Of a stretch of DNA of 64,000 nucleotides, positions 1 through 64,000 are shown piece after piece. The translations under genes and the position numbers were made by a program. The stretch comes from Leptolyngbya sp. PLA1. GTDB taxonomy: Bacteria; Planctomycetota; Phycisphaerae; Phycisphaerales; UBA1924. How positions within the stretch are numbered: position 1 is the stretch's first letter; every line of letters starts with the position of its first letter. Where the stretch lies: positions 1-64,000 of the forward strand of contig QWIH01000004.1 in assembly GCA_021405315.1 (NCBI GenBank). The letters run 5' to 3'. The notes under the pieces were generated by a model. It was given only the letters and a program-made list of their open reading frames with translations, had not been told where the DNA came from and did no database searches.

Positions 1-1651
1 CGCCGCCGCTCCGGGCGGGTGTGCCGGCGCCGGTGGTGGGAGGCGGCGCGCCGGGTGGGGCCGTGGCCTCGGGCGCGTCGGGTACGACCTGCCCCTCGGG
101 GCTGATGGTGTAGCCGATGGCGGCGAGGGCCTCGTTCTTCCACGGCTCGCTCAGCACCTCGCCCGGCGCGGGCTCGCGCACGAGCACGGCATCGCCCTCC
201 GAGAGGCCCCCCTTCACCTCCGCCAGCAGATCGGAGCGTCGGCCCACGCGCACCGGGGTACGGGCAAACTTGCTGCCCTTGGGTGTGTAGACGAACTGCA
301 CGGGGCCATCGCTGAAGACGGCCTGGACCGGCACGGAGAGCGCGTCGGTGACCCGGTCGAGGATGATCCGGCCCTCGCAGCGCATTGCCGGCTTGAGGTC
401 CTTGCGATCCGTCTGGAGCGCAACCCGCACGGTGTACTCGCGCAGGTTGGGGTCGCGCCACCCGCCCGTCTCGGCCATCACGCCGATGCTCTCGACGGTG
501 CCGTTGAAGACCGCGCCGCCCGCGGCGTCGACGCGGACAGACACCGTCTGGCCCGCGCGAATCCGGCCCGCCAGGCTCTCGGAAACCTTGACCGCCGCGA
601 CCATCATCGACGTGTCCGGCAAAATCATGAGCAACTGGTTCGGGTAGACCTGCTGGCCGATCTGCAGCGGCCCCTCGCCACGCCCGCCCCACATGGACCG
701 CTCCATCGAACTCGCGTAGACGACCAGGCCGTCGGAAGGCGCCACGATGGAGGCGTTCGCGTGGTCGGCCTTGAGCTTGTTCAGGCGGTTCTCGATGATC
801 GCGACCTGCGAGCGCTGGTTGCTGCGCTGCGCGTCCTTGTTGGCAAGCTCGATCACGTTGTTGATCTTCACTCGCTCGAGCTCGGCCCGCGCCTCGTCCA
901 CGTCGCTCTGCTTGCTCTTGCGCTCCTTCTCGTACTCGTACACCTCGAAGACCTGGCGGCTGACGGTCGCCGTGCGGTACGCGGCGATCGCCTCGATGTA
1001 CGCCACCTCGTCCCGGTCGCACTCGTCCTTGCTGATGAACTCTTCCTCGAGCAGTTCCTGGCTCCGGAGGTACTTCTTGGCGATGCGCTCCACCTCGAGC
1101 ACGCTCTTGTCGATCATCAGGTCCAGTTCCTGACGCTTCTTCTTGATGTCTCCCTCGGCCCACTGGCGCAGCGCCAGCTCCGCGAGTTCCACCTTGAGCT
1201 CCGCCTGGCGCACCTTCGAGGCGTTGTCGATCTCCTGGATCTGGTACGCACTCTCCGCCGCGATGCGCTGCGCATCCCCCGACTTGAACCTCAGGTTCTC
1301 TTCGTCCACCTTCTGCTGGATCGTCTCCGCGTTCAACTGGACCAGCACGTCGCCCTTCTTGGCCCAGGAGCCCTCCGCCATGATCTGCACGATGGTCGAT
1401 TCCTGATCCAGCGGGTTCCGGACTTCGATCTTGTCCTTGGCCTCCAGCTCTCCGTTGGCGACCGTCGAGACTTCGAAGCTGGTCCGCTTGGCGACGGCGC
1501 GGTCCGCGGTGAGCGCCCCGGCGGCGGGCGGCTTGGGCTCCTGCGACCTCAGTGCGACCAGTCCGCCCGCGGTCAGGCACAGCGCGAGCGCCACGCTGAC
1601 ACGAACGGTCCGGGAGACGCCGCCCTGGCTTCGGCTGGTGGTCTGTGGCAC
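1..1651 (-). CDS. HlyD-type efflux adaptor (membrane fusion protein), 3' end outside window
   Basis: This is the periplasmic adaptor of a tripartite efflux or secretion pump, linking an inner-membrane transporter to an outer-membrane channel. About 550 codons are visible and the frame stays open to the window edge. The start is GTG at 1651, preceded by an AGGAG about 7 nt upstream. Reading inward there is an N-terminal hydrophobic segment (VALALCLTAGGLVAL), a lipoyl-like half (VANGELEAKDKIEVRNP), a long charged coiled-coil hairpin (roughly residues 110-250), the returning half (IVAPSDGLVVYA) and beta-barrel segments. The visible C-terminus is rich in Pro, Gly and Ala. The transporter partner is probably downstream, beyond base 1. 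The family is clear but the substrate is unknown. Confidence 0.85.
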   Translation of the reverse strand, partial: MPQTTSRSQGGVSRTVRVSVALALCLTAGGLVALRSQEPKPPAAGALTADRAVAKRTSFEVSTVANGELEAKDKIEVRNPLDQESTIVQIMAEGSWAKKGDVLVQLNAETIQQKVDEENLRFKSGDAQRIAAESAYQIQEIDNASKVRQAELKVELAELALRQWAEGDIKKKRQELDLMIDKSVLEVERIAKKYLRSQELLEEEFISKDECDRDEVAYIEAIAAYRTATVSRQVFEVYEYEKERKSKQSDVDEARAELERVKINNVIELANKDAQRSNQRSQVAIIENRLNKLKADHANASIVAPSDGLVVYASSMERSMWGGRGEGPLQIGQQVYPNQLLMILPDTSMMVAAVKVSESLAGRIRAGQTVSVRVDAAGGAVFNGTVESIGVMAETGGWRDPNLREYTVRVALQTDRKDLKPAMRCEGRIILDRVTDALSVPVQAVFSDGPVQFVYTPKGSKFARTPVRVGRRSDLLAEVKGGLSEGDAVLVREPAPGEVLSEPWKNEALAAIGYTISPEGQVVPDAPEATAPPGAPPPTTGAGTPARSGG

Positions 1652-1747
1652 AACGCGCTCCTGGAATGGGGACACCGGCCGCTCAAGGGTCTACCGCCCC
1701 CTCGTCGGCCGGTTACTTATTCTAGTCGGAGGGCCCGCGCCACCCCA

Positions 1748-1753
1748 TACCCT
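1748..1753 (+). promoter_or_regulatory. TACCCT -10-like hexamer, leaderless type
   Basis: TACCCT lies 7 nt before the ATG at 1761. No good Shine-Dalgarno sequence is present between them. The spacing would start the transcript at or next to the start codon. Confidence 0.45.
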
Positions 1754-1760
1754 CTCAGAG

Positions 1761-2480
1761 ATGACGCAGGGACTCCGATCCGTCGCAAACGGGCGCGGGC
1801 TGGTGCTCGTGGTCGCCGCCCCACTTGAAGCCGGGGCGGTCCTCGCGGGACTCGCCCGTCCCGATCTGGCATCGCCCGTTCCGTGGTCCAGGCTCGATCT
1901 GGGGCACGGGGTCTCGCTGATCACCACGGGGGTTGGGAAGGCAGCAGCGGCCGGGGCGTGCGGAGCACTGCTCCGCCCTCAGGACGGGGTTGTGCTGAAT
2001 GTGGGCGTGGCAGGCACCCTGCCCGGGACGGGCCTGAGGCTGGGCGCCGTGGTCGCGGCGAGCACGTCCGTATTCGCCGATGAAGGGGTGGAAACGCCGG
2101 AGGGATTCGTTGACATCGCGGCTGCGGGGTTCCCGCCGGGAGATGTCCCGGGGGTGGCCATGCCCTGCCATGCCGGGGTCGTCGACGCATTGAGGCCTGT
2201 CGCCGATGCCGTGGCGCCCATCGCAACGGTTTCGACCTGCTCGGGCACGGACGTTCTGGCACGCGAGATCGAGAGGCGGACGGGCGCCGTGGCCGAGGGG
2301 ATGGAGGGTGCCGCGGTAGTGCTGGTCTGCCGCAGGCTCGGCGTTCCCGCGGGCGAACTGCGGGTGATCAGCAACACGACGGGTGATCGCGCCTCGCAGG
2401 TGTGGGACATGCCCGGCGCACTCGCGGTCCTCTCACGGGTTATTGGACTTCTCTCCCTCGGATGGCAGCGCGGGGTGTGA
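1761..2480 (+). CDS. mqnB: futalosine hydrolase
   Basis: This 239-residue protein hydrolyses futalosine to dehypoxanthine futalosine plus hypoxanthine in the alternative (futalosine) menaquinone pathway. It belongs to the nucleoside phosphorylase/hydrolase (PNP/MTAN) fold. Visible motifs are TTGVGKAAAA and NVGVAGTLPG in the first half, STCSGTD (about 156-162), MEGAAVVLVC (about 180) and ISNTTGDR near the end. The Glu in MEGAA is the ribose-binding residue of the family. The ATG at 1761 is chosen because longer in-frame extensions run through the divergent efflux promoter region. No other mqn gene is in the window. A generic 5'-methylthioadenosine nucleosidase is less likely because of the STCSGTD motif. 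Confidence 0.85.
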   Translation: MTQGLRSVANGRGLVLVVAAPLEAGAVLAGLARPDLASPVPWSRLDLGHGVSLITTGVGKAAAAGACGALLRPQDGVVLNVGVAGTLPGTGLRLGAVVAASTSVFADEGVETPEGFVDIAAAGFPPGDVPGVAMPCHAGVVDALRPVADAVAPIATVSTCSGTDVLAREIERRTGAVAEGMEGAAVVLVCRRLGVPAGELRVISNTTGDRASQVWDMPGALAVLSRVIGLLSLGWQRGV

Positions 2481-2603
2481 GGGTGGCGCCGGGAGGTTCG
2501 AGGCGGGGGTCCGGATCGTCCACGCGGACCTGAAGGGCCGCGCCGTTGGCACCGATCTTCGGCGAGATGCCCGCTCGAAGCGGGACTCGCCGGAACCTCC
2601 CTG

Positions 2604-3854
2604 ATGAAGAGCTCCGCATTCAGTGGATTCAGCAGTCTGTCAAAGCTGCTCGCCTCGCCCCTGGGCGGGAAGAACGCGCCGCAGGTGTCGCCCATCGGGG
2701 TCGACTTCGGCGTCGGCTCGCTGAAGCTGGTGCAGGCTGGCGGCGCCTCGGGCTCGGAGCTCGTCGGCGTCGCGGGGGTGGAAACGCCGCCCGAGTTGCA
2801 CGGCGACCATAACGCGAGGTTGAAGTTCCAGCTCGCGCAGCTCCCCCGGCTCATGAAGGAAGGCGGCTTCAAGGGCCGTCGAGTGATCTGCGCCATCCCC
2901 AACTGGCGGGTCATGTGCAAGCACCTGCAGGTCAGCCGCGTAGACGGCGTGCCGCTCACGGTGCTGATCGAAAGCGCCATGCCCGCGCAGCTTGGGTGCG
3001 ACCCGCTCTCGGTGCTGCACCGAGACGTGGAGGTGGGGGTCGTCAACGGCCGCACCGAGGTCATCGTCATCGCCTCACCGCGGGAGTTCATCGACCGCCT
3101 CGTGCGCGGGCTGACCAGCGCCAAGCTCGAGCCCGTGGGCATGCACAGCGAGTTCACGTCCACGCTCCGGGCGTTCGACGGCATTCACCGCCGCGACAAG
3201 GACATGGACTACAACACGCTCTACCTCGACATCGGTGCCGGGACCACCAACGTCATGATCGCCCACGGCACCGGGCTTGCGTTTGCGCGGGTCATCGGCG
3301 TCGGCGGGCTGCAGATCGACCGGGCCATCGCGCAGTCGTGCGGATGCTCGACGGCGGAGGCGCACGCGAAGCGTCTTGCCCTGGGCCTGACCGCCCCGCC
3401 TCCACCAAGGCCCGTGGCGGCCGCGCCGGACTCCGGCGGGATCGCCGGCGTGGTCGATCCGACGGCGGAGCGCCGCGTGACCGTCCCTCCCCAGCTCCCC
3501 GGTCTCTCTCCCGAGGTCACGTCACAGGCCGCGTCCGCGGTAGTGCCGGAAGGCAGCAACGCCGACGAGGCGCTGGAGATCCTGGCGGACGAGGTGCAGA
3601 TGTGCCTGCGTTATCACGCCTCGCAGCACCCCGCCCGCCGCGTGGACCGCGTGATCTTTGTCGGCGGGGAGGCCAGACAGCGGGGCCTGTGCCAGCATCT
3701 GGCGCGGGTCCTGAAGCTGCCGGGCTTCATGGCCGATCCCCTGTCCCGGCTGACAAGGCGGGGCGGAGAGCCCTGCCCGGGCGTGGACCTCAGCCAGCCT
3801 CAGCCCGCCTGGGCCGTGGCGATGGGCCTGTGCATGAGCCCGACGGACCTGTGA
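2604..3854 (+). CDS. pilM: type IV pilus assembly protein PilM
   Basis: This is a 416-residue actin-like ATPase of the pilus alignment subcomplex. It sits on the cytoplasmic face and binds the N-terminal tail of PilN. Actin-fold phosphate motifs are visible as GVDFGVGSLKLVQ near residue 35 and DIGAGTTNVMIAHG near residue 210. A DRVIFVGGEARQRGL segment near residue 350 matches the adenosine loop. A Pro/Ala-rich stretch at about 255-300 is a likely linker insertion. It is the first gene of a five-gene plus-strand operon, with the next gene 10 bp on. It begins 123 bp after the futalosine hydrolase gene. Confidence 0.9.
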   Translation: MKSSAFSGFSSLSKLLASPLGGKNAPQVSPIGVDFGVGSLKLVQAGGASGSELVGVAGVETPPELHGDHNARLKFQLAQLPRLMKEGGFKGRRVICAIPNWRVMCKHLQVSRVDGVPLTVLIESAMPAQLGCDPLSVLHRDVEVGVVNGRTEVIVIASPREFIDRLVRGLTSAKLEPVGMHSEFTSTLRAFDGIHRRDKDMDYNTLYLDIGAGTTNVMIAHGTGLAFARVIGVGGLQIDRAIAQSCGCSTAEAHAKRLALGLTAPPPPRPVAAAPDSGGIAGVVDPTAERRVTVPPQLPGLSPEVTSQAASAVVPEGSNADEALEILADEVQMCLRYHASQHPARRVDRVIFVGGEARQRGLCQHLARVLKLPGFMADPLSRLTRRGGEPCPGVDLSQPQPAWAVAMGLCMSPTDL

Positions 3855-3864
3855 GGAGTGGAGC

Positions 3865-4710
3865 ATGGCGAACCCGTTCGCGAACCCAACCCCGGCGCCG
3901 AACAGCTTTCTCCCCGAGGAGTACGTGCGTGCCCGCGCGGACTCGCGGGCGAACATCCTCACGCTCTCTCTCTTTGCCGTAACCCTCGCGTGCGTGCTCG
4001 GCGCCTTCGTGGTGACCAAGACGACCGTGCAGGGCGTGCAGGAGCGAAAGTCGCGCGTGAACGAGTCCTTCGAGCTCGCGGGCGCGAAGATCACGCAGCT
4101 CAAGAGCCTGGAATCGCAGCAGGCCCAGATGCTGGAGAAGGCGGAGCTCACCAGCGCGCTCATCGAGAAGGTGCCGCGGTGGGCCGTGCTCGGCGAGATC
4201 GCCCTGCGCGTCCCGGAGGGCACCAAGCTCGAGTTGCTGCAGATCAAGAGCACGCGCATCGAGCCCCCCAAGCCCCCGCCCCCCACCAAGAACGCCCCGG
4301 CGGTCAAGTCCCTCACCGGCAAGGTCGCCGACGCCGTGAAGGGCGGCAAGCCCTCGGCGGAGCCCGAGAAGCCCAAGCCCGCCCCCGCCCGCTTCGAGTA
4401 CGCCCTCACCCTCGAGGGCACCGCCTCCAACAACAACGACGTGGCAGACTTCCTCGCCTCTCTCAAGCGCAGCCCCGTGATGGACAAGGTCGAGATGCCC
4501 TACATCCGCGAACAGCGCGACGGGGACCGCGAAGTGCGGAAGTTCCAGATCACCGCGACCATCCGCCCCAGCCTGGACACCGCGACGCTCTCGGACTCGC
4601 TCCGCAGGCTCGTCGCGCAGCGGTCCTCTGAAGTGCTGGGCGAGAACCCCAGCGCCGTCGCCGGCGCCGCCGAACCCACCAGCCCCTCGACCGGCAACCC
4701 CAAGGAGTGA
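3865..4710 (+). CDS. pilN: PilN-like inner-membrane assembly protein
   Basis: This 281-residue bitopic membrane protein fits PilN by its position between pilM and pilO and by its architecture. It has a short cytoplasmic N-terminus containing NSFLPEEYVRAR (PilM-binding-like), one transmembrane helix at about 30-52, then a coiled coil and a periplasmic ferredoxin-like domain. A Lys/Pro-rich insertion sits around 130-175 (PPKPPPPTKN), and the C-terminus is Pro/Ser-rich. GAGGAG precedes the ATG by about 6 nt. The role is inferred mainly from gene order, because PilN sequences diverge strongly. Confidence 0.8.
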   Translation: MANPFANPTPAPNSFLPEEYVRARADSRANILTLSLFAVTLACVLGAFVVTKTTVQGVQERKSRVNESFELAGAKITQLKSLESQQAQMLEKAELTSALIEKVPRWAVLGEIALRVPEGTKLELLQIKSTRIEPPKPPPPTKNAPAVKSLTGKVADAVKGGKPSAEPEKPKPAPARFEYALTLEGTASNNNDVADFLASLKRSPVMDKVEMPYIREQRDGDREVRKFQITATIRPSLDTATLSDSLRRLVAQRSSEVLGENPSAVAGAAEPTSPSTGNPKE

Positions 4711-4713
4711 CCC

Positions 4714-5292
4714 ATGGCAGGCTTTGGACTTCGTGCCGCGATCGTGAGCCTGGTGGTCGTCGGGCTGCCCGTCTCCAGCTACTTCCTCGTGTTCAGGCCC
4801 ACCAACGTCAAGCTGAAGCGCGACGTCGCCGAGTGCGAGCAGAAGGAGAAGTACCTCGCCAAGCTCGACGAGCTGGCCTCCCGCGACACCGACCTCGCCA
4901 AGGCGAACGAGGAGATCGCCCGGTCGATCAAGACGATCGAGGCGCGTCTCCCCAGCGGCAAGGACATGGACGCGCTCGTGAGGCAGGTGAGCGACCTCGC
5001 CGTCGCCTCCGGCCTCAAGAGCCCCGCCATCAAGTCCGGCAAGCCCCTGCCCGCGGCGATGTACATGGAGCAACCCCTGGAGATGGAAGTCTCGGGCGGG
5101 TTCATGGGCTTCTGGGCGTTCATCGCCCAGGTCGAGAAGCTGCCGCGCATCACGCGCGTGCACGACCTGAAGGTCACCGCGGTCGGGCGCGACGACGTGG
5201 AGATGCGGGCAGAGTTCACGCTCAGCATCTACTTCCAGGATGATCGCGTGGCGGTGGTTGACACGCCCAAGGTCGACGGAGGCCGGCAATGA
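4714..5292 (+). CDS. pilO: PilO-like inner-membrane assembly protein
   Basis: This 192-residue protein has one N-terminal transmembrane helix (AAIVSLVVVGLPVSSYFLVF), a coiled coil at about 30-75 and a periplasmic domain with the PilO-like segment LEMEVSGGFMGFWAFIAQVEKLPRI. It is expected to pair with the PilN-like protein in the alignment complex. AAGGAG lies 7 nt before the ATG. The 3' end overlaps the next gene by 4 bp (ATGA), so the two are probably translationally coupled. Confidence 0.85.
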   Translation: MAGFGLRAAIVSLVVVGLPVSSYFLVFRPTNVKLKRDVAECEQKEKYLAKLDELASRDTDLAKANEEIARSIKTIEARLPSGKDMDALVRQVSDLAVASGLKSPAIKSGKPLPAAMYMEQPLEMEVSGGFMGFWAFIAQVEKLPRITRVHDLKVTAVGRDDVEMRAEFTLSIYFQDDRVAVVDTPKVDGGRQ

Positions 5293-5990
5293 ACAACGAC
5301 TCGAACCAGCTCGCCCCCAGCGCCGCGTCCAAGGCCCCGCCCCTCCCCGGGCTTTCGCCCGAGGAACTCGCTGCACACCGGCCGAAGCGCACGCTGCCCG
5401 CCCAGACCATCATCCTGCTCCTGGTGCTCTCGGTCAGCGCGGGCTCCCTCGCCTGGATGCGCCGCGAGGGCACCCGCGTGGGCGTGACATTCACCGACCT
5501 CAAGGTTGATTACGCCGAGCCGAACGCCGAGAAGGCCCGCACGTACGAGCGGATCATGACCGACCTGGCGCGGCTGCAGTCCCCGCTGGACGTGGCGCTC
5601 AAGGACCTTGGCCGCTCTCCCTTCATGATGGTCAATCAGCAGGCGGCGATCGTGGACCCCGGCGACGGCTCGCTGAGCATGCCGACGCCGGAAGAGCGCG
5701 AGGCCGCGGAGGCCGCCGCACGCGCCGAGGCACGGCGCCAGGAACTGCTGAACTCGCTGCAGGCGATGAAGCTCCACAGCGTGATGTCGGGCTCCACACC
5801 GCTGGCGCGCATCGACGACCAGGTCGTGCGCGTGGGCGACCAGGTCGGGGGCTTCGTCGTCACGGGAATCGAGGGGCGCGTCGTGGCGCTGGAGGCCGAC
5901 GGCATGGCGTTCACCCTGTCGATGGAGAACACCACGGGTCCCAAGCGTGCGCCGGTGCGGGTGCAGAAGCCGGCCCCGCGCCGCCCCTGA
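5289..5990 (+). CDS. PilP/GspC-like inner-membrane protein
   Basis: This 233-residue protein has one transmembrane segment (TIILLLVLSVSAGSLAWM, about 39-56), an Ala/Glu-rich helix at about 135-155 and a C-terminal beta domain. The last domain (LHSVMSGSTPLARIDDQVVRVGD, then VVTGIEGRVVALE) resembles the homology region that PilP and GspC use to contact the secretin. Position after pilM-N-O fits a PilP-equivalent, but it lacks an obvious lipobox and is anchored by a transmembrane helix, as in GspC. GGAGG precedes the overlapping ATG. Confidence 0.65.
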   Translation: MNNDSNQLAPSAASKAPPLPGLSPEELAAHRPKRTLPAQTIILLLVLSVSAGSLAWMRREGTRVGVTFTDLKVDYAEPNAEKARTYERIMTDLARLQSPLDVALKDLGRSPFMMVNQQAAIVDPGDGSLSMPTPEEREAAEAAARAEARRQELLNSLQAMKLHSVMSGSTPLARIDDQVVRVGDQVGGFVVTGIEGRVVALEADGMAFTLSMENTTGPKRAPVRVQKPAPRRP

Positions 5991-6029
5991 CGCGCCGGCA
6001 CCGAACAGACATGATCCGGAGGCCCGGCA

Positions 6030-7901
6030 GTGGCGAAGTACAACATCGATGACATCCTGAACGAGCTGGGTGTCCAAGGCTCCGGAGACCAGCAGCCCGC
6101 GGCCCCGAAGCACCGCGTGGATCAGGCCGAGGCCGCGCTCGCGCCCGTCCCCGCGGTGCCCGCGCACCAACGGGCGGCCCCCCTCGCGACCAAGGGCGAC
6201 GACCTGGGACAGGTTCTCGTCGCGCAGGGCATCATCACCTCCGAACGCCTGACCGTGGCCCAGCAGGTCGTGAAGGCCTCGCCGGGCAAGAAGCTCGCGG
6301 ACGCCATCATCGAGCAGGGCGCGGACGAGATCGCGGTGCAGAAGGCCGCCGCCGAGATCGCGGGAATCCCCTTCGAGCGCATCGACTTCGACAAGGGCCT
6401 CGACGGCGGGTTCGACGGCAAGATGCTCCAGCGCCTCACCGGCGCGTTCTGCAAGCAGAATCAGATCATCCCGCTGCGGACCGAGGGCAACCGCGTCATC
6501 GTCGGGACCACCCAGCCGGAGAACGTCTTCCTCCTCGACGAGATCCGCACCGCGCTCGGCGTGCAGTCCGTGAAGATGGTCGCCATCCCCGCGTTCGACG
6601 TGCGGGGCGCGCTCGAAGTGCTTGGCGAGAAGCCCGAAGACACGGTCGACGTCAACCAGATTCTCGCGGAGGTGCAGGAGGGCGATGTCCAGGTCGACAA
6701 GCCCCAGAGCGAAGAGGTCGATACGGGCAAGGAAGCCTCTGACGGGCCGGTCATCCGCTATGTGAACCACATCATCCAGCTCGCCGTCCAGCAGGGGGCA
6801 AGCGATATCCACATCGAGCCGGGGGAGAGGAAGCTGAAGGTGCGGTTCCGCATCGACGGCGAGCTCTACGAGGTGCTGAACCCGCCGGTGGGCATGGCAT
6901 CCGCGATCACCAGTCGCCTGAAGATCATGGCGGGCATGGCCATCGACCAGCGCCGAATCCCGCAGGACGGGCGCATCCGTGCCGTCGTCGCCCAGCGGAA
7001 GGTCGACCTGCGCGTCTCGACGCTGCCCTGTGTCGGCGGCGAGAAGACCGTGATGCGAATCCTCAACGACAAGTCCATCTCCGTCAATCTCGACGATCTG
7101 GGCTTCGCCGAGGACACCCTCACGATCTGGAAGAAACAGATCGACTCTCCCCACGGCATCATCCTCGTCACGGGCCCGACCGGCAGCGGCAAGACGACGA
7201 CGCTCTATGCCTCGCTCCGCCAGCTCGACCGCAACAGCCTGAATATCTCCACCGTCGAGGACCCGGTGGAGTACTCCCTCGAGGGTGTGACCCAGACCCA
7301 GACGCACGAGAAGGCCGGCATGACCTTCGCCGTCGCCCTCAAGGCGCTGCTCCGACAGGACCCGGACGTGATCCTGCTGGGCGAGATCCGTGACATGGAG
7401 ACGGCCCTGACAGCGGTGCAGGCCTCGCTCACGGGCCACCTCGTGCTCAGCACCCTGCACACCAACGACGCGCCGGGCAGCGTGACGCGGCTGGTCAACA
7501 TCGGGCTGGAGCCCTTCCTGGTCGGCGCCGCGGTGAACGCGGTCCTCGCGCAGCGCCTCCTCCGCCGTCTCTGCACGCACTGCAAGAAGATGGGCAGGCC
7601 CTCCGAGGAGATGGCGGAGTTCCTGTCGCTCCACGGCTTCGGCAACGACGAGATGTGGCTGCCCGTGGGCTGCGACAAGTGCCGCAAGACCGGGTATTCG
7701 GGCCGCGTGGGCATCTACGAGCTGCTCGTCGTGGACGACCAGCTCCGCGACACCATCGCGGGCAATCCGAACGTCGCGGAGTTCCGTCGCACGTGCATCG
7801 AGCGCGGGATGGTCACGCTGCGTCAGGACGGCATGCGGAAGGTTGCCGCCGGCACCACCACCATGACCGAGGTGCTGCGCGTGACCGAGGGCACGCACTA
7901 G
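6030..7901 (+). CDS. GspE/PilB-family secretion or pilus extension ATPase (first copy)
   Basis: This is a 623-residue hexameric traffic ATPase that powers pilin or pseudopilin assembly. It has an N-terminal GspE/MshEN domain (about 50-200), a Walker A motif GPTGSGKTTT near 383, Asp-box and Walker B segments around LLGEIRD near 449, and the tetracysteine zinc site CTHC...CDKC (about 515-551). The start is GTG at 6030 with GGAGG about 8 nt upstream. It ends the pilM operon and meets a second ATPase gene tail to tail, with the two stop codons 2 bp apart. PilB versus GspE cannot be decided from sequence alone. Confidence 0.92.
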   Translation: MAKYNIDDILNELGVQGSGDQQPAAPKHRVDQAEAALAPVPAVPAHQRAAPLATKGDDLGQVLVAQGIITSERLTVAQQVVKASPGKKLADAIIEQGADEIAVQKAAAEIAGIPFERIDFDKGLDGGFDGKMLQRLTGAFCKQNQIIPLRTEGNRVIVGTTQPENVFLLDEIRTALGVQSVKMVAIPAFDVRGALEVLGEKPEDTVDVNQILAEVQEGDVQVDKPQSEEVDTGKEASDGPVIRYVNHIIQLAVQQGASDIHIEPGERKLKVRFRIDGELYEVLNPPVGMASAITSRLKIMAGMAIDQRRIPQDGRIRAVVAQRKVDLRVSTLPCVGGEKTVMRILNDKSISVNLDDLGFAEDTLTIWKKQIDSPHGIILVTGPTGSGKTTTLYASLRQLDRNSLNISTVEDPVEYSLEGVTQTQTHEKAGMTFAVALKALLRQDPDVILLGEIRDMETALTAVQASLTGHLVLSTLHTNDAPGSVTRLVNIGLEPFLVGAAVNAVLAQRLLRRLCTHCKKMGRPSEEMAEFLSLHGFGNDEMWLPVGCDKCRKTGYSGRVGIYELLVVDDQLRDTIAGNPNVAEFRRTCIERGMVTLRQDGMRKVAAGTTTMTEVLRVTEGTH

Positions 7902-7903
7902 TC

Positions 7904-9607
7904 TCAGTGGAGAACGCGGTAGACCTCGGCCTCGTCGGTGAGCCCGAGCCTCACCTTCGCCAGGGCGTCCTCGCGCATGGGCTGGAAGCCGTCGCGCTTG
8001 GCGGCGTCATAGAGCCTCACGGCGTCGGCCCGCTCGCCCGTCATCTTGCGCAGTTCGTCGGTCATGAGCATGATCTCGTACACCGCCAGGCGGCCCTTGT
8101 AGCCGGTGCCGAAGCAGGCCTCGCAGCGACCGGCGGTCCCGGCGCCCGTCCCGCCGCACACCGCGCAGGTCCGCCTCAACAGGCGTTGCGCCACGGTGGC
8201 GAGCAGGCTGCTGGTGATGAGGAATGGCTCGACGCCGATGTCGATGAGCCGCGTGATGGCGCTGGGAGCGTCGTTGGTGTGCAGGGTCGCGAGGACCAGG
8301 TGGCCGGTGAGAGAGGCCTGCACCGCGAGCTGCGCGGTCTCGTTGTCCCGGATCTCGCCGACGAGGATCACGTCCGGGTCCTGGCGCAGCAGGGCCCGGA
8401 GGCCCGTGGCGAAGGTCACCCCGCGCTTGGGGTTGACCTGCATCTGCGAGATCCCATCGAGGTGGTACTCGACCGGGTCCTCGATGGTCATGACGTTTCG
8501 GCTGGCGCGATCGATCCGCGAGAGCGCCGCGTAGAGCGTGGTCGTCTTGCCGCTGCCCGTCGGGCCCGTGACCAGGATGATGCCCGTGGGCCGCTCGACC
8601 AGGTCCAGCAGTTGCGTCTGCATGGGCCGCGTCATCCCGATCTCGTCCAGCGAGAGCTGCGTCGCGGTCTGGTCGAGCAGCCGCAGCACCAGCCGTTCGC
8701 CGTACACCGTCGGAATCGCGGAGAACCGGATATCCACCTTTCGGCTGCCGATCCGGACCGAGGTGTGGCCGTCCTGGGGAGAGTGCCGGTTGGCGATGTC
8801 CAGCTCGGTCATGACCTTCAGCCGCGACGAGATCGCCGGCGCGAGCGAGGCGGGCGGGGAGAACGCGTCCACCAGCATGCCGTCGATGCGGAACCGGATG
8901 AGCAGCTTGGTCTCCTGCGGGTGCACGTGGACGTCGCTGGCGCGCCGGCGCAGCGCCTCGAACAGGATCATGTTGACGAGGCGGATCACCGGCGTCTGCC
9001 TGGCGAGCTGCAGCAGGTCCGTCGCCTGGCCCGCGGCTCCCGCGGCGGAGGCGATGGCCCGCTCGTCCAGCGGCATCTCTTCGATGATCTCGGTCACCAG
9101 GTCCTGGCGCTGCTCGTACCCCCGGTTGATGAGGTTCGCCACGCCCGCGCGGGGCGACAGGACGAGCTTCACCGGCATCCCAAGCAGGTCCTCGACCATC
9201 TGGAACGCCGCGGGCTGCAGCGGCTGCGCCGTCGCGATCGTCATCCGCTGCCCGTCGGATTCCAGGCCCGCCACCAGCCGCCCGCGCGCCAGGTCGGGGG
9301 GCACCACTTCGTAGAACCTCGTCGCGGACTCATGCCCCTTGGGCTCGGGCACGAACTCCAGCCCCGTCCGGCGGCTCAGCGCCTCCAGCGCCTGGTGCTC
9401 ATCGGTCGCGAGCAGTTGCAGCATCACGTCCCACGGCTCTTCGTCCGACCCTTCGATCGCGGGGAACTGCCGTATCTGGTCCGGGCTCAGCGAGAGTGGG
9501 CCCAGAAGGCCGGAAATCCGCGCAAGCTCCCCGCCGCTCGGGCCCGTGGGCGCCTTGGGAGCCTGTGCGGCTCGCTTCGCGAGGGGGTTGAGGCGGCTGC
9601 TGGTCAT
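7904..9607 (-). CDS. GspE/PilB-family ATPase (second copy)
   Basis: This 567-residue traffic ATPase is paralogous to the one at 6030-7901. It has an N-terminal MshEN-like domain, the segment SDVHVHPQETKLLIRFRIDG, Walker A GPTGSGKTTT near residue 347, Walker B ILVGEIRD and a CAVC...CEAC zinc site near 478-498. It starts 6 bp after the secretin stop, so the two are co-transcribed. The glycine-rich spacer between the two cysteine pairs differs from the first copy. The two ATPases may serve different filaments, or one may replace the retraction ATPase, since no PilT signature is seen here. Confidence 0.92.
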   Translation of the reverse strand: MTSSRLNPLAKRAAQAPKAPTGPSGGELARISGLLGPLSLSPDQIRQFPAIEGSDEEPWDVMLQLLATDEHQALEALSRRTGLEFVPEPKGHESATRFYEVVPPDLARGRLVAGLESDGQRMTIATAQPLQPAAFQMVEDLLGMPVKLVLSPRAGVANLINRGYEQRQDLVTEIIEEMPLDERAIASAAGAAGQATDLLQLARQTPVIRLVNMILFEALRRRASDVHVHPQETKLLIRFRIDGMLVDAFSPPASLAPAISSRLKVMTELDIANRHSPQDGHTSVRIGSRKVDIRFSAIPTVYGERLVLRLLDQTATQLSLDEIGMTRPMQTQLLDLVERPTGIILVTGPTGSGKTTTLYAALSRIDRASRNVMTIEDPVEYHLDGISQMQVNPKRGVTFATGLRALLRQDPDVILVGEIRDNETAQLAVQASLTGHLVLATLHTNDAPSAITRLIDIGVEPFLITSSLLATVAQRLLRRTCAVCGGTGAGTAGRCEACFGTGYKGRLAVYEIMLMTDELRKMTGERADAVRLYDAAKRDGFQPMREDALAKVRLGLTDEAEVYRVLH

Positions 9608-9613
9608 GCGGCG

Positions 9614-12160
9614 TCAGTCGGGGCTCGGTCCCGCGCCGGCATCGGTTGTCGGTCCCGCGTCGGGCAGAGCCTTGGGAGCGGGCGCCTTCGCGTCCGGCCA
9701 CAGGATCTCGCTCGCGGAGGGCTTGAGCTCGGGCATGTCCGCCCCGAGCCCGGAGAACGACTGGGGCCCCTTCGTGAGCAGCTTCAGGTCGGTGAACGTG
9801 GGATCGCGGAGAATCCGGGGGGTCAGGAACACGTACAGCACGGTCTTGCGGTTGGTCGTCGATCGATCCTGGAAGAGCAGGCCCACCAGCGGGATGTCGC
9901 CGATGAGCGGAATCTTCGCGACGGTCTTGGTCTTGTTGTCGATGACCAGCCCGCCGATGACCACGGTGGAGTCCGAGGGCACCGTGATGCTCTTGGAGTT
10001 GATGTTGTTGGTGAGCTTGGGGGGCGAGAGGCCCTGCGACCCGTCCCCGGTGAAGTTCTCGAGCTTGATCGTGTACTCCAGCCGCATGTAGCCGCCGTCG
10101 GAGATGTGGGGCGTCACGTCGAGCGAAGTCTCGGCGGTGGCGTCCTCGCCCGAGGTGACGATGTCGCCCTGACCGTTCGTGCCCCGGGAGATCACCTGCA
10201 CCGGCTGGCTGTCGATGGTGGCGACCTTGGCGTTCTCGTTGTCGTCCACGAGCAGTTGCGGGCTGGCGATGACTCGGGAGTCGGTCTCGTTCGCGAGCGC
10301 GGTCATGATGACCGGCACCTGGTCGCTGCGGATGATGGCGCCGGTGAAGCCCGTCAGCCCCGCCGCGACCACGCGCGGGTTAAGGATGGGCTGCGTGCCC
10401 CCCGTCCCGGCGGTCGAGAGGCCGAAGCCCTGCTGGAACACGCCCCCGGTGCCGCTCGCGTTGATCAACTGCGTCTCGAACGCCGTGCGGAGCCGATCGT
10501 CCGCGGTGACCGCGACGATCTTGGCCTCGACATACACCTGCGGCCGGCGGAGGTCGAGCCGCTCGATGAGCCGTGCAAACTCGGGCTGCTGCGCCGCGGG
10601 CGCCTTCACGATCACCTGGTTGTTGGGCACGTCGGCGATGACGAACGCCTGCTCGGAATCGATGCTGAAGCCTTCCTCGCCGGAAGATCCGTCCCGGACG
10701 ATCAGTGTGCTCGAGGGCGAGTTCGGCTGGCGCTGATTCGCGTTGAAGCGACCGGGCCGGCTTCCCTGGGTATCGCCCGGCAGGAGCGAGTCCCCCGTCG
10801 GGGCCTGGTTCTGGATGATCCCGAGCAGGATCTCCTGGATGTCCTCCGCCTTCGCGTTGCGGAGCTTGTGCACGCGGAGCACGACCTGCTCGGCCTCTGT
10901 GTCCAGTTCCTTCAGGAGCGCCGCGAGCTGCTCCTGCTGGGACGCGGTGCCGTAGTAGACGATCCGCCCGCGCTTTTCATCCACCACAATGACCGGCCCG
11001 CCCACGCTGGGCGTGTTGCCGACTTGCTGGTTCTGGTTGCCCTGCCCGCGGTTGTTGAAGAACCCCGCGTCCCCGATCTGCCGGTTGTCGGCGATGGTCA
11101 CGATCTCGCCCAGCCCTCGGTTGCGGGCGATGTTGGCGATCTCGACGGCCGAGGAGCCCGCCTCGTAGCTCCGCGGGGTCAGCGTGTTGGGCACATCGAT
11201 GAGCACCAGGAGCTTGCGGAGCTGCTCGATCTCCCCCGGCGTGCCGCGGAAGATCAGCGCGTTCCCCTGGGCATCGGTGGTCAGGCGGTCGCCGAGGTTG
11301 TCCAGCGCCGCTCCCTGCCCGCCGGGCTTCGCGACCGCCTGGGCCGCCTGGCCGCTCTCCGCGGCGCCGGTCCGGCTCAAGGGCTGGCCGATCTGCCCCA
11401 CGAGCTGGAGCGCCCGCTCCCGAGCCGCGGCACCCGTGATGTGCTCGAGTTCGATGCGGATGTAGTCCATCCGGGAGTATTCCGCCACGATGCGGTCGAT
11501 GACTTCCTTCACCACGTCGAGCTTCTTGGGGCTATCGGTCGCGATGATGATGCCCAGGTCGTCCACATAGGCATACTGCTTCGCAGCCCCGCCTTGCGCC
11601 CCCGGCGCCAGCACCGCCTCCAGCGGCGCCTTCAGGGACGACGGACGCATGTTCGGCGTTCGGAAGACCCGGGTGGAACTCATCGCGTCCCGCCCGGCGG
11701 CTCCGGGGTTCGCATTCACGTTCTGCAGCGAATGAACCGTGTACCACCCGAACCGATCCTGCACGATCGTGAACTGCTGCTGCTCCAGCAGCGATGCGAG
11801 CAGGGGCAGCAGGTCGTCCTTGTGCACCGCCACCGGCGCGTTGAAGACCACGGTCCCGGACACCTCGCCCACGGTCGAGATGTTCACGTTCAGCGTCGTC
11901 GCCACCATCTCGATCAGCGCGCTGATCGCCACCGGCTCCGAAAACGCCGCCAGCGTCACGGTGTCCGGGTCGCCCTCCAGCTCGGGCACCTGCCTTGCGG
12001 GAGCCTCGGGGTGAGGCGTCGCAGGCTGGGCCGCCGGCTGGGCCGCCTTCGACGCCTCCACCGGCACCGCCTTGTTCTGCCCGTAGGCGGCGGCGCAGAG
12101 CGAGCCCGCCAGGCACGAGACGAGCAGCGGACGCCGTACCGCGTTCACCTGTGAGCGCAC
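9614..12160 (-). CDS. outer-membrane secretin, GspD/PilQ family
   Basis: This 848-residue secretin forms the outer-membrane channel for pili or type II secretion. The start is GTG at 12160, chosen because GAGGAGG lies 7 nt upstream and a signal peptide follows at once (LLVSCLAGSLCAAAYGQ). Repeated N-domains cover about 60-560, with Gln/Asn-rich linkers (NRGQGNQNQQVG). The secretin core covers about 615-800, with VPVIMTALANETDSRVIASP, VPSDSTVVIGGLV and the typical PLIGDIPLVGLLF and VLYVFLTPRI. The Pro/Ala/Asp-rich tail may bind a pilotin. It leads a two-gene minus-strand operon with the ATPase downstream. Confidence 0.92.
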   Translation of the reverse strand: MRSQVNAVRRPLLVSCLAGSLCAAAYGQNKAVPVEASKAAQPAAQPATPHPEAPARQVPELEGDPDTVTLAAFSEPVAISALIEMVATTLNVNISTVGEVSGTVVFNAPVAVHKDDLLPLLASLLEQQQFTIVQDRFGWYTVHSLQNVNANPGAAGRDAMSSTRVFRTPNMRPSSLKAPLEAVLAPGAQGGAAKQYAYVDDLGIIIATDSPKKLDVVKEVIDRIVAEYSRMDYIRIELEHITGAAARERALQLVGQIGQPLSRTGAAESGQAAQAVAKPGGQGAALDNLGDRLTTDAQGNALIFRGTPGEIEQLRKLLVLIDVPNTLTPRSYEAGSSAVEIANIARNRGLGEIVTIADNRQIGDAGFFNNRGQGNQNQQVGNTPSVGGPVIVVDEKRGRIVYYGTASQQEQLAALLKELDTEAEQVVLRVHKLRNAKAEDIQEILLGIIQNQAPTGDSLLPGDTQGSRPGRFNANQRQPNSPSSTLIVRDGSSGEEGFSIDSEQAFVIADVPNNQVIVKAPAAQQPEFARLIERLDLRRPQVYVEAKIVAVTADDRLRTAFETQLINASGTGGVFQQGFGLSTAGTGGTQPILNPRVVAAGLTGFTGAIIRSDQVPVIMTALANETDSRVIASPQLLVDDNENAKVATIDSQPVQVISRGTNGQGDIVTSGEDATAETSLDVTPHISDGGYMRLEYTIKLENFTGDGSQGLSPPKLTNNINSKSITVPSDSTVVIGGLVIDNKTKTVAKIPLIGDIPLVGLLFQDRSTTNRKTVLYVFLTPRILRDPTFTDLKLLTKGPQSFSGLGADMPELKPSASEILWPDAKAPAPKALPDAGPTTDAGAGPSPD

Positions 12161-12292
12161 TGGCGAATCCTCCTCAGGCCGGCGGTTTCCATCCCGCCGC
12201 CACTCAACCTCTACCGTCCCACCCTGCTTTCGGCTGCATCGTGGGAGATAGAGTGAAAGATAGGCCCACGGCCCGCAACGATCGGAGTCTCC

Positions 12293-13270
12293 ATGCCCGC
12301 CAGCCCCAGCCCGCGGATCGTCAGCCTCGTGCCCTCCGCCACCGAGGCCCTGGCGATGGTGGGGGGGCTTCCCCTGCTCGTCGGCCGTTCGCACGAATGC
12401 GACACCCCACCCGGCCTCGAACAGGTGCCGGTGCTCACCGCCCCCCGGACGCTCGGGGCCTCACCCGCCGAGATCGACGCCTCCGTCCGCGACGCCGTTG
12501 CCGGGGCCCGCTCGCTCTATCACCTTGACGTGGACAGACTCGTCGGCCTCAGGCCCGACGTCATCCTCACCCAGACGCTGTGCAACGTGTGCTCGATCGA
12601 CCTGGCCAGCGTGGAGCGCGCGGTGCGGGGCTCCTGCCCGGGTGCGACCATCCTGACGCTCAACCCCGAGGGTATCGAGGACGTTCTGGACGATGTGGTG
12701 CGTGTCGCAGCCGCCGCCGGGCTGGCGGACGCCGGAACCGGTGCGGTCGTCGCACTGCGCGAGCGTCTGTTCGCCGCGACGGAGTTCGTCAACCCCTACG
12801 ACGACGGGCCGTCCGTCGCCTTCCTGGAATGGACCGACCCGCTGTACGGCGCCGGGCACTGGACCGTCCAGATGATCGAACGTGCGGGGGGGCGCCACCC
12901 GCTCAATCCGACCCGGGCCGGAACCGGGAGCGGTGCCGCGAGCGGGCCGCAGGTCGCCCAACGCCTCGCGGGAAAGTCCCGCAGGATGTCACCGGACGAG
13001 TTGGTCTCATCAGCTCCGGAATGGCTAGTTGTCTGCCCGTGCGGCGTGGAACTGGCCGAGGCTCTCTCCCAGGCCCGGGCCCTGGCCGCTCAGCCATGGT
13101 GGGGCGGCTTGCCCGCCGTGCGGGCCGGGCGTGTGGCCGTGGTCGACGGCAACCAGATGTTCAACCGCCCCGGCCCCCGCATCGTCGACGCAGTTGAGTG
13201 GCTTGTCGGATGGCTCAACGAGCGGCCCTCGATCATGCCACCGGGCTTCCCGTGGGCGCCCCTCGCATAG
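12293..13270 (+). CDS. cobalamin-binding-like protein (BtuF/periplasmic-binding fold)
   Basis: This 325-residue protein has the fold of iron-complex and B12 substrate-binding proteins. RIVSLVPSATEAL at the N-terminus, SHECDTPPG, LDVDRLVGLRPDVILTQ and the CNVCSIDLASVE segment match a cobalamin-binding-protein subgroup that is often found without a signal peptide. None is visible here, so it may be cytoplasmic. GGAG lies 5 nt before the ATG. It is divergent from the secretin, and no BtuCD genes are nearby. The ligand is inferred from the subgroup only. Confidence 0.7.
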   Translation: MPASPSPRIVSLVPSATEALAMVGGLPLLVGRSHECDTPPGLEQVPVLTAPRTLGASPAEIDASVRDAVAGARSLYHLDVDRLVGLRPDVILTQTLCNVCSIDLASVERAVRGSCPGATILTLNPEGIEDVLDDVVRVAAAAGLADAGTGAVVALRERLFAATEFVNPYDDGPSVAFLEWTDPLYGAGHWTVQMIERAGGRHPLNPTRAGTGSGAASGPQVAQRLAGKSRRMSPDELVSSAPEWLVVCPCGVELAEALSQARALAAQPWWGGLPAVRAGRVAVVDGNQMFNRPGPRIVDAVEWLVGWLNERPSIMPPGFPWAPLA

Positions 13271-13273
13271 CCA

Positions 13274-14482
13274 TTAGCGGCTGCCTCTTGGCACTGGAGA
13301 CGCAACGATGGTGATCGGCATCGATACCTCGTCCGCCGCGCCGGAGGTGACGTCCGTCACCGTGACCTTCAGCCGGTACTTCCCGATGGTGAGATTCGCG
13401 GGAAGTTCGATCGTGTGGATCAGGTAGAAGTCGCGCCTCGCGGCCCGCGTTGTCTCCACCACGCGCTGTGCGGGCTTGTGCCACGCCTGCAGACCGTCTG
13501 AATCATGAAAGAGCGTCAGCGACTGGGTCAGCTCCACGGAGACCTGCTCCCCGATGGGCACGCCCTGCTGCGCCGGGTCTCCCGGCCTCGCCGCACGGGC
13601 CATGAAACCGTCCAACTCCGTGTAGACGATCGCACGGATGGGCCGCCCGGCGATAAATGTGTCCGTCGTCAGCGGTTCGTACCTGCCAAAGCCCTCTACA
13701 CGCCGGCAGAGCACGGCGCGTGAGACGCGCACGCCCCCGGCGGGCGCGATCTTCGCCAGCGACTTCAGCAGCGTCCGGTTGGCTTCTGTGGGGTTGGCGA
13801 GCAGCCTCTCGCGGGCGTCGATGAGGGCGTGAAGGTCCGCCGGGCTCAGCTTTGTCCCGAGCGCATTGGTCGGCGCCTCGATCGTCGCGAGCACGCCGGG
13901 CTTCACGGATTCGATCGCCGCCAACGCCGCGGCGTCGGAGAGTCGCTCGCTCCCCGGCGGGGGCTCTCTCAGCAGCCTCGCCATGCGGGTTGCCAGTTCC
14001 GCCAGCGGGTCCTCCGGCTCGGCCTGGGCAAGCTGGGGCGCCGGAGCGGGGGCCGGAGCGGGCGTCGCCGCCACCCATGCCTGGTCCGCCTGGGCGAGCA
14101 CGTCCGGGGCGGGCTCCGCCTCCGAAACCGGCGCCGGGGCGGGCGCCGCCGCGGGGGTCTCGCCCAGGATTGAGGTCAAGTCCGTGGGCGCGGCCGCTCC
14201 CGTAAGGCTGCTCAGACCCGCGGACGGGTTCCGCTCCTGGTAGGCCCGCAGATCGGCGACCGCCTGCGCGATGAGGTCCGTCCGCTCCGCCTCGCTGATG
14301 GGCCCCTGCTGCGCGTGAATCGTGGACGCGAGCTTGAGGTCGCCCTCGGTCGCGAGCGCATTGAGTCCGGTGTTCGGGGTCGCGGGTTCCCGGGCGGTGC
14401 TCGTTGCCGTGCCGCCGCACGACGCCAGCAGGCCGGCACCCGCCACCAGAGCAGCACACGAAAGAGAGCGCTCCGCGCCCAT
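13274..14482 (-). CDS. lipoprotein of unknown function with Ala/Pro-rich linker
   Basis: This 402-residue protein has a lipoprotein signal (LLASC, lipidated Cys at residue 22), so it is probably anchored in the outer membrane. A helical region (about 45-90) is followed by a linker of repeated Ala-Pro pairs (APAPAPAP) at about 110-180. A C-terminal domain follows (about 270-395), with RYEPLTTDTFIAGRPIRAIVYTELDGF and a final beta-sandwich-like stretch. The start at 14482 is supported by AGGAGG 6 nt upstream. I do not recognise the family. It meets the B12-binding-like gene tail to tail. Confidence 0.75.
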   Translation of the reverse strand: MGAERSLSCAALVAGAGLLASCGGTATSTAREPATPNTGLNALATEGDLKLASTIHAQQGPISEAERTDLIAQAVADLRAYQERNPSAGLSSLTGAAAPTDLTSILGETPAAAPAPAPVSEAEPAPDVLAQADQAWVAATPAPAPAPAPQLAQAEPEDPLAELATRMARLLREPPPGSERLSDAAALAAIESVKPGVLATIEAPTNALGTKLSPADLHALIDARERLLANPTEANRTLLKSLAKIAPAGGVRVSRAVLCRRVEGFGRYEPLTTDTFIAGRPIRAIVYTELDGFMARAARPGDPAQQGVPIGEQVSVELTQSLTLFHDSDGLQAWHKPAQRVVETTRAARRDFYLIHTIELPANLTIGKYRLKVTVTDVTSGAADEVSMPITIVASPVPRGSR

Positions 14483-14558
14483 GGTCAGCCTCCTGCGCGC
14501 TCCGACAGCGCAACCACTGCTATCGGCGGAATCCGCCGTCCGGGTTTGGTTTTGGTCC

Positions 14559-15827
14559 CTAGCCCAGTCGTTCCAGCAGGTCCGCCCACTGACGGCACGC
14601 GGTTTCCTTGTCATAGCGTCCGGCGATCGCACCCCGGGCGCGATCGCCCATCTGCCGCCGCCGGTCGGGGTCCGCCTTCAGGTCCAGGATGGCCCGCGCG
14701 AGCGCCTCCCCCTGCCCCTCACGCAGCACGGATCCGCCCTGGCACTCTTCGAGCACGCGGGCGATCTCCGACTTCGGATTGCCCACGAACAGCGCGGGGC
14801 GCGCGACCGCCATGATGCCGAAGAGCTTGCTGGGCACGATGGCCCCTTCGGCGCCCTCGCGGAGCGAGATCAGGTGCACATCGCCCGCGGAGAGCGACTG
14901 GCCCAACTGCTCACGCGGGGCGTACTCGTTCCAGGAGACGTTCTTCAGACCGTGCCTGGCCACGAACTCCAGCACCTCGGCCTTGCGCTTGCCGGAACCT
15001 ACGAAGACGAACACGATGTCCGCGTGGTCGCGCAGCCTGAGGATCGCATCGAGGATGGTCGAGGCGTCGTGACCCAGCCCGAAGTTGCCGGAGTACATCA
15101 CGACGAACTGGCCCCCGGGCGCCCAGCGGGCCCGGAATGGATTCGACTCGTGGGCAACAGGCTCGATGCCCCGCAGGTCCGCCCAGACGGGGATGCGCAC
15201 GACGCGTTCGGGTCGCACGCCCCGGGAGAGGACCCGCTCCTCCATGCACCGTCCCAGCACCACGTTGGCATCACTGCTGCGGAGCAGCCAGGTCGAGAAG
15301 AACCCGACGACGCGGGCCACGGCGCCCCGTGGCGGCGTCACGCCGCACGCCACAAGCACGTCCGGGTACAGGTCCATGACCCAATGCACCGCACGGCTGG
15401 CCCTGAAGAACCTCGCCACCAGCCCCGCGAACCCGATCAAGGGCGGCGTGGTGAACGAGACCACCACATCCGGCCGGGGCATCGCGAGGAGCTTCCAGAG
15501 CGCGAGAAGATAGAAAAACGCAAAGTCGGCCAGCCGCGCGAGGATGTTCCCCTTGCCGAAGAAGCTCGCGCCCACGCGATGCACGAGGATCGGCTGAGCC
15601 GCACCGGACACCGGCACCGACTCCTCCGGGGGCAGGGTCGCCCCCGCGTGGCCATAGATCGAGCGGCTCGCGATGGCGTGGACCTCATGGCCCCGCTGGG
15701 CCAGCACGTCCGCCAGGTCCTTGCCCATCTGCGCTGTGGCCACCACGTCCGGGAAGAAGGGCTGGTTCAACAGCACGATCCGCAGAGGTCGCGTCCGGGA
15801 ATGTGTTGAAGGGGTTTGGTCGGACAA
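14559..15827 (-). CDS. glycosyltransferase family 4 (WbuB-like)
   Basis: This is a 422-residue GT-B fold glycosyltransferase for surface polysaccharide or glycolipid synthesis. The N-terminal Rossmann half begins RIVLLNQPFFPDVVATAQM, and the C-terminal nucleotide-sugar half carries VMYSGNFGLGHD and EGAIVPSKLFGIMAVARP. A hydrophobic stretch near residue 105 (ADFAFFYLLALWKLL) suggests membrane association. The only upstream in-frame start is TTG at 15827; GTG at residue 18 is the alternative. GATAAT at 15837-15842 is a possible -10 nine nucleotides upstream. It is divergent from the FkbM genes, with which it may act on glycans. Confidence 0.85.
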   Translation of the reverse strand: MSDQTPSTHSRTRPLRIVLLNQPFFPDVVATAQMGKDLADVLAQRGHEVHAIASRSIYGHAGATLPPEESVPVSGAAQPILVHRVGASFFGKGNILARLADFAFFYLLALWKLLAMPRPDVVVSFTTPPLIGFAGLVARFFRASRAVHWVMDLYPDVLVACGVTPPRGAVARVVGFFSTWLLRSSDANVVLGRCMEERVLSRGVRPERVVRIPVWADLRGIEPVAHESNPFRARWAPGGQFVVMYSGNFGLGHDASTILDAILRLRDHADIVFVFVGSGKRKAEVLEFVARHGLKNVSWNEYAPREQLGQSLSAGDVHLISLREGAEGAIVPSKLFGIMAVARPALFVGNPKSEIARVLEECQGGSVLREGQGEALARAILDLKADPDRRRQMGDRARGAIAGRYDKETACRQWADLLERLG

Positions 15828-15918
15828 GTGCTGTGGATTATCGCCAGAATCTGGTACCCTGTCGCGTCGAATCCCCGGGGCGCCGGTGGAACCTCAGATG
15901 CACAGGCGGGCACAGCGT

Positions 15919-16608
15919 ATGGGTGTCATCCGAACCGTTCGACGTTGGGTCGGCTCCATCATCCACCCCAAGGTGGTCGTGGGCCGCGTCAACCACTCCT
16001 GCCCCATGGTCCGCCTCGGGAGCGACTACGGCGGGTGGGCCATCTCCCCCGCAACGCTCACCCCGGAGAGCGTGGTGTATTCCTTCGGGATCGGCGAGGA
16101 CATCTCCTTCGACCTTGCCCTCATCGAACGACTCGGCTGCACCGTCCACGCCTTTGACCCGACGCCAAAGTCCATCCGCTGGGTCCGCCAGCAGAAGCTC
16201 CCGCCGAAGTTCGTGCTGCACGAGTATGGTCTGGCGGCCCACGACGGCACCGTCACCTTCTACGCCCCGAAGAACCCCGACCACGTCTCCCACACCGTCG
16301 TCAAGGGCGCCCAGGGCGATCAGGCCATCACCGTGCCCGTCAAGCGCCTTACCACCATCATGAAGGAACTCGGGCACGACCGCGTCGACCTGCTCAAGAT
16401 GGACATCGAGGGCGCCGAGTATGAAGTGGTGGAGGACATCCTCTCGTCGCGAGCCGACATCCGCCAACTGCTCGTCGAGTACCACCACCGGTTCCCGCAG
16501 ATCGGTCCCGCCCGCACGCAGGCGTCGCTCGACCTGCTCGACCGCGCGGAGTTCAAGCTCTTCTGCATCTCCGAGAGCCTTGAGGAGTACTCGTTCGTGC
16601 GGGCCTGA
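15919..16608 (+). CDS. FkbM-family methyltransferase (tandem copy 1)
   Basis: This 229-residue SAM-dependent methyltransferase has the FkbM signature, including the core LLKMDIEGAEYEVVEDIL near residue 160. SAM-binding regions are recognisable at VVYSFGIGEDISFDLALIE and CTVHAFDPTPKSI. The ATG at 15919 is preferred because AGGCGGG lies about 8 nt upstream; ATG at 15898 is also possible. TACCCT at 15855-15860 could be its promoter. A paralog starts 21 bp downstream, and the GT4 gene is divergent upstream, which suggests O-methylation of a glycan. The substrate is unproven. Confidence 0.85.
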   Translation: MGVIRTVRRWVGSIIHPKVVVGRVNHSCPMVRLGSDYGGWAISPATLTPESVVYSFGIGEDISFDLALIERLGCTVHAFDPTPKSIRWVRQQKLPPKFVLHEYGLAAHDGTVTFYAPKNPDHVSHTVVKGAQGDQAITVPVKRLTTIMKELGHDRVDLLKMDIEGAEYEVVEDILSSRADIRQLLVEYHHRFPQIGPARTQASLDLLDRAEFKLFCISESLEEYSFVRA

Positions 16609-16617
16609 GCGCGCGCG

Positions 16618-16623
16618 TACGCT
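16618..16623 (+). promoter_or_regulatory. TACGCT -10-like hexamer, leaderless type
   Basis: TACGCT is 6 nt before the GTG at 16630, inside a 21-bp gap after the preceding methyltransferase gene. No Shine-Dalgarno sequence is present in the gap. Confidence 0.4.
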
Positions 16624-16629
16624 CGACCC

Positions 16630-17349
16630 GTGACCAGCCCGCTCAAGAACTTCGCCCGTCGCGTCCGCCGCATGGGCCGCGCCCTCGTCGGCAAGGACCT
16701 CTGGCTCACGCCGGAGGTTCGGATCGACCACGTGCGCCTTGGCAGCGAATACGGCGGGTGGTGGGTCGTGCCCTCCCTCATCCGGCCGGAGAGCGTCGTG
16801 TACTCCTTCGGCGTGGGCGACGACATCTCCTGGGATCTCGCCATGGTCCAGCGGTTCGGCGTCTGCGTCCACGCCTTTGACCCCACGCCCCGGTGCCTGG
16901 AGTGGATCAGGGGCCAGCAGCTCCCGGACCGCCTCCGCTTCCACCCGCTGGGCCTCGCGGACTTCGACGGCGAGGCCCAGTTCGCCATGCACAACCCGGA
17001 TCCGCTCTGGAACGCCTACAACCTCACCAAGGGCGGGGACGATGCCCGCGGCGCTCACGAGATCGTCCGGTGTCAGGTCCGCACGCTCGCGACCATCGCC
17101 AAGGACCTCGGGCACGATCACGTGGACATCCTCAAGATGGACATCGAGGGCGCCGAGTACGGGGCGCTCAAGAACATCCTCGCCGGCACGATGCGCCCCG
17201 CGCAGCTCCTGATCGAGTACCACTACTTCGAGGGTCCACGCTCGCGCGTGCAGGAAACGGCGGACTCCATCCGCTCGCTCCAGAGCGCCGGGTACCGACT
17301 CTTCGCCCGCTCGCCCGTGGGGCACGAGTTCGCGTTCGTGCGCGTCTAG
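16630..17349 (+). CDS. FkbM-family methyltransferase (tandem copy 2)
   Basis: This 239-residue protein is a clear paralog of the preceding gene. It shares RLGSEYGGW, PESVVYSFGVGDDISWDLAM, VHAFDPTPR and ILKMDIEGAEYGAL in the same order and spacing. Divergence lies mostly in the N-terminus and the C-terminal third, where substrate recognition is expected. The start is GTG at 16630. Its stop codon overlaps the stop of the convergent 71-residue gene. The pair is a local gene duplication; different acceptor sugars or positions is an inference. Confidence 0.85.
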   Translation: MTSPLKNFARRVRRMGRALVGKDLWLTPEVRIDHVRLGSEYGGWWVVPSLIRPESVVYSFGVGDDISWDLAMVQRFGVCVHAFDPTPRCLEWIRGQQLPDRLRFHPLGLADFDGEAQFAMHNPDPLWNAYNLTKGGDDARGAHEIVRCQVRTLATIAKDLGHDHVDILKMDIEGAEYGALKNILAGTMRPAQLLIEYHYFEGPRSRVQETADSIRSLQSAGYRLFARSPVGHEFAFVRV

Positions 17350-17561
17350 CGCTCTCGCTTCCTGGCCGGCACGACTTCCTCGATGATGGTCCGCCGGAGC
17401 GTCACCTGGCCCGCGGGCGTGTCCACGTGCCGCTCCTCGATCCGCGTGCGGGAAACCGCCCGGGGAGCGGGAGAGGTTGGGTCGGCCTTGATGCCCTTCC
17501 ACACCTCGCCGAAGAACTCACCCAGGTGCCTCATCGTCGATTTTTCCGGCTTTCTCGCCAT
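17346..17561 (-). CDS. small basic protein of unknown function
   Basis: This 71-residue, highly charged soluble protein contains MRHLGEFFGEVWKGIK and a C-terminal stretch HVDTPAGQVTLRRTIIEEV. No known domain is recognised. Its ATG overlaps the stop of the prolyl oligopeptidase gene by one base (TGATG), which supports real, translationally coupled expression. It ends the minus-strand group. Confidence 0.6.
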   Translation of the reverse strand: MARKPEKSTMRHLGEFFGEVWKGIKADPTSPAPRAVSRTRIEERHVDTPAGQVTLRRTIIEEVVPARKRER

Positions 17562-19705
17562 CACTTCACGGGCTTGTAGGCGACACCGAGCGTGTTGAAG
17601 AGGAACGCCTGCACGTCGACCTGCTGCTCGATGCGCTCCGAGAGCGCCGTGCCGATGCCGTGCCCGCTGCTCATGCTCGTCCGCAGGTACGCCCTGGCGC
17701 CCGCCGCCTGCAGCCTCGCGGTCATCTTGCGGCTTTGCATCGGGTCCACGCGCGGGTCGTTGGCGCCCGTCAGGAAGAGCACGGGCGGGTACTTCCCGCC
17801 GTCCGTCACGTGGTGATAGGGCGAGTACGCGTGCAGGGCGCGGAAGTGCGCAGCGTCGGTCACCGTGCCGAACTCCGGGATGTTGAACGCCCCGTTCGCG
17901 GAGAGCTCCACGCGGAGCATGTCGTAGATGCCGACGTGGCTGATCACGCACCCGAGGAGCTCGGGTCGCTGGGTGAGCGTGGCGCCCATCAGCAGCCCGC
18001 CGTTGGACCCGCCCTCGATGGCGGTCCGCTCCGGCCTGGCGTACCCCTGCTTCTGGAGGTGGGCGACGACGCCCGCGAAGTCGTCGAAGACGTTCTGCTT
18101 GTTGGTGAGGTTGCCCTCGCGATGCCAGCGGTCGCCGTACTCGCCGCCGCCCCGCAGGTTTGCCTGGGCCCACACGACGCCCTGCTCGAGGAGCGCGAGG
18201 CGCCCGCCGTTGAACCCGGGCTCGAGGTTCACGCCGTACCCGCCGTAGCCGGTGACCAGCAGCGTGCCGGAGCCATCAAGGGCGGTGCCCTTCCTGCGGA
18301 GAATGTTGACGGGGACCCTGGTGCCGTCCTTGGAGGGCGCGAACTCTCGCACCACTTCATAGTCGTCGAAGGAGAAGGGATACTGGCTGGAGATGGGCGC
18401 CTTGGCGAGCGTGGCGGGGGAGGCGGGATCGAAGACCATCCACGCCGTGGGGCTGACGTACGACCCGACACTCATCATGACCTTGCCGCCACCGATCGCG
18501 GTCAGACCATGGGCCGCGGAGACCGGCGGGAGCGCGGGCTTGGCGAGTTGCTTGCCCGAGTAGTCGAACACGCGGACCTCGGAGGGCCCCCCGAGCTGGT
18601 ACTGGGCATAGATCACATCTGGCGTTGCGAGCAGATTGCTGGCCTCGAAGAACTCGTCGGCGAGGGTGTCCTCGGACTCGGGCACGAGCGTGCGGGCCTT
18701 GGCCAGCGTCGGCGCCGACGCGTCCAGCACCAGCAGTTTGCCCTTGGGCGCGTTCAGACGGCTGACCATCACAACCCCGCCGTCGGGCGCGAAGGTCGCC
18801 TGCACCACGCGGTCCTCATACCTGGTGAGCTGGGTCCACTCGCCCGCGGGCGAGCGGCGGTAGTGCTGGAACTCCCCGCCGTCCCCCTTCTGCATGGAGA
18901 CGAGCACCGCGCCCTTCGCGGGCCCGGCCGGCAGACACTCGACGACGATCTCCGCGATGCGGGGGAAGTCCTTGCCGATCTCGTAGCGGTCCTTCTCGAC
19001 CGGCGTGCCGAGTTCGTGGAAATAGAGCTGGACGTAGAAGTCCATGTCCGCCTCCGGGCGCTCGCCCGCGCGCGGATACCGGGTGTAGTAGAAGCCCTTG
19101 GAGTCCGGGGCCCAGGCGAGCGATCCGCCCGCGGTCCCGCCGTTGACCCTCTCGATCTCCTCGAACACCTGCTTGCCCGTGGCGACCTCGAAGACGCCGA
19201 CGTCGCCGGACTCGCTCCCGCCCTTGGAGAGGGAAACCGCGACAAGCGAGCCGTCGGGGCTCGGCACGGCCCAGTCCATCGAGACCCCGCCATGGTCGCT
19301 CATCGTGTTCGGGTCCACCAGCACCCGCTCTTTGTCCGGGTGCATGGGCGAGGGCATGACCACCAGGAACGGCTGCTGCTTCGGAGGCTGCCTCTTGATT
19401 GCGAAGAACTGCCCGCCGAAGGTCCCCACGCTGCCATAGGACGGTGTCGAAACGCTGAGCAGCGCCGTGGCCCGCTCACGGATCGCCCCCACATTGGGCA
19501 GCGCGTCGAGCATCTCCCTCGCGTAGGAGTTCTGCGAGGCGGACCACTCCTGCACCTCTGTGGAGTTCCAGTCCTCCAGCCAGCGGTACGGGTCCACGAC
19601 CTTGGTGCCGTGGTACTCGTCGGTCGCCGGCTTCTGGGGTGTGGCGGGGGGGTTCGTGGCGAGAATAACCGCAATGGCGGGCGCGAGCACGGGCAGCATC
19701 GGCAT
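17561..19705 (-). CDS. prolyl oligopeptidase (family S9A)
   Basis: This 714-residue serine peptidase cleaves after proline in short peptides, and its length is normal for the family. It has a beta-propeller at about 80-430 and an alpha/beta-hydrolase domain. The nucleophile sits in GGSNGG (about 565-570), the acid in LTGANDPRVDP (about 648) and the His in SSGHGIGT (about 682). The N-terminus holds a hydrophobic stretch that could export the protein, followed by the family segment VVDPYRWLEDW. GGGAGG lies 5 nt before the ATG. It lies 71 bp after the carbonic-anhydrase-like gene on the same strand. Confidence 0.9.
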   Translation of the reverse strand: MPMLPVLAPAIAVILATNPPATPQKPATDEYHGTKVVDPYRWLEDWNSTEVQEWSASQNSYAREMLDALPNVGAIRERATALLSVSTPSYGSVGTFGGQFFAIKRQPPKQQPFLVVMPSPMHPDKERVLVDPNTMSDHGGVSMDWAVPSPDGSLVAVSLSKGGSESGDVGVFEVATGKQVFEEIERVNGGTAGGSLAWAPDSKGFYYTRYPRAGERPEADMDFYVQLYFHELGTPVEKDRYEIGKDFPRIAEIVVECLPAGPAKGAVLVSMQKGDGGEFQHYRRSPAGEWTQLTRYEDRVVQATFAPDGGVVMVSRLNAPKGKLLVLDASAPTLAKARTLVPESEDTLADEFFEASNLLATPDVIYAQYQLGGPSEVRVFDYSGKQLAKPALPPVSAAHGLTAIGGGKVMMSVGSYVSPTAWMVFDPASPATLAKAPISSQYPFSFDDYEVVREFAPSKDGTRVPVNILRRKGTALDGSGTLLVTGYGGYGVNLEPGFNGGRLALLEQGVVWAQANLRGGGEYGDRWHREGNLTNKQNVFDDFAGVVAHLQKQGYARPERTAIEGGSNGGLLMGATLTQRPELLGCVISHVGIYDMLRVELSANGAFNIPEFGTVTDAAHFRALHAYSPYHHVTDGGKYPPVLFLTGANDPRVDPMQSRKMTARLQAAGARAYLRTSMSSGHGIGTALSERIEQQVDVQAFLFNTLGVAYKPVK

Positions 19706-19776
19706 CGGAGCCTCCCTGTGGGCGTCTGCCGCCGGCGCGGGGCCCGCGGCGAGCCGAATGGTAGCGCACGCCCCCT

Positions 19777-20244
19777 TCAGACCTCGACCTGCTCGAAGAC
19801 GATGCGATCCTGCATGTGCCGGGCAAAGTAGGCCTCAATCGCCGAGAGCTGCGTGACGCGATGCACCACCGACGCGGCCCGCACCAGGTCCGCCTTCTGC
19901 ACCAACTCCATGCGACGGTCCTTCAGCTCCAGGCGGGTCGAATAGAACGCGCACCCCTCATGGCCGATGAGCACGATGCGCTTCAACTGGTGGACCTCGA
20001 CGAGAAACTGCAGTTCATCCACCACGCCCTTTTCCTCCAGCGAGGCCTGCGCGTGGCCCGCAAGGCACCCGGGCCCGCCGGGCAGCGCCACCCGGTCGTA
20101 CCGGGGCAGACCGAGCCCGTTCTGGAGAAAGTCGTCGAAGTGCTCGCCGATACGGCCGTCCGAGCAATAGATGGCCGCGGCGTGAATACGCCGTTTGTCG
20201 TAGGGCAGGCTGGTCTCGTACGGGGCCGCCATCAGCTTGGTCAT
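19777..20244 (-). CDS. beta-carbonic-anhydrase-like zinc protein
   Basis: This 155-residue protein keeps the zinc and catalytic layout of beta-carbonic anhydrases: Cys27-Ser-Asp29-Gly-Arg31 and His95-Glu-Gly-Cys98. The Asp/Arg dyad is present. The protein is shorter than typical beta enzymes (about 200 residues) and the sequence around the motifs is unusual, with a GGPGC segment at 56-60. Activity on CO2 is therefore plausible but not certain. AGGGAG precedes the ATG at 20244. It lies 43 bp after the aconitase-family gene on the same strand. Confidence 0.6.
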   Translation of the reverse strand: MTKLMAAPYETSLPYDKRRIHAAAIYCSDGRIGEHFDDFLQNGLGLPRYDRVALPGGPGCLAGHAQASLEEKGVVDELQFLVEVHQLKRIVLIGHEGCAFYSTRLELKDRRMELVQKADLVRAASVVHRVTQLSAIEAYFARHMQDRIVFEQVEV

Positions 20245-20287
20245 CGAAAAAACTCCCTGTGCCAGCCCGCCTGGCTTGTTGCGCCGC

Positions 20288-22252
20288 TCACGATACCGCC
20301 GCCAGCCGCCTCCTGACAACCTCCTCCGCGCCCCCTGCGACAACCAGTTCCTGCGCCACCGGGCTCAGCGCGGCGAAAGGGAACCGCTGCCCGTCGCACG
20401 CGACCTCCGACGACCCATACTCGACCGAAATGTCCGGACAGAGCGTCGAACGCTCGCCCTTCCCGAACTTCGCCCGAAGGTGCGCCACCAGCGCCGGACA
20501 CTCGAAGCACACCAGCCCGTTGTTGAAGGCGTTGCGCTTGTACGTCTCCGAGAACGATGCCGCGATCACGCACGGAACTCCGAAGTGCTTGAGCGCCGTC
20601 GCCGCCTGTTCGCGGCTGGACCCGGTGCCGAAGTTCAGCCCACCCACGATGATGTCGCCCTTGCGCGCGTTCTTCAGGATCAACGGGTCGTAGTTCTCGA
20701 AGATCACGCCCGCCATCTGCTCCGGCGTCATCGCGTCGTTGTACGTGTGCTTGCCCGCGTAGATGCCGTCTGTGTTCAGGTTGTCCTTGTCCAGCAGCCA
20801 GGCGCGGCCGGCGACCCGGGACGGGAACCCCGCGATGATCGACGCGGCGCCGCCCCCCGCCGGGACCTCCGACCGCCGGAACACTCCCTTGGCCTCAACC
20901 CGGTCGTACTTCGTTGGCGAGCAGATATACCCAGCGACCGCGCTCGCCGCGACCACCGCCGGCGAGCCGAGGTACACCAGTCCCGCCTTGTCACCCATGC
21001 GCCCTTCGAAGTTGCGGTTCGTCGCCGAAATGCCCACCTCGCCGGCTTTGATCGTGCCCCGTCCCAACCCGATGCACGTGCCGCAGCCGGAAGGCAGCAC
21101 CGTCGCCCCCGCTTCCACGAGCGCGCCCCAGTGTCCGTCGGCCTCGGCCCGAGCCTGCACGTCCGCGCTCGCCGCCGCCAGGTAGAACTCCACCCCGGGG
21201 GCCACCTTCCTGCCCCGAACAACCCCCGCGGCCGCGGCGAGGTCCTCGTACCTCGCGTTCACGCACGACATCAGCCACGCCTTCTGAATCGCCACCCGCC
21301 TCCCCTCGATCTCCGGCAACGCGTGCATCGTCTTCACGTCGTTCGGGCCCGACACGTGAGGCACGATGCTCGACAGGTCCAGTTCCAGCTCCGCCGCGTA
21401 CGAGGCCCCCGCGTCGGCCTCCTCGCGCGCGGCCCACCACGCCTCCACATCCGCCCGCGTGTAGCCGCCCAGCGAGCCCGCCCGCCTCGTCCCGGGCCGG
21501 CGGCCCGCGGCGAAGTAGTCCGCCCGATCCTGCAGGTACTTCTTCAGCACCTCATCGAACGGGAAGACCCCCGCCAGCGCCCCCCATTCCGTCGTCATGT
21601 TCGCGATCGACATCCGCTGGTCCATCGAGAGCCCCGCCACGCCCTCGCCCGTGAACTCCACCGCGTGGTTCAGCACCTCGTCCTTGTTGAAGTAGCCGCA
21701 GAGCGCCACGATCACGTCCTTGCCCACCACCCCGGGGCGCAGGGCGCCCCTCAGCACCACCCGCGCCACCGGAGGAACCTGCCACCAGGTCACGCCCGTC
21801 GCCCAGATGCTCGCGGCGTCAGTCCTCACCACCGGCGTGCCCAGACAGCACAGCGCGCCGTACAGGTTGCTGTGCGAGTCGCTCCCCACCACCATGGAGC
21901 CCGGCACCACGTACCCCTGCTCGACCATCACCTGATGGCTGATCCCCGTGCCCGCCGGGTAGAAATCGACCCCGTGCTCGCCCGCGAACTTCTCGATCTT
22001 CGCGTACTTCCCCAGGTTCTCCGGCGTCGTGTTCTGGATGTCGTGATCGATCGCGAAGACCGGCTGGCGGGGGTCGGCGATCCTCGTCGCTCCGAGCTGC
22101 TTGAACTTGGGAATCACCGCGCCCGTGTTGTCGTGGGTCATCACGTGCTTCGGGCGGATCGTCACGAAGTCGCCCTGCATCGCCCCCTCCGGGCCGGCGA
22201 CGGACGCAAAGCGCGTTGCGATCTTCTCCACCAGGGTCCGGGGCTTTGGCAT
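20288..22252 (-). CDS. aconitase-superfamily hydratase, homoaconitase-like
   Basis: This 654-residue single-chain [4Fe-4S] dehydratase has large and small (swivel) domains fused. Cluster ligands are Cys near 330 (SCVNARYEDL) and the pair in SGCGTC near 390-393. Substrate-loop motifs include HDNTGAVIPKF at the N-terminus and NFGTGSSREQAATAL in the swivel domain. These resemble homoaconitase (Lys4-type) and fused isopropylmalate isomerases more than TCA aconitases, which are near 900 residues. The exact substrate (homoaconitate, isopropylmalate or citrate) cannot be read from sequence. It heads the minus-strand group with the carbonic-anhydrase-like gene. Confidence 0.75.
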   Translation of the reverse strand: MPKPRTLVEKIATRFASVAGPEGAMQGDFVTIRPKHVMTHDNTGAVIPKFKQLGATRIADPRQPVFAIDHDIQNTTPENLGKYAKIEKFAGEHGVDFYPAGTGISHQVMVEQGYVVPGSMVVGSDSHSNLYGALCCLGTPVVRTDAASIWATGVTWWQVPPVARVVLRGALRPGVVGKDVIVALCGYFNKDEVLNHAVEFTGEGVAGLSMDQRMSIANMTTEWGALAGVFPFDEVLKKYLQDRADYFAAGRRPGTRRAGSLGGYTRADVEAWWAAREEADAGASYAAELELDLSSIVPHVSGPNDVKTMHALPEIEGRRVAIQKAWLMSCVNARYEDLAAAAGVVRGRKVAPGVEFYLAAASADVQARAEADGHWGALVEAGATVLPSGCGTCIGLGRGTIKAGEVGISATNRNFEGRMGDKAGLVYLGSPAVVAASAVAGYICSPTKYDRVEAKGVFRRSEVPAGGGAASIIAGFPSRVAGRAWLLDKDNLNTDGIYAGKHTYNDAMTPEQMAGVIFENYDPLILKNARKGDIIVGGLNFGTGSSREQAATALKHFGVPCVIAASFSETYKRNAFNNGLVCFECPALVAHLRAKFGKGERSTLCPDISVEYGSSEVACDGQRFPFAALSPVAQELVVAGGAEEVVRRRLAAVS

Positions 22253-22257
22253 GAGGA

Positions 22258-22263
22258 ATCCTA
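22258..22263 (-). promoter_or_regulatory. TAGGAT -10-like hexamer, leaderless type
   Basis: Read on the minus strand, TAGGAT ends 5 nt before the ATG at 22252. It includes AGGA, so a weak Shine-Dalgarno reading is an alternative. Confidence 0.4.
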
Positions 22264-22289
22264 CCAGCCCGGGCCTGCGCTCCGCCCGC

Positions 22290-22295
22290 TATCCT
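22290..22295 (+). promoter_or_regulatory. TATCCT -10-like hexamer, leaderless type
   Basis: TATCCT lies 6 nt before the ATG of plsY at 22302. The divergent aconitase-family gene has its own hexamer 32 bp away. Confidence 0.45.
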
Positions 22296-22301
22296 GCGCG
22301 G

Positions 22302-22994
22302 ATGTTCCCGGCCCTCCTGTTCGCCGCGTTCCTCGCGGGCTCCATCCCCTTCGGCCTGCTCGTCGCCCGAGCCAGGGGCGTCGACATCCGCGCGCACGGC
22401 TCGGGGAACATCGGGGCCACCAATGTGGGGCGCGTGCTCGGCAAGCCCTACTTCTATCTCGTGTTCCTGCTCGACCTGCTCAAGGGGTTCCTCCCCGTGC
22501 TCGCCGCCGGGTGGCTCCTGGGGGCCTTGGGCCGCATGGCCATCGACCCCGCGACTTCGTTCAAATGGCTCGGCGTGGTCGTCGCCGCCGTCGCCGGGCA
22601 TGTGTTCACCCCGTGGCTCAAGTTCAAGGGTGGCAAGGGCGTCGCGACCAGCGCCGGGGCCCTCCTCGCGGTCTTCCCGGCCTTGACCGTTCCGGGGCTG
22701 CTCGCGCTGGGCGTCTTCCTGGCGTGCCTGCGCCTGTGGCGCTATGTCAGCCTTGCGGCGATCCTCGCCTGCGCGAGCGTGCCCCTCTCGGTCGCCGCAT
22801 GGTTCCACCTCGCGCACCTGGGCGTCACGCTCCGGAAAGAGCCCGCCGTGGAGGTCGTTCACATGCTCCCGTTCCTCGGGGTGAGCGCGCTGCTCTCGGT
22901 ACTGGTGGTCTGGACCCACCGGGGCAACATCGCACGCCTCCGCGCCGGCACCGAGCCCCGCTGGGGCCAGCGTGCCCCGGCACCAAAGCCCTGA
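22302..22994 (+). CDS. plsY: acyl-phosphate glycerol-3-phosphate acyltransferase
   Basis: This 230-residue multipass inner-membrane enzyme transfers an acyl group from acyl-phosphate to glycerol-3-phosphate, the first step of phospholipid synthesis. PlsY motifs are present: GSGNIGATNVGR (about 33-44), KFKGGKGVAT (about 105) and a terminal HRGNIARLRAG. Five or so hydrophobic segments are visible. The start follows the PlsY N-terminus (FAAFLAGSIPFG). miaA follows after 21 bp. Confidence 0.93.
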   Translation: MFPALLFAAFLAGSIPFGLLVARARGVDIRAHGSGNIGATNVGRVLGKPYFYLVFLLDLLKGFLPVLAAGWLLGALGRMAIDPATSFKWLGVVVAAVAGHVFTPWLKFKGGKGVATSAGALLAVFPALTVPGLLALGVFLACLRLWRYVSLAAILACASVPLSVAAWFHLAHLGVTLRKEPAVEVVHMLPFLGVSALLSVLVVWTHRGNIARLRAGTEPRWGQRAPAPKP

Positions 22995-23004
22995 CGCCCC
23001 TTTC

Positions 23005-23010
23005 TACCAT
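23005..23010 (+). promoter_or_regulatory. TACCAT -10-like hexamer, leaderless type
   Basis: TACCAT is 5 nt before the ATG of miaA at 23016, within the 21-bp plsY-miaA gap. There is no Shine-Dalgarno sequence. Confidence 0.4.
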
Positions 23011-23015
23011 CACTC

Positions 23016-23957
23016 ATGTCGGCCTCGCCCATGAGGAGCGCGATCCCCATCATCGCCGGGCCCACCGCGGGCGGCAAGACAGCCCTCGCGGTCGAGCTCG
23101 CCCTCCGCCTCGCGCCCGCACAGGTCATCTCCGCGGACTCCATGCTGCTCTACCGGGGGATGGACATCGGAACCGCCAAGCCCACACTCGACGAACGCCG
23201 CGGCATACCCCACCACCTCATCGACATCTGCGACCCCGGCGAAGCGTTCACCGTGCACGACTGGCTCCGGGCCGCGACCGCCGCGATCAACGCCGTGGTG
23301 TCCTCAGGCTCGCGCCCCATCGTGGCGGGAGGCACGCATCTCTACATCAAGGCCCTTCTCGACGGCCTGTTCGACGGCCCGGGTGCCGACGCCGCCATCC
23401 GCGCGGAGCTTGACGCCCTCGACAACGGCACGCTGCGTGCGGCATTGCTGGCGACGGACCCGGTCGCCGCCGAGAGGCTCCACCCCAATGACCGCCGCCG
23501 GACCATCCGGGCGCTGGAGGTCTTCCGGCTGACGGGCGCTCCCATCAGCTCGCTCCAGAAGCAGTGGGACGCAGAGAGGCCGGACTCGCCCTACCTGCTC
23601 GTGGTGCTCGCCTGGCCCACGGAGATCATCAACCGCCGCATCAACGATCGCGTGCGCCAGATGGTCTCGCGCGGGTTCGTCGCCGAGGCGCGGGGGTTGT
23701 GGGAAGCTCAGCGCTTCGGCCCCCAGGCGCGAGAAGCTCTGGGTTACAAGCAGCTCATCGCACACTTCGAGGGGCGGTGCTCGCTCGATGACGCCATCGA
23801 GCAGATCAAGATCGAAACCCGCCGATTCGCGAAGAACCAGCGCACCTGGCTGCGAAGGCTGGGGACCACGCCCGGCTGCGTGCGCCTCGACTGCGACACC
23901 GTGCCGCAACCGGAATGGGCCGGCATCGTGCTCGATGCCATGGGGTGTCCCCGATGA
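23016..23957 (+). CDS. miaA: tRNA dimethylallyltransferase
   Basis: This 313-residue enzyme adds a dimethylallyl group to A37 of tRNAs reading codons that start with U. The P-loop is GPTAGGKTA (about 11-19), followed by SADSMLLYRGMDIGTAKP and VAGGTHLYIKALLDGLF. NDRRRTIRALEVF and KNQRTWLRR complete the family signature. ATG at 23031 is an alternative start. The last codon overlaps the next gene by 4 bp (ATGA). Confidence 0.93.
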   Translation: MSASPMRSAIPIIAGPTAGGKTALAVELALRLAPAQVISADSMLLYRGMDIGTAKPTLDERRGIPHHLIDICDPGEAFTVHDWLRAATAAINAVVSSGSRPIVAGGTHLYIKALLDGLFDGPGADAAIRAELDALDNGTLRAALLATDPVAAERLHPNDRRRTIRALEVFRLTGAPISSLQKQWDAERPDSPYLLVVLAWPTEIINRRINDRVRQMVSRGFVAEARGLWEAQRFGPQAREALGYKQLIAHFEGRCSLDDAIEQIKIETRRFAKNQRTWLRRLGTTPGCVRLDCDTVPQPEWAGIVLDAMGCPR

Positions 23958-24397
23958 GCCGCGCCGGACGGGTCTCGCTCTCGAACCTCTTCCTGCCCCT
24001 CGCCACGCCGGAGGAGCGCCGGCTCCGACGGTGGGTGCTGCTGATTCCGGTGGGGTTGCTCCTCACCACGCTCAGCGTCCTGCTGCTGACCGGCCTCCGT
24101 GTCCTCCCCAAGTCCGCGCTGGCGGGGTTGCCTCTCATCTACCTCGGCGTGTTCGTCATGCTCTACAAGGCCACCCACCTCGCCGCGGCCCACTACGCCG
24201 GTATGAAGTTCATCCGCTCCATCGACTACCGCATCTGCCCAAAGTGCGAGTACGACCTCCGGGGCATTTCGCTCGCACCCGAACCGAACCCCGCGGGAGT
24301 CACCTGCCCGGAGTGCGGCCTGCACGCGACACCAGACCAGCTCCGCGACCGCTGGGAAGAGGTCTACCGCCGCGTCGCCATGAAGCCCGGGTCCTGA
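23954..24397 (+). CDS. small membrane protein with planctomycete-type CPKCxYDLRG zinc ribbon
   Basis: This 147-residue protein has two hydrophobic helices (LLIPVGLLLTTLSVLLLTG and LAGLPLIYLGVFVML) followed by a zinc ribbon, CPKCEYDLRG...CPECG, at about 97-125. This ribbon is common in planctomycete membrane proteins; its function is unknown. The ATG overlaps the miaA stop, so translation is coupled to miaA. Confidence 0.75.
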   Translation: MSRAGRVSLSNLFLPLATPEERRLRRWVLLIPVGLLLTTLSVLLLTGLRVLPKSALAGLPLIYLGVFVMLYKATHLAAAHYAGMKFIRSIDYRICPKCEYDLRGISLAPEPNPAGVTCPECGLHATPDQLRDRWEEVYRRVAMKPGS

Positions 24398-24877
24398 GCC
24401 GCCCACCCCCGAGGCACGGGGCGCCCCGGAGCGGAACTACTGGTGGCCCGACGGCTTCGGTCTCGCTTTCCGCTTCTCTTTTTCGGCGGCATCTCGGGCC
24501 TCTCTGACCCCGGGGCCAACGTCAACCCGCCAGCCGGCCCCACGGCACCTCTCGTCGGGATCAACTCCTTGTGGGTAAGCTCCGCCGCCCTCGCCCGCTG
24601 TCGTCATGCAAAATATTGCAATTAAACACCTTAGACCATTCTTGCCTTGGCGTTCACCGGCACGCCTACCACCGTTCTTGCCTCTCAGCCGCAGCCCGGA
24701 CTCGTCCTCGCCCCTCCATCAGACTTGACTCGGGACCTGCTCCAAGCCGGAATGACTCACGGGATGCACACCGCTCGGCCGACTTGACACGCAACCCCGC
24801 CGGACCTTTCCTAGCCGACGGCACCAAGCCGACGCTTGGATTGTGATTGGTGTTTGGTTGGGTGTTGGTTTTTCAGA
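24398..24877. other. 480-bp non-coding region before topA
   Basis: I see no convincing gene here. It contains an AT-rich island (about 24605-24632) in a GC-rich background, with the short inverted repeat TGCAA-AATA-TTGCA. Two direct repeats, ACCATTCTTGCCT (24635-24647) and ACCGTTCTTGCCT (24671-24683), differ at one base. GACTTGAC occurs at 24722-24729 and again at 24781-24788. The last 60 bp before topA are T/G-rich. Confidence 0.5.
24784..24812 (+). promoter_or_regulatory. candidate sigma70-type promoter for topA
   Basis: TTGACA at 24784-24789 matches the -35 consensus. TTTCCT follows after 17 bp as a modest -10. The predicted leader to the topA ATG at 24878 is about 60 nt. Confidence 0.4.
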
Positions 24878-27682
24878 ATGGCCAAGAAGCCTGCTAAAAC
24901 TGCGAAAGCCACCAAGAAGCGAGCCGACGCCAGCGCGGAGCCTCCCGCGGCCGAGGCGGCGCCCGCCCCATCCAAGGGAGGTCGCTTCCGCCGGCAGGCA
25001 ACAACGGCGTACAAGCCTGGGGCTGGCAAAGACCGCCATCTTGTCATCGTCGAGTCCCCTTCCAAGGCCAAGACGATCAATAAGTACTTGGGGCGAGACT
25101 ATTTGGTGCTCGCGAGCGTGGGCCATGTCCGCGACCTGCCCAGCCGAAACCCAAAGGGTGTCAAGAGCCCCGTGCCGGGAGTGGACCTCGAGCACGACTT
25201 CCGCCCGACGTACGCCATCAGCGAGGGCAAGGAGCGGGTGATCGCCGACCTCAAGAAGGCGGCGAAGGAGTCCCAGGCTTCCGGCTGCGACGTCTGGTTT
25301 GCGACCGACTTGGACCGTGAGGGAGAGGCCATCGCCTGGCACCTCTCACAGGAACTCGGGATCGCCGCGTCGAAGGCCAAGCGGGTCGTCTTTCCCGCGA
25401 TTACCAAGTCGGAGATCGAGCGTGCCTTTCAGCACCCGCACCCGATCAACGAAGACCGGGTGAACGCGCAGCAGGCCCGGCGCATCCTCGACCGCATCGT
25501 CGGGTACCAGGTGTCCCCCCTGCTCTGGAAGAAGGTCGCGCGAGGGCTTTCGGCCGGGCGCGTGCAGAGCGTCGCGGTCCGGGTCGTCGTCGAGCGTGAG
25601 CGCGAGATTCGCGCCTTCGTGCCCGACGAATACTGGACCGTCGGCGCGTGCTTCACGCACGAACTTGCGAAGGCCGCGGGGCTCGCGAAGGACTGGCAGA
25701 CCCTGCTCGCCCGGCGCGATGAAAAGGGAAACCCTCCCACGCAGCGCCTGCAGAACGCCTGGCTGGGCGAGCACGCCGGCTTCCGAGCCGAACTGATCGA
25801 GGTTGGAGGGGAGAAGTTCGACATCCGCACGCTCGCGTCCAAGGGCGAGCCGTGGCCGGACCTTTCGCCCCGCGTCAAGAGCATCGCGTCGCTCGTCGGG
25901 CTTCGCAACGTCCGGTCGGCCGCCGCGGAGGACGCCAAGGGACGCGGACCCGCCCGCACCGTCCGGGAGGTTGTGGGCGATGTCGACCCGGGCACGCCCT
26001 ACCGCGTGAGCTCGGTGGAAACCAAGCGCACCACCAGCCGCCCGCCCGCGCCGTTCATCACGAGCACCCTGCAGCAGGCCGGCGCGAGCCGCCTGGGCTT
26101 CGCCGCCCAGCGGACGATGCGGACCGCGCAGCAGCTCTATGAGGGCGTCGAGATTCCCGGCGAGGGCCCCGTCGGGCTCATCACCTACATGCGTACGGAC
26201 TCCACGCACCTTTCCGCCGACGCCATCGACATGGTGCGGTCGTACGTCAAGGCCAAGTTCGGCGAGCGATACCTCCCGGAACGTGCGAACATCTACACCT
26301 CGTCGAACAAGGACGCGCAGGAAGCCCACGAGGCCATCCGCCCGACCTCACTCGACTACCCGCCCGCCAAGGTTCGCAACGCCCTCTCCCCCGACCAGCT
26401 CAAGCTCTACACGCTGATCTGGGAGCGCTTCGTCGCCTGCCAGATGGTCCCCGCGCAGTGGGACGCCACCAGCGTGCTCATCACCGGCGGCACCGATCCC
26501 AAGACCCCCTGCGTCTTCCGCGCGGGCGGACGCAGCCTCGTGTTCGATGGCTTCTACAAGGTCGCGGGTGTGCCCCAGGCCGGCGACGAGCAGCACCTGC
26601 CCGTCCTCGCCGAGGGCGCACACCTCGCGCCCTTCGCCCTCGACGCCCAGCAGAAGTTCACCAGCCCGCCCGCGAGATTCTCCGAGGCGAGCCTCATCAA
26701 ACTGCTGGAGTCCGAGGGCATCGGCCGCCCCAGCACCTACGCCTCCATCATCTCCACCATCCAGGACCGCAACTACGTCGCCAAGGAGAGCGGCCGGTTC
26801 TACGCCACCGATCTCGGTGAGGTCGTCACCGACAAACTCCTCGAAGCCATCCCCGACATCATGGACGTCGGCTATACCCGCGACATGGAGGGCCTGCTCG
26901 ACAAGGTCGAGGACGACCACCTCGACTGGGTCGACATGCTCCGCAAGTTCTACAAGCCCTTCAAGCAGCAGCTCGCCGCCGCGGAGAAGGACCTGGTCCA
27001 CGCGAAGGCCGAGACCCGCCCGGCGCCCGCCGAGCTTTCCTGCCCCCAGTGCGAGAAGGAGGGCCGGGGCACCGTCCCGCTGGTCTACCGCTTCGGGAAG
27101 AACGGCCGGTTCCTTTCCTGCTCGCTCTACCCCGAGTGCAAGTGGGCAAGCCCAGTGGATAGAGAGGGCAACCCCAGGCCCGCCGCGGAGACCGTCGACG
27201 TCGCCTGCCACAAGTGCGGCTCGCCCATGACCAAGCGCGTCGGGCGCTTCGGGCCCTTCCTGGGATGCTCGAAGTTCGGCGACAAGTCGGCCCCCTGCGA
27301 CGGCATCCTCAACCTCGACAAGAAGGGCCGGGTCGAGGCGCCCGGCGTCCCGCCGCTCACCACCGACATCCAGTGCGGCGTGTGCAAGTCACGCCCGCTC
27401 TATCTCCGTGGCGGCGTCCGGGGCCCCTGGCTCAGTTGCTCGGGCTTCCCCAAGTGCCGCGGGCGGGGCAAGTGGGCCGACCTGCCCGAAGACCAGCGCG
27501 TGGCCCTTGAGAAGGCCCTCGCCGCACACGAAAAGGCCAACCCCGTGCCGATCATCCGCACGATGGCCGGTGCCCCGCTGACCGACGCCAAGGGCAAGCC
27601 CCTGCCCACCGCCGCGCCCGTCGGCGTCAAGTCCGACGAGCCCGAGACGCTCGAAGCGGTCGCGGATGAGATCGGGGTGTGA
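24878..27682 (+). CDS. topA: DNA topoisomerase I (type IA)
   Basis: This 934-residue enzyme relaxes negative supercoils. A Lys/Ala-rich N-terminal extension of about 45 residues (KKPAKTAKATKK) precedes the TOPRIM domain (LVIVESPSKAKTINKYLG; ATDLDREGEAIAWHL). The active-site Tyr lies in ITYMRTDST near residue 436. The C-terminus carries three four-Cys zinc ribbons from about 720 on, starting CPQC, CHKC and CGVC. ATG at 24878 is preferred over 24836, which would add an implausible Cys/Trp-rich leader. No strong Shine-Dalgarno sequence is present. Confidence 0.95.
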   Translation: MAKKPAKTAKATKKRADASAEPPAAEAAPAPSKGGRFRRQATTAYKPGAGKDRHLVIVESPSKAKTINKYLGRDYLVLASVGHVRDLPSRNPKGVKSPVPGVDLEHDFRPTYAISEGKERVIADLKKAAKESQASGCDVWFATDLDREGEAIAWHLSQELGIAASKAKRVVFPAITKSEIERAFQHPHPINEDRVNAQQARRILDRIVGYQVSPLLWKKVARGLSAGRVQSVAVRVVVEREREIRAFVPDEYWTVGACFTHELAKAAGLAKDWQTLLARRDEKGNPPTQRLQNAWLGEHAGFRAELIEVGGEKFDIRTLASKGEPWPDLSPRVKSIASLVGLRNVRSAAAEDAKGRGPARTVREVVGDVDPGTPYRVSSVETKRTTSRPPAPFITSTLQQAGASRLGFAAQRTMRTAQQLYEGVEIPGEGPVGLITYMRTDSTHLSADAIDMVRSYVKAKFGERYLPERANIYTSSNKDAQEAHEAIRPTSLDYPPAKVRNALSPDQLKLYTLIWERFVACQMVPAQWDATSVLITGGTDPKTPCVFRAGGRSLVFDGFYKVAGVPQAGDEQHLPVLAEGAHLAPFALDAQQKFTSPPARFSEASLIKLLESEGIGRPSTYASIISTIQDRNYVAKESGRFYATDLGEVVTDKLLEAIPDIMDVGYTRDMEGLLDKVEDDHLDWVDMLRKFYKPFKQQLAAAEKDLVHAKAETRPAPAELSCPQCEKEGRGTVPLVYRFGKNGRFLSCSLYPECKWASPVDREGNPRPAAETVDVACHKCGSPMTKRVGRFGPFLGCSKFGDKSAPCDGILNLDKKGRVEAPGVPPLTTDIQCGVCKSRPLYLRGGVRGPWLSCSGFPKCRGRGKWADLPEDQRVALEKALAAHEKANPVPIIRTMAGAPLTDAKGKPLPTAAPVGVKSDEPETLEAVADEIGV

Positions 27683-27893
27683 GCGGTCTTGCGGGGTGCT
27701 CGCGGCTTTCCACGCCCGAGGTCGCACCCCGCTTTCAGGTCGGGAGCAGACGTGCGAGCCCGTCCGGTCTGCGCGGTGATCTGCGCGGGGTTCGCAGCCA
27801 TCTGCGTTCCTGCCGCGTCGGCTCTATCGCGGAGGGGCCCCGGGGCGGGCATGTCCTGTCGCGGAGGGGTCGCCAACTCCCCCCAAAACGCAA

Positions 27894-27917
27894 CCGACCG
27901 GGCACGGGCCCGGTCGG
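27894..27917 (-). terminator. intrinsic terminator hairpin for the minus-strand (FlgM-like) transcript
   Basis: CCGACCGGGC and GCCCGGTCGG form a perfect 10-bp stem with a 4-nt loop. On the minus strand the stem is followed by TTGCGTTTT, a T-rich tail. The plus strand lacks a T-run after the stem, so termination of topA there would be weaker. Confidence 0.6.
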
Positions 27918-27931
27918 ATGTTCGCTTGGTT

Positions 27932-28107
27932 GGGGCCCCCGAGCAGCACGGAGGGGGTAGTTCGTGTGGTGGTTCGTGGCCTGAGGTCCGAACCGGGGTA
28001 GGGCTCGTAGGTTTCGACGGCGGGCGGTCTCTCTCTCGCCCGTTCTCTCTCCGCCGCTCTCTCCTCGCGTCTCGTCCCTTTCCTCCTCCGCGCTGCTCGG
28101 GGGCCCC
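27932..28107. repeat. 16-bp perfect inverted repeat enclosing about 144 nt (candidate structured RNA)
   Basis: GGGGCCCCCGAGCAGC at 27932-27947 is the exact reverse complement of 28092-28107. After one mismatch, CGGAGGGGG can pair with CCTCCTCCG inside it, using one G-U pair on the plus strand and giving one mismatch on the minus strand. The interior holds a further nested hairpin around 28018-28056. On the minus strand it would lie in the 3' region of the FlgM-like transcript, just before the terminator. The strand and function are not established. Confidence 0.5.
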
Positions 28108-28124
28108 TGTCCGGGCTCGAAACT

Positions 28125-28397
28125 CTACAGGTCCTTGAGCAGTTCCTCAACCGCCGCCTCGACCCTGTCGGGTGTGTCGTACTCGCCCCGGGAAATCTCG
28201 TCGCGCACCCGGTCCACCAGTTCCTGGCGGATCGGCAACTGGCGGATCTTTGCGAGATAGGTGGCCAACTCGGATACCTCCACGTGATCTGTCCCCCGCC
28301 GGATGGTCGGCGCGGCCTCGTCCTTCCCCGCCCGCGCGTACGCAGCGGCGGCGGGGTGAATCGCACGGGTACGGTCAATCGGAGCAAGCTCTGTCAT
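28125..28397 (-). CDS. FlgM-like anti-sigma factor
   Basis: This 90-residue protein has a C-terminal half typical of FlgM: DHVEVSELATYLAKIRQLPIR followed by LVDRVRDEISRGEYDTPDRVEAAVEELL. FlgM inhibits the flagellar sigma factor until it is exported. No flagellar gene is in the window, so the role here is inferred from the family only. GGAG lies about 8 nt before the ATG. Confidence 0.75.
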   Translation of the reverse strand: MTELAPIDRTRAIHPAAAAYARAGKDEAAPTIRRGTDHVEVSELATYLAKIRQLPIRQELVDRVRDEISRGEYDTPDRVEAAVEELLKDL

Positions 28398-28592
28398 GGT
28401 CGAATCTCCTACTGTTGGGCCGCCACGAGTCGCTCCACACTGCGGACTGGCCCCACGCCCGGTGGCACACGCGCCACGCCCTCGCTCAGAGAGGGAACAA
28501 GACTCACGGTCCCGTCCCGGCGCCTTTCCTATCGACCCACCCTGCTTCTACTCTCTAGGAAATCGCGAGCACCGCTCAAGTCGCTTAAGCCA

Positions 28593-29552
28593 ATGCAAAT
28601 GAATCGGTTGCAGACGATAACCCCGGATTGGACCGCCAAATTGAACCCCACTTTGCGGGCCGGGTGCGCAATTATTGTTTGTATTGTGATCGGTGCCTGC
28701 GAAGGGCCCCAAAAACCGACGGAAACGGCCCCCAGGACCGCGGGGACCTACGGCCCGATGCGCTTTGTTCCCAAGAACCGCCTCTCCTCGGAAGCTCCGG
28801 CCTTCCCCACGGAGGCCCCGAACACCGGACCGCTCCCCGAGCCCTCCACACCGGAGGCGCTCGCCTCGGCGCCCGGCGAGTGGTCCATTGTTCTCGCGTC
28901 GTTTCCGCGGGAGGGCGGCGAAGGGCAGGCCTCAAGTGTGCTCCAGATCGTGAAGTCCACTCCGGGGCTCGACCGGGCATACCTCGACCTTCGGGGCAAG
29001 TCCGTCGTCATCGCGTACGGCTCGTACCCCTCGGGCGGAGATCCGGCCGCCCAGCAAGACCTGCGGCGGCTACGGGAGCTGGAGATCAACGGCCGTCGCC
29101 CGTTCGAGACGGCCGTCATTGCGCCGCCGCCGTTTTCCGGGATCGCCGGGACCATTCCTGAGTACGACCTGTCCACGGCACGTCAGCGGTTCGGGGTTCA
29201 GGCGATCTACACGCTTCAGGTCGCGGTCTATGAGCGTGGGGGCGACAAGGAGCCGACTCCTCAGGAACTGCAGGAGGTCCGCCTCGCCGCGGAGCGGGCG
29301 GCGGTGGAACTCCGCCGCGAGGGCGAACTCGCGTTCTACTACCACGGACCCCGCCGGAGCATGGTCACGCTCGGGCTCTTCGGCGATGCGGATTACGACG
29401 TGCAGCGCCCTGAACGCGAGAGCCCCCGCCTGACGCTTCTCCGACAGAAGTACCCGTACAACCTGGTCAACGGCGCGACGTACCTCGTCCGGGTGCGGGG
29501 CCAGAGCAAGCCGACCGAGCAGCCCAGCTTCGTGGTGAGTGTGCCCCAATAG
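28593..29552 (+). CDS. lipoprotein with SPOR-like repeats, unknown function
   Basis: This 319-residue protein has a lipobox-like IGAC, with Cys at residue 36 after a hydrophobic stretch (GCAIIVCIVIGA). Two segments, WSIVLASFPREGGE near 95 and YTLQVAVYERGGD near 210, begin like SPOR (peptidoglycan-binding) domains, and each is followed by a helix and a beta pair. This is suggestive, not conclusive. ATG at 28599 is an equal alternative start, and no Shine-Dalgarno sequence is obvious. TACTCT at 28549-28554 may be the -10. cysS follows 54 bp later. Confidence 0.65.
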   Translation: MQMNRLQTITPDWTAKLNPTLRAGCAIIVCIVIGACEGPQKPTETAPRTAGTYGPMRFVPKNRLSSEAPAFPTEAPNTGPLPEPSTPEALASAPGEWSIVLASFPREGGEGQASSVLQIVKSTPGLDRAYLDLRGKSVVIAYGSYPSGGDPAAQQDLRRLRELEINGRRPFETAVIAPPPFSGIAGTIPEYDLSTARQRFGVQAIYTLQVAVYERGGDKEPTPQELQEVRLAAERAAVELRREGELAFYYHGPRRSMVTLGLFGDADYDVQRPERESPRLTLLRQKYPYNLVNGATYLVRVRGQSKPTEQPSFVVSVPQ

Positions 29553-29594
29553 CCCCGCGGGGGCGGGGGGCGCCGGAGCGTGCCGCCGCGTCAC

Positions 29595-29600
29595 TACCAT
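29595..29600 (+). promoter_or_regulatory. TACCAT -10-like hexamer, leaderless type
   Basis: TACCAT is 6 nt before the ATG of cysS at 29607, and no Shine-Dalgarno sequence is present. Confidence 0.45.
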
Positions 29601-29606
29601 CCGCGC

Positions 29607-31247
29607 ATGCCGCTGCGTCTCTACAACTCACTGACCAAGCAGATCGAGGACTTCCGGCCCGCGGACCCCGGTTCCGTTTCTTTCTACACCTGCGGGCCCA
29701 CGGTCTACGACGACGCGCACATCGGGAACTTCCGCAGCTTCCTTGCCGCGGATCTGCTCAGGCGGTTTGTCGAAAGCCCCCTGTGTGAACTCGTGAACGA
29801 GACGCCCGAGCAGAGGGCCCGGAGGGAGAAGTCCGGCCGCCGCGTCACCCACGTGATGAACATCACGGACGTTGGCCACATGACCGACGACGCGGACGGG
29901 GGCGAGGCCGGCGAGGACCGCATGGCCGTCGCCGGGCGTCGCCTCGAAGAGGCCAAGAAGAGCGGCAAGCTCCCGCCCGGGGTCTCGGTGGACCCCCGCA
30001 ACCCCTACCAGATCGCGAAGTTCTACGAGACCCGCTTTCGAGAGGACGCGCGCGCCCTGGGCCTCAAGGTCTCGCTCGACGCCGAACAGGACGAGAGCCT
30101 GCACCCGAAGGCCACCGCCCACGTGCCCGGCATGATCCGCGTCATCGCCCGGCTCATCACGAACGGCAACGCGTATGTCTCGGGCCAGCCCGGCTCGCGC
30201 GTGGTGTACTTCGACGTGCGGAGCTTCCCGACCTACGGCCGCCTCAGCGGCAACACCGTCGACGCACTCCGTGAGGGCGAGGGAGGTCGCGTCTCCGCCG
30301 CCAATCAGGCGGGCAAGCGGAGCCCCGCGGATTTCCTGCTGTGGAAAGAAGACCCCTCGCACATCATGAAGTGGGAGAGCCCCTGGGGCTGGGGCTACCC
30401 GGGGTGGCACATCGAGTGCTCCGTAATGTCGCTCCGTGCCCGCGGCGGCGGCGACGAGGCCACCCTCTCGCTCCCCGATGGCGCTCCGATCATCGACCTG
30501 CACAGCGGGGGCGAGGACAACATCTTCCCGCACCACGAGTGTGAGCTCGCCCAGTCCTGCTGCGCCTTCAACGCCTCGCCGGCGGGCGCCCCGTTCGCCT
30601 CCATGTGGTTCCATCCCCGCTTCCTGCTCGTCGAGGGCACGAAGATGAGCAAGAGCAAGGGGAACTTCTACACCGCGCGCGACCTGTTCGCGAAGGGTGT
30701 CGAACCCGCCGCGATCCGGCTCGAACTCATCAAGACCCACTACCGCACGCAGGCGAACTTTACGATGCAGGGCCTCGCGGACAGCCAGCGGACGATTCTC
30801 CGGTGGCGTCGATTTCTCGCCTCGGCGCGGAGCGGCCCGGAGGCGGCACACCCCGCCACGGACGCCTGCCGCGCGTCGTTCAGCGCCGCCATGCAGAGCG
30901 ACCTGAACATCGCGGAGGCCATCGCCTCGATCAACGTCTGGGTTTCCGCGATCGGCGCGCCCGGCCCGCGCGAGGCGGCGCTCTTCGGAATGCTCGACGA
31001 CGTGGTCGGCGTCCTGGGCCTGACGGTGCCCGCGGCGCAGCAGTCGGACCTGGGGGTGTACGCGCCGGGCGTCACGCCCGATCCGGCGATCGAGGGCCTT
31101 CTCCGGCAGCGCCGCGATGCCCGGACCGCCAAGGACTTCGGTGCGTCGGACGCGATCCGCGATCAGCTCGCCGCGATGGGGCTTGTGATCAAGGACTTGC
31201 CGGGGGGCAAGGTCGAAGTCCGACGGGCGGCGCCCGGAAAGCCCTGA
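29607..31247 (+). CDS. cysS: cysteinyl-tRNA synthetase
   Basis: This is a 546-residue class I aminoacyl-tRNA synthetase. The start at MPLRLYNSLT fits the family. TCGPTVYDDAHIGNFRS near 25-40 contains the HIGN signature, and GTKMSKSKGN near 345 is the KMSKS loop. Zinc ligands are the Cys of TCGP, the Cys of ECSVMS and the HHECE segment. It is about 85 residues longer than the E. coli enzyme, with extra sequence around 65-150 (DADGGEAGEDRMAVAGRR and following), an insertion in the Rossmann fold. It ends 4 bp from the convergent HD-domain gene. Confidence 0.95.
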   Translation: MPLRLYNSLTKQIEDFRPADPGSVSFYTCGPTVYDDAHIGNFRSFLAADLLRRFVESPLCELVNETPEQRARREKSGRRVTHVMNITDVGHMTDDADGGEAGEDRMAVAGRRLEEAKKSGKLPPGVSVDPRNPYQIAKFYETRFREDARALGLKVSLDAEQDESLHPKATAHVPGMIRVIARLITNGNAYVSGQPGSRVVYFDVRSFPTYGRLSGNTVDALREGEGGRVSAANQAGKRSPADFLLWKEDPSHIMKWESPWGWGYPGWHIECSVMSLRARGGGDEATLSLPDGAPIIDLHSGGEDNIFPHHECELAQSCCAFNASPAGAPFASMWFHPRFLLVEGTKMSKSKGNFYTARDLFAKGVEPAAIRLELIKTHYRTQANFTMQGLADSQRTILRWRRFLASARSGPEAAHPATDACRASFSAAMQSDLNIAEAIASINVWVSAIGAPGPREAALFGMLDDVVGVLGLTVPAAQQSDLGVYAPGVTPDPAIEGLLRQRRDARTAKDFGASDAIRDQLAAMGLVIKDLPGGKVEVRRAAPGKP

Positions 31248-31251
31248 GGCC

Positions 31252-33558
31252 TCACACGCTCACGGCTTCCTGCTCCGGCTCGTGCGGATAGGCCACGCGG
31301 GAGTGGTACATGCTCGCCACCGTGCGGCTGATGGCCTCTGTGATGTCCGACAGCTCCCGCAATGTCAGCTCGCAGTCGTCGAACTGGCCGTCCATCAGGC
31401 GCTTGTGCGAGATCGCCCGCACGAGCTGGTCGATGCGCGAGGGCGTCGGCTCCGGCATGGCGCGGCAGGCGCTCTCCACCGCGTCGGCGATCATCAGAAT
31501 CGCCACCTCGCGCGTGCGGGGCTTGGGCCCCGGGTAGCGATACTCGAACTCGTCCGGCACCGCCGCTTCTCGGTCTCCCTGCTCGGCCTGACGCCTCGCC
31601 CGGTGGTAGAAGTACTCCACCAGCGTCGTCCCGTGGTGCGCCTCGATGAAGTGGATAAGGGGCGCCGGCACGCGGAACTCTCGGGCGAGCTCCACGCCGT
31701 CCTTCACGTGCCCGACGACGATGAGCAGCGACATCGCGGGGCTGAGGCGGTCGTGCTTGTTCGGCCCGCCCGCCTGGTTCTCCACGAAGTACTCCGGCTT
31801 GTTCATCTTCCCGATGTCGTGGTAGAGCGCCCCGACATAGGCGAGGAGCGCGTCAGCCCCGATCGCCTGGGCCGCGGCCTCGCAGATGGTCGCGACGTTC
31901 AGCGAGTGCGTGTACGTCCCCGGGGCACGCTGCTGCAGCTCGCGGAGCAGGGGCTGCGCCGGATCCCGCAGGTCCTGCAGCGACATGCCCGTCGTGACAT
32001 TGAACGCCCGCTCGATGAAGGGCAGCGCCATGAGCACCGCGGCGCCGAGCGCGATCATCCCGCCCGCGGCCCGCGCGGCGTCCGTGAGCATCTCCACGAT
32101 CGTCTCGGGCGAGATCGGACGGTCGAGCAGCCCCGCCACGAGCGTCGCCAGCCCCACCCCCAGGGCCGTGATCGCGGACGACCGCAGCAGTGCGGTGCGG
32201 TCGCGGATCTCCCGGAGCGACCAGCCCACGCATGCCACGCCCGTGACCATCACGGCCATCGTCCCCACGGACTCCCGCAGCGCCATGCACACCAGCAGCC
32301 CGTGCAGCAGCGAGTACGCGAGTGCCGCACGCCGGTCGTAGGCGATCGACATGAGAATGGCCAGCAGGATCGTCGGTGCGATCGTGGTGAGCGCAGCCCA
32401 GTGCGGAGCGGCGGCGGTCGTGAAGCACGCCACCACCATCAGCATGGCGAGCACGCCCGCAACGCCCGCGATGCGCCCCGCGTTCCGGCGGATGCGGGGG
32501 CAGAAGAGCAGCGTGTACCCCGCGAGCGCGAGCGCCACGCCCGTGACGCCGCCCGCCGTCCCGACGACTCGCAGCAGCTTTGTCTGGGGCGGAGTCTGCC
32601 GCTCGGTCAGGGCCAGTTCCGCGCGGTTCAGCGTCGCCTGTGCCTCGCTCAGCACATCTCCCCGGCGGAAGATCACCTGACCCACAGGGTTGATGGAGAT
32701 CGAGGCCGGCGTCGCCTCCGCCGCCGCATTCTGCTCGGCGGTCGTCGCCGCGGAGTCGAACGTGAACGTCGGCTTGGCCCCAACGGTCAGCCTGGCCACC
32801 ACCATGCTGCGGAGCGGCTCGGAGAATCCGCTGTCCCTGGCGATGACCTGCATCGCGGCGTTCATCGCCGCCGCGTCGTCGACGTTGATGGCCTCACCCC
32901 GCAGCACGGGCTGCATCACGCGCCCGTCGACCACGAGACGAATGGTCGGGGCCGTGCCTTCCTGCGTGCCACGCTGCCAGGTCTGCTGGTCGAGCACGGG
33001 CCGCCGGTGCAGCATCCCGGCGAGCGTACGGACCCTTGCCTTCCACGACGCGGACACCTGGCCATCCGAGAACTCCGCCCGGATCGCGGTGAGTTGCTCT
33101 GGAGTGAGTCGGAACTGCTCGCGGATCGTCGGATCGACCGCGTCGAGCGTCTCGGCAGCGCCCAGGGTCCGAGGGAGGTTCTCGAGCGACTGCACCATGG
33201 CCTCGATCACCGAAAGGTCGGCGACGTAGACGCGGGGGGTGGCCTGCCGGGCCGCTTCGCGCTTCGCCTGGGTCTGTGCCTCGTCCACGGTGACGATTTC
33301 GCTCCGCACAAGCCTGGTCTCGTCCATGGTGCGCCCGACGGCCACGAGCGGCTGGCCGCGCGTCCACCACGCGGTCGCGGTGCACACAACTACAAAGACC
33401 ACCGCGATGAGCATGCCCCAGCCCAGGCTCGGGGACGCCATGGCATCAAGTGCGCCCGTCCAGAGGGCCGTGAGCCGCGCCCGCACTCTGCCCCGGGCGC
33501 GCACACTCCGCGCGACATCCGCGACTCTGCTCTCGGGTTGGCCGGGGAACTTGCTCAT
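31252..33558 (-). CDS. 7TM-HD domain phosphohydrolase (PgpH-like)
   Basis: This 768-residue membrane protein has an N-terminal helix, an extracytoplasmic domain (about 70-300), a seven-helix region (about 320-500) and a C-terminal HD domain. The HD motif is in YHDIGKMNKPEYF near 577, with GHVKDGVELARE and EAHHGTTLVEYF downstream. In Listeria the family member PgpH degrades cyclic di-AMP; that role here is inference. It starts 3 bp after the stop of the PhoH-like gene, so the two are co-transcribed, a pairing seen in many bacteria. Confidence 0.88.
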   Translation of the reverse strand: MSKFPGQPESRVADVARSVRARGRVRARLTALWTGALDAMASPSLGWGMLIAVVFVVVCTATAWWTRGQPLVAVGRTMDETRLVRSEIVTVDEAQTQAKREAARQATPRVYVADLSVIEAMVQSLENLPRTLGAAETLDAVDPTIREQFRLTPEQLTAIRAEFSDGQVSASWKARVRTLAGMLHRRPVLDQQTWQRGTQEGTAPTIRLVVDGRVMQPVLRGEAINVDDAAAMNAAMQVIARDSGFSEPLRSMVVARLTVGAKPTFTFDSAATTAEQNAAAEATPASISINPVGQVIFRRGDVLSEAQATLNRAELALTERQTPPQTKLLRVVGTAGGVTGVALALAGYTLLFCPRIRRNAGRIAGVAGVLAMLMVVACFTTAAAPHWAALTTIAPTILLAILMSIAYDRRAALAYSLLHGLLVCMALRESVGTMAVMVTGVACVGWSLREIRDRTALLRSSAITALGVGLATLVAGLLDRPISPETIVEMLTDAARAAGGMIALGAAVLMALPFIERAFNVTTGMSLQDLRDPAQPLLRELQQRAPGTYTHSLNVATICEAAAQAIGADALLAYVGALYHDIGKMNKPEYFVENQAGGPNKHDRLSPAMSLLIVVGHVKDGVELAREFRVPAPLIHFIEAHHGTTLVEYFYHRARRQAEQGDREAAVPDEFEYRYPGPKPRTREVAILMIADAVESACRAMPEPTPSRIDQLVRAISHKRLMDGQFDDCELTLRELSDITEAISRTVASMYHSRVAYPHEPEQEAVSV

Positions 33559-33561
33559 GCG

Positions 33562-34662
33562 TCAGGGCAGCATCGGGCCGACCTGTGGGACCACTTCTGG
33601 GTTATCGGAAGTAACAGGCCGCTTCCTGGCGCGGGGGCGGGCTTCCTCCTCCCCGTACGCCTCGATAATGCGCTGGACCAGGCTGTGACGGACCACATCC
33701 GATCGGTCGAACGTCACGAACTCCACGCCGGGAGTCTTCCCGAGTCGCCTTGCGGCATCGATGAGCCCGCTATCGCCCGGGTCCGGCAGGTCGGTTTGCG
33801 TGATATCCCCGGTCACGACCATCTTGGACCCGTGGCCCAGGCGCGTCAGGAACATCTTCATCTGCCCGCGGGTGGTGTTCTGTGCCTCGTCGAGGATGAT
33901 GACCGAGTTGTTCAGCGTGCGCCCGCGCATGAAGGCCAGGGGCGAGACTTCGACCACGTCCGTTTCCAGGAAACGCTGCACCGTCCCGACGTCCATCATG
34001 TCCGCGAGCGCATCAAAGAGCGGCCTCAGGTAGGGGTTCACCTTCTGCCGAAGGTCGCCCGGCAGAAAGCCGAGCTTCTCTCCGGCCTCGACCGCGGGCC
34101 GGGTCAGCACGACGCGCTTGATGCGGCCGGTCTTCAGAAGGTGCACCGCCGCGGCGACCGCCAGATATGTCTTGCCCGTTCCCGCCGGCCCGATGCCGAA
34201 GACCAGGTCATTCTCGCGGATCGCGGCGAGATACCGCTCCTGATTCGGGGTCTTTGGCCTCACGGGACGGCCCGCGGCGTAGACGCTCAGCCGCCCGTCC
34301 CAATCCTCGACCGTCTCGCCAGGCAGGGCTTCGGCGCCCCCCTCGCGGACCGCCTGCGCCTCGTCCGCGATGAGATCCAGCACCGTTCGGCGGTCCGGTG
34401 GCGCACCCCGCCGACCCAACTCGGCCAGCGTTTCGAGGACGTTTCGCGCCACGACCACCGCGTCCGGCTTCCCGCCGATGACGACCTTCCCCTCGCGGGA
34501 GGTCACATGGACCCCCAACGCCTCCCGCAGCATCTTGAGGTTGCGCTCCGAGGCACCGAGCACCGCGAGCCGCTGAGCCCCGGCGGGAACTTTGACCGAG
34601 ATTTCCAACAGGGCTCTCCGGGACGGCCTGGGGACGTGCCCCCTGTGACCGACCGGTATCAT
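33562..34662 (-). CDS. PhoH-like ATPase
   Basis: This 366-residue cytoplasmic protein has an N-terminal KH-like domain and a P-loop ATPase domain. Walker A is GPAGTGKTYLAV near 156, Walker B is SVIILDEAQN, and VTGDITQTDLP is the family sensor motif. PhoH-like proteins are linked to RNA metabolism and ribosome maturation, often next to a PgpH-type gene and ybeY. The start is uncertain: ATG 34662 is used, while GTG 34698 and TTG 34608 are alternatives. ybeY is not in the next position. Confidence 0.85.
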   Translation of the reverse strand: MIPVGHRGHVPRPSRRALLEISVKVPAGAQRLAVLGASERNLKMLREALGVHVTSREGKVVIGGKPDAVVVARNVLETLAELGRRGAPPDRRTVLDLIADEAQAVREGGAEALPGETVEDWDGRLSVYAAGRPVRPKTPNQERYLAAIRENDLVFGIGPAGTGKTYLAVAAAVHLLKTGRIKRVVLTRPAVEAGEKLGFLPGDLRQKVNPYLRPLFDALADMMDVGTVQRFLETDVVEVSPLAFMRGRTLNNSVIILDEAQNTTRGQMKMFLTRLGHGSKMVVTGDITQTDLPDPGDSGLIDAARRLGKTPGVEFVTFDRSDVVRHSLVQRIIEAYGEEEARPRARKRPVTSDNPEVVPQVGPMLP

Positions 34663-34700
34663 AAGGGGCGCGTCCGCGCGGGACGCCGCCCACGACACAA

Positions 34701-35159
34701 ATGCCGATCAAAATCCAAACCACCATGACTCTGTGTGCTCTCCTGTTCTTCGGGGTCGCCGGGTGTTCGTTGGACAACCGCAGCCGCTCTTCCGGTGTGC
34801 CGTCCGAAGGCACAACCCTCGTTTTTTCAGGGGATTGGAACGACGTAGAGGCGTCGGTGCAACACGCGGCCGGGGCCTTGGAAATGGCCGTTGTTGCGGG
34901 GGCAGGCTTTGGCCTGGAGCCTGCCGAGGTCGTGGGTGTTCCGACGAAGCGTTGCCGCTTCGAGTTGGTCACGGGCGGCGACGAGCCCGTACTGGTCCGC
35001 TGCTGGGCAATGGAAACGGGCGACCCGCGCGAGATCGAGGTGTTCGCACGAGTGGGTGAGTTCGGCGACGCGCCGCGCGAGCGGCGGCTGCTCGAGCTGA
35101 TCGGCGAGAGGCTCGGCGAGCTGCGGGGCCGCGAGTGGGCGCCGATCGGTCGCAGATGA
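34701..35159 (+). CDS. small lipoprotein of unknown function
   Basis: This 152-residue protein has a lipoprotein signal ending VAGC, with Cys at residue 22. The mature part holds WNDVEASVQHAAGALEMAVV and a C-terminal helix (RLLELIGERLGELRG). No domain is recognised. It is divergent from the PhoH-like gene, and TATCAT at 34657-34662 may be its -10. rnr starts 32 bp downstream. Confidence 0.65.
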   Translation: MPIKIQTTMTLCALLFFGVAGCSLDNRSRSSGVPSEGTTLVFSGDWNDVEASVQHAAGALEMAVVAGAGFGLEPAEVVGVPTKRCRFELVTGGDEPVLVRCWAMETGDPREIEVFARVGEFGDAPRERRLLELIGERLGELRGREWAPIGRR

Positions 35160-35180
35160 GGGCCTGGGCGGACGGGTTCC

Positions 35181-35186
35181 TACCCT
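35181..35186 (+). promoter_or_regulatory. TACCCT -10-like hexamer, leaderless type
   Basis: TACCCT lies 5 nt before the ATG of rnr at 35192, inside the 32-bp gap after the small lipoprotein gene. No Shine-Dalgarno sequence is present. Confidence 0.45.
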
Positions 35187-35191
35187 GACCC

Positions 35192-37657
35192 ATGACCAGC
35201 CGCCTGCAGCGCCGCATTCTGGACCACGTGAAGCACGAGTCGTACACCCCGCGGCGGGTGGCGGAGATCGCCGACGATCTGGGCATCGAGGGGGAGGAAC
35301 GAGACACGCTGGCCGGGGTCGTCCGCGAGCTGGCCGAGGCCGGCGTGCTGGAAGTTTCGGGCGGCGGCTCCGTGGCGCTGCCCTCGCTGGCGGGCCGGGG
35401 CGGCGTGACGACGGGCAGGTTCCGCCGCAACCTCCGGGGCTTCGGCTTCGTGACGCCCGATGAGCCTGTGCGGGAGCGGTCGATCTTCATTCCCGCGGAC
35501 TCGGTGGGCGATGCGCTCACGGGCGACCGCGTAAGAGTGAAGTTCGGGCGCGACCGGCGCAACGAGGGGCAGTTCGCCGGCGCCATCGTTGAGGTGCTGG
35601 AGCGGAGCAAGAGCACCTACACCGGCACGCTCCAGAAGCGGGGCGGGCAGTGGGTCGTGGCACCCGACGGCAAGCAGGTCACGACCCCCATCGTGGTCCG
35701 CGACGCCGAATCCAAGAACGCCAAGGAGGGGGACAAGGTCGTCGTCGAGCTGACCATCTGGCCCGAGGGCGACATGCTCGGCGAGGGCGTCATCACCCGC
35801 GTGCTGGGCGACGCGGGCCGCCCGGACGTGGAGACGCAGGCCGTCATCGCGGCGTACGACCTGCCGGGCGAGTTTCCGGAATCGTGCGTGGATCAGGCTC
35901 GCGAGGCGGCGGGCCGGTTCGAGGCGGAAATCGCCGCCTACACCGCGCACGGGCCGACGGCACTCGACAACCGGCTTGACCTCACCGACGACTTCATCAT
36001 CACGATCGACCCCCCCGACGCGAAGGACTACGACGACGCGATCTCGATCCGCAAGACCGACAGCGTGGGGCTGGAGTCCCACGAACCCGGCTGGGAGGTC
36101 GGCGTGCACATCGCGGACGTGGCCCACTTCATCAAGCGGGGCAGCCCGCTGGACATCGAGGCGGCGGACCGATCGAACTCCTGCTACCTGCCCCGGCTCG
36201 TGATCCCGATGCTCCCCGAGGTGCTGAGCAACGGCATCTGTTCGCTGCAGGAGGGCGTTCCCCGGTACTGCAAGTCGGCGTTCATGACCTACGACAGCCG
36301 GGGCCAGATCCGGGGAGAAGGCGTCACCCAGACGCTCATCCGGTCTTCGAAGCGACTGACGTATCTCGAAGCGCAGGCGCTGATCGATGGCGATCTGAAC
36401 CTCGCCCGCAAGCACGCCAAGACGCCGCCTCGCTATACCGACGAACTGATCGACACGCTGCGCGAAATGAACGCGTGCGCGCGGGCCATCCAGGGCCGGC
36501 GCGACCGCGCCGGCATGATCGTGCTGGATCTGCCCGAGGTCGTGCTGATCTACGACGCGAACGGGCACGTGGTGGACGCGGAGCGCGAGGACGATGCCTT
36601 CACGCACAAGCTCATCGAGATGTTCATGGTCGAGGCGAACGAAGTCGTCGCCCGCCTATTCGAGGACCTGAACGTGCCCCTTCTCCGGCGCATCCACCCG
36701 GACCCGGTGCCCGGCGACGTCGAAGGCATGAGGAAGGTCGCCATGGTCGCCGGCTTCCGCGTGCCCAAGAACCCTACCCGGGAGGAACTCCAGGGCCTGC
36801 TCAAGGCCACGCACGGCACGCCCGCGGCCCGCGCCGTGCATCTCGCCGTGCTCCGAACGCTCAGCAAGGCCGAGTACAGCCCCGCCGCGATCGGGCACTT
36901 CGCCCTCGCCAGCGAGGCGTACGCCCACTTCACCAGCCCCATCCGCCGCTACGCCGACCTCACCGTGCACCGGGCCATCGCGGAGTACCTCGGCCTGACG
37001 GAGAATGGACGCAAGCGCCCCAAGAGCGACCGCGAGCGGCGGGAGCTCGGCTCCGCACTCCGTGATTCTCGCGACTGCCTGTCCGAGGAAGAACTGACCG
37101 AGATCGGACGCCACGCCTCGCGCCGAGAGGTAAACGCCGAAGCCGCGGAGAAGGAACTCCGCAACTTCCTCGTGCTCCAACTGCTCTCGACGCACGTGGG
37201 CGAGAGCTACAAGGGTGTCGTGACGGGCATCAACCCTCGGGGCATCTTCGTGCAGCTCGACAAGTACCTCGCCGATGGGTTCGTCAAAGCCGAGGACCTG
37301 CCCGGCGACGTCACCCGCGACAACCTCACCCCGATCTGGCGCATCGACGCCCGCAGCGGGGCGCTCGTCGACCAGCGCTCCGGGCGCAGTTTCAACTTCG
37401 GCGACCTCGTCACGGTGCGCATCGCCAACGTTGATCTCGCCAAGAGGCAACTCGACCTGACGATCGACGACTCCGCAGGCCGGGCCGTGGGCAAGGCGAA
37501 GAAGGCGGGTCCACCCGGTCCCGTCGGGGGCGGGTTCGCCGGCAAGGGCGCGGGCTTCGGGAACTTTGACCGCCCCAGCAAGACGGGCTCACAGAAACGC
37601 TCCCAGCGGAGCAAGAGCCGCGACCAGCAGAAGACACACCACCGGCGCGACCGCTAG
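35192..37657 (+). CDS. rnr: ribonuclease R
   Basis: This 821-residue 3'-5' exoribonuclease degrades structured RNA. In order it has an N-terminal winged helix (about 1-60), cold-shock domains (about 70-230), the RNB catalytic domain with DPPDAKDYDDAIS near 272, an S1 domain starting near 670 (YKGVVTGINPRGIFVQL) and a Lys/Arg/Gly-rich basic tail. The Asp cluster in the RNB motif binds the two catalytic metals. Confidence 0.95.
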   Translation: MTSRLQRRILDHVKHESYTPRRVAEIADDLGIEGEERDTLAGVVRELAEAGVLEVSGGGSVALPSLAGRGGVTTGRFRRNLRGFGFVTPDEPVRERSIFIPADSVGDALTGDRVRVKFGRDRRNEGQFAGAIVEVLERSKSTYTGTLQKRGGQWVVAPDGKQVTTPIVVRDAESKNAKEGDKVVVELTIWPEGDMLGEGVITRVLGDAGRPDVETQAVIAAYDLPGEFPESCVDQAREAAGRFEAEIAAYTAHGPTALDNRLDLTDDFIITIDPPDAKDYDDAISIRKTDSVGLESHEPGWEVGVHIADVAHFIKRGSPLDIEAADRSNSCYLPRLVIPMLPEVLSNGICSLQEGVPRYCKSAFMTYDSRGQIRGEGVTQTLIRSSKRLTYLEAQALIDGDLNLARKHAKTPPRYTDELIDTLREMNACARAIQGRRDRAGMIVLDLPEVVLIYDANGHVVDAEREDDAFTHKLIEMFMVEANEVVARLFEDLNVPLLRRIHPDPVPGDVEGMRKVAMVAGFRVPKNPTREELQGLLKATHGTPAARAVHLAVLRTLSKAEYSPAAIGHFALASEAYAHFTSPIRRYADLTVHRAIAEYLGLTENGRKRPKSDRERRELGSALRDSRDCLSEEELTEIGRHASRREVNAEAAEKELRNFLVLQLLSTHVGESYKGVVTGINPRGIFVQLDKYLADGFVKAEDLPGDVTRDNLTPIWRIDARSGALVDQRSGRSFNFGDLVTVRIANVDLAKRQLDLTIDDSAGRAVGKAKKAGPPGPVGGGFAGKGAGFGNFDRPSKTGSQKRSQRSKSRDQQKTHHRRDR

Positions 37658-37663
37658 AAAACA

Positions 37664-37705
37664 AGAGACGGTCGGCCGGGCTTTCACCCGACGGCGACCG
37701 TCTCT
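37664..37705 (-). terminator. terminator hairpin between convergent rnr and the 213-residue unknown gene
   Basis: An 11-bp stem (37664-37674 with 37695-37705, core GAGACGGTCG) encloses a second small CGGG/CCCG stem. On the minus strand it is followed by TGTTTTCT, so it should best stop the minus-strand gene. It may also act on the rnr transcript. Confidence 0.6.
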
Positions 37706-37727
37706 CTCGGCTGGAGATCGGGGCCTC

Positions 37728-38369
37728 TCAGGTCCCGAGTTTGTCGATCCGGTACTTCATGAACGGCGGGGACTTGATCCCGGTCACGACCTGCCAGAAC
37801 GGTTCTTCCCCGGAGGCCGCGAACCAGCGGCGGAACTGCCCGCGCGTGTCGTCGTAGTAGATATCCAGCATCGGCGAGCCGACGAAGACCGCCCGGGTGA
37901 GGAGCAGCATGTCGTCGCTCACATACTCCGCTTCCGCGGCCACGCCCGCGATGGCGTCGACAACCTGCCCGAACAGCACGTGGTCCTTGCGGAGCAGCAC
38001 GTCGGCGTCGTGCCAGATGAAGAAGCGGTACTTGGTCTCCGGGCGGCCCCGGAATCCGCACCGGGATCGCATGAGAGAGACCGCGCCTCTCGGGCCGTGC
38101 AGCCGCCGCTCCAGGGGCGGTCCGGCGATGGCCCGCTCCAACTGGGCGCAGAACGTCTCCATATCGGTGATGAACTGGCCGTAGAAGACACAGACTTCCG
38201 TGTCGTGCTGGCTGCCCAAGAACTGGGCGAGGCTCACGGCGAACTGGGTGCGTCTTGCGGGCACTTCGGACCAGGCCACCAGGTGGCGTTCGTCCAGAAG
38301 TTGCGTGACGTCGGCCTGCCAGTCAGCGACCAGCAGCGGTACTTCGGTATGTCGAGAGAGCGCACTCAT
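37728..38369 (-). CDS. hypothetical protein, 213 residues
   Basis: I do not recognise this family. The protein is soluble, with LVADWQADVTQLLDERHLVAWSE-like N-terminal helices, VCVFYGQFITDMETFCAQLE in the middle and FFIWHDADVLLRKDHVLFG followed by a DDMLLLTRAVFVG segment. The alternating hydrophobic strands and helices could be an alpha/beta nucleotide-binding fold, but no P-loop is seen. A terminator follows its stop codon, which supports it as a real gene. Confidence 0.6.
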   Translation of the reverse strand: MSALSRHTEVPLLVADWQADVTQLLDERHLVAWSEVPARRTQFAVSLAQFLGSQHDTEVCVFYGQFITDMETFCAQLERAIAGPPLERRLHGPRGAVSLMRSRCGFRGRPETKYRFFIWHDADVLLRKDHVLFGQVVDAIAGVAAEAEYVSDDMLLLTRAVFVGSPMLDIYYDDTRGQFRRWFAASGEEPFWQVVTGIKSPPFMKYRIDKLGT

Positions 38370-38706
38370 AGTCCTACGCCAGCGGTTACGCAACCGGCCG
38401 TGCACCACCTCCCGACCCCACGCGAGCGTCCTGCGCGGAGTCTCCCCAGGTTGTTCACGATCCCCACGGGCCCACACAGGCCACGGTGGCACTCCCTTCC
38501 TCATCCGCCCTTCAACGCTCGGGCGGACCCCAGTGCTCCCGCGGGATCTGGCCTTTCGGCCGCCCCTGAATGTGCATCACGGCACAAAAGAAACAACCCG
38601 TTTCTGCGAATTACTTGGAACAGCCCTCCTTCTCGGCACCACCCGACCCGCCTCTCGCCCCGCGCCGGCTCCGCACGGCTGGTGCATGTTTGGGTTGGGC
38701 GTGCCC
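38370..38706. other. 337-bp non-coding region upstream of the phosphohexomutase gene
   Basis: Nothing clearly coding is seen. It contains a small hairpin (CGGTT-ACGC-AACCG at about 38384-38397) and one AT-richer patch near 38575-38615. It serves divergent genes on both sides. Confidence 0.4.
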
Positions 38707-38712
38707 TAGCCT
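38707..38712 (+). promoter_or_regulatory. TAGCCT -10-like hexamer, leaderless type
   Basis: TAGCCT is 5 nt before the ATG at 38718 of the phosphohexomutase gene. No Shine-Dalgarno sequence is present. Confidence 0.4.
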
Positions 38713-38717
38713 TGGGC

Positions 38718-40229
38718 ATGTCATCACTGATGCTCTCTGTGTCCGGATGTCGCGGCGTGCTCGGAGACTCCCTGACCCCCGAGGTCGCCGCCGGATTCGG
38801 GGGGGCGTTCGGCGCGTGGCTCCAGGAGCGGGCCGGGGAACGCCCTGTGCAGGTCGTTCTGGGCCGTGACGGACGGCGGGGGAGTGACATGGTCAGGTCC
38901 GCGGCGGTCGCGGGGCTGCTTGCCACCGGCTGCGACGTGGTCGACCTTGGCGTCGCAACAACACCGACCACCGCGGTCATGACCGACCACCTTGCGCGCA
39001 GCAGGCCCCAACCCGGAGCCCGGCCGGGTCTGGTCGCGGGGATGGAAATCACCGCGAGTCATAACCCCCAGCCCTGGTGCGGGCTGAAGTGCCTGGTCGC
39101 CGAGGGGGGCGAGCACGGCAGCGCCGCCTGCGCCCCGCCGGCCGACATTGCCTCGGCAATCATCGAACGCTTCCGGAACGGGCCCCGCACCCTCAAGTCC
39201 TGGTCGGGCCTGGGCACCCTCCGCACGGACGAGGCGGGAGCCGAGGAGCACGTCGACCGGGTCATGGAGGCGATGGAATCCGCGGGATTGTGCGAGTTTT
39301 CGTCCTCGCTCGGGCACGGGCTCAAGGTCGCCGCGGATTCGGTCAACGGGTCGGGGATCGAGGCCACCCGCCTCTGCCTCGAATCTCTGGGGTGCGACGA
39401 GATTCTCCACATCGGGGCGGAGGCGTCCGGTGTGTTTTCACATCCGCCCGAACCAACCGCGGAGAACCTCACGCTCCCGGGCGGCCTGTGCGATGCGGTG
39501 CGTGAGGGGGGGTGCGACGTGGGCTTCGCACAGGATCCGGACGCGGACCGCCTCGCGCTCATCGACGAGCGGGGGCGTTATGTCGGCGAGGAGTACACGC
39601 TGGTGCTGAGCGCCATGGCGCTGTTGGAGGGCATGCGCACCGCCGGAACCAGGACGGAGGGGGCCGTGCTCGTCACGAACCTCAGCACGTCGCGCATGCT
39701 GGACGACGTGGCCGCCCGGCACGGGGCCTCGGTCGTGCGCACCTCGGTCGGAGAGGCTCATGTCGTCGCCGCGATGAAGAGGCTTGCCGCCGAGGGGCGC
39801 ACCGTGGTGTGCGGGGGGGAGGGCAACGGCGGGATCATCTGGCCCCGCGTGGCCTACGTCCGCGACTCGCTCTCGGGCATGGCCCTCACGCTCCGCCTGC
39901 TCCAGGGCGACGGCACGCGGCGCACGCTGAGCAGCATCATTGACGGCATGCCTTCGTACGCGATCGTGAAGCGCAAGGTGGATCTGGCGGACCGCGCCGC
40001 CGCCACGGAGGCGGTCGAGAAGATCGCCCTCGCGTACCGCGGCCAGCGGGTCGACCGCCAGGATGGCGTCTGGGTCGACTTCACCAGCGGCCCGCTCGCC
40101 GGAAAGGCCTGGCTGCATGTCCGCGCGAGCAACACAGAGCCGATCATGAGGCTCATCGCCGAAGCCCCAAGCAGCCGGGACGCCGCCCGGCTGCTCGACG
40201 ATGCCGCCGGCATCATCGCCGGGACCTGA
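38718..40229 (+). CDS. alpha-D-phosphohexomutase (phosphoglucosamine/phosphomannomutase-like)
   Basis: This 503-residue enzyme moves phosphate between C1 and C6 of a hexose. All four family motifs are present: the phosphoserine loop ITASHNPQ (about 110-117), metal loop DPDADR near 273, sugar loop GEGNGG near 367 and phosphate-binding RASNTEP near 469. The common GEENGG loop reads GEGNGG here, leaving the sugar specificity (glucosamine, glucose or mannose) open. It is convergent with the PhnP-like gene. Confidence 0.85.
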   Translation: MSSLMLSVSGCRGVLGDSLTPEVAAGFGGAFGAWLQERAGERPVQVVLGRDGRRGSDMVRSAAVAGLLATGCDVVDLGVATTPTTAVMTDHLARSRPQPGARPGLVAGMEITASHNPQPWCGLKCLVAEGGEHGSAACAPPADIASAIIERFRNGPRTLKSWSGLGTLRTDEAGAEEHVDRVMEAMESAGLCEFSSSLGHGLKVAADSVNGSGIEATRLCLESLGCDEILHIGAEASGVFSHPPEPTAENLTLPGGLCDAVREGGCDVGFAQDPDADRLALIDERGRYVGEEYTLVLSAMALLEGMRTAGTRTEGAVLVTNLSTSRMLDDVAARHGASVVRTSVGEAHVVAAMKRLAAEGRTVVCGGEGNGGIIWPRVAYVRDSLSGMALTLRLLQGDGTRRTLSSIIDGMPSYAIVKRKVDLADRAAATEAVEKIALAYRGQRVDRQDGVWVDFTSGPLAGKAWLHVRASNTEPIMRLIAEAPSSRDAARLLDDAAGIIAGT

Positions 40230-40240
40230 GTCGCTTCCGA

Positions 40241-41113
40241 TCAGCCCAGCACCAGCCCGTCGTACGCCAGTCGCATCCCATCGGGCAGTTCGCGGTTGGT
40301 TGCTTCGTGGGCCAGGTCGTGCGACATGTGGATGAAGTATGTACGCTCCGCGCCCACGCGCCGGGCGATGGCAACGGCCTGGTCGAGTGTCAGGTGTGTG
40401 GGGTGGTGGCGATGGCGGAGCGCATCAAGCACGAGCGTCCGCAGGCCCGTCAGCCGCCCCCAGCTCTCCGGCGGGATGGCGCTCACGTCCGTGCAGTAGG
40501 CCAGCGGAAACGGGGGCTCGGGAACCCTCGCTTCCGGGTCCGGCTGCGGGGTGGCCATGGTCGCCGAGAGCTCCGGCCCCGCCTCCACTCGATACCCGAG
40601 CACGGGCAGCCTGCCGTGCAGCAGCGGGATCGGCGTGACCCGCATGCCAAAGAGGTCCAGGGGCGTTCCGGCGGCGATCTCCTGCCTCGTGATGCGCCGC
40701 GGCATGAGCGTGGCGACGAAGCTGTCGTTCACATTCTGATCGCGCGAGAAGATGTGCTCGTACACGCGCTCCAGCGAGTCCATGGTGTGGTCGTCGGCAT
40801 AGACCTCGATGGGCCCTCGCTGCACCGCGTTGAATCGCCGGGTCTCATCAAGCCCGAAGACGTGGTCAACGTGGTTGTGCGTGAAAAGGATGGCGTCGCA
40901 CCGCCTGACGCCGAACCGCAGCACCTGCTGGCGGAGGTCCGGGCCCGCGTCGATCAGAACCCCCCTGGGCCGGCCCTGCGGGTCGATGAACTGGATGCTG
41001 GCGGCGCAGCGCAGGCGCTGGTCGCGCGGGTCTGAACTCACACACGTCGCGCAGTCGCACCCGATGGCGGGGATGCCGGACGACGTGCCCGTGCCGAGGA
41101 AGGTGAAGCGCAC
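40241..41113 (-). CDS. MBL-fold metallo-hydrolase, PhnP-like
   Basis: This 290-residue metallo-beta-lactamase-fold hydrolase begins FTFLGTGTSSGIPAIGCDCATC, the PhnP-type start with a Cys cluster. The metal motif THNHVDHVFGLDE is near 78, and FIHMSHDL is near the end. PhnP cleaves cyclic phosphodiesters; the substrate here is unknown. The start is GTG at 41113. It lies 21 bp downstream of prkA on the same strand. Confidence 0.82.
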   Translation of the reverse strand: MRFTFLGTGTSSGIPAIGCDCATCVSSDPRDQRLRCAASIQFIDPQGRPRGVLIDAGPDLRQQVLRFGVRRCDAILFTHNHVDHVFGLDETRRFNAVQRGPIEVYADDHTMDSLERVYEHIFSRDQNVNDSFVATLMPRRITRQEIAAGTPLDLFGMRVTPIPLLHGRLPVLGYRVEAGPELSATMATPQPDPEARVPEPPFPLAYCTDVSAIPPESWGRLTGLRTLVLDALRHRHHPTHLTLDQAVAIARRVGAERTYFIHMSHDLAHEATNRELPDGMRLAYDGLVLG

Positions 41114-41118
41114 GCCGG

Positions 41119-41124
41119 AGGATA
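41119..41124 (-). promoter_or_regulatory. TATCCT -10-like hexamer, leaderless type
   Basis: Read on the minus strand, TATCCT ends 5 nt before the GTG at 41113. It sits in the 21-bp gap after the prkA stop codon. Confidence 0.4.
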
Positions 41125-41134
41125 GTCCGCCCCG

Positions 41135-43276
<2,142 letters not shown>

Positions 43277-43485
43277 GGCTCAGCACTCCCGTGCCCGAGG
43301 TACGTACGCCGACACACTTGTCAACGAATCGTCGCGCCCGCCGCCGAGGGGGCCCGGCCCCATCCTGCAATATCGGCCCGATGGCCCGTGCGGCTCAGGC
43401 GCGGCTGGAGATCTGGACATTCATGTATACGCCCGCCGGACCGGTGGGTTCCCCGGGCGGGCGGGGGGGTTTTATTGGGACGGCC

Positions 43486-44304
43486 TCATCGGTGAGCACC
43501 CAACCTCGCCAGGAGGGCCCGCTCGTCCCGGTGCACGTACAGCCGATTGATCGCCAGCCACCCCACAAACTCGTAGGGCTGACCCTTCATGTGGTTGGCC
43601 GCGCGGACATCCTTGCCTCGGGTCAGGTCCTCGATGACAACCACCCGCGGCCGCCACTTCTTGAGATCAAAGCCCTGCAGCAGCTCGAACTCCGCCCCTT
43701 CCACGTCGATGGTGGCGAAGTCGATGGGCCCGGAGTGGCCCAGCTTCGTCAGCTCCGCGTCGATGGTGGTGAGGGGCACGGACATGCGGGTTCGCTTGAA
43801 GTCCGTGCGGTCCAGTTCCGGTCTGTGCTGGGGTCGGTCGTGCGCGTAGGAGCACAGGTCCCACACATCGTCCTCAACCACGGTGAACTCAATGGTCGCG
43901 GGCCCGCCCGGTGCACTCGCCGCGCCGTGCACCACCCTGCTCGCCCCGCGCCGGGCCCTGCACAACTCGTACCGCTTCGGGATGGGCTCGATCAGCAGCC
44001 CCCGCCACCCGACGGCCTCAAAGGCGTACGAAGTGCTGTTGGTGTAGCCGTCGTAGGCCCCGACCTCGATGAAGAACCCCTCCGGCTGCCCGCCGAGAAG
44101 CTCCCAGAGCCACACATCCTCGCCATACTCGCTGCGGAACTCGACCGGGTAGCGGGGTGAACGCCCCGCAAGCGCCAACCTGTGGTGGGCATCGAGCGCG
44201 TGAACCGTGCGCTGCAGGCCCAGCAGGCCCCGCTCCATGCCCTCGACCTGCTGACGCAGCGCGTGGATCTGCGGCATGAGTTCCGTGACGCGAGGGTCGT
44301 GCAT
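43486..44304 (-). CDS. FkbM-family methyltransferase (third copy in the window)
   Basis: This 272-residue protein has an N-terminal coiled-coil-like helix (about 1-45), then the FkbM methyltransferase domain. The SAM motif is FFIEVGAYDGYTNSTSYAFE, and the family core is DFATIDVEGAEFELLQGFD near 198. It is more typical of FkbM proteins than the tandem pair at 15919-17349. It is divergent from the GH2 gene, with 56 bp between the starts. The substrate is unknown. Confidence 0.85.
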   Translation of the reverse strand: MHDPRVTELMPQIHALRQQVEGMERGLLGLQRTVHALDAHHRLALAGRSPRYPVEFRSEYGEDVWLWELLGGQPEGFFIEVGAYDGYTNSTSYAFEAVGWRGLLIEPIPKRYELCRARRGASRVVHGAASAPGGPATIEFTVVEDDVWDLCSYAHDRPQHRPELDRTDFKRTRMSVPLTTIDAELTKLGHSGPIDFATIDVEGAEFELLQGFDLKKWRPRVVVIEDLTRGKDVRAANHMKGQPYEFVGWLAINRLYVHRDERALLARLGAHR

Positions 44305-44310
44305 GGCGGG

Positions 44311-44316
44311 ATTCTA
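44311..44316 (-). promoter_or_regulatory. TAGAAT -10-like hexamer, leaderless type
   Basis: Read on the minus strand, TAGAAT ends 6 nt before the ATG at 44304. Confidence 0.5.
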
Positions 44317-44348
44317 CTCGACGACGCGCGTGCCACGTCCCGCTCGGC

Positions 44349-44354
44349 TAGCCT
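44349..44354 (+). promoter_or_regulatory. TAGCCT -10-like hexamer, leaderless type
   Basis: TAGCCT ends 6 nt before the ATG at 44361 of the GH2 gene. It shares a 56-bp intergenic region with the divergent hexamer of the FkbM gene. Confidence 0.4.
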
Positions 44355-44360
44355 CAGGCC

Positions 44361-47093
44361 ATGCCCCGCATCAACCTCGCAGGCACCTGGCAGATCCGCC
44401 ACGACCCGCTCTCGCAGGGCACGACCGGGCGCTGGTGGAAAACACCCCCGGCAGATGGCTGGAAGGACATCGAGGTACCGTCTGCCTGGCAGACGGTGCT
44501 CGGTCCTGACGCCGGAGGTGTCGCGTGGTACCGGCGCGACCTCCCCGCCGAAGCGCTCGCGTGGGCTCGCGCGGGCCGGCGCGTGAGGCTCTGCTTCGAG
44601 TCCGCGGCGACCGACACGCAGGCGTGGGTGGGCGGGAGACCCGTGGGCCGAAGCCTGGGGGACTATGCCCCGTTCGAGTTTGATATCACCGAAGCGGTGC
44701 TTCCGAGTGAACTCCCGCCGCGGCTGACTGTCCGCGTGGACCAGGTGAACGCGCCCCGCCCGGCGAAAGGTGTGGTTGTCGAGAACGGGCACATCACCAA
44801 GGGCTTTCATGATGTGCTGAGCCTTCAGCACGCCGGGTTGTGGGGCGAAGTCTCCCTGCGCGACACCGGCGAGGTGACGTTGAGCCCGAACGGCCTGTAT
44901 GTCGACGCTGACGCCGCAACCGGGGTCGTTCGCATCTGCGCCGAGCTCACGGGGCGGGGGGACGCCCGGCTGACCGCCACGCTCCGGGACCCGTCGGGAA
45001 CGTCGCTCGCAACCCTTCCTCTCCGGACCACCGGGGAACCCCTCGCGACGGGCGAGTGCGTGGTCAACAGCCCCCGCCCGTGGTCGCCAGACGACCCGGC
45101 GCTCTATGAGGTGCACGTCGAGCTCGCGAGCGCCGGAGGAACGGAGCACCACTCCCTCCGGTTCGGGTTTCGAACGATCCGCACCGGAGCCCCTCGAGGC
45201 CAGGGTAATAGCCACATCCTTCTGAACGACAGCCCGCTCTTCATCCGGGGCGTGCTCTATTGGGGGCACGAGCCCCGGCACATCTCTCCCGCGCAGACCC
45301 CCGATGAGATCCGGCGGGAGTTTGAACTGCTCCGGGCCATGGGCTTCAACCTCGTGTGTCTCTGCATGTACTACCCGCCGGAGCACTTCTACGAGATCGC
45401 GGATGAAGCCGGGATGCTCGTTTGGCAGGAGCACCCGGTCTGGAAGAGTCGCATGACGCCCGACACGATGCCGGAGTACCGGCGCATGTTCGAGCGGTTT
45501 CTCCGCCGCGATCGGCGCCACCCGAGCGTCGTCATCGTCAGCGCCACCTGCGAGCACGAGGCCTTCGACGCGGACCTCGCCCGATGGTGGTGGGAGACAT
45601 CGGGCAATCTGCTTCCCCGCACGCTGAGGCAGATCCAGACCGGGTTCCTCGAATGGACGCCCCCCGAGCAGACGGACCTCTACGACGACCACGTGTACGA
45701 CAACCACGGGCGCTGGGTCCGCTTTGTGGATGACATCCAGGCCCGCATCGACGAACTCCCCGAGAAGCCGTTTGTCATGGGGGAGACGATCATCTCAAAC
45801 GCCTGGCCGGACATCGCCGCGCTGCGCGAGGCCTTTCCCGGAACGGCTCCCTGGTTTCTCACCAGGGGGCTTGCGGAGTGTGACGCGCTGGAGCGGGAGA
45901 TCGTGGCCCGCTGGGGTGAAGCGACGCTGTCGCGGTTTCGCGCAGACGCCGCGGCGTGGGGGAGTGAGCACCGCCGCTTCCAGATCGAGTTGCTCCGCAC
46001 CCGCGCCCGCAACGCCGGGTTCGTGACCAACAGCATCCGCGACGTGCCGATCTGCCGCCTGGGCCTCATGGACGACGCGAACCGTTGGCGCTTCACGCCC
46101 GAGGACTTCCGCCCATCCATCGCAGACCGCGCGTTCTTCCTGCTCACGCAGGACCACACCCGCGCGTTCCTCAGCGGCGAGGATGTGCCCGCGCGCCTCG
46201 GGCTATCAAACTTCGCCCGGCACGACGCGTCCCTGATGGTTCACTTCAACGTCGACGGCTCCCCGGTGGATGAGGTCCCGCTTTCGGGGGGGGCCGGGGT
46301 GGTCACAACCGCGAGGGTGACGCTGCGCGTCCCACATGCGGAGTCCTCCCCCAGGGTGTTCGTGCTGGAGGCTCACGCCGAGGGTGTTGACTCGAACCGC
46401 TGGCCTTGTGTCTCCCTGCCCTCTCCCGGGCCTTGCGAGGGTGTGGCGGTGCAGCACGGTCTCCCGCCTCTCCCCGAGGGCGCCGAGTTTGAGGAGTTGT
46501 CGTATTCCAGCGGCTGGGGGCTGCCCTGCCGCACGTGGACGCCGCTCGAACGGCAGGATCCCGCCTGGAGCGGTGCTGCGGCCTTTGCCGCGGACACGGC
46601 GCCGCCCGCCGGAACCCGCGTCGCTCTCGCGGCGGCGCTCACGCCCGCGCTGGCGTCATGGGTTCTCCGCGGCGGTCGCTGCGTACTGCTCGCCTCCCGC
46701 CACTCGCCGCCGCTGGTCAGTCGGTTCATCAACCTGTGGGGGCTTGTACCGCTGATCCTCGAAGGAGGGCCGATCCTCGCCGGAGAGAGCGCGGCGGTCC
46801 GCCTGCTGCTCCCGCTGGACCTCACCCGGCGCACGATTCGCGCGATCCCCTCGCAGGATCTCGGGATCGCCCCGCTGGTGGACCCGATCGTGCGGTTTGT
46901 GTACACGCACGACGCCGGAGTACCAAAGGTGCACGACGCCGCGATGACGGCCCGCCTCGGCTCTGGCGTCTTGCTCGCGACGACACTCGATCACACGGGC
47001 CTCGCGGGCCGATGGCTCCTCGGGCGCCTGCTCACGCATGCGGCGACCGCGGAACCTCCCAAGGAAGACATCTCCCGATTGCTCCGGATGTAG
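44361..47093 (+). CDS. glycoside hydrolase family 2 protein, atypical catalytic motif
   Basis: This 910-residue protein has a jelly-roll sugar-binding domain (about 1-165; IRHDPLSQG, WYRRDLP), an immunoglobulin-like domain (about 165-275) and a TIM barrel (about 280-560; FIRGVLYWGHE). The acid/base site of GH2, normally NE after HPSIVMWS, reads VVIVSATCEHE near 397, so the Asn is lost. KPFVMGETIIS near 473 matches the nucleophile strand. The region after 600 is not assigned. No signal peptide is seen. A beta-glucuronidase/galactosidase-like role is possible, but the substrate is unknown. Confidence 0.8.
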   Translation: MPRINLAGTWQIRHDPLSQGTTGRWWKTPPADGWKDIEVPSAWQTVLGPDAGGVAWYRRDLPAEALAWARAGRRVRLCFESAATDTQAWVGGRPVGRSLGDYAPFEFDITEAVLPSELPPRLTVRVDQVNAPRPAKGVVVENGHITKGFHDVLSLQHAGLWGEVSLRDTGEVTLSPNGLYVDADAATGVVRICAELTGRGDARLTATLRDPSGTSLATLPLRTTGEPLATGECVVNSPRPWSPDDPALYEVHVELASAGGTEHHSLRFGFRTIRTGAPRGQGNSHILLNDSPLFIRGVLYWGHEPRHISPAQTPDEIRREFELLRAMGFNLVCLCMYYPPEHFYEIADEAGMLVWQEHPVWKSRMTPDTMPEYRRMFERFLRRDRRHPSVVIVSATCEHEAFDADLARWWWETSGNLLPRTLRQIQTGFLEWTPPEQTDLYDDHVYDNHGRWVRFVDDIQARIDELPEKPFVMGETIISNAWPDIAALREAFPGTAPWFLTRGLAECDALEREIVARWGEATLSRFRADAAAWGSEHRRFQIELLRTRARNAGFVTNSIRDVPICRLGLMDDANRWRFTPEDFRPSIADRAFFLLTQDHTRAFLSGEDVPARLGLSNFARHDASLMVHFNVDGSPVDEVPLSGGAGVVTTARVTLRVPHAESSPRVFVLEAHAEGVDSNRWPCVSLPSPGPCEGVAVQHGLPPLPEGAEFEELSYSSGWGLPCRTWTPLERQDPAWSGAAAFAADTAPPAGTRVALAAALTPALASWVLRGGRCVLLASRHSPPLVSRFINLWGLVPLILEGGPILAGESAAVRLLLPLDLTRRTIRAIPSQDLGIAPLVDPIVRFVYTHDAGVPKVHDAAMTARLGSGVLLATTLDHTGLAGRWLLGRLLTHAATAEPPKEDISRLLRM

Positions 47094-47128
47094 CCACGAG
47101 CGATCCCACCCGCCTGACGGCCCAGGAA

Positions 47129-47743
47129 CTACTCGACCCAGGCCCAGTCGAGGCCGGTCGTCTCGGCGAGTTCGCCCAGCTCCGGCTCGGTCATGAAGAC
47201 CAGCAGCCGGCCGACGCCCTCCACGTCGCAGAAGGCGAGCCGCGCGCTGTCTCCCCGCTCCGCGGCGATCCCTGCCAGCGCCGAGATCACCGCCGGATCG
47301 GGCTCTCCGTTCTCACAGGCCACGTCCCACTGCACCTGCTCACCATCGAGCGTGAAGGCGAGCGACAGTGCGTCACCCTCCATCGCGTCCAGCACACCCT
47401 CCAGGGGCATGGCGCCGCGCGTGAGCCTCATGAGCTGCTCGACGCACCAGGCGAGCACGCCCGTCTGCGTGACCGCGCCGGCGGGCCACAGCCAGACTTC
47501 GTCGCTCCAGGGCTCGCCGCTCTCCTGCATGCCGCCGAGCAGGACGAGCAACTGAACGAACGGGGCCTGCTCGAACGCGCCCGGGTCTGTGCCGTTGGTC
47601 AGCGCGTCCAGCCGGGCCTTGCCCCGCAGATTGATGCCGCATCCGCGGAGTTGGTCGAACTGCGCCTGCGCCGGGTTTGCCTTCGGGGCGTGCTGGTTGG
47701 GCTGGCCCTGGGGCTTCTTTTTGAATGAGAAGGAGAAGTCCAT
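47129..47743 (-). CDS. hypothetical protein, 204 residues
   Basis: The family is not recognised. The protein is acidic and soluble, with a Lys/Gln/Asn-rich N-terminus (FSFKKKPQGQPNQ) and a domain containing LVLLGGMQESGEPWSDEVWLWPAG and a final ELGELAETTGLDWAWVE. It has no signal peptide or transmembrane helix. It lies between the GH2 gene (convergent) and the PDZ gene (same strand, ending 123 bp upstream). Confidence 0.55.
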   Translation of the reverse strand: MDFSFSFKKKPQGQPNQHAPKANPAQAQFDQLRGCGINLRGKARLDALTNGTDPGAFEQAPFVQLLVLLGGMQESGEPWSDEVWLWPAGAVTQTGVLAWCVEQLMRLTRGAMPLEGVLDAMEGDALSLAFTLDGEQVQWDVACENGEPDPAVISALAGIAAERGDSARLAFCDVEGVGRLLVFMTEPELGELAETTGLDWAWVE

Positions 47744-47866
47744 GCCGCCATCGTCGCCGCATTCAACGCGAAATGCAAGCGGGCCCGGCGGGGCCCAAAA
47801 AGGGAGCAGGCCGCGCCAGGGGTGGTAGCGCGGCCCGTCCCGAACGGAGACGTCGTGCGGGGCGGG

Positions 47867-48991
47867 TCAGCGCCCCTTGTCGAGCTGCTCGATCCGCTTC
47901 TGAAGCTGGTCGAGCCTCTCGTTCATTCTGTCAAGCTGCTCGGCCAGGCGGTCGAGCTTGCGGGTGGTGTCCTCGCCGCCCATCCCGCCCATCCCGCGAA
48001 GGAAGAACCGCTGCTCGGCGCCGTCGGGGCCGAAGACCACCACGTCATCCCCGCCGCCGACCCCCGGCCTCGCCCGGAACGCGTGCATGAACTGCTCAGC
48101 GCCCTTGCCCGCCTCGTCGAGGGCCTTGAGCGCTTCCCGCATGGACTTCTCGACAGCGACCTTCATCTTGTCGCTGTTGAGCGCGTCGCTCTTCTTGATG
48201 GTCTCGATCGCCTCTTCGACGTGCTTCTTGGCGGTCTCGACCCAGCGGTCCTCGTCATCCTGCGACCAGCCCCAGGCCTTCGCCTGCGGCGCCATCTCGA
48301 CCTCCGGAAGGTCGTAGGCCGCCAGCGTCACCTTGAGGACCTGTGCCGCACCCTCTCGCTCGACCTTGACCTCGATCTCGTCGCCCGGGTTCTTGTCCTT
48401 GAGCGCCTGGCGAACGTCGGTCATGGCCTTGATCTCGACCCCGCCGACCGAGACTAGCACGTCACCCGCCTGCATGCCCGCTCTCGCCGCGGGGGTATCG
48501 TCGATCACGTCCGCGATGACCACGTGACCGTCTTCCTCGTCCATGCGGATGCCGACCATGACCTTGGGGGCCTCGACCTGCGGCACAGCCGGGGGCTCCG
48601 GCGCCGCCGGCGCCCACGCCCGCGGGACCGTCAGCATCCGTGTGCGGCCCCGACCGAGGCTGTGACCCAGCGTCATCGCGCCGCCGGACGCGTCGACGTC
48701 AAAGGTCTTCTCGACTTTTCCCTGCGCGTCGAGAATCTCCACCTTGCCCTCGCCCTTGCGGATTCGGTCGGCGGGGACGGCCTTGCCGTTGTGCTTTGCC
48801 GTCACCTCCCCGTTGGTAATCTCAAGGACCCACTCGTCCCCGTCGTTGTTCTCGATCATCTTGACCGAGGGTCCGCCCCGGCTCACCACCAGGGGTTGCT
48901 TCAGATCGCCCTCAAGCTTCTCGTTCTGGGCGTGGGCCGCGCCCGCGAGCAAAAACAGGGCCGTAGCGGCGATGTGTGCGGTGTGCTTCAT
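47867..48991 (-). CDS. secreted PDZ-domain protein with C-terminal coiled coil
   Basis: This 374-residue protein has a signal peptide (AATALFLLAGAAHAQ), an N-terminal region with DGDEWVLEITNGEVTAKHNGK, and one PDZ domain at about 145-235 (GVRIMDEED-like start, then DTPAARAGMQAGDVLVSVGG). An acidic helical part follows, and the protein ends in a coiled coil (LDRLAEQLDRMNERLDQLQKR) for oligomerisation. No protease domain is present. GGAGG lies 8 nt before the ATG. It is 95 bp downstream of the anti-sigma-like gene, so it may be part of the same stress circuit. Confidence 0.75.
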   Translation of the reverse strand: MKHTAHIAATALFLLAGAAHAQNEKLEGDLKQPLVVSRGGPSVKMIENNDGDEWVLEITNGEVTAKHNGKAVPADRIRKGEGKVEILDAQGKVEKTFDVDASGGAMTLGHSLGRGRTRMLTVPRAWAPAAPEPPAVPQVEAPKVMVGIRMDEEDGHVVIADVIDDTPAARAGMQAGDVLVSVGGVEIKAMTDVRQALKDKNPGDEIEVKVEREGAAQVLKVTLAAYDLPEVEMAPQAKAWGWSQDDEDRWVETAKKHVEEAIETIKKSDALNSDKMKVAVEKSMREALKALDEAGKGAEQFMHAFRARPGVGGGDDVVVFGPDGAEQRFFLRGMGGMGGEDTTRKLDRLAEQLDRMNERLDQLQKRIEQLDKGR

Positions 48992-49086
48992 TGGTGATAC
49001 CTCCAAGCCTGATCCTTCGGAATCGCTCCGTCGTGGTTGCACTCGCCCGCGGCGCGCCGGCGCCGTCACCCCGGGCCTGATGGTCG

Positions 49087-49764
49087 CTACACCGGCGGCC
49101 GTACCGGCTTGCTCACCGGACTGGCCTGCGGCGTTTGAATCTGAATCCTCGCCGGCGCGGGGTTGCCCCACTCGTCCTGCGAGAATGTGTAGAACTCCGG
49201 AACCTCGGCCCGTTCCATGATGAGCCGGAGATAAATGACCTGCTGCTTCGACCCGTCGCCCGTGGGCTCGGCGCTGAGAAGCCACTTCTCGGGCACTTCC
49301 TGGATGACCTTGCCCTCCTGGCGGCCCTGATCGAGGTACCGCGCGAGCATGTCCGCCGCGCTCTCGATCTGCCCCTGCGGGGCGCCGACACCGGCGGTGG
49401 CGGGGTTCATGCTCCGGCCCGTCGCGTCGCCGCGCGGCTGCTGTGTGAAGAACGCAAGCCCGACCGCCGCCGCTGCCGCCCACCCGGCCCACGTCGCCAC
49501 CGCACGGGTCCGCCGGCTCATCGTGTGTGCTGCGTGCGTCGCCTCATGGGTGTAGACCGCGTCGGCAAGCTCCACGCTGTCCACTCGGGCCAGGCTCAAC
49601 GACATCGCCCGCCTGAGGGAAGCATCGTCCCGCTGAGCCGTCGCGAGTTCCCGCCACACCCCCGGGTCGCGCTCACCGAGCCGCTCGATCTCCGCCCAGT
49701 CCGTTGCGGACGCGCGGCCGTCGATCGCTCGCGTGATCAGGATGTCCAGTTCGGTCTCGGCCAC
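49087..49764 (-). CDS. probable membrane anti-sigma factor
   Basis: This 225-residue protein has a cytoplasmic N-terminal helical region (about 1-85), one transmembrane helix (VATWAGWAAAAAVGLAFF, about 93-110) and a periplasmic C-terminal part. Its placement 52 bp after an ECF sigma gene is typical of a cognate anti-sigma factor. No zinc HxxxCxxC motif is visible, so this is a non-zinc type or a diverged member. The start is GTG at 49764 with AAAGGAAA upstream. Confidence 0.65.
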   Translation of the reverse strand: MAETELDILITRAIDGRASATDWAEIERLGERDPGVWRELATAQRDDASLRRAMSLSLARVDSVELADAVYTHEATHAAHTMSRRTRAVATWAGWAAAAAVGLAFFTQQPRGDATGRSMNPATAGVGAPQGQIESAADMLARYLDQGRQEGKVIQEVPEKWLLSAEPTGDGSKQQVIYLRLIMERAEVPEFYTFSQDEWGNPAPARIQIQTPQASPVSKPVRPPV

Positions 49765-49816
49765 GGGTTCGTTTCCTTTCACTTCGCTCAGATGCGCCAC
49801 GGCACCGGCCCCGTCA

Positions 49817-50467
49817 TCAATCCGCCGCTTCCACGTGGGCTTGCTGCGCCAGTTCTCGGAGCATCCGCCTGCCGCGGGCAATCCGCGTCTCGATCGTCGT
49901 CTCGGGCAGCCCCAGAATGCTCCCGATCTCCCGATAACTGAGATTCTGCACCGCCTTCAGCAGCAGGGGCTCGCGATAGCCGTCCGGCAGTTGGGCCGCC
50001 AGTTCCATCAGCCGCCGCCCCTCGTCCAACCCGGAGGGTTCCGCGTTGGCACGGCGGGGGCGCATGACTTCCCCGTGGTCCTCGCCCGCGAGGGACACGT
50101 CCCGGGAACGCCTCGCCCCGCTGCGGCCGGCGGCGTGGGCGGCGTTGATCGCCACCGTTCGCAGCCAGGGCCGCACAGACTTCGGATCTCGAAGCTCGCC
50201 GATCTTGCGTACCACGGCAACGGCGACCTCCTGAAGCAGATCGTCCAGATCAACCCAGCGAGGCTTGTGCGCCAGCAGAATCGCCGCCACCCACCGCCGG
50301 TGACGCCGCCAGAGTTCCTTCAGCGCTTCCTGATCCCCCGCGACGGCGCCGCGCGTCTCCAGTTCGGACGCGGCCTGATCAAGCGACCACGGCCCCGCGG
50401 GATGCGAGGAATCGCCGGAGCCCTCCGGGGTTATTCCGCCGTCTGGACGCACTCGAATCTCCGTCAC
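49817..50467 (-). CDS. ECF-type sigma-70 family factor
   Basis: This 216-residue sigma factor has an N-terminal extension of about 40 residues, region 2 (WRRHRRWVAAILLAHKP and DLDDLLQEVAVAVVRKI) and region 4 near 150-205 (LPDGYREPLLLKAVQNLSYREIG, LPETTIETRIARGRRML). The start is GTG at 50467. It heads a minus-strand group with the anti-sigma-like and PDZ genes and is divergent from tatC, 110 bp away. Confidence 0.85.
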   Translation of the reverse strand: MTEIRVRPDGGITPEGSGDSSHPAGPWSLDQAASELETRGAVAGDQEALKELWRRHRRWVAAILLAHKPRWVDLDDLLQEVAVAVVRKIGELRDPKSVRPWLRTVAINAAHAAGRSGARRSRDVSLAGEDHGEVMRPRRANAEPSGLDEGRRLMELAAQLPDGYREPLLLKAVQNLSYREIGSILGLPETTIETRIARGRRMLRELAQQAHVEAAD

Positions 50468-50577
50468 CCACCCCCGATGTTCCGCAGGCCGGTTTCCGTC
50501 GCCAAAGGGGGAATCCCTCTCCCTGATTTCGGAATACGCCGCTGGGGTTCTATGCTGTTCGCCCAGAGCACCCCCAT

Positions 50578-51567
50578 ATGGCCCTAAGAAACACCGAATC
50601 GACGCATATGCCGCTGGGCGACCACCTCGAGGAGCTCCGCAAGCGGGTGCTCTGGTCCCTGGTCGGCCTGGTGCCGGTCTTCTGCATCGCGCTGGCCTTC
50701 GGCAAGCCGCTGATGACCTACCTCATCGAGCCGGCTCGCGAAGCGCTCCGCAGCGCGGGGCAGCCCGACACCCTGACGGCGCTTGGCCCGCTCGAAGTGC
50801 TGGGCGCGTACCTGAAGGTCTCCACGATCGCCGCGGTCATCGTCGGCACGCCGTGGGTGCTGTACCAGTTGTGGCGGTTTGTGGCGCCCGGTCTCTACAA
50901 GCACGAACGGCGCTATGTCTATTTCCTGCTCCCTCTCTCCGCCGTGCTGACCGCCGCCTCCGTGTGCTTCCTGTACCTGGTCATTCTGCCCATCATGCTG
51001 ACATGGCTCGTGGGGTTCGGTGCCGACATCGGCGCGACCCCGCCGGCTGTCGCGCCGTTGCCGGAGGGTGTTTCGCTCAGCACCGTGACCGTCCTCGAAC
51101 GCGATCCTCCTCTTGAGGCTCTCAAGCCGGGCATGGCCTGGGTCAACACATCGCTCCACGAGTGGCGTGTGTGCACGGAGATTGGTGAGGGCTCCGTCTC
51201 CGTGCTCTCGCAGCCGCTCCGCAAGGACACCGTCATCTTCCAGCAGTTCAGCATCGAGAAGTACGTCTCGCTGCTCTTCACGCTCACTCTCGCGTTCGCC
51301 GCGATCTTCCAGGCGCCCGTCGTGGTGCTGTTGCTCGGGTGGGTGGGGCTCATCGACAATGCCTTCCTCAACAAGTTCCGCCGGCACGCGGTGCTGGGGT
51401 GTCTTGTCATCGCCGCGTTCATCTCCCCGGGCGACCCCACCTCGCTGGTCCTGATGTGGCTCCCGCTGATCGCGCTCTACGAGCTGGGCGGCGTGCTGCT
51501 GCGAGTCTTCCCCGCCTCGCGCGTCCGGGGCGCCACCGATCCCGACGCCACCGAGGGCGAGGGATGA
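50578..51567 (+). CDS. tatC: Sec-independent translocase TatC, with enlarged periplasmic loop
   Basis: This 329-residue multipass core of the Tat translocase recognises twin-arginine signal peptides. The N-terminal motif HLEELRKRV is conserved, and F-x-x-P-G-L-Y-K-x-E appears as FVAPGLYKHERRY. Compared with E. coli TatC (258 residues) there is an insertion of roughly 70 residues between the third and fourth helices (about 145-225). ATG at 50608 (MPLGDH) is an alternative start. TATGCT at 50549-50554 is a possible -10. It overlaps tadA by 4 bp. Confidence 0.93.
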   Translation: MALRNTESTHMPLGDHLEELRKRVLWSLVGLVPVFCIALAFGKPLMTYLIEPAREALRSAGQPDTLTALGPLEVLGAYLKVSTIAAVIVGTPWVLYQLWRFVAPGLYKHERRYVYFLLPLSAVLTAASVCFLYLVILPIMLTWLVGFGADIGATPPAVAPLPEGVSLSTVTVLERDPPLEALKPGMAWVNTSLHEWRVCTEIGEGSVSVLSQPLRKDTVIFQQFSIEKYVSLLFTLTLAFAAIFQAPVVVLLLGWVGLIDNAFLNKFRRHAVLGCLVIAAFISPGDPTSLVLMWLPLIALYELGGVLLRVFPASRVRGATDPDATEGEG

Positions 51568-52109
51568 GGCGCGGGCTCCTCTGGCTCTCCCTCCTGCGCC
51601 GGACAGCTCCGCCCTCGTTGCCGCCGGAGCCGGGTCCCTTCGACAACGCCATGATGGCCCGCGCGCTCTCGCTCGCCGAGGAAGCCGCCGCTCTCGGCGA
51701 GGTTCCGGTCGGCGCCGTCGTGTTCCACTCCGCCTCAGGAACGGTCCTGGGCGAGGGGTTCAATCGCCGCGAGGTGGATCATGATCCCGCCGCCCACGCG
51801 GAACTCCTCGCCATCCGCCGGGCCAGCGCCCGCCTTCGCGACTGGCGGCTGAACGAGTGCACCCTCGCCGTCACCCTCGAACCGTGCGCCATGTGCGCCG
51901 GCCTCATCGTGAACGCCCGCGTCGGGCGGCTGGTCTTCGCCGCCACGGACCCCAAGGCCGGCGCCGCGGGCAGCCTCTACCGACTCACGGAAGATGCCCG
52001 GCTCAACCACCGTGTGACACCGATCTCCGGTGTCATGGCGCCGCGATCATCGGCGCTGCTCCGAGCGTTCTTCTCCTCCCTGCGCGCCGGTCGGAGCGGA
52101 AAGGCCTGA
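51564..52109 (+). CDS. tadA: tRNA-specific adenosine deaminase
   Basis: This 181-residue zinc deaminase makes inosine at the wobble position of tRNA-Arg. The catalytic motifs are HAE (in DHDPAAHAELLAI, near 78) and PCAMC (near 107). About 25 residues at the N-terminus are extra and hydrophobic/basic, so ATG at 51648 or 51651 (MMARALSLAEEAA) is a possible alternative start. The ATG at 51564 overlaps the tatC stop (ATGA), suggesting coupling. Confidence 0.88.
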   Translation: MRRGLLWLSLLRRTAPPSLPPEPGPFDNAMMARALSLAEEAAALGEVPVGAVVFHSASGTVLGEGFNRREVDHDPAAHAELLAIRRASARLRDWRLNECTLAVTLEPCAMCAGLIVNARVGRLVFAATDPKAGAAGSLYRLTEDARLNHRVTPISGVMAPRSSALLRAFFSSLRAGRSGKA

Positions 52110-52113
52110 CCCC

Positions 52114-52947
52114 ATGCCCGAGCTGCCGGAGGTGGAGTCCGTCCGGCGAACCCTGGAGCCCCGGCTCCTGGGTGCCCGTGTGACCGCGGCGACGCTTCGA
52201 CGCCCCGACATTCTCTCGACCCCGCCCGGCGAGCCCCGCGCGAGCACGAACCGAAGGCTGCTGGTCGGTGGTCGCATCACGACGCTCTGCCGGCAGGGCA
52301 AGCAGCTCGCCATGCTCACACACGACGGGCGTGCGTGCATCGTGCAGCTCGGGATGACCGGCTCGCTCCGCTGGTCCTCCGAACCCCCGGCCGGCGATCC
52401 GTCGCACCACGTGCATTGCATCTGGACGCTCGGTCGCGGACGGGGCTGCCTCTGGTTCGCCGACCCGCGACGCTTCGGCGGGCTGACCTCGCTCCGCGAG
52501 ACATCGCTCCCGACCCACTGGGCCGCTCTCGGACCCGACGCACTCTCGATCTCCGGCGCCCACCTGCGGCACACGCTCGAACTCTCACGTCGTGCTGTCA
52601 AGGCGTCACTGCTCGACCAGCGCACGCTCGCGGGCGTCGGGAACATCTACGCGGATGAAGCGCTGTTCGTCGCCAAGCTCTCTCCGCACGCACCGTGCTG
52701 CTCGCTACCCCCCGCCGCCTGGGAGAATCTGGCTCAGGCCATTCGGTCAATACTGACCCAAGCCGTCGCGGCCGGCGGGTCGACCCTCCGCGACTATCGC
52801 GACGGAGAGGGCAACGCAGGCCGCTACCAGGCCCGGCACAACGTCTACGGCAGGGCGGGCCTGCCCTGCCCGGCCTGTGGCTCACCCCTCTCCAGCGGCC
52901 TTCTCGCCCAACGTACGACCGTCTGGTGCTCCGCCTGCCAGGGGTGA
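52114..52947 (+). CDS. mutM: formamidopyrimidine-DNA glycosylase
   Basis: This 277-residue repair glycosylase removes oxidised purines and cleaves the abasic site. The N-terminus PELPEVE supplies the catalytic Pro and Glu. DQRTLAGVGNIYADEALF is the helix-two-turn-helix motif. The C-terminal zinc finger is CPAC...CSAC. It starts 4 bp after the tadA stop, so tatC-tadA-mutM read as one operon. Confidence 0.95.
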   Translation: MPELPEVESVRRTLEPRLLGARVTAATLRRPDILSTPPGEPRASTNRRLLVGGRITTLCRQGKQLAMLTHDGRACIVQLGMTGSLRWSSEPPAGDPSHHVHCIWTLGRGRGCLWFADPRRFGGLTSLRETSLPTHWAALGPDALSISGAHLRHTLELSRRAVKASLLDQRTLAGVGNIYADEALFVAKLSPHAPCCSLPPAAWENLAQAIRSILTQAVAAGGSTLRDYRDGEGNAGRYQARHNVYGRAGLPCPACGSPLSSGLLAQRTTVWCSACQG

Positions 52948-53337
52948 TTTTCCACAATGGAGAGGCGGACCCGCCTCCTGAGGTGCCCCTCCCCCAGAAC
53001 TCGGTGTGGAAGCGGCCTTGGTATGAATGATGAGATAGAAGATTCGTCGTAGCAGTAATTAGCCCTGGCGCATTGTGGGGAACCGGGGAAGCAATGCATA
53101 AGTGTTTGTGAAACGGGTGTTTGCAACGGCCTTCCGCGGCAACAAGCTGGCGGTTGGCGCGTGCGGGCGCGCGGCTTCGGACGCCTGTCGAGGCCGGGCC
53201 GCCCAGCCCCCCCTGGGGGAGTGCCTGCCGCCCGCCCTCAACGGCTCGGAACAGCCACGAAACCCACAGATCGCCCACACGAGGGCTGTCAGCTCCAGCG
53301 GTGGGGGGGAGGAGCAACTCACCGCAACCCGTTGGGG
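52948..53337. other. 390-bp non-coding region next to dnaA, with DnaA-box-like sites
   Basis: Three DnaA-box-like sequences are visible: TTTTCCACA (52948-52956), TGTGGA as the reverse core (53005-53010) and TGTGGGGAA (53074-53082). An AT-richer stretch lies at 53020-53060. Two imperfect tandem copies of GTGTTTG...AACGG follow at 53102-53129. A GAGGCGG/CCGCCTC hairpin near 52962-52977 may end the mutM transcript. This could be part of a replication origin, but the box number is low. Confidence 0.3.
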
Positions 53338-54774
53338 TCAGATGTTTCCTCGAGCCGTGCGAATTCGATCTTCGAGCGACCGAATGGTGGAGTCAAACTC
53401 GGGCGCGTCCTTGCAGCGGACTTCGACCGACCGGATCGCGTGCATGACGGTCGTGTGGTCTCGACCGCCGAAGAAGCCACCGATCTCCTCGAGGCTGTGG
53501 CGCGTGCAGCGCCGGGCGAGGAACATGCACACCTGCCTGGGCAAGGCGATGCTGCGTTGGCGGTGCTTGCTCTGCAGGTCCGCGAGTCGGATCGCGTAGT
53601 AGTCCGTAACGACATCGATGATGCACTGGATGGTCGGCTCGCCGGCGGGCTGGCGAGGCTCGTCCCCGAGCGCCGTCTTGGCGAGCGAGAGGTCGATGGG
53701 GCGCTTTTCCACTGTCGAGTGGATCTGCAGCTTGACGACCGCACCCTCGAGCTCCCGGATGTTGCTCGCGAGCCGCTCCGCGATGAACTCCGCCACGTCA
53801 TCGGGCATCTGCAGGCCCCGAAGGCGAGCCTTGGTCTTCAGGATCTGGATGCGCGTCTCGTAGTCCGGCGCCTCGACCTTCGCGACCAGGCCCCACTTGA
53901 AGCGGCTGACGAGACGCTCCTCCAGATCCGGGATGTCCTCCGGCGGCGCGTCCGACGAGAGGATGATCTGCTTGTTCGACTGGAACAGGCTGTTGAAGGT
54001 GTGAAAGAACTCCTCCTGGGAGCGGTCGCGCTTCGCCAGGAAGTGGATGTCATCGATCACCAGAACATCCACATCGCGGAATCGGTGCCGGAACTCGGAG
54101 AGCTCTCCGGACTGCACGCTTTCGAAGTAGTGCGTGACGAACCCCTCGCACGAGGTGTAGTGAATCGACGCGCGGGGGTTGCTCTCCACGATCCGCAGGC
54201 ACATCGCCTGCAGCAGGTGCGTCTTGCCGAGCCCGACGCCCCCGTGCACGAAGAACGGGTTGTACGCGCGCCCCGGGTTGGCGCTCACCGCCTGCGCCGC
54301 GGCGTGCGCGAGCCTGTTTCCCGGCCCCACCACGAAGTTCTCGAACGCATAATCCGGGTTGATGACCAGCGACTCGTATCGTGAATGGTCCGAATGGCTG
54401 ATCACCACCCGCGCCGGGCGCTCCGGCGCCTGCGGCTTGGGCTCCACCTCCGATGCCACGCGGGGCGCCTCGTGCGCCCGCTTGCTCGCCTGAGGCGGTG
54501 CCACGGGGGTCGCCTGGTCGTCCGGACCAAGGAACCGAACGGAGAGCAACCGGCCTGAAACGGTGCGGGCCGCGTCGTTGAAGACGTCCCCGCACTGCCG
54601 CCTCAAATAGTCCCGATGGAGGTCAGAGAGCGTGCGCAACTGCAGCGCACCGCCCGCGATGCCCAGCGGCGTGAGCTCCTCGAACCACTGCCTGCACACC
54701 GCCGGGTGATTCGCCCGGAGATAGCCGAGCATTGCGTCCCAGATCTGGCGATCAGGGTCGATCATGGAATCCAC
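53338..54774 (-). CDS. dnaA: chromosomal replication initiator DnaA
   Basis: This 478-residue AAA+ initiator binds DnaA boxes at the origin. It has an N-terminal domain I (about 1-80), a linker rich in Pro and Ala, and an AAA+ domain with YNPFFVHGGVGLGKTHLLQ near 170 and DVDVLVIDDIHFL near 235. The C-terminal DNA-binding domain IV contains GGRDHTTVMHAIR. The start is GTG at 54774, with ATG at 54765 as alternative. The gene is transcribed towards the tatC-tadA-mutM operon. Confidence 0.95.
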   Translation of the reverse strand: MDSMIDPDRQIWDAMLGYLRANHPAVCRQWFEELTPLGIAGGALQLRTLSDLHRDYLRRQCGDVFNDAARTVSGRLLSVRFLGPDDQATPVAPPQASKRAHEAPRVASEVEPKPQAPERPARVVISHSDHSRYESLVINPDYAFENFVVGPGNRLAHAAAQAVSANPGRAYNPFFVHGGVGLGKTHLLQAMCLRIVESNPRASIHYTSCEGFVTHYFESVQSGELSEFRHRFRDVDVLVIDDIHFLAKRDRSQEEFFHTFNSLFQSNKQIILSSDAPPEDIPDLEERLVSRFKWGLVAKVEAPDYETRIQILKTKARLRGLQMPDDVAEFIAERLASNIRELEGAVVKLQIHSTVEKRPIDLSLAKTALGDEPRQPAGEPTIQCIIDVVTDYYAIRLADLQSKHRQRSIALPRQVCMFLARRCTRHSLEEIGGFFGGRDHTTVMHAIRSVEVRCKDAPEFDSTIRSLEDRIRTARGNI

Positions 54775-54950
54775 CGCCGTGAGGGCCCGCGCCCCGTGTC
54801 AGACTCGTTCCACCCAGATACACACCCGAGCACCCCGCACGGGCAAAGCGACGCCCGGCGGGGTGGAACGTACCGGGCCGTCCCCACCTTGTCAACGTCC
54901 GCGGCGCGGGAATCTCTGGTGCACATGATTGACACGTCGCCGTTCCATCC

Positions 54951-56378
54951 TCAGCGGGACCAGACCACGCTCACGCCGTCCCCGGCGGTACTCAGGCCGA
55001 GCTCCCAGCGCAGCGCCGCGTCGAGGGTGGGCGTGGCCCACTCAAAGCCGCGCGCCCGCAGCGCCGCGGGAACGGTGCGCACGCTGGAGAGCGCCCAATC
55101 CGCCGCACCGCCCGCCGCGAGGCGGATCAGCCACGCCGGCGCCCGTGCGAGCAGGGGCCGGTCCAGCACGCGAGCCAGCGTGGCGCCGAACTCCTGCGCG
55201 GTCACGGCCTGCGGAGAAACGACGTTCACCGGGCCGGCGACCGAGGGATCCGCTGCGGCGTGCATCAGCGCCGAAATGGCATCGTCCAGCCCGATCCACG
55301 ACCACCACTGCGTTCCGGGACCCGCGATCATCCCGAGCCCCAGCGCGTGCCAGGGCTTCAGCATTCCCAGCAGACCGCCCGAAGCCCCGAGCACAGCCCC
55401 GAAGCGAAGGTGCGACGTGCGCACTCCGGCCATCCTCGCGGGCTCCGCCGCGGCTTCCCAGTCGCGCGTCAGCTCCGCGAAGAACCCGCTCCCTACGCCG
55501 GCGTCTTCGGACAACAGCTCATCCCCGCGGTCGCCGTAGTACCCCACGCCCGACGCGACGACGAGCGCCGCCGGCGGCCTTCGGAGCTGAGACACCGCCA
55601 ACGAAAGCAGCCTGGTGCTCTCCACACGGCTGTCGCGCACACGCGACATCCGTTCCTTCGTCCATCGCCTTCCCGAGACCGGCTCTCCCGCGAGATGCAC
55701 GATCACATCCAGGCCTTCGAGCGGCTCGAGATCGATCTGCCCGCCCCGCGAACCGGCACCGGGAGCGATAAGCACCTCCCCGGGAGTCTCGGATCGGTGC
55801 CGAACCAGCCGCACAACCGAATGCCCGCCCGTTGAGAGCACCGTGTGGAGCGCGGCCCCCAGAAATCCCGAGGCGCCGGATACGGCGATCCGAAGCGGGC
55901 GCGTGGACTTGCGCAGCGTGTCGAACGCACGCAGCCGCCGCAAGTCCGCCTGCAGCCGGGCATGCCGAAACCGGAACAGTCGCTCCAGTTCCGTGCGGAG
56001 CCGCCCGCCCGCGAGTGCGCCGCCGACCCGGCCCAGCGGCGGGTCGAACCGCACCTCATCCACCAGCCGGCAGGTTGGGCCTTCGCCCTCAAAGGTGTGG
56101 ACGTGTGTCCAGCGGCGCATCGGCCCGCGGACCTGCGAGTCCGAGAAGCCGACACCCGGCCTCACGTCGAAGTGGTGCGCGACCCAGCGAATCCTCAGCG
56201 GTCCGCGCCAGGCGTCGAAGGTCAGTTGCGAACCCTCCGCCACGCCCGCGCCCGGGTCCACCACGTGCAGGCGCGTCCAGGGCGGCGCGAGGCGCTCGAA
56301 CGCTCCGGGCCGCGTGTGCCACGCGAACGCCTCTTCGCGCGGAACGGGGAGCGGGGATCGCACTGTGAGGGTGGGCAT
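54951..56378 (-). CDS. SRPBCC-SDR fusion (TIGR01777-type nucleoside-diphosphate-sugar epimerase-like)
   Basis: This 475-residue protein joins two domains. Residues 1-160 form an SRPBCC (START-like) domain (LPVPREEAFAWHTRPGAFERL, FDVRPGVGFSDSQVRGPM). Residues 165-475 form an extended SDR with the NAD(P) motif SGASGFLGAAL and family segments HLAGEPVSGRRWTKE, SGVGYYGDRGDE and GLDDAISALMHA. SDR39U1/YfcH-like proteins have unknown substrates. The ATG at 56378 starts the SRPBCC domain cleanly. It is divergent from the cyclodeaminase-like gene. Confidence 0.85.
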   Translation of the reverse strand: MPTLTVRSPLPVPREEAFAWHTRPGAFERLAPPWTRLHVVDPGAGVAEGSQLTFDAWRGPLRIRWVAHHFDVRPGVGFSDSQVRGPMRRWTHVHTFEGEGPTCRLVDEVRFDPPLGRVGGALAGGRLRTELERLFRFRHARLQADLRRLRAFDTLRKSTRPLRIAVSGASGFLGAALHTVLSTGGHSVVRLVRHRSETPGEVLIAPGAGSRGGQIDLEPLEGLDVIVHLAGEPVSGRRWTKERMSRVRDSRVESTRLLSLAVSQLRRPPAALVVASGVGYYGDRGDELLSEDAGVGSGFFAELTRDWEAAAEPARMAGVRTSHLRFGAVLGASGGLLGMLKPWHALGLGMIAGPGTQWWSWIGLDDAISALMHAAADPSVAGPVNVVSPQAVTAQEFGATLARVLDRPLLARAPAWLIRLAAGGAADWALSSVRTVPAALRARGFEWATPTLDAALRWELGLSTAGDGVSVVWSR

Positions 56379-56384
56379 GGCCAA

Positions 56385-56408
56385 GGCGTAGAGTTGCCAG
56401 TCTACGCC
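56385..56408. promoter_or_regulatory. palindromic divergent promoter or operator
   Basis: GGCGTAGA and TCTACGCC form an 8-bp inverted repeat with an 8-nt spacer between two divergent genes. Each arm contains TACGCC on its outgoing strand. On the minus strand TACGCC ends 6 nt before the ATG at 56378 (leaderless type). On the plus strand a 16-nt leader with GGAGG follows before 56425. Confidence 0.45.
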
Positions 56409-56424
56409 CCCGGAGGAAACCGGC

Positions 56425-57036
56425 ATGTCCGACGGATTCTCGCGGCTCACGCTCGCCGCCTTTCTGCAACAGGTCGGCGACAAGACCCCTGCGCCCGGGG
56501 GCGGGGCCGTCGCCTCCGTCGTTGGCGCGCTGGGCGCGGCGCTCGCGCGGATGGTCGTCTCGTACACGCGGGGCAAGAAGGCCTTCGCGGCGCACGAGCA
56601 CGAGCTCGCGGACGCCGACCGGGCGCTCCTCAACGCGGTCAACCTCATGATGCGCCTCGCGGAAGAGGACGCCCAGGCCTACGGCATGGTCAACGAACTC
56701 TCGCGCCTCCCGGAGGATGATCCGAGACGCGACGCGCTCCCGGTGGCGGTCGCCGCGAGTGTGCAGGTGCCCCTCGCCGTGGTAGCGGCGTGCGTCGACC
56801 TGCTCCGGCTCTTCGAGAGGCTGGCCGTCGGCACCAACCGGCACCTGCGGAGCGATCTGGCCATCGCCGCGGTTCTCGCGGACGCCGCCGCTCGGGCCTC
56901 GTTTTGGAACATCGCGGTCAACGCGACCGGCGCGGGCTCGGAAGGACCCGCGGCCTTGGATCAGGCGCGGGGCCTGCTCGCCGATGCGGCGCGGCGGTCC
57001 GCCCGCGTCCTTTCGCTGTGCGAGGCCGACCCGTGA
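56425..57036 (+). CDS. formimidotetrahydrofolate cyclodeaminase-family protein
   Basis: This 203-residue, mostly helical protein resembles the cyclodeaminase domain of FTCD. The start LTLAAFLQQVGDKTPAPGGGAVASVVGALGAAL carries the conserved glycine loop that binds the folate. The later segment SFWNIAVNATG also matches the family. GGAGG lies 8 nt before the ATG. It overlaps the next gene by 4 bp (GTGA). The true reaction is uncertain for stand-alone members. Confidence 0.8.
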   Translation: MSDGFSRLTLAAFLQQVGDKTPAPGGGAVASVVGALGAALARMVVSYTRGKKAFAAHEHELADADRALLNAVNLMMRLAEEDAQAYGMVNELSRLPEDDPRRDALPVAVAASVQVPLAVVAACVDLLRLFERLAVGTNRHLRSDLAIAAVLADAAARASFWNIAVNATGAGSEGPAALDQARGLLADAARRSARVLSLCEADP

Positions 57037-57497
57037 CCGCCCACGACCACCCGCGGGAGTGGTGGAAGACCCCCGCGGGCGCGGACCAGATGCGGTTCCG
57101 CTGCACGATGTGCGGCTCGTGCTGCTCCGGCCCCGAGGGATACGTCGTTGTCAGCGATGCGGAAGTCGAGGCGATGGCGCTCGCGATCGGCATCGAGCGC
57201 GGCGAGTTCGTCTTTCGGTACACACGCGCCACCTCGCGGGGCCGGTCGCTCCGCGACGTGCAGACGGCCCGGGGGCACGACTGCGTGTTTCTGGACCGCA
57301 CCAGCAGCCCGGGCCGCGCGCTCTGCCGCGTGTATCAGGCCCGGCCCGCGCAGTGCCGCACGTGGCCCTTCTGGCCCAGCATCCTTGCGAGCGAGGACTC
57401 GTGGCGACGCGCGCGCTCCGTCTGCCCGGGCATGGGCAAGGGGGCCCCGATCCCCCTGCAGCAGGTCCGGGTGTTGAGGGATGAGGTTGATGTCTGA
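57033..57497 (+). CDS. YkgJ-type cysteine-cluster protein (first of two)
   Basis: This 154-residue protein starts at GTG 57033, overlapping the upstream stop. It carries a metal-binding cysteine cluster: CTMCGSCCSGPEGYV near 25-39, C in HDCVFLD, and C..YQARPAQCRTWPFWP. Such clusters are proposed to bind zinc or an Fe-S centre. The function is unknown. It overlaps the next cysteine-cluster gene by 17 bp unless ATG 57490 is used for that gene. Confidence 0.75.
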   Translation: MTAHDHPREWWKTPAGADQMRFRCTMCGSCCSGPEGYVVVSDAEVEAMALAIGIERGEFVFRYTRATSRGRSLRDVQTARGHDCVFLDRTSSPGRALCRVYQARPAQCRTWPFWPSILASEDSWRRARSVCPGMGKGAPIPLQQVRVLRDEVDV

Positions 57498-58002
57498 CCG
57501 CCACGAACGGGCCAGGCGCGACGACGACACCGGCGCACTTGTCGACGCGTGGCTGCGCGCGGCACGCACACCGGACATCGCCGCCCAGATCGAGGCCATC
57601 TACCAGATGATCGCGGATCAGGTCGCGGTTCACCGGCCCGTCTGTGTCGGCTCCGGGCGCTGCTGCCACTTTCGGGACTACGGACACCTGCTGTACACCA
57701 CGGGCCTTGAAGCGGCGCACACGCTGGCCCGCCTTGCTCAGGGGCAGGAACTCTCGTCCGACGACGTCGAACGGGCGATCGAGCGAGGCGACTGCCCGTT
57801 CCTCATCCACGAACAGTGCTCCGTGCACACCCTCAAGCCGTCCGGATGCCGCATCTACTTCTGCGACCAGGAAGCCGATGGCTGGCAGCAGGACCTGAGC
57901 GAGCGTGTCGTCGACCAGTTCCGCAGGCTGCACGAGCGACGCGGGATTCCGTACCGCTACGCCGAGTGGCGAAGCCTGCTCGCGTGGTTCGCGGCGCCCT
58001 AG
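57481..58002 (+). CDS. YkgJ-type cysteine-cluster protein (second of two)
   Basis: This 173-residue protein has a helical N-terminus (about 1-45) followed by CVGSGRCCHFRDYGH, then CPFLIHEQCSVHTLKPSGCRIYFC. The order of cysteines matches the previous gene, but sequence identity is low. ATG at 57490 is an alternative start that shortens the overlap. It forms an operon with the cyclodeaminase-like and first cysteine-cluster genes. Confidence 0.75.
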   Translation: MRLMSDRHERARRDDDTGALVDAWLRAARTPDIAAQIEAIYQMIADQVAVHRPVCVGSGRCCHFRDYGHLLYTTGLEAAHTLARLAQGQELSSDDVERAIERGDCPFLIHEQCSVHTLKPSGCRIYFCDQEADGWQQDLSERVVDQFRRLHERRGIPYRYAEWRSLLAWFAAP

Positions 58003-58349
58003 GGCCCGGCGGGCCGAGTCCAATCACTGTCGCGGTCCTTTTCCAGTTGGCGCGCCGCCTGGTTCAGGCAGTCCGCGCACACGCGGGGCCGGGCCTCGAC
58101 AGCGTCGCTCTGCCAGTGCGGCCCGTCCTTGTGAGAGAGGCACAGCAGGCACGTGGTTCCATCCGGTGCGGGTTCCCCGGTCCCCAGCACGTGCACCGCG
58201 GTGTACGCGACCGTGAGGCACGAGCCGCAGATGAGGCTGCCGCGGTGCCCCTCGACCATCGGGCGCTTCGGCGTCCAGTGGTGCATGCAGAAGTCGCAGA
58301 GGAAGTCCTCCGGGACCATCATCGATGGGTCGGCGCCGGGGCGGTGCAT
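57999..58349 (-). CDS. small double zinc-finger protein of unknown function
   Basis: This 116-residue protein has four CxxC pairs: CDFC and CGSC in the first half, CLLC and CADC in the second, resembling two ClpX-type zinc-binding folds. Its ATG overlaps the stop of the ABC transporter gene by one base (TGATG), implying coupling. The last 4 bp overlap the convergent cysteine-cluster gene. Confidence 0.65.
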   Translation of the reverse strand: MHRPGADPSMMVPEDFLCDFCMHHWTPKRPMVEGHRGSLICGSCLTVAYTAVHVLGTGEPAPDGTTCLLCLSHKDGPHWQSDAVEARPRVCADCLNQAARQLEKDRDSDWTRPAGP

Positions 58350-60253
58350 CAGGCGGTCTCCGCGGGGAGGAGTTGGTGCCGGGCGAGCTGCCGGTAGAGT
58401 TCACAGCGGCCGAGCAGTTGTTCGTGCGTGCCCTGGTCGATGATCTGCCCCGCGTCCATCACCACGATGGAATCGCAGCCCAGCACCGTCGCCATGCGGT
58501 GCGCTACCACCAGGCATGTGCGGCTGGCGCTGAACTCCGCCAGAGCCTCCGCGATCTGTGCCTCGCTCTCACTGTCGATCATGCTGGTGGCCTCATCAAG
58601 TATGAGAATCGCCGGGTCCCGCAGAATCGCCCGCGCAATCGCGATCCGCTGGCGCTGCCCGCCAGACAGGCTCTGCCCCTGCTCCGCGACCTGCGTGTCG
58701 TATCCCTGCGGGAGGCGCCGGATGAAGTCGTGGGCGCGGGCGGCGATCGCCGCGGCCTCGATGTCGTGCTGCTTCGCCCAGCCGCAGCCGTACGCGATGT
58801 TCTCGCGTACCGTCGCGCGGAAGAGCACGGTGTCCTGCGTCACGACTCCGATCTGCTGGCGGAGCGAACGCACGGACACGTCGCGCAGGTCCCGCCCGTC
58901 GATGAGAACGGCTCCCGCGTCGGGGTCAAAGAGCCTGGGGACCAGCGACAGGAGCGTCGTCTTGCCGCAGCCGTTGGGTCCGACGAACGCGACGCGCTTC
59001 CCGTGCGGGATGTGGAGCGAGACGGCCCGGAGCGCCGGGGCGGTCGCCCCGGGGTACGTGAGGCCGACCCCTCGGAACTCGATCGAGCGGGCGTGCCTCG
59101 GGAGCCGGGGCAGCCCGGGCCCGTGGCCCGGCTCCTGGGGCGAGAGCATGATCTGCCGCAGCCGGTCCGCCGCGGGCATCGCGGACTGGATGTCGTTGAC
59201 GATTCCCGTGAGCGGCTTGAGCGAGGCGCCCGCGACCGCGAGGGAGCCGATGGCCATGATGAAATCGCCGGGGTCGATGCTCTGCTTCACGATGGCGTTC
59301 GCCGCGGCGAGCACGAGCCCGCACAGGAGGAAGATCGAGAGCATCTCCGTCAGCGGGCTGGCCAGCGCCCGGGCCGTCCGCACCCGGTTGAGCTCCCGGA
59401 GCATCTTCTTGTTGATCCTGTGGAATCGCCCGCCCTCGTACAGCTCGGTGGTGTGGACCTTCACCACGCGCAGCCCCTGCAACGACTCCGCCGCGGCGTG
59501 GTAGAGCCCGGCCTGGCTCTCCAGGGCCGCGCCGCTGTACCTCTTGATGCGCTTCCCCAACTTGCGGATCACGTGGTACAGCACCGGGGCCACGAGCAGC
59601 GCCACCAGCGTCACACGCCAGTCATACCACAGCGCCACACACATCCCGGCGACACCCTTGAAGACCTGCAGCACCGCCTTGCTGGTCAGCACATTCAGGC
59701 CGTCCGCGACCTTGGACGAGTCATTGACAATGCGGCTGATGACGTCCGTCGGCCCTCCCGCCACGACCGTGCGGAGCGGCGCGCGGAGGATCACATGAAA
59801 GGCCTGCCGCCTGGCCATCGTGATCGTGCGGTTCACGACGGTCAGCGACAGGTACGCGTGCAGGAAGTTCGCGACAGAGCCCACGACCGTCAGGAGGCAC
59901 AGGCCAGAGACGATCCAGACCAGGGCGGTGAAGGGGCCCGTCGGCAGGGCGTCGATCCCGGCCTGGGGCACCCGCAGCCACGAGGCCCACGGCACCGAGT
60001 CCGCCACCCACGCGTTGAAGTCCGTCGCCAGCCGTGGTAGGTCCGCGTGGTCGCCCAGGATGCTCCGCAGCACTGGCCGGGCGCCGAGCAGCCCCACGCC
60101 TAGGGTGACCCCGGAGACGCAGACCATGGCGAGCGCTGCGAGCGCCAGCCACCAGGTCCGCAGCATCGCCCGCACGAACCACCAGAACCCCTGCTCGGAC
60201 CCCCGGGGGGGCGTCTGCATGGTCGCGAGGGAATCGGGCGATGGGATCGTCAT
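58349..60253 (-). CDS. ABC exporter, fused permease and ATPase (MsbA-like half transporter)
   Basis: This 634-residue half transporter has a six-helix membrane domain (about 25-360) and an ATPase domain. Walker A is GPNGCGKTTLLS near 422, the signature is LSGGQRQRIAIARAI near 528, and Walker B is ILILDEATSMID near 550. It would act as a homodimer, exporting a lipid, peptide or drug; the substrate is unknown. ATG at 60222 (MQTPPRG) is a possible alternative start. The zinc-finger gene is coupled at its 3' end. Confidence 0.92.
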   Translation of the reverse strand: MTIPSPDSLATMQTPPRGSEQGFWWFVRAMLRTWWLALAALAMVCVSGVTLGVGLLGARPVLRSILGDHADLPRLATDFNAWVADSVPWASWLRVPQAGIDALPTGPFTALVWIVSGLCLLTVVGSVANFLHAYLSLTVVNRTITMARRQAFHVILRAPLRTVVAGGPTDVISRIVNDSSKVADGLNVLTSKAVLQVFKGVAGMCVALWYDWRVTLVALLVAPVLYHVIRKLGKRIKRYSGAALESQAGLYHAAAESLQGLRVVKVHTTELYEGGRFHRINKKMLRELNRVRTARALASPLTEMLSIFLLCGLVLAAANAIVKQSIDPGDFIMAIGSLAVAGASLKPLTGIVNDIQSAMPAADRLRQIMLSPQEPGHGPGLPRLPRHARSIEFRGVGLTYPGATAPALRAVSLHIPHGKRVAFVGPNGCGKTTLLSLVPRLFDPDAGAVLIDGRDLRDVSVRSLRQQIGVVTQDTVLFRATVRENIAYGCGWAKQHDIEAAAIAARAHDFIRRLPQGYDTQVAEQGQSLSGGQRQRIAIARAILRDPAILILDEATSMIDSESEAQIAEALAEFSASRTCLVVAHRMATVLGCDSIVVMDAGQIIDQGTHEQLLGRCELYRQLARHQLLPAETA

Positions 60254-60346
60254 GATGCCTGAGCCTGGCCCGGGCAGTCATTGTTGAGCGCAGGACGCGG
60301 ACGGGCCAGCCACGGGCGAGAATGGTCCCCGAAAGGCTCCCCCGGC

Positions 60347-62593
60347 TCAGGTGTCCGGGTCGAAGGTGCTGTCGCCCACCGAAAGCCCGAATCCGGAGGC
60401 TGATCCGAGCGAGGAGACCGATCGACCCTGCGTCGAGTCCGTGCGGGTGAACTGCGCCAGGACCGCGTTGGTGGTGGTCGAACCCTGCGTGCCGGTGCCT
60501 CGGACCGTCACGGAGTAGTGCCGGAAGCTCGCGTTCGAGCCGATCTTGTTCCGCACCGAGGTGCTGTTGCCGGTGAGCAGGTCCACGCGCTGGTTGGTGG
60601 AGAGCGAGCCGGTGAAGGCGTCGATCGCGGTGCCGTCGGAGAAGGTGTACGTGACGGTGTACGCGTATGTGGAGTTCGGATCGGCGAAGGGGTTGAAGAG
60701 CGAGATGCGCTCGACCATCGAGCCGTCGGTGCGGTTCACGTCGAAGTTGCCGTCACCGAAGTGCGCGAGGGGCGCAACGCGCGTCGCAAGGAGTGTCGAC
60801 ACGCCGTCGGTCCGGATCTGTCCGACGGGCAGGCCGCGGGTGGTTTCGTCCACGCTGGTCCACTGCACGCCGATCGCGGCGGAGCCCGAGGAGTACGACA
60901 CGCTGAACCGCTCGCCCGCGGGGATTCCCAGGGCGCCGCTGCTCAGGGCGTAATCCTCGCGACCGCCCGCGAAGATGATCCGCGTGACGGTGATCGGGTC
61001 CTCGGCGGGTTGGCGGCCGGCCCGCCAGAAGTTCAGCGTCACCACCGCGACCGTCGATCCGGGGTTGTAGATGGACAGGGTGTTCGTCAGGCCGGTTTCC
61101 GCGACCGCGTCCGGGAGCACACCCTCGGTCGCGCCGCCCATCGGCGCGCCCATGGTCCCAAACGCCGGCGTGAAGTACGACGAGGCGGTCGTGAGTTGCA
61201 GCGGCAGATCCCAGTCGCTGAGGAACGTCACGATGTTCTGGGTCGACGTGACCTTCGCGGACATGGTGCCCGTGGGCAGGTTCAGGCTGAAGACCTCGAG
61301 CCCGCCACGCCTGTAGGCTTCCAGTGTTCGGGAGACGGTCACCGTGCCGCCGGTGGTCAGGAACTCCACGGTCACGGTTGCGGTCTGGTCCGAGAGGTTG
61401 ACCCAGGTCATGAACTCGCGGGAGGCTGTGCTCCGCTCGATGCGGGGGAAGAGCCACGTGCGAAGGTCGCTGTCCGTGTACCCGGCGGTGTTGAAGAGGG
61501 GCTCGCCGGTGGCGGAGCCGAAGTCCACGCGGTTGATCGACGCCGCGATCGGCTGCACGTTGGTCGCCGAGGAGGGCAGCGCGGTCTCGACCACCAGGGC
61601 ATAGGGCACGCCCGAGCGAACGGTGTTGAGCGCCGTGTTCAGGGAGTCGGAGAGCTTGATCTCCAGGGACGTATTGGCGCTGAGGATCCCGCTCGCGATG
61701 ACGGTGTCGCGGATCCCGGTCTCGTACCGGGCGATCACCTGGTACCCCGCGGCGACGCTGTTGGGGTTGACAAGCTCGAGGTTCTCCGTGGTCGCACCGG
61801 AGCGGAACCCCTCCGGCATCACCAGCCTCTGATTGAAGAACCCGGCGACCCCCGCGGGCTTGATGACCTCCGCGTTGATGAGAATGACCGCGTTCGCCTC
61901 GGTGAGGGCGGTGCTCTGCACGTAGTTCGCGTGGACGGGCACCTCGCCGCCGATGCTCTGGTGCTGCGAGCCCTGGAAGGGCGCGACCCCGGTGAGCGAG
62001 AGGCTTCGGAGGGCCTGAATGCTCAGGACGACGTTCCATCCCTGGATGACGCGGGCAAAGACCGCGTAGCCGCCCCCGCTGGTGTCCAGGAACGTGTTGT
62101 CGTTGTAGTTGATGAAGAACTGGCTCGTGGCGCTGTTGAGGTCGCTCGTGCGGGCCATGGCCACGGTCCGCTGCAGGTTGGAGCGGCCCGTCGTCTCCTT
62201 GATGATGGGCGGATCCGTCGAAACCGCGGTGATGCCCGTGGTGTCGTCGATGGAGAACCCGCCGCCCTGCAGCACGAAGGGCGTGCTGTTGGTGAACGCC
62301 GACCGATGGAAGAACGTGTTGTCCAGCCGCCCGCTGTTCACGTAGGTCAGGAAGTTCGCAACGGTGACGGGGGCGTCCGAGTTGAAGAGTTCAAAGTCGA
62401 TGTCGCCGAAGTTCGTCTCGAGGCGCACCACGGTGTTGTTGGGGCTCTCCAGGTCCGCCAGCGTCGGGAGCGGACCCCCCGCGAGCAACTGGCGGCTCTC
62501 GAGCGCCTGGAACGCAGAGTGCTCGGTGCCGTTGACCCCGAACAGGCGGGCGATCAGGGGCCGAACGGCGCGTGAGATGCGGCGAAGCTTCAT
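60347..62593 (-). CDS. secreted cyclophilin-like protein with LEPR-XLL-type N-terminal motif
   Basis: This 748-residue protein begins with a basic leader and the segment FQALESRQLLAGG (about 28-40), a variant of the planctomycete LEPR-XLL motif. A cyclophilin-type peptidyl-prolyl isomerase domain follows (about 50-245: VVRLETNFGDIDFELF, NTFFHRS, SQFFINYNDNTFLD). The remaining 500 residues are Thr/Ser-rich beta structure with repeated units such as LVNPNSVAAGYQV, LSIYNPGSTVAVVTL and ISLFNPFADPN. GAGGAG precedes the ATG at 62593. It is probably exported to the cell surface. Confidence 0.8.
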   Translation of the reverse strand: MKLRRISRAVRPLIARLFGVNGTEHSAFQALESRQLLAGGPLPTLADLESPNNTVVRLETNFGDIDFELFNSDAPVTVANFLTYVNSGRLDNTFFHRSAFTNSTPFVLQGGGFSIDDTTGITAVSTDPPIIKETTGRSNLQRTVAMARTSDLNSATSQFFINYNDNTFLDTSGGGYAVFARVIQGWNVVLSIQALRSLSLTGVAPFQGSQHQSIGGEVPVHANYVQSTALTEANAVILINAEVIKPAGVAGFFNQRLVMPEGFRSGATTENLELVNPNSVAAGYQVIARYETGIRDTVIASGILSANTSLEIKLSDSLNTALNTVRSGVPYALVVETALPSSATNVQPIAASINRVDFGSATGEPLFNTAGYTDSDLRTWLFPRIERSTASREFMTWVNLSDQTATVTVEFLTTGGTVTVSRTLEAYRRGGLEVFSLNLPTGTMSAKVTSTQNIVTFLSDWDLPLQLTTASSYFTPAFGTMGAPMGGATEGVLPDAVAETGLTNTLSIYNPGSTVAVVTLNFWRAGRQPAEDPITVTRIIFAGGREDYALSSGALGIPAGERFSVSYSSGSAAIGVQWTSVDETTRGLPVGQIRTDGVSTLLATRVAPLAHFGDGNFDVNRTDGSMVERISLFNPFADPNSTYAYTVTYTFSDGTAIDAFTGSLSTNQRVDLLTGNSTSVRNKIGSNASFRHYSVTVRGTGTQGSTTTNAVLAQFTRTDSTQGRSVSSLGSASGFGLSVGDSTFDPDT

Positions 62594-62820
62594 GCGGGCT
62601 CCTCTGGCGTCGCGAGGGCAGGGCTTGGGTGGCACGCCTCGTGTGTATGGGTCGCTTCAGCCGCCCTCCCGGACGGCTCGGGCGCGCGGCCCGGCGAGTC
62701 ACAGTGTAACCGGTCATCTTCGCCCGCACCACCCCATCGGTTCGGACCGTGTTCTGAGGTCACGCGCGGCAGAAAACCAGAACAAGCCATCCGCACATCA
62801 GGATCACGCGAGCCTTTGGC

Positions 62821-62826
62821 TATACT
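62821..62826 (+). promoter_or_regulatory. TATACT -10 element, leaderless type
   Basis: TATACT, close to the TATAAT consensus, ends 8 nt before the ATG at 62835. There is no Shine-Dalgarno sequence between them. Confidence 0.55.
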
Positions 62827-62834
62827 TTCCGCCA

Positions 62835-64000
62835 ATGAACGGAGCGACAACCCCCGGCAAGCCCGCGATCGTGGGGATCGAGGCACTGACACCCCACCCG
62901 GGGAATAATGGGCACGCCCACCGATCGCGCGGGCCCTGGAAGGTCGCCGCGGTCATCCCCTGCTTCAACCGACGCGCCGACCTTGAGATTCTGATGGTCG
63001 ACCTCGCGCGCCAACACACACCGAACATCGAGCTGTGGTGTGTGGTCGTCGACAATGCTTCAACCGAGCCCCTCTCCACGATCCGCCTGCCCGCGGGACT
63101 TCGCGTGGAGTTCGTTCGCTCAGAGAAGAACACGGGGGGTTCGGGGGGATTCAACGTGGGCATGAGCCGAGTGCTCTCCGGCGCAGGGCTCACCGGCGAG
63201 ATGGGCAAGCCAGACTTTGTCTGGTGGGTCGACAGCGACGCCCGCGTCTCCCGCAAGGCGCTCTGTCACCTTGTCCGCGTCCTCGAGCGACGTCCGAAGG
63301 TCGGCGCCGTCGGGTCCGCCATGTGCGACATCTCCACCGGGCACATGTGGGAGTGCGGCGGGAACATCGTCCCCTGGAACGGGCGCGTCTGGCCCGCCGG
63401 CGGCGGGGACCTCGATCGACGGTACCTCGTCAAGGCCCGGTATCTCGCGGCCTGCAGCGCGCTGGTCCGCCGTGAGGCCATCGAGAAGACCGGTCTCTTC
63501 CCTGAGAACTTCATCTACTACGACGACGTTGATTGGTGCATCCAGATGACCCGACGCACGGGCCTCAGATGCGTCGGTGCCCCCAGATCCCGTGCCTATC
63601 ACCCGCCCGGCAACCGGCGATACGTCACCTGGGCTCGGTATTACATCGCCCGCAACTGCTTCGGCCACATGGACGTCCTGAAGATGGGCGGCTGGAAGCG
63701 GTTCCGCCGCGCCATGCTCGAAGTTCCACGCGCCGTCGGGCAGGCCATGATGGGCCTCCCCGAGCTCGCGGAGCTCCACCTCAAGGGGCTCGCGGACGCC
63801 CGCGACCGGCGTTTCGTTGATATCGAACCCAAGAACGTCGTGAAGCCCGTCGGGTTCAGACCATTCAACGAACTCGGCGCCATTGTGGAGGCCGAGCGGG
63901 CTGCGGCCCGTGCCGCCGGACGCCCGGGAACGCTCTACGTCCACCCGCTCCTCAAGTCACAGATCCCGGGGCTCGAGGCCTTCCGGCGGCAACTTTCCAT
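62835..64000 (+). CDS. glycosyltransferase family 2 (GlfT2-like), 3' end outside window
   Basis: About 388 residues are visible and the frame is open to the window end. The GT-A domain starts KVAAVIPCFNRRADLEIL near 37. NTGGSGGFNVG near 103 and the metal-binding WWVDSDARV near 132 are typical of galactofuranosyl/rhamnosyl-type GT2 enzymes. FIYYDDVDWCIQMTRR near 235 carries the probable catalytic acidic residues. It likely adds sugars to a surface polymer. Confidence 0.88.
   Translation, partial: MNGATTPGKPAIVGIEALTPHPGNNGHAHRSRGPWKVAAVIPCFNRRADLEILMVDLARQHTPNIELWCVVVDNASTEPLSTIRLPAGLRVEFVRSEKNTGGSGGFNVGMSRVLSGAGLTGEMGKPDFVWWVDSDARVSRKALCHLVRVLERRPKVGAVGSAMCDISTGHMWECGGNIVPWNGRVWPAGGGDLDRRYLVKARYLAACSALVRREAIEKTGLFPENFIYYDDVDWCIQMTRRTGLRCVGAPRSRAYHPPGNRRYVTWARYYIARNCFGHMDVLKMGGWKRFRRAMLEVPRAVGQAMMGLPELAELHLKGLADARDRRFVDIEPKNVVKPVGFRPFNELGAIVEAERAAARAAGRPGTLYVHPLLKSQIPGLEAFRRQLS

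Follow-up and report, generated by a model that had tools for sequence, protein, structure and literature searches.

Here, we describe, in a planctomycete, a long hairpin in the non-coding gap between topA and a flgM-like gene, which is single-copy in its genome, strongly constrained in a sister species and followed on the minus strand by a conserved intrinsic-terminator-like hairpin. Judging from the sequence comparisons, the hairpin may form a structured 3' UTR of the flgM-like mRNA on the minus strand, from which RNase III might cut a stable RNA, and we give this reading about an even chance of being right. The hairpin is a good candidate and not a proven RNA. Throughout, the window denotes the whole stretch of 64,000 nucleotides that was analysed, and all coordinates refer to it.

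The topA gene (24836-27682, plus strand), which encodes DNA topoisomerase I with the Pfam domains Topoisom_bac, Toprim and Zn_ribbon_Top1, converges on the flgM-like gene (28125-28397, minus strand), whose 90-aa product is placed in the anti-sigma-28 factor family by a score of 25.1 bits with Pfam FlgM (PF04316), just above the cut-off of 25. The preliminary description held that the 442 bases between the two genes lack a credible gene, and we agree: coding sequence in the hairpin region was rejected because the sister species carries a single-base insertion at 28061 and no reading frame is conserved. In the direction of the minus strand, the flgM stop codon is followed by a short spacer (28108-28124), the 5' arm of the hairpin (28082-28107; the 3' arm on the plus strand), a 124-nt interior (27958-28081) with purine-rich AGAGAG tracts that read UCUCUC on the plus strand, the 3' arm (27932-27957; the 5' arm on the plus strand) and, about 15 nt beyond the long hairpin, the terminator-like hairpin (27894-27917) with 10 pairs, a loop of 4 and a T-rich tail reaching to about 27886. 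The topA-side spacer (27683-27885 on the plus strand) is poorly conserved and carries a long deletion in the sister species.

The inverted repeat on which the preliminary description was centred was recovered in full, with a perfect 16-bp stem (27932-27947 pairing with 28092-28107) that encloses 144 nt and is extended, after one A/C mismatch, by six pairs, one G-U pair (on the plus strand) and two more pairs. The arms (27932-27957 and 28082-28107) are 26 nt each, are 92% complementary and total 25 pairs, and the whole hairpin measures about 176-183 nt. This is the strongest inverted repeat of the window, the longest within a 300-nt span, and is beyond chance: when the entire window was shuffled 40 times with dinucleotides preserved, a perfect arm of 16 appeared a single time, and the longest arm with one mismatch was 23 against a maximum of 18 in these shuffles. 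The runner-up in the window (18841-18863 with 19052-19074; 23 nt, 83%) lies within a coding region, and 400 kb of the genome were sampled for the comparison of inverted repeats. Compared with shuffles, the region 27885-28125 has predicted fold z-scores of -6.43 on the plus strand and -6.46 on the minus strand; the two strands fold equally strongly, the fold energy being lower on the plus strand. Since the interior (27958-28081) folded alone is no better than shuffles (z -0.29 on the plus strand and -0.61 on the minus strand), the fold signal of the region comes from the arms, and the nested hairpins suggested earlier for the interior are not significant.

In a set of 163 genomes from the taxonomic family, the hairpin is present in the sister species alone (G005, Phycisphaerales bacterium isolate SJ502, contig JADYXW010000015.1), where it occupies the same site between topA and a flgM gene whose protein is 99% identical. 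No further copy was found in these 163 genomes, nor in the plasmid and phage collections searched, and when a second genome collection was queried with FlgM, the sister species again was the sole hit. In the other relatives inspected, flgM does not adjoin topA and is not followed by a comparable hairpin; some other flgM genes of the genus or family carry a short terminator only (e.g. locus L033), and the other arm-like or CT-rich matches inspected in relatives are situated in unrelated sequence that has no hairpin of this kind. Four further genera of the family have long inverted repeats of unrelated sequence just 3' of topA, within the first 220 nt after the stop codon (L083 in G019, L076 in G013, L074 in G018 and L072 in G016), the one in G019 comprising 26 perfect base pairs.

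The window and the sister genome are collinear with 86% identity, and the hairpin, with 97.3-97.8% identity against a mean of 82% for the non-coding sequence of the window, ranks first in conservation among the non-coding stretches of 185 nt, the runner-up outside the locus reaching 92.4% (the stretch at 28117 in this ranking is flgM, overlooked by the simple gene call). Both arms are identical at 26/26 positions and the interior differs by four substitutions and one inserted base. This conservation has sharp edges on both sides, as four substitutions and one deletion fall within the 17 alignment columns that separate flgM from the hairpin (identity 75%; Fisher p 4.5e-4 when compared with the hairpin), and in the topA-side spacer 79 of 205 columns are identical and 96 gapped, much of its length being unalignable. 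Four-fold sites differ at 59/193 positions in topA (about 31%; p 3e-14 against the hairpin) and at 6/50 in flgM (12%), with the hairpin lower still (p 0.014). Because the hairpin is so much better conserved than the non-coding sequence, the adjoining spacer and the topA four-fold sites, the comparison argues for selection acting on the element itself. Compensatory changes, put forward earlier as support for an RNA, are absent from the stem, where 0 of 52 arm positions changed and no base pair is altered between the two sequences compared.

Part of the conservation of this block could be due to recent exchange, because flgM is less diverged than its neighbours. If the flgM block had recently been exchanged between both lineages by homologous recombination, as its lower four-fold divergence relative to topA would allow, the constraint on the hairpin would be only apparent; the diverged spacer between flgM and the hairpin argues against this, as does a hairpin that has diverged less than even the four-fold sites of flgM, and we regard such an exchange as highly improbable. 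The arms resemble terminal repeats and the presence of the element is patchy, as would be expected if a small MITE- or REP-like mobile element bounded by terminal inverted repeats had left a remnant here, but the chance of this appears extremely remote given the single copy in the genome, its absence elsewhere from the family genomes, plasmids and phages, the edges without visible target duplication and the strong constraint. Selection could also act on DNA rather than RNA, for example on a cruciform or on two binding sites arranged as a palindrome, and without compensatory changes the two kinds of selection are indistinguishable. However, the 124-nt interior is conserved almost like the arms, and a position between stop codon and terminator is typical of RNA, which makes an element acting at the DNA level quite improbable.

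With regard to strand, the 10-bp hairpin with a T-rich tail reported earlier on the minus strand (27917-27894) was confirmed, one such terminator being found against 0.5 expected, and its stem is the same in the sister species, with differences confined to the loop and flanks; past it, the alignment of the two genomes decays. The terminator scan found none on the plus strand, where the long hairpin ends without a T tract. Of the two strand hints in the preliminary description, the terminator favouring the minus strand was strengthened by its conservation, and the G-U pair of the arms, being A-C on the minus strand, counts against a minus-strand reading. We favour a 3' UTR of flgM because both hairpin-bearing genomes place flgM, the hairpin and the terminator in this sequence on a single strand, with the terminator stem unchanged, and because the plus strand has neither conserved upstream sequence nor a terminator. 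RNA polymerase would read past flgM into the short spacer and then into the hairpin, which would be closed by the 16-bp helix continuing to 25 pairs, and transcription would end at the intrinsic terminator. The long duplex would protect the flgM mRNA against exonucleases acting at its 3' end, and the duplex would be long enough for a substrate of RNase III, so that this enzyme might cut the interior free to yield a stable small RNA. The earlier proposals are in this way partly supported: the constraint speaks for a functional element and the conserved arrangement on the minus strand for a long 3' UTR or a processed small RNA, and an independent non-coding RNA on the plus strand is disfavoured.

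Such a plus-strand small RNA, whether independent or derived from topA, could pair through its UCUCUCUC loop with purine-rich ribosome binding sites, and UCUCUCUC is indeed exposed in a GGGCGG/UCGCCC hairpin in the predicted plus-strand fold, which also retains the G-U pair lost on the minus strand and has the lower energy. The diverged sequence at 27683-27885 offers no conserved upstream promoter, though, and with no plus-strand terminator and an interior z-score of only -0.29 we judge this explanation very unlikely. Possible, if rather unlikely, is that the hairpin marks a transcription boundary between the convergent topA and flgM genes, which would limit read-through or protect both mRNA ends without giving rise to a small RNA. 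The convergence of the two genes, the strong folding on both strands and the unrelated inverted repeats after topA in four other family genomes are consistent with such a boundary, but a pure stem would not need an interior conserved at 97%, and on the plus strand the long hairpin has no T tract and no terminator was found.

The 3' UTR proposed for flgM has both parallels and differences with known systems. In Campylobacter jejuni, the small RNA CJnc230 (FlmE) is located 3' of flgE and acts in trans to repress flgM mRNA (PMC11187230). The arrangement is similar in that an RNA would lie 3' of a flagellar gene, CJnc230 being co-transcribed and having a stem-loop with a proposed RNase III cut, but the RNA here would follow flgM itself, its transcription and processing are putative, and the parallel drawn is one of arrangement. 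In E. coli, four UTR-derived small RNAs are under sigma-28 control (PMC10578931), which likewise connects UTR-derived RNA with flagellar control; unlike there, the best sigma-28 promoter-like match upstream of flgM is equalled by about 7% of shuffles, and whereas Hfq is among the keywords of that paper, no Hfq gene was detected in the 92%-complete genome studied here (G000). Two CsrA genes were seen in this genome, on contigs 56 and 19 (85.9 and 50 bits). With a GC-rich stem at an mRNA 3' end, the element also resembles intrinsic terminators and protective 3' stem-loops, but it differs from terminators in its 176-nt length, its 124-nt interior and its lack of a T tract, the terminator being the separate 10-bp hairpin.

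The Rfam check called for in the preliminary description did not assign the element to a known class: with Rfam 15, the window gave no match at the gathering threshold, and the best sub-threshold scores of 12-13 bits are at chance level. The 11-mer GGTTTCGACGG at 28009-28019 (within 28009-28022) is similar to a tmRNA 5' end, but we attribute this to chance because the tmRNA of the genome was located on contig 12 (158 bits) and the sister species has lost or never had the motif; the tmRNA model was not matched either. A CsrA sponge was also considered and rejected, as the minus strand has eight GGA but one ANGGA, most of them paired, leaving too few exposed sites.

A short CT-rich similarity, itself due to chance, led from the window hairpin to locus L098 with tandem hairpins, and thereby to a well-supported separate family of same-strand hairpins, each about 135 nt long, with 18 members in eight other genomes from five genera of the taxonomic family. 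They occur in arrays of one to five (L111 1501-1969 in G089; L110 1501-1814 in G090; L112 1318-1637 in G134; L113 632-1636 in G133, with five copies; L114 1501-1821 in G119; L115 1501-1634 in G131; L116 1501-1637 in G130; L118 1307-1637 in G186), share a conserved tract, CUCUCUC, along with a core resembling GAAGGAGUGUCGUGUCGU, and have compensatory changes in 12 of 18 arm pairs. Neither the family nor locus L098 had a match in Rfam at gathering level; in a sample of 400 genomes of the order no member turned up beyond the taxonomic family, and no shared neighbouring gene was recognised in the open reading frame lists. Two covariance models were built from these hairpins, R1 and R2, the latter from 18 members. 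R2 gave no hit in the genome under study or in the sister genome and, with filters off, a local match of 2.8 bits to the window hairpin, which R1 also fails to recognise; we therefore claim no kinship between the two.

The window hairpin is a non-coding element with clear boundaries and under strong constraint. It is tied to a gene for flagellar control and occurs in a group of bacteria on whose small RNAs our literature search turned up little. Speculatively, and with a probability that we consider low, flgM may even yield a trans-acting 3' UTR RNA, released by RNase III and independent of Hfq, from one transcript with the anti-sigma factor. If the reading as a 3' UTR RNA is true, it would extend UTR-based flagellar control to an organism without a detected Hfq gene.
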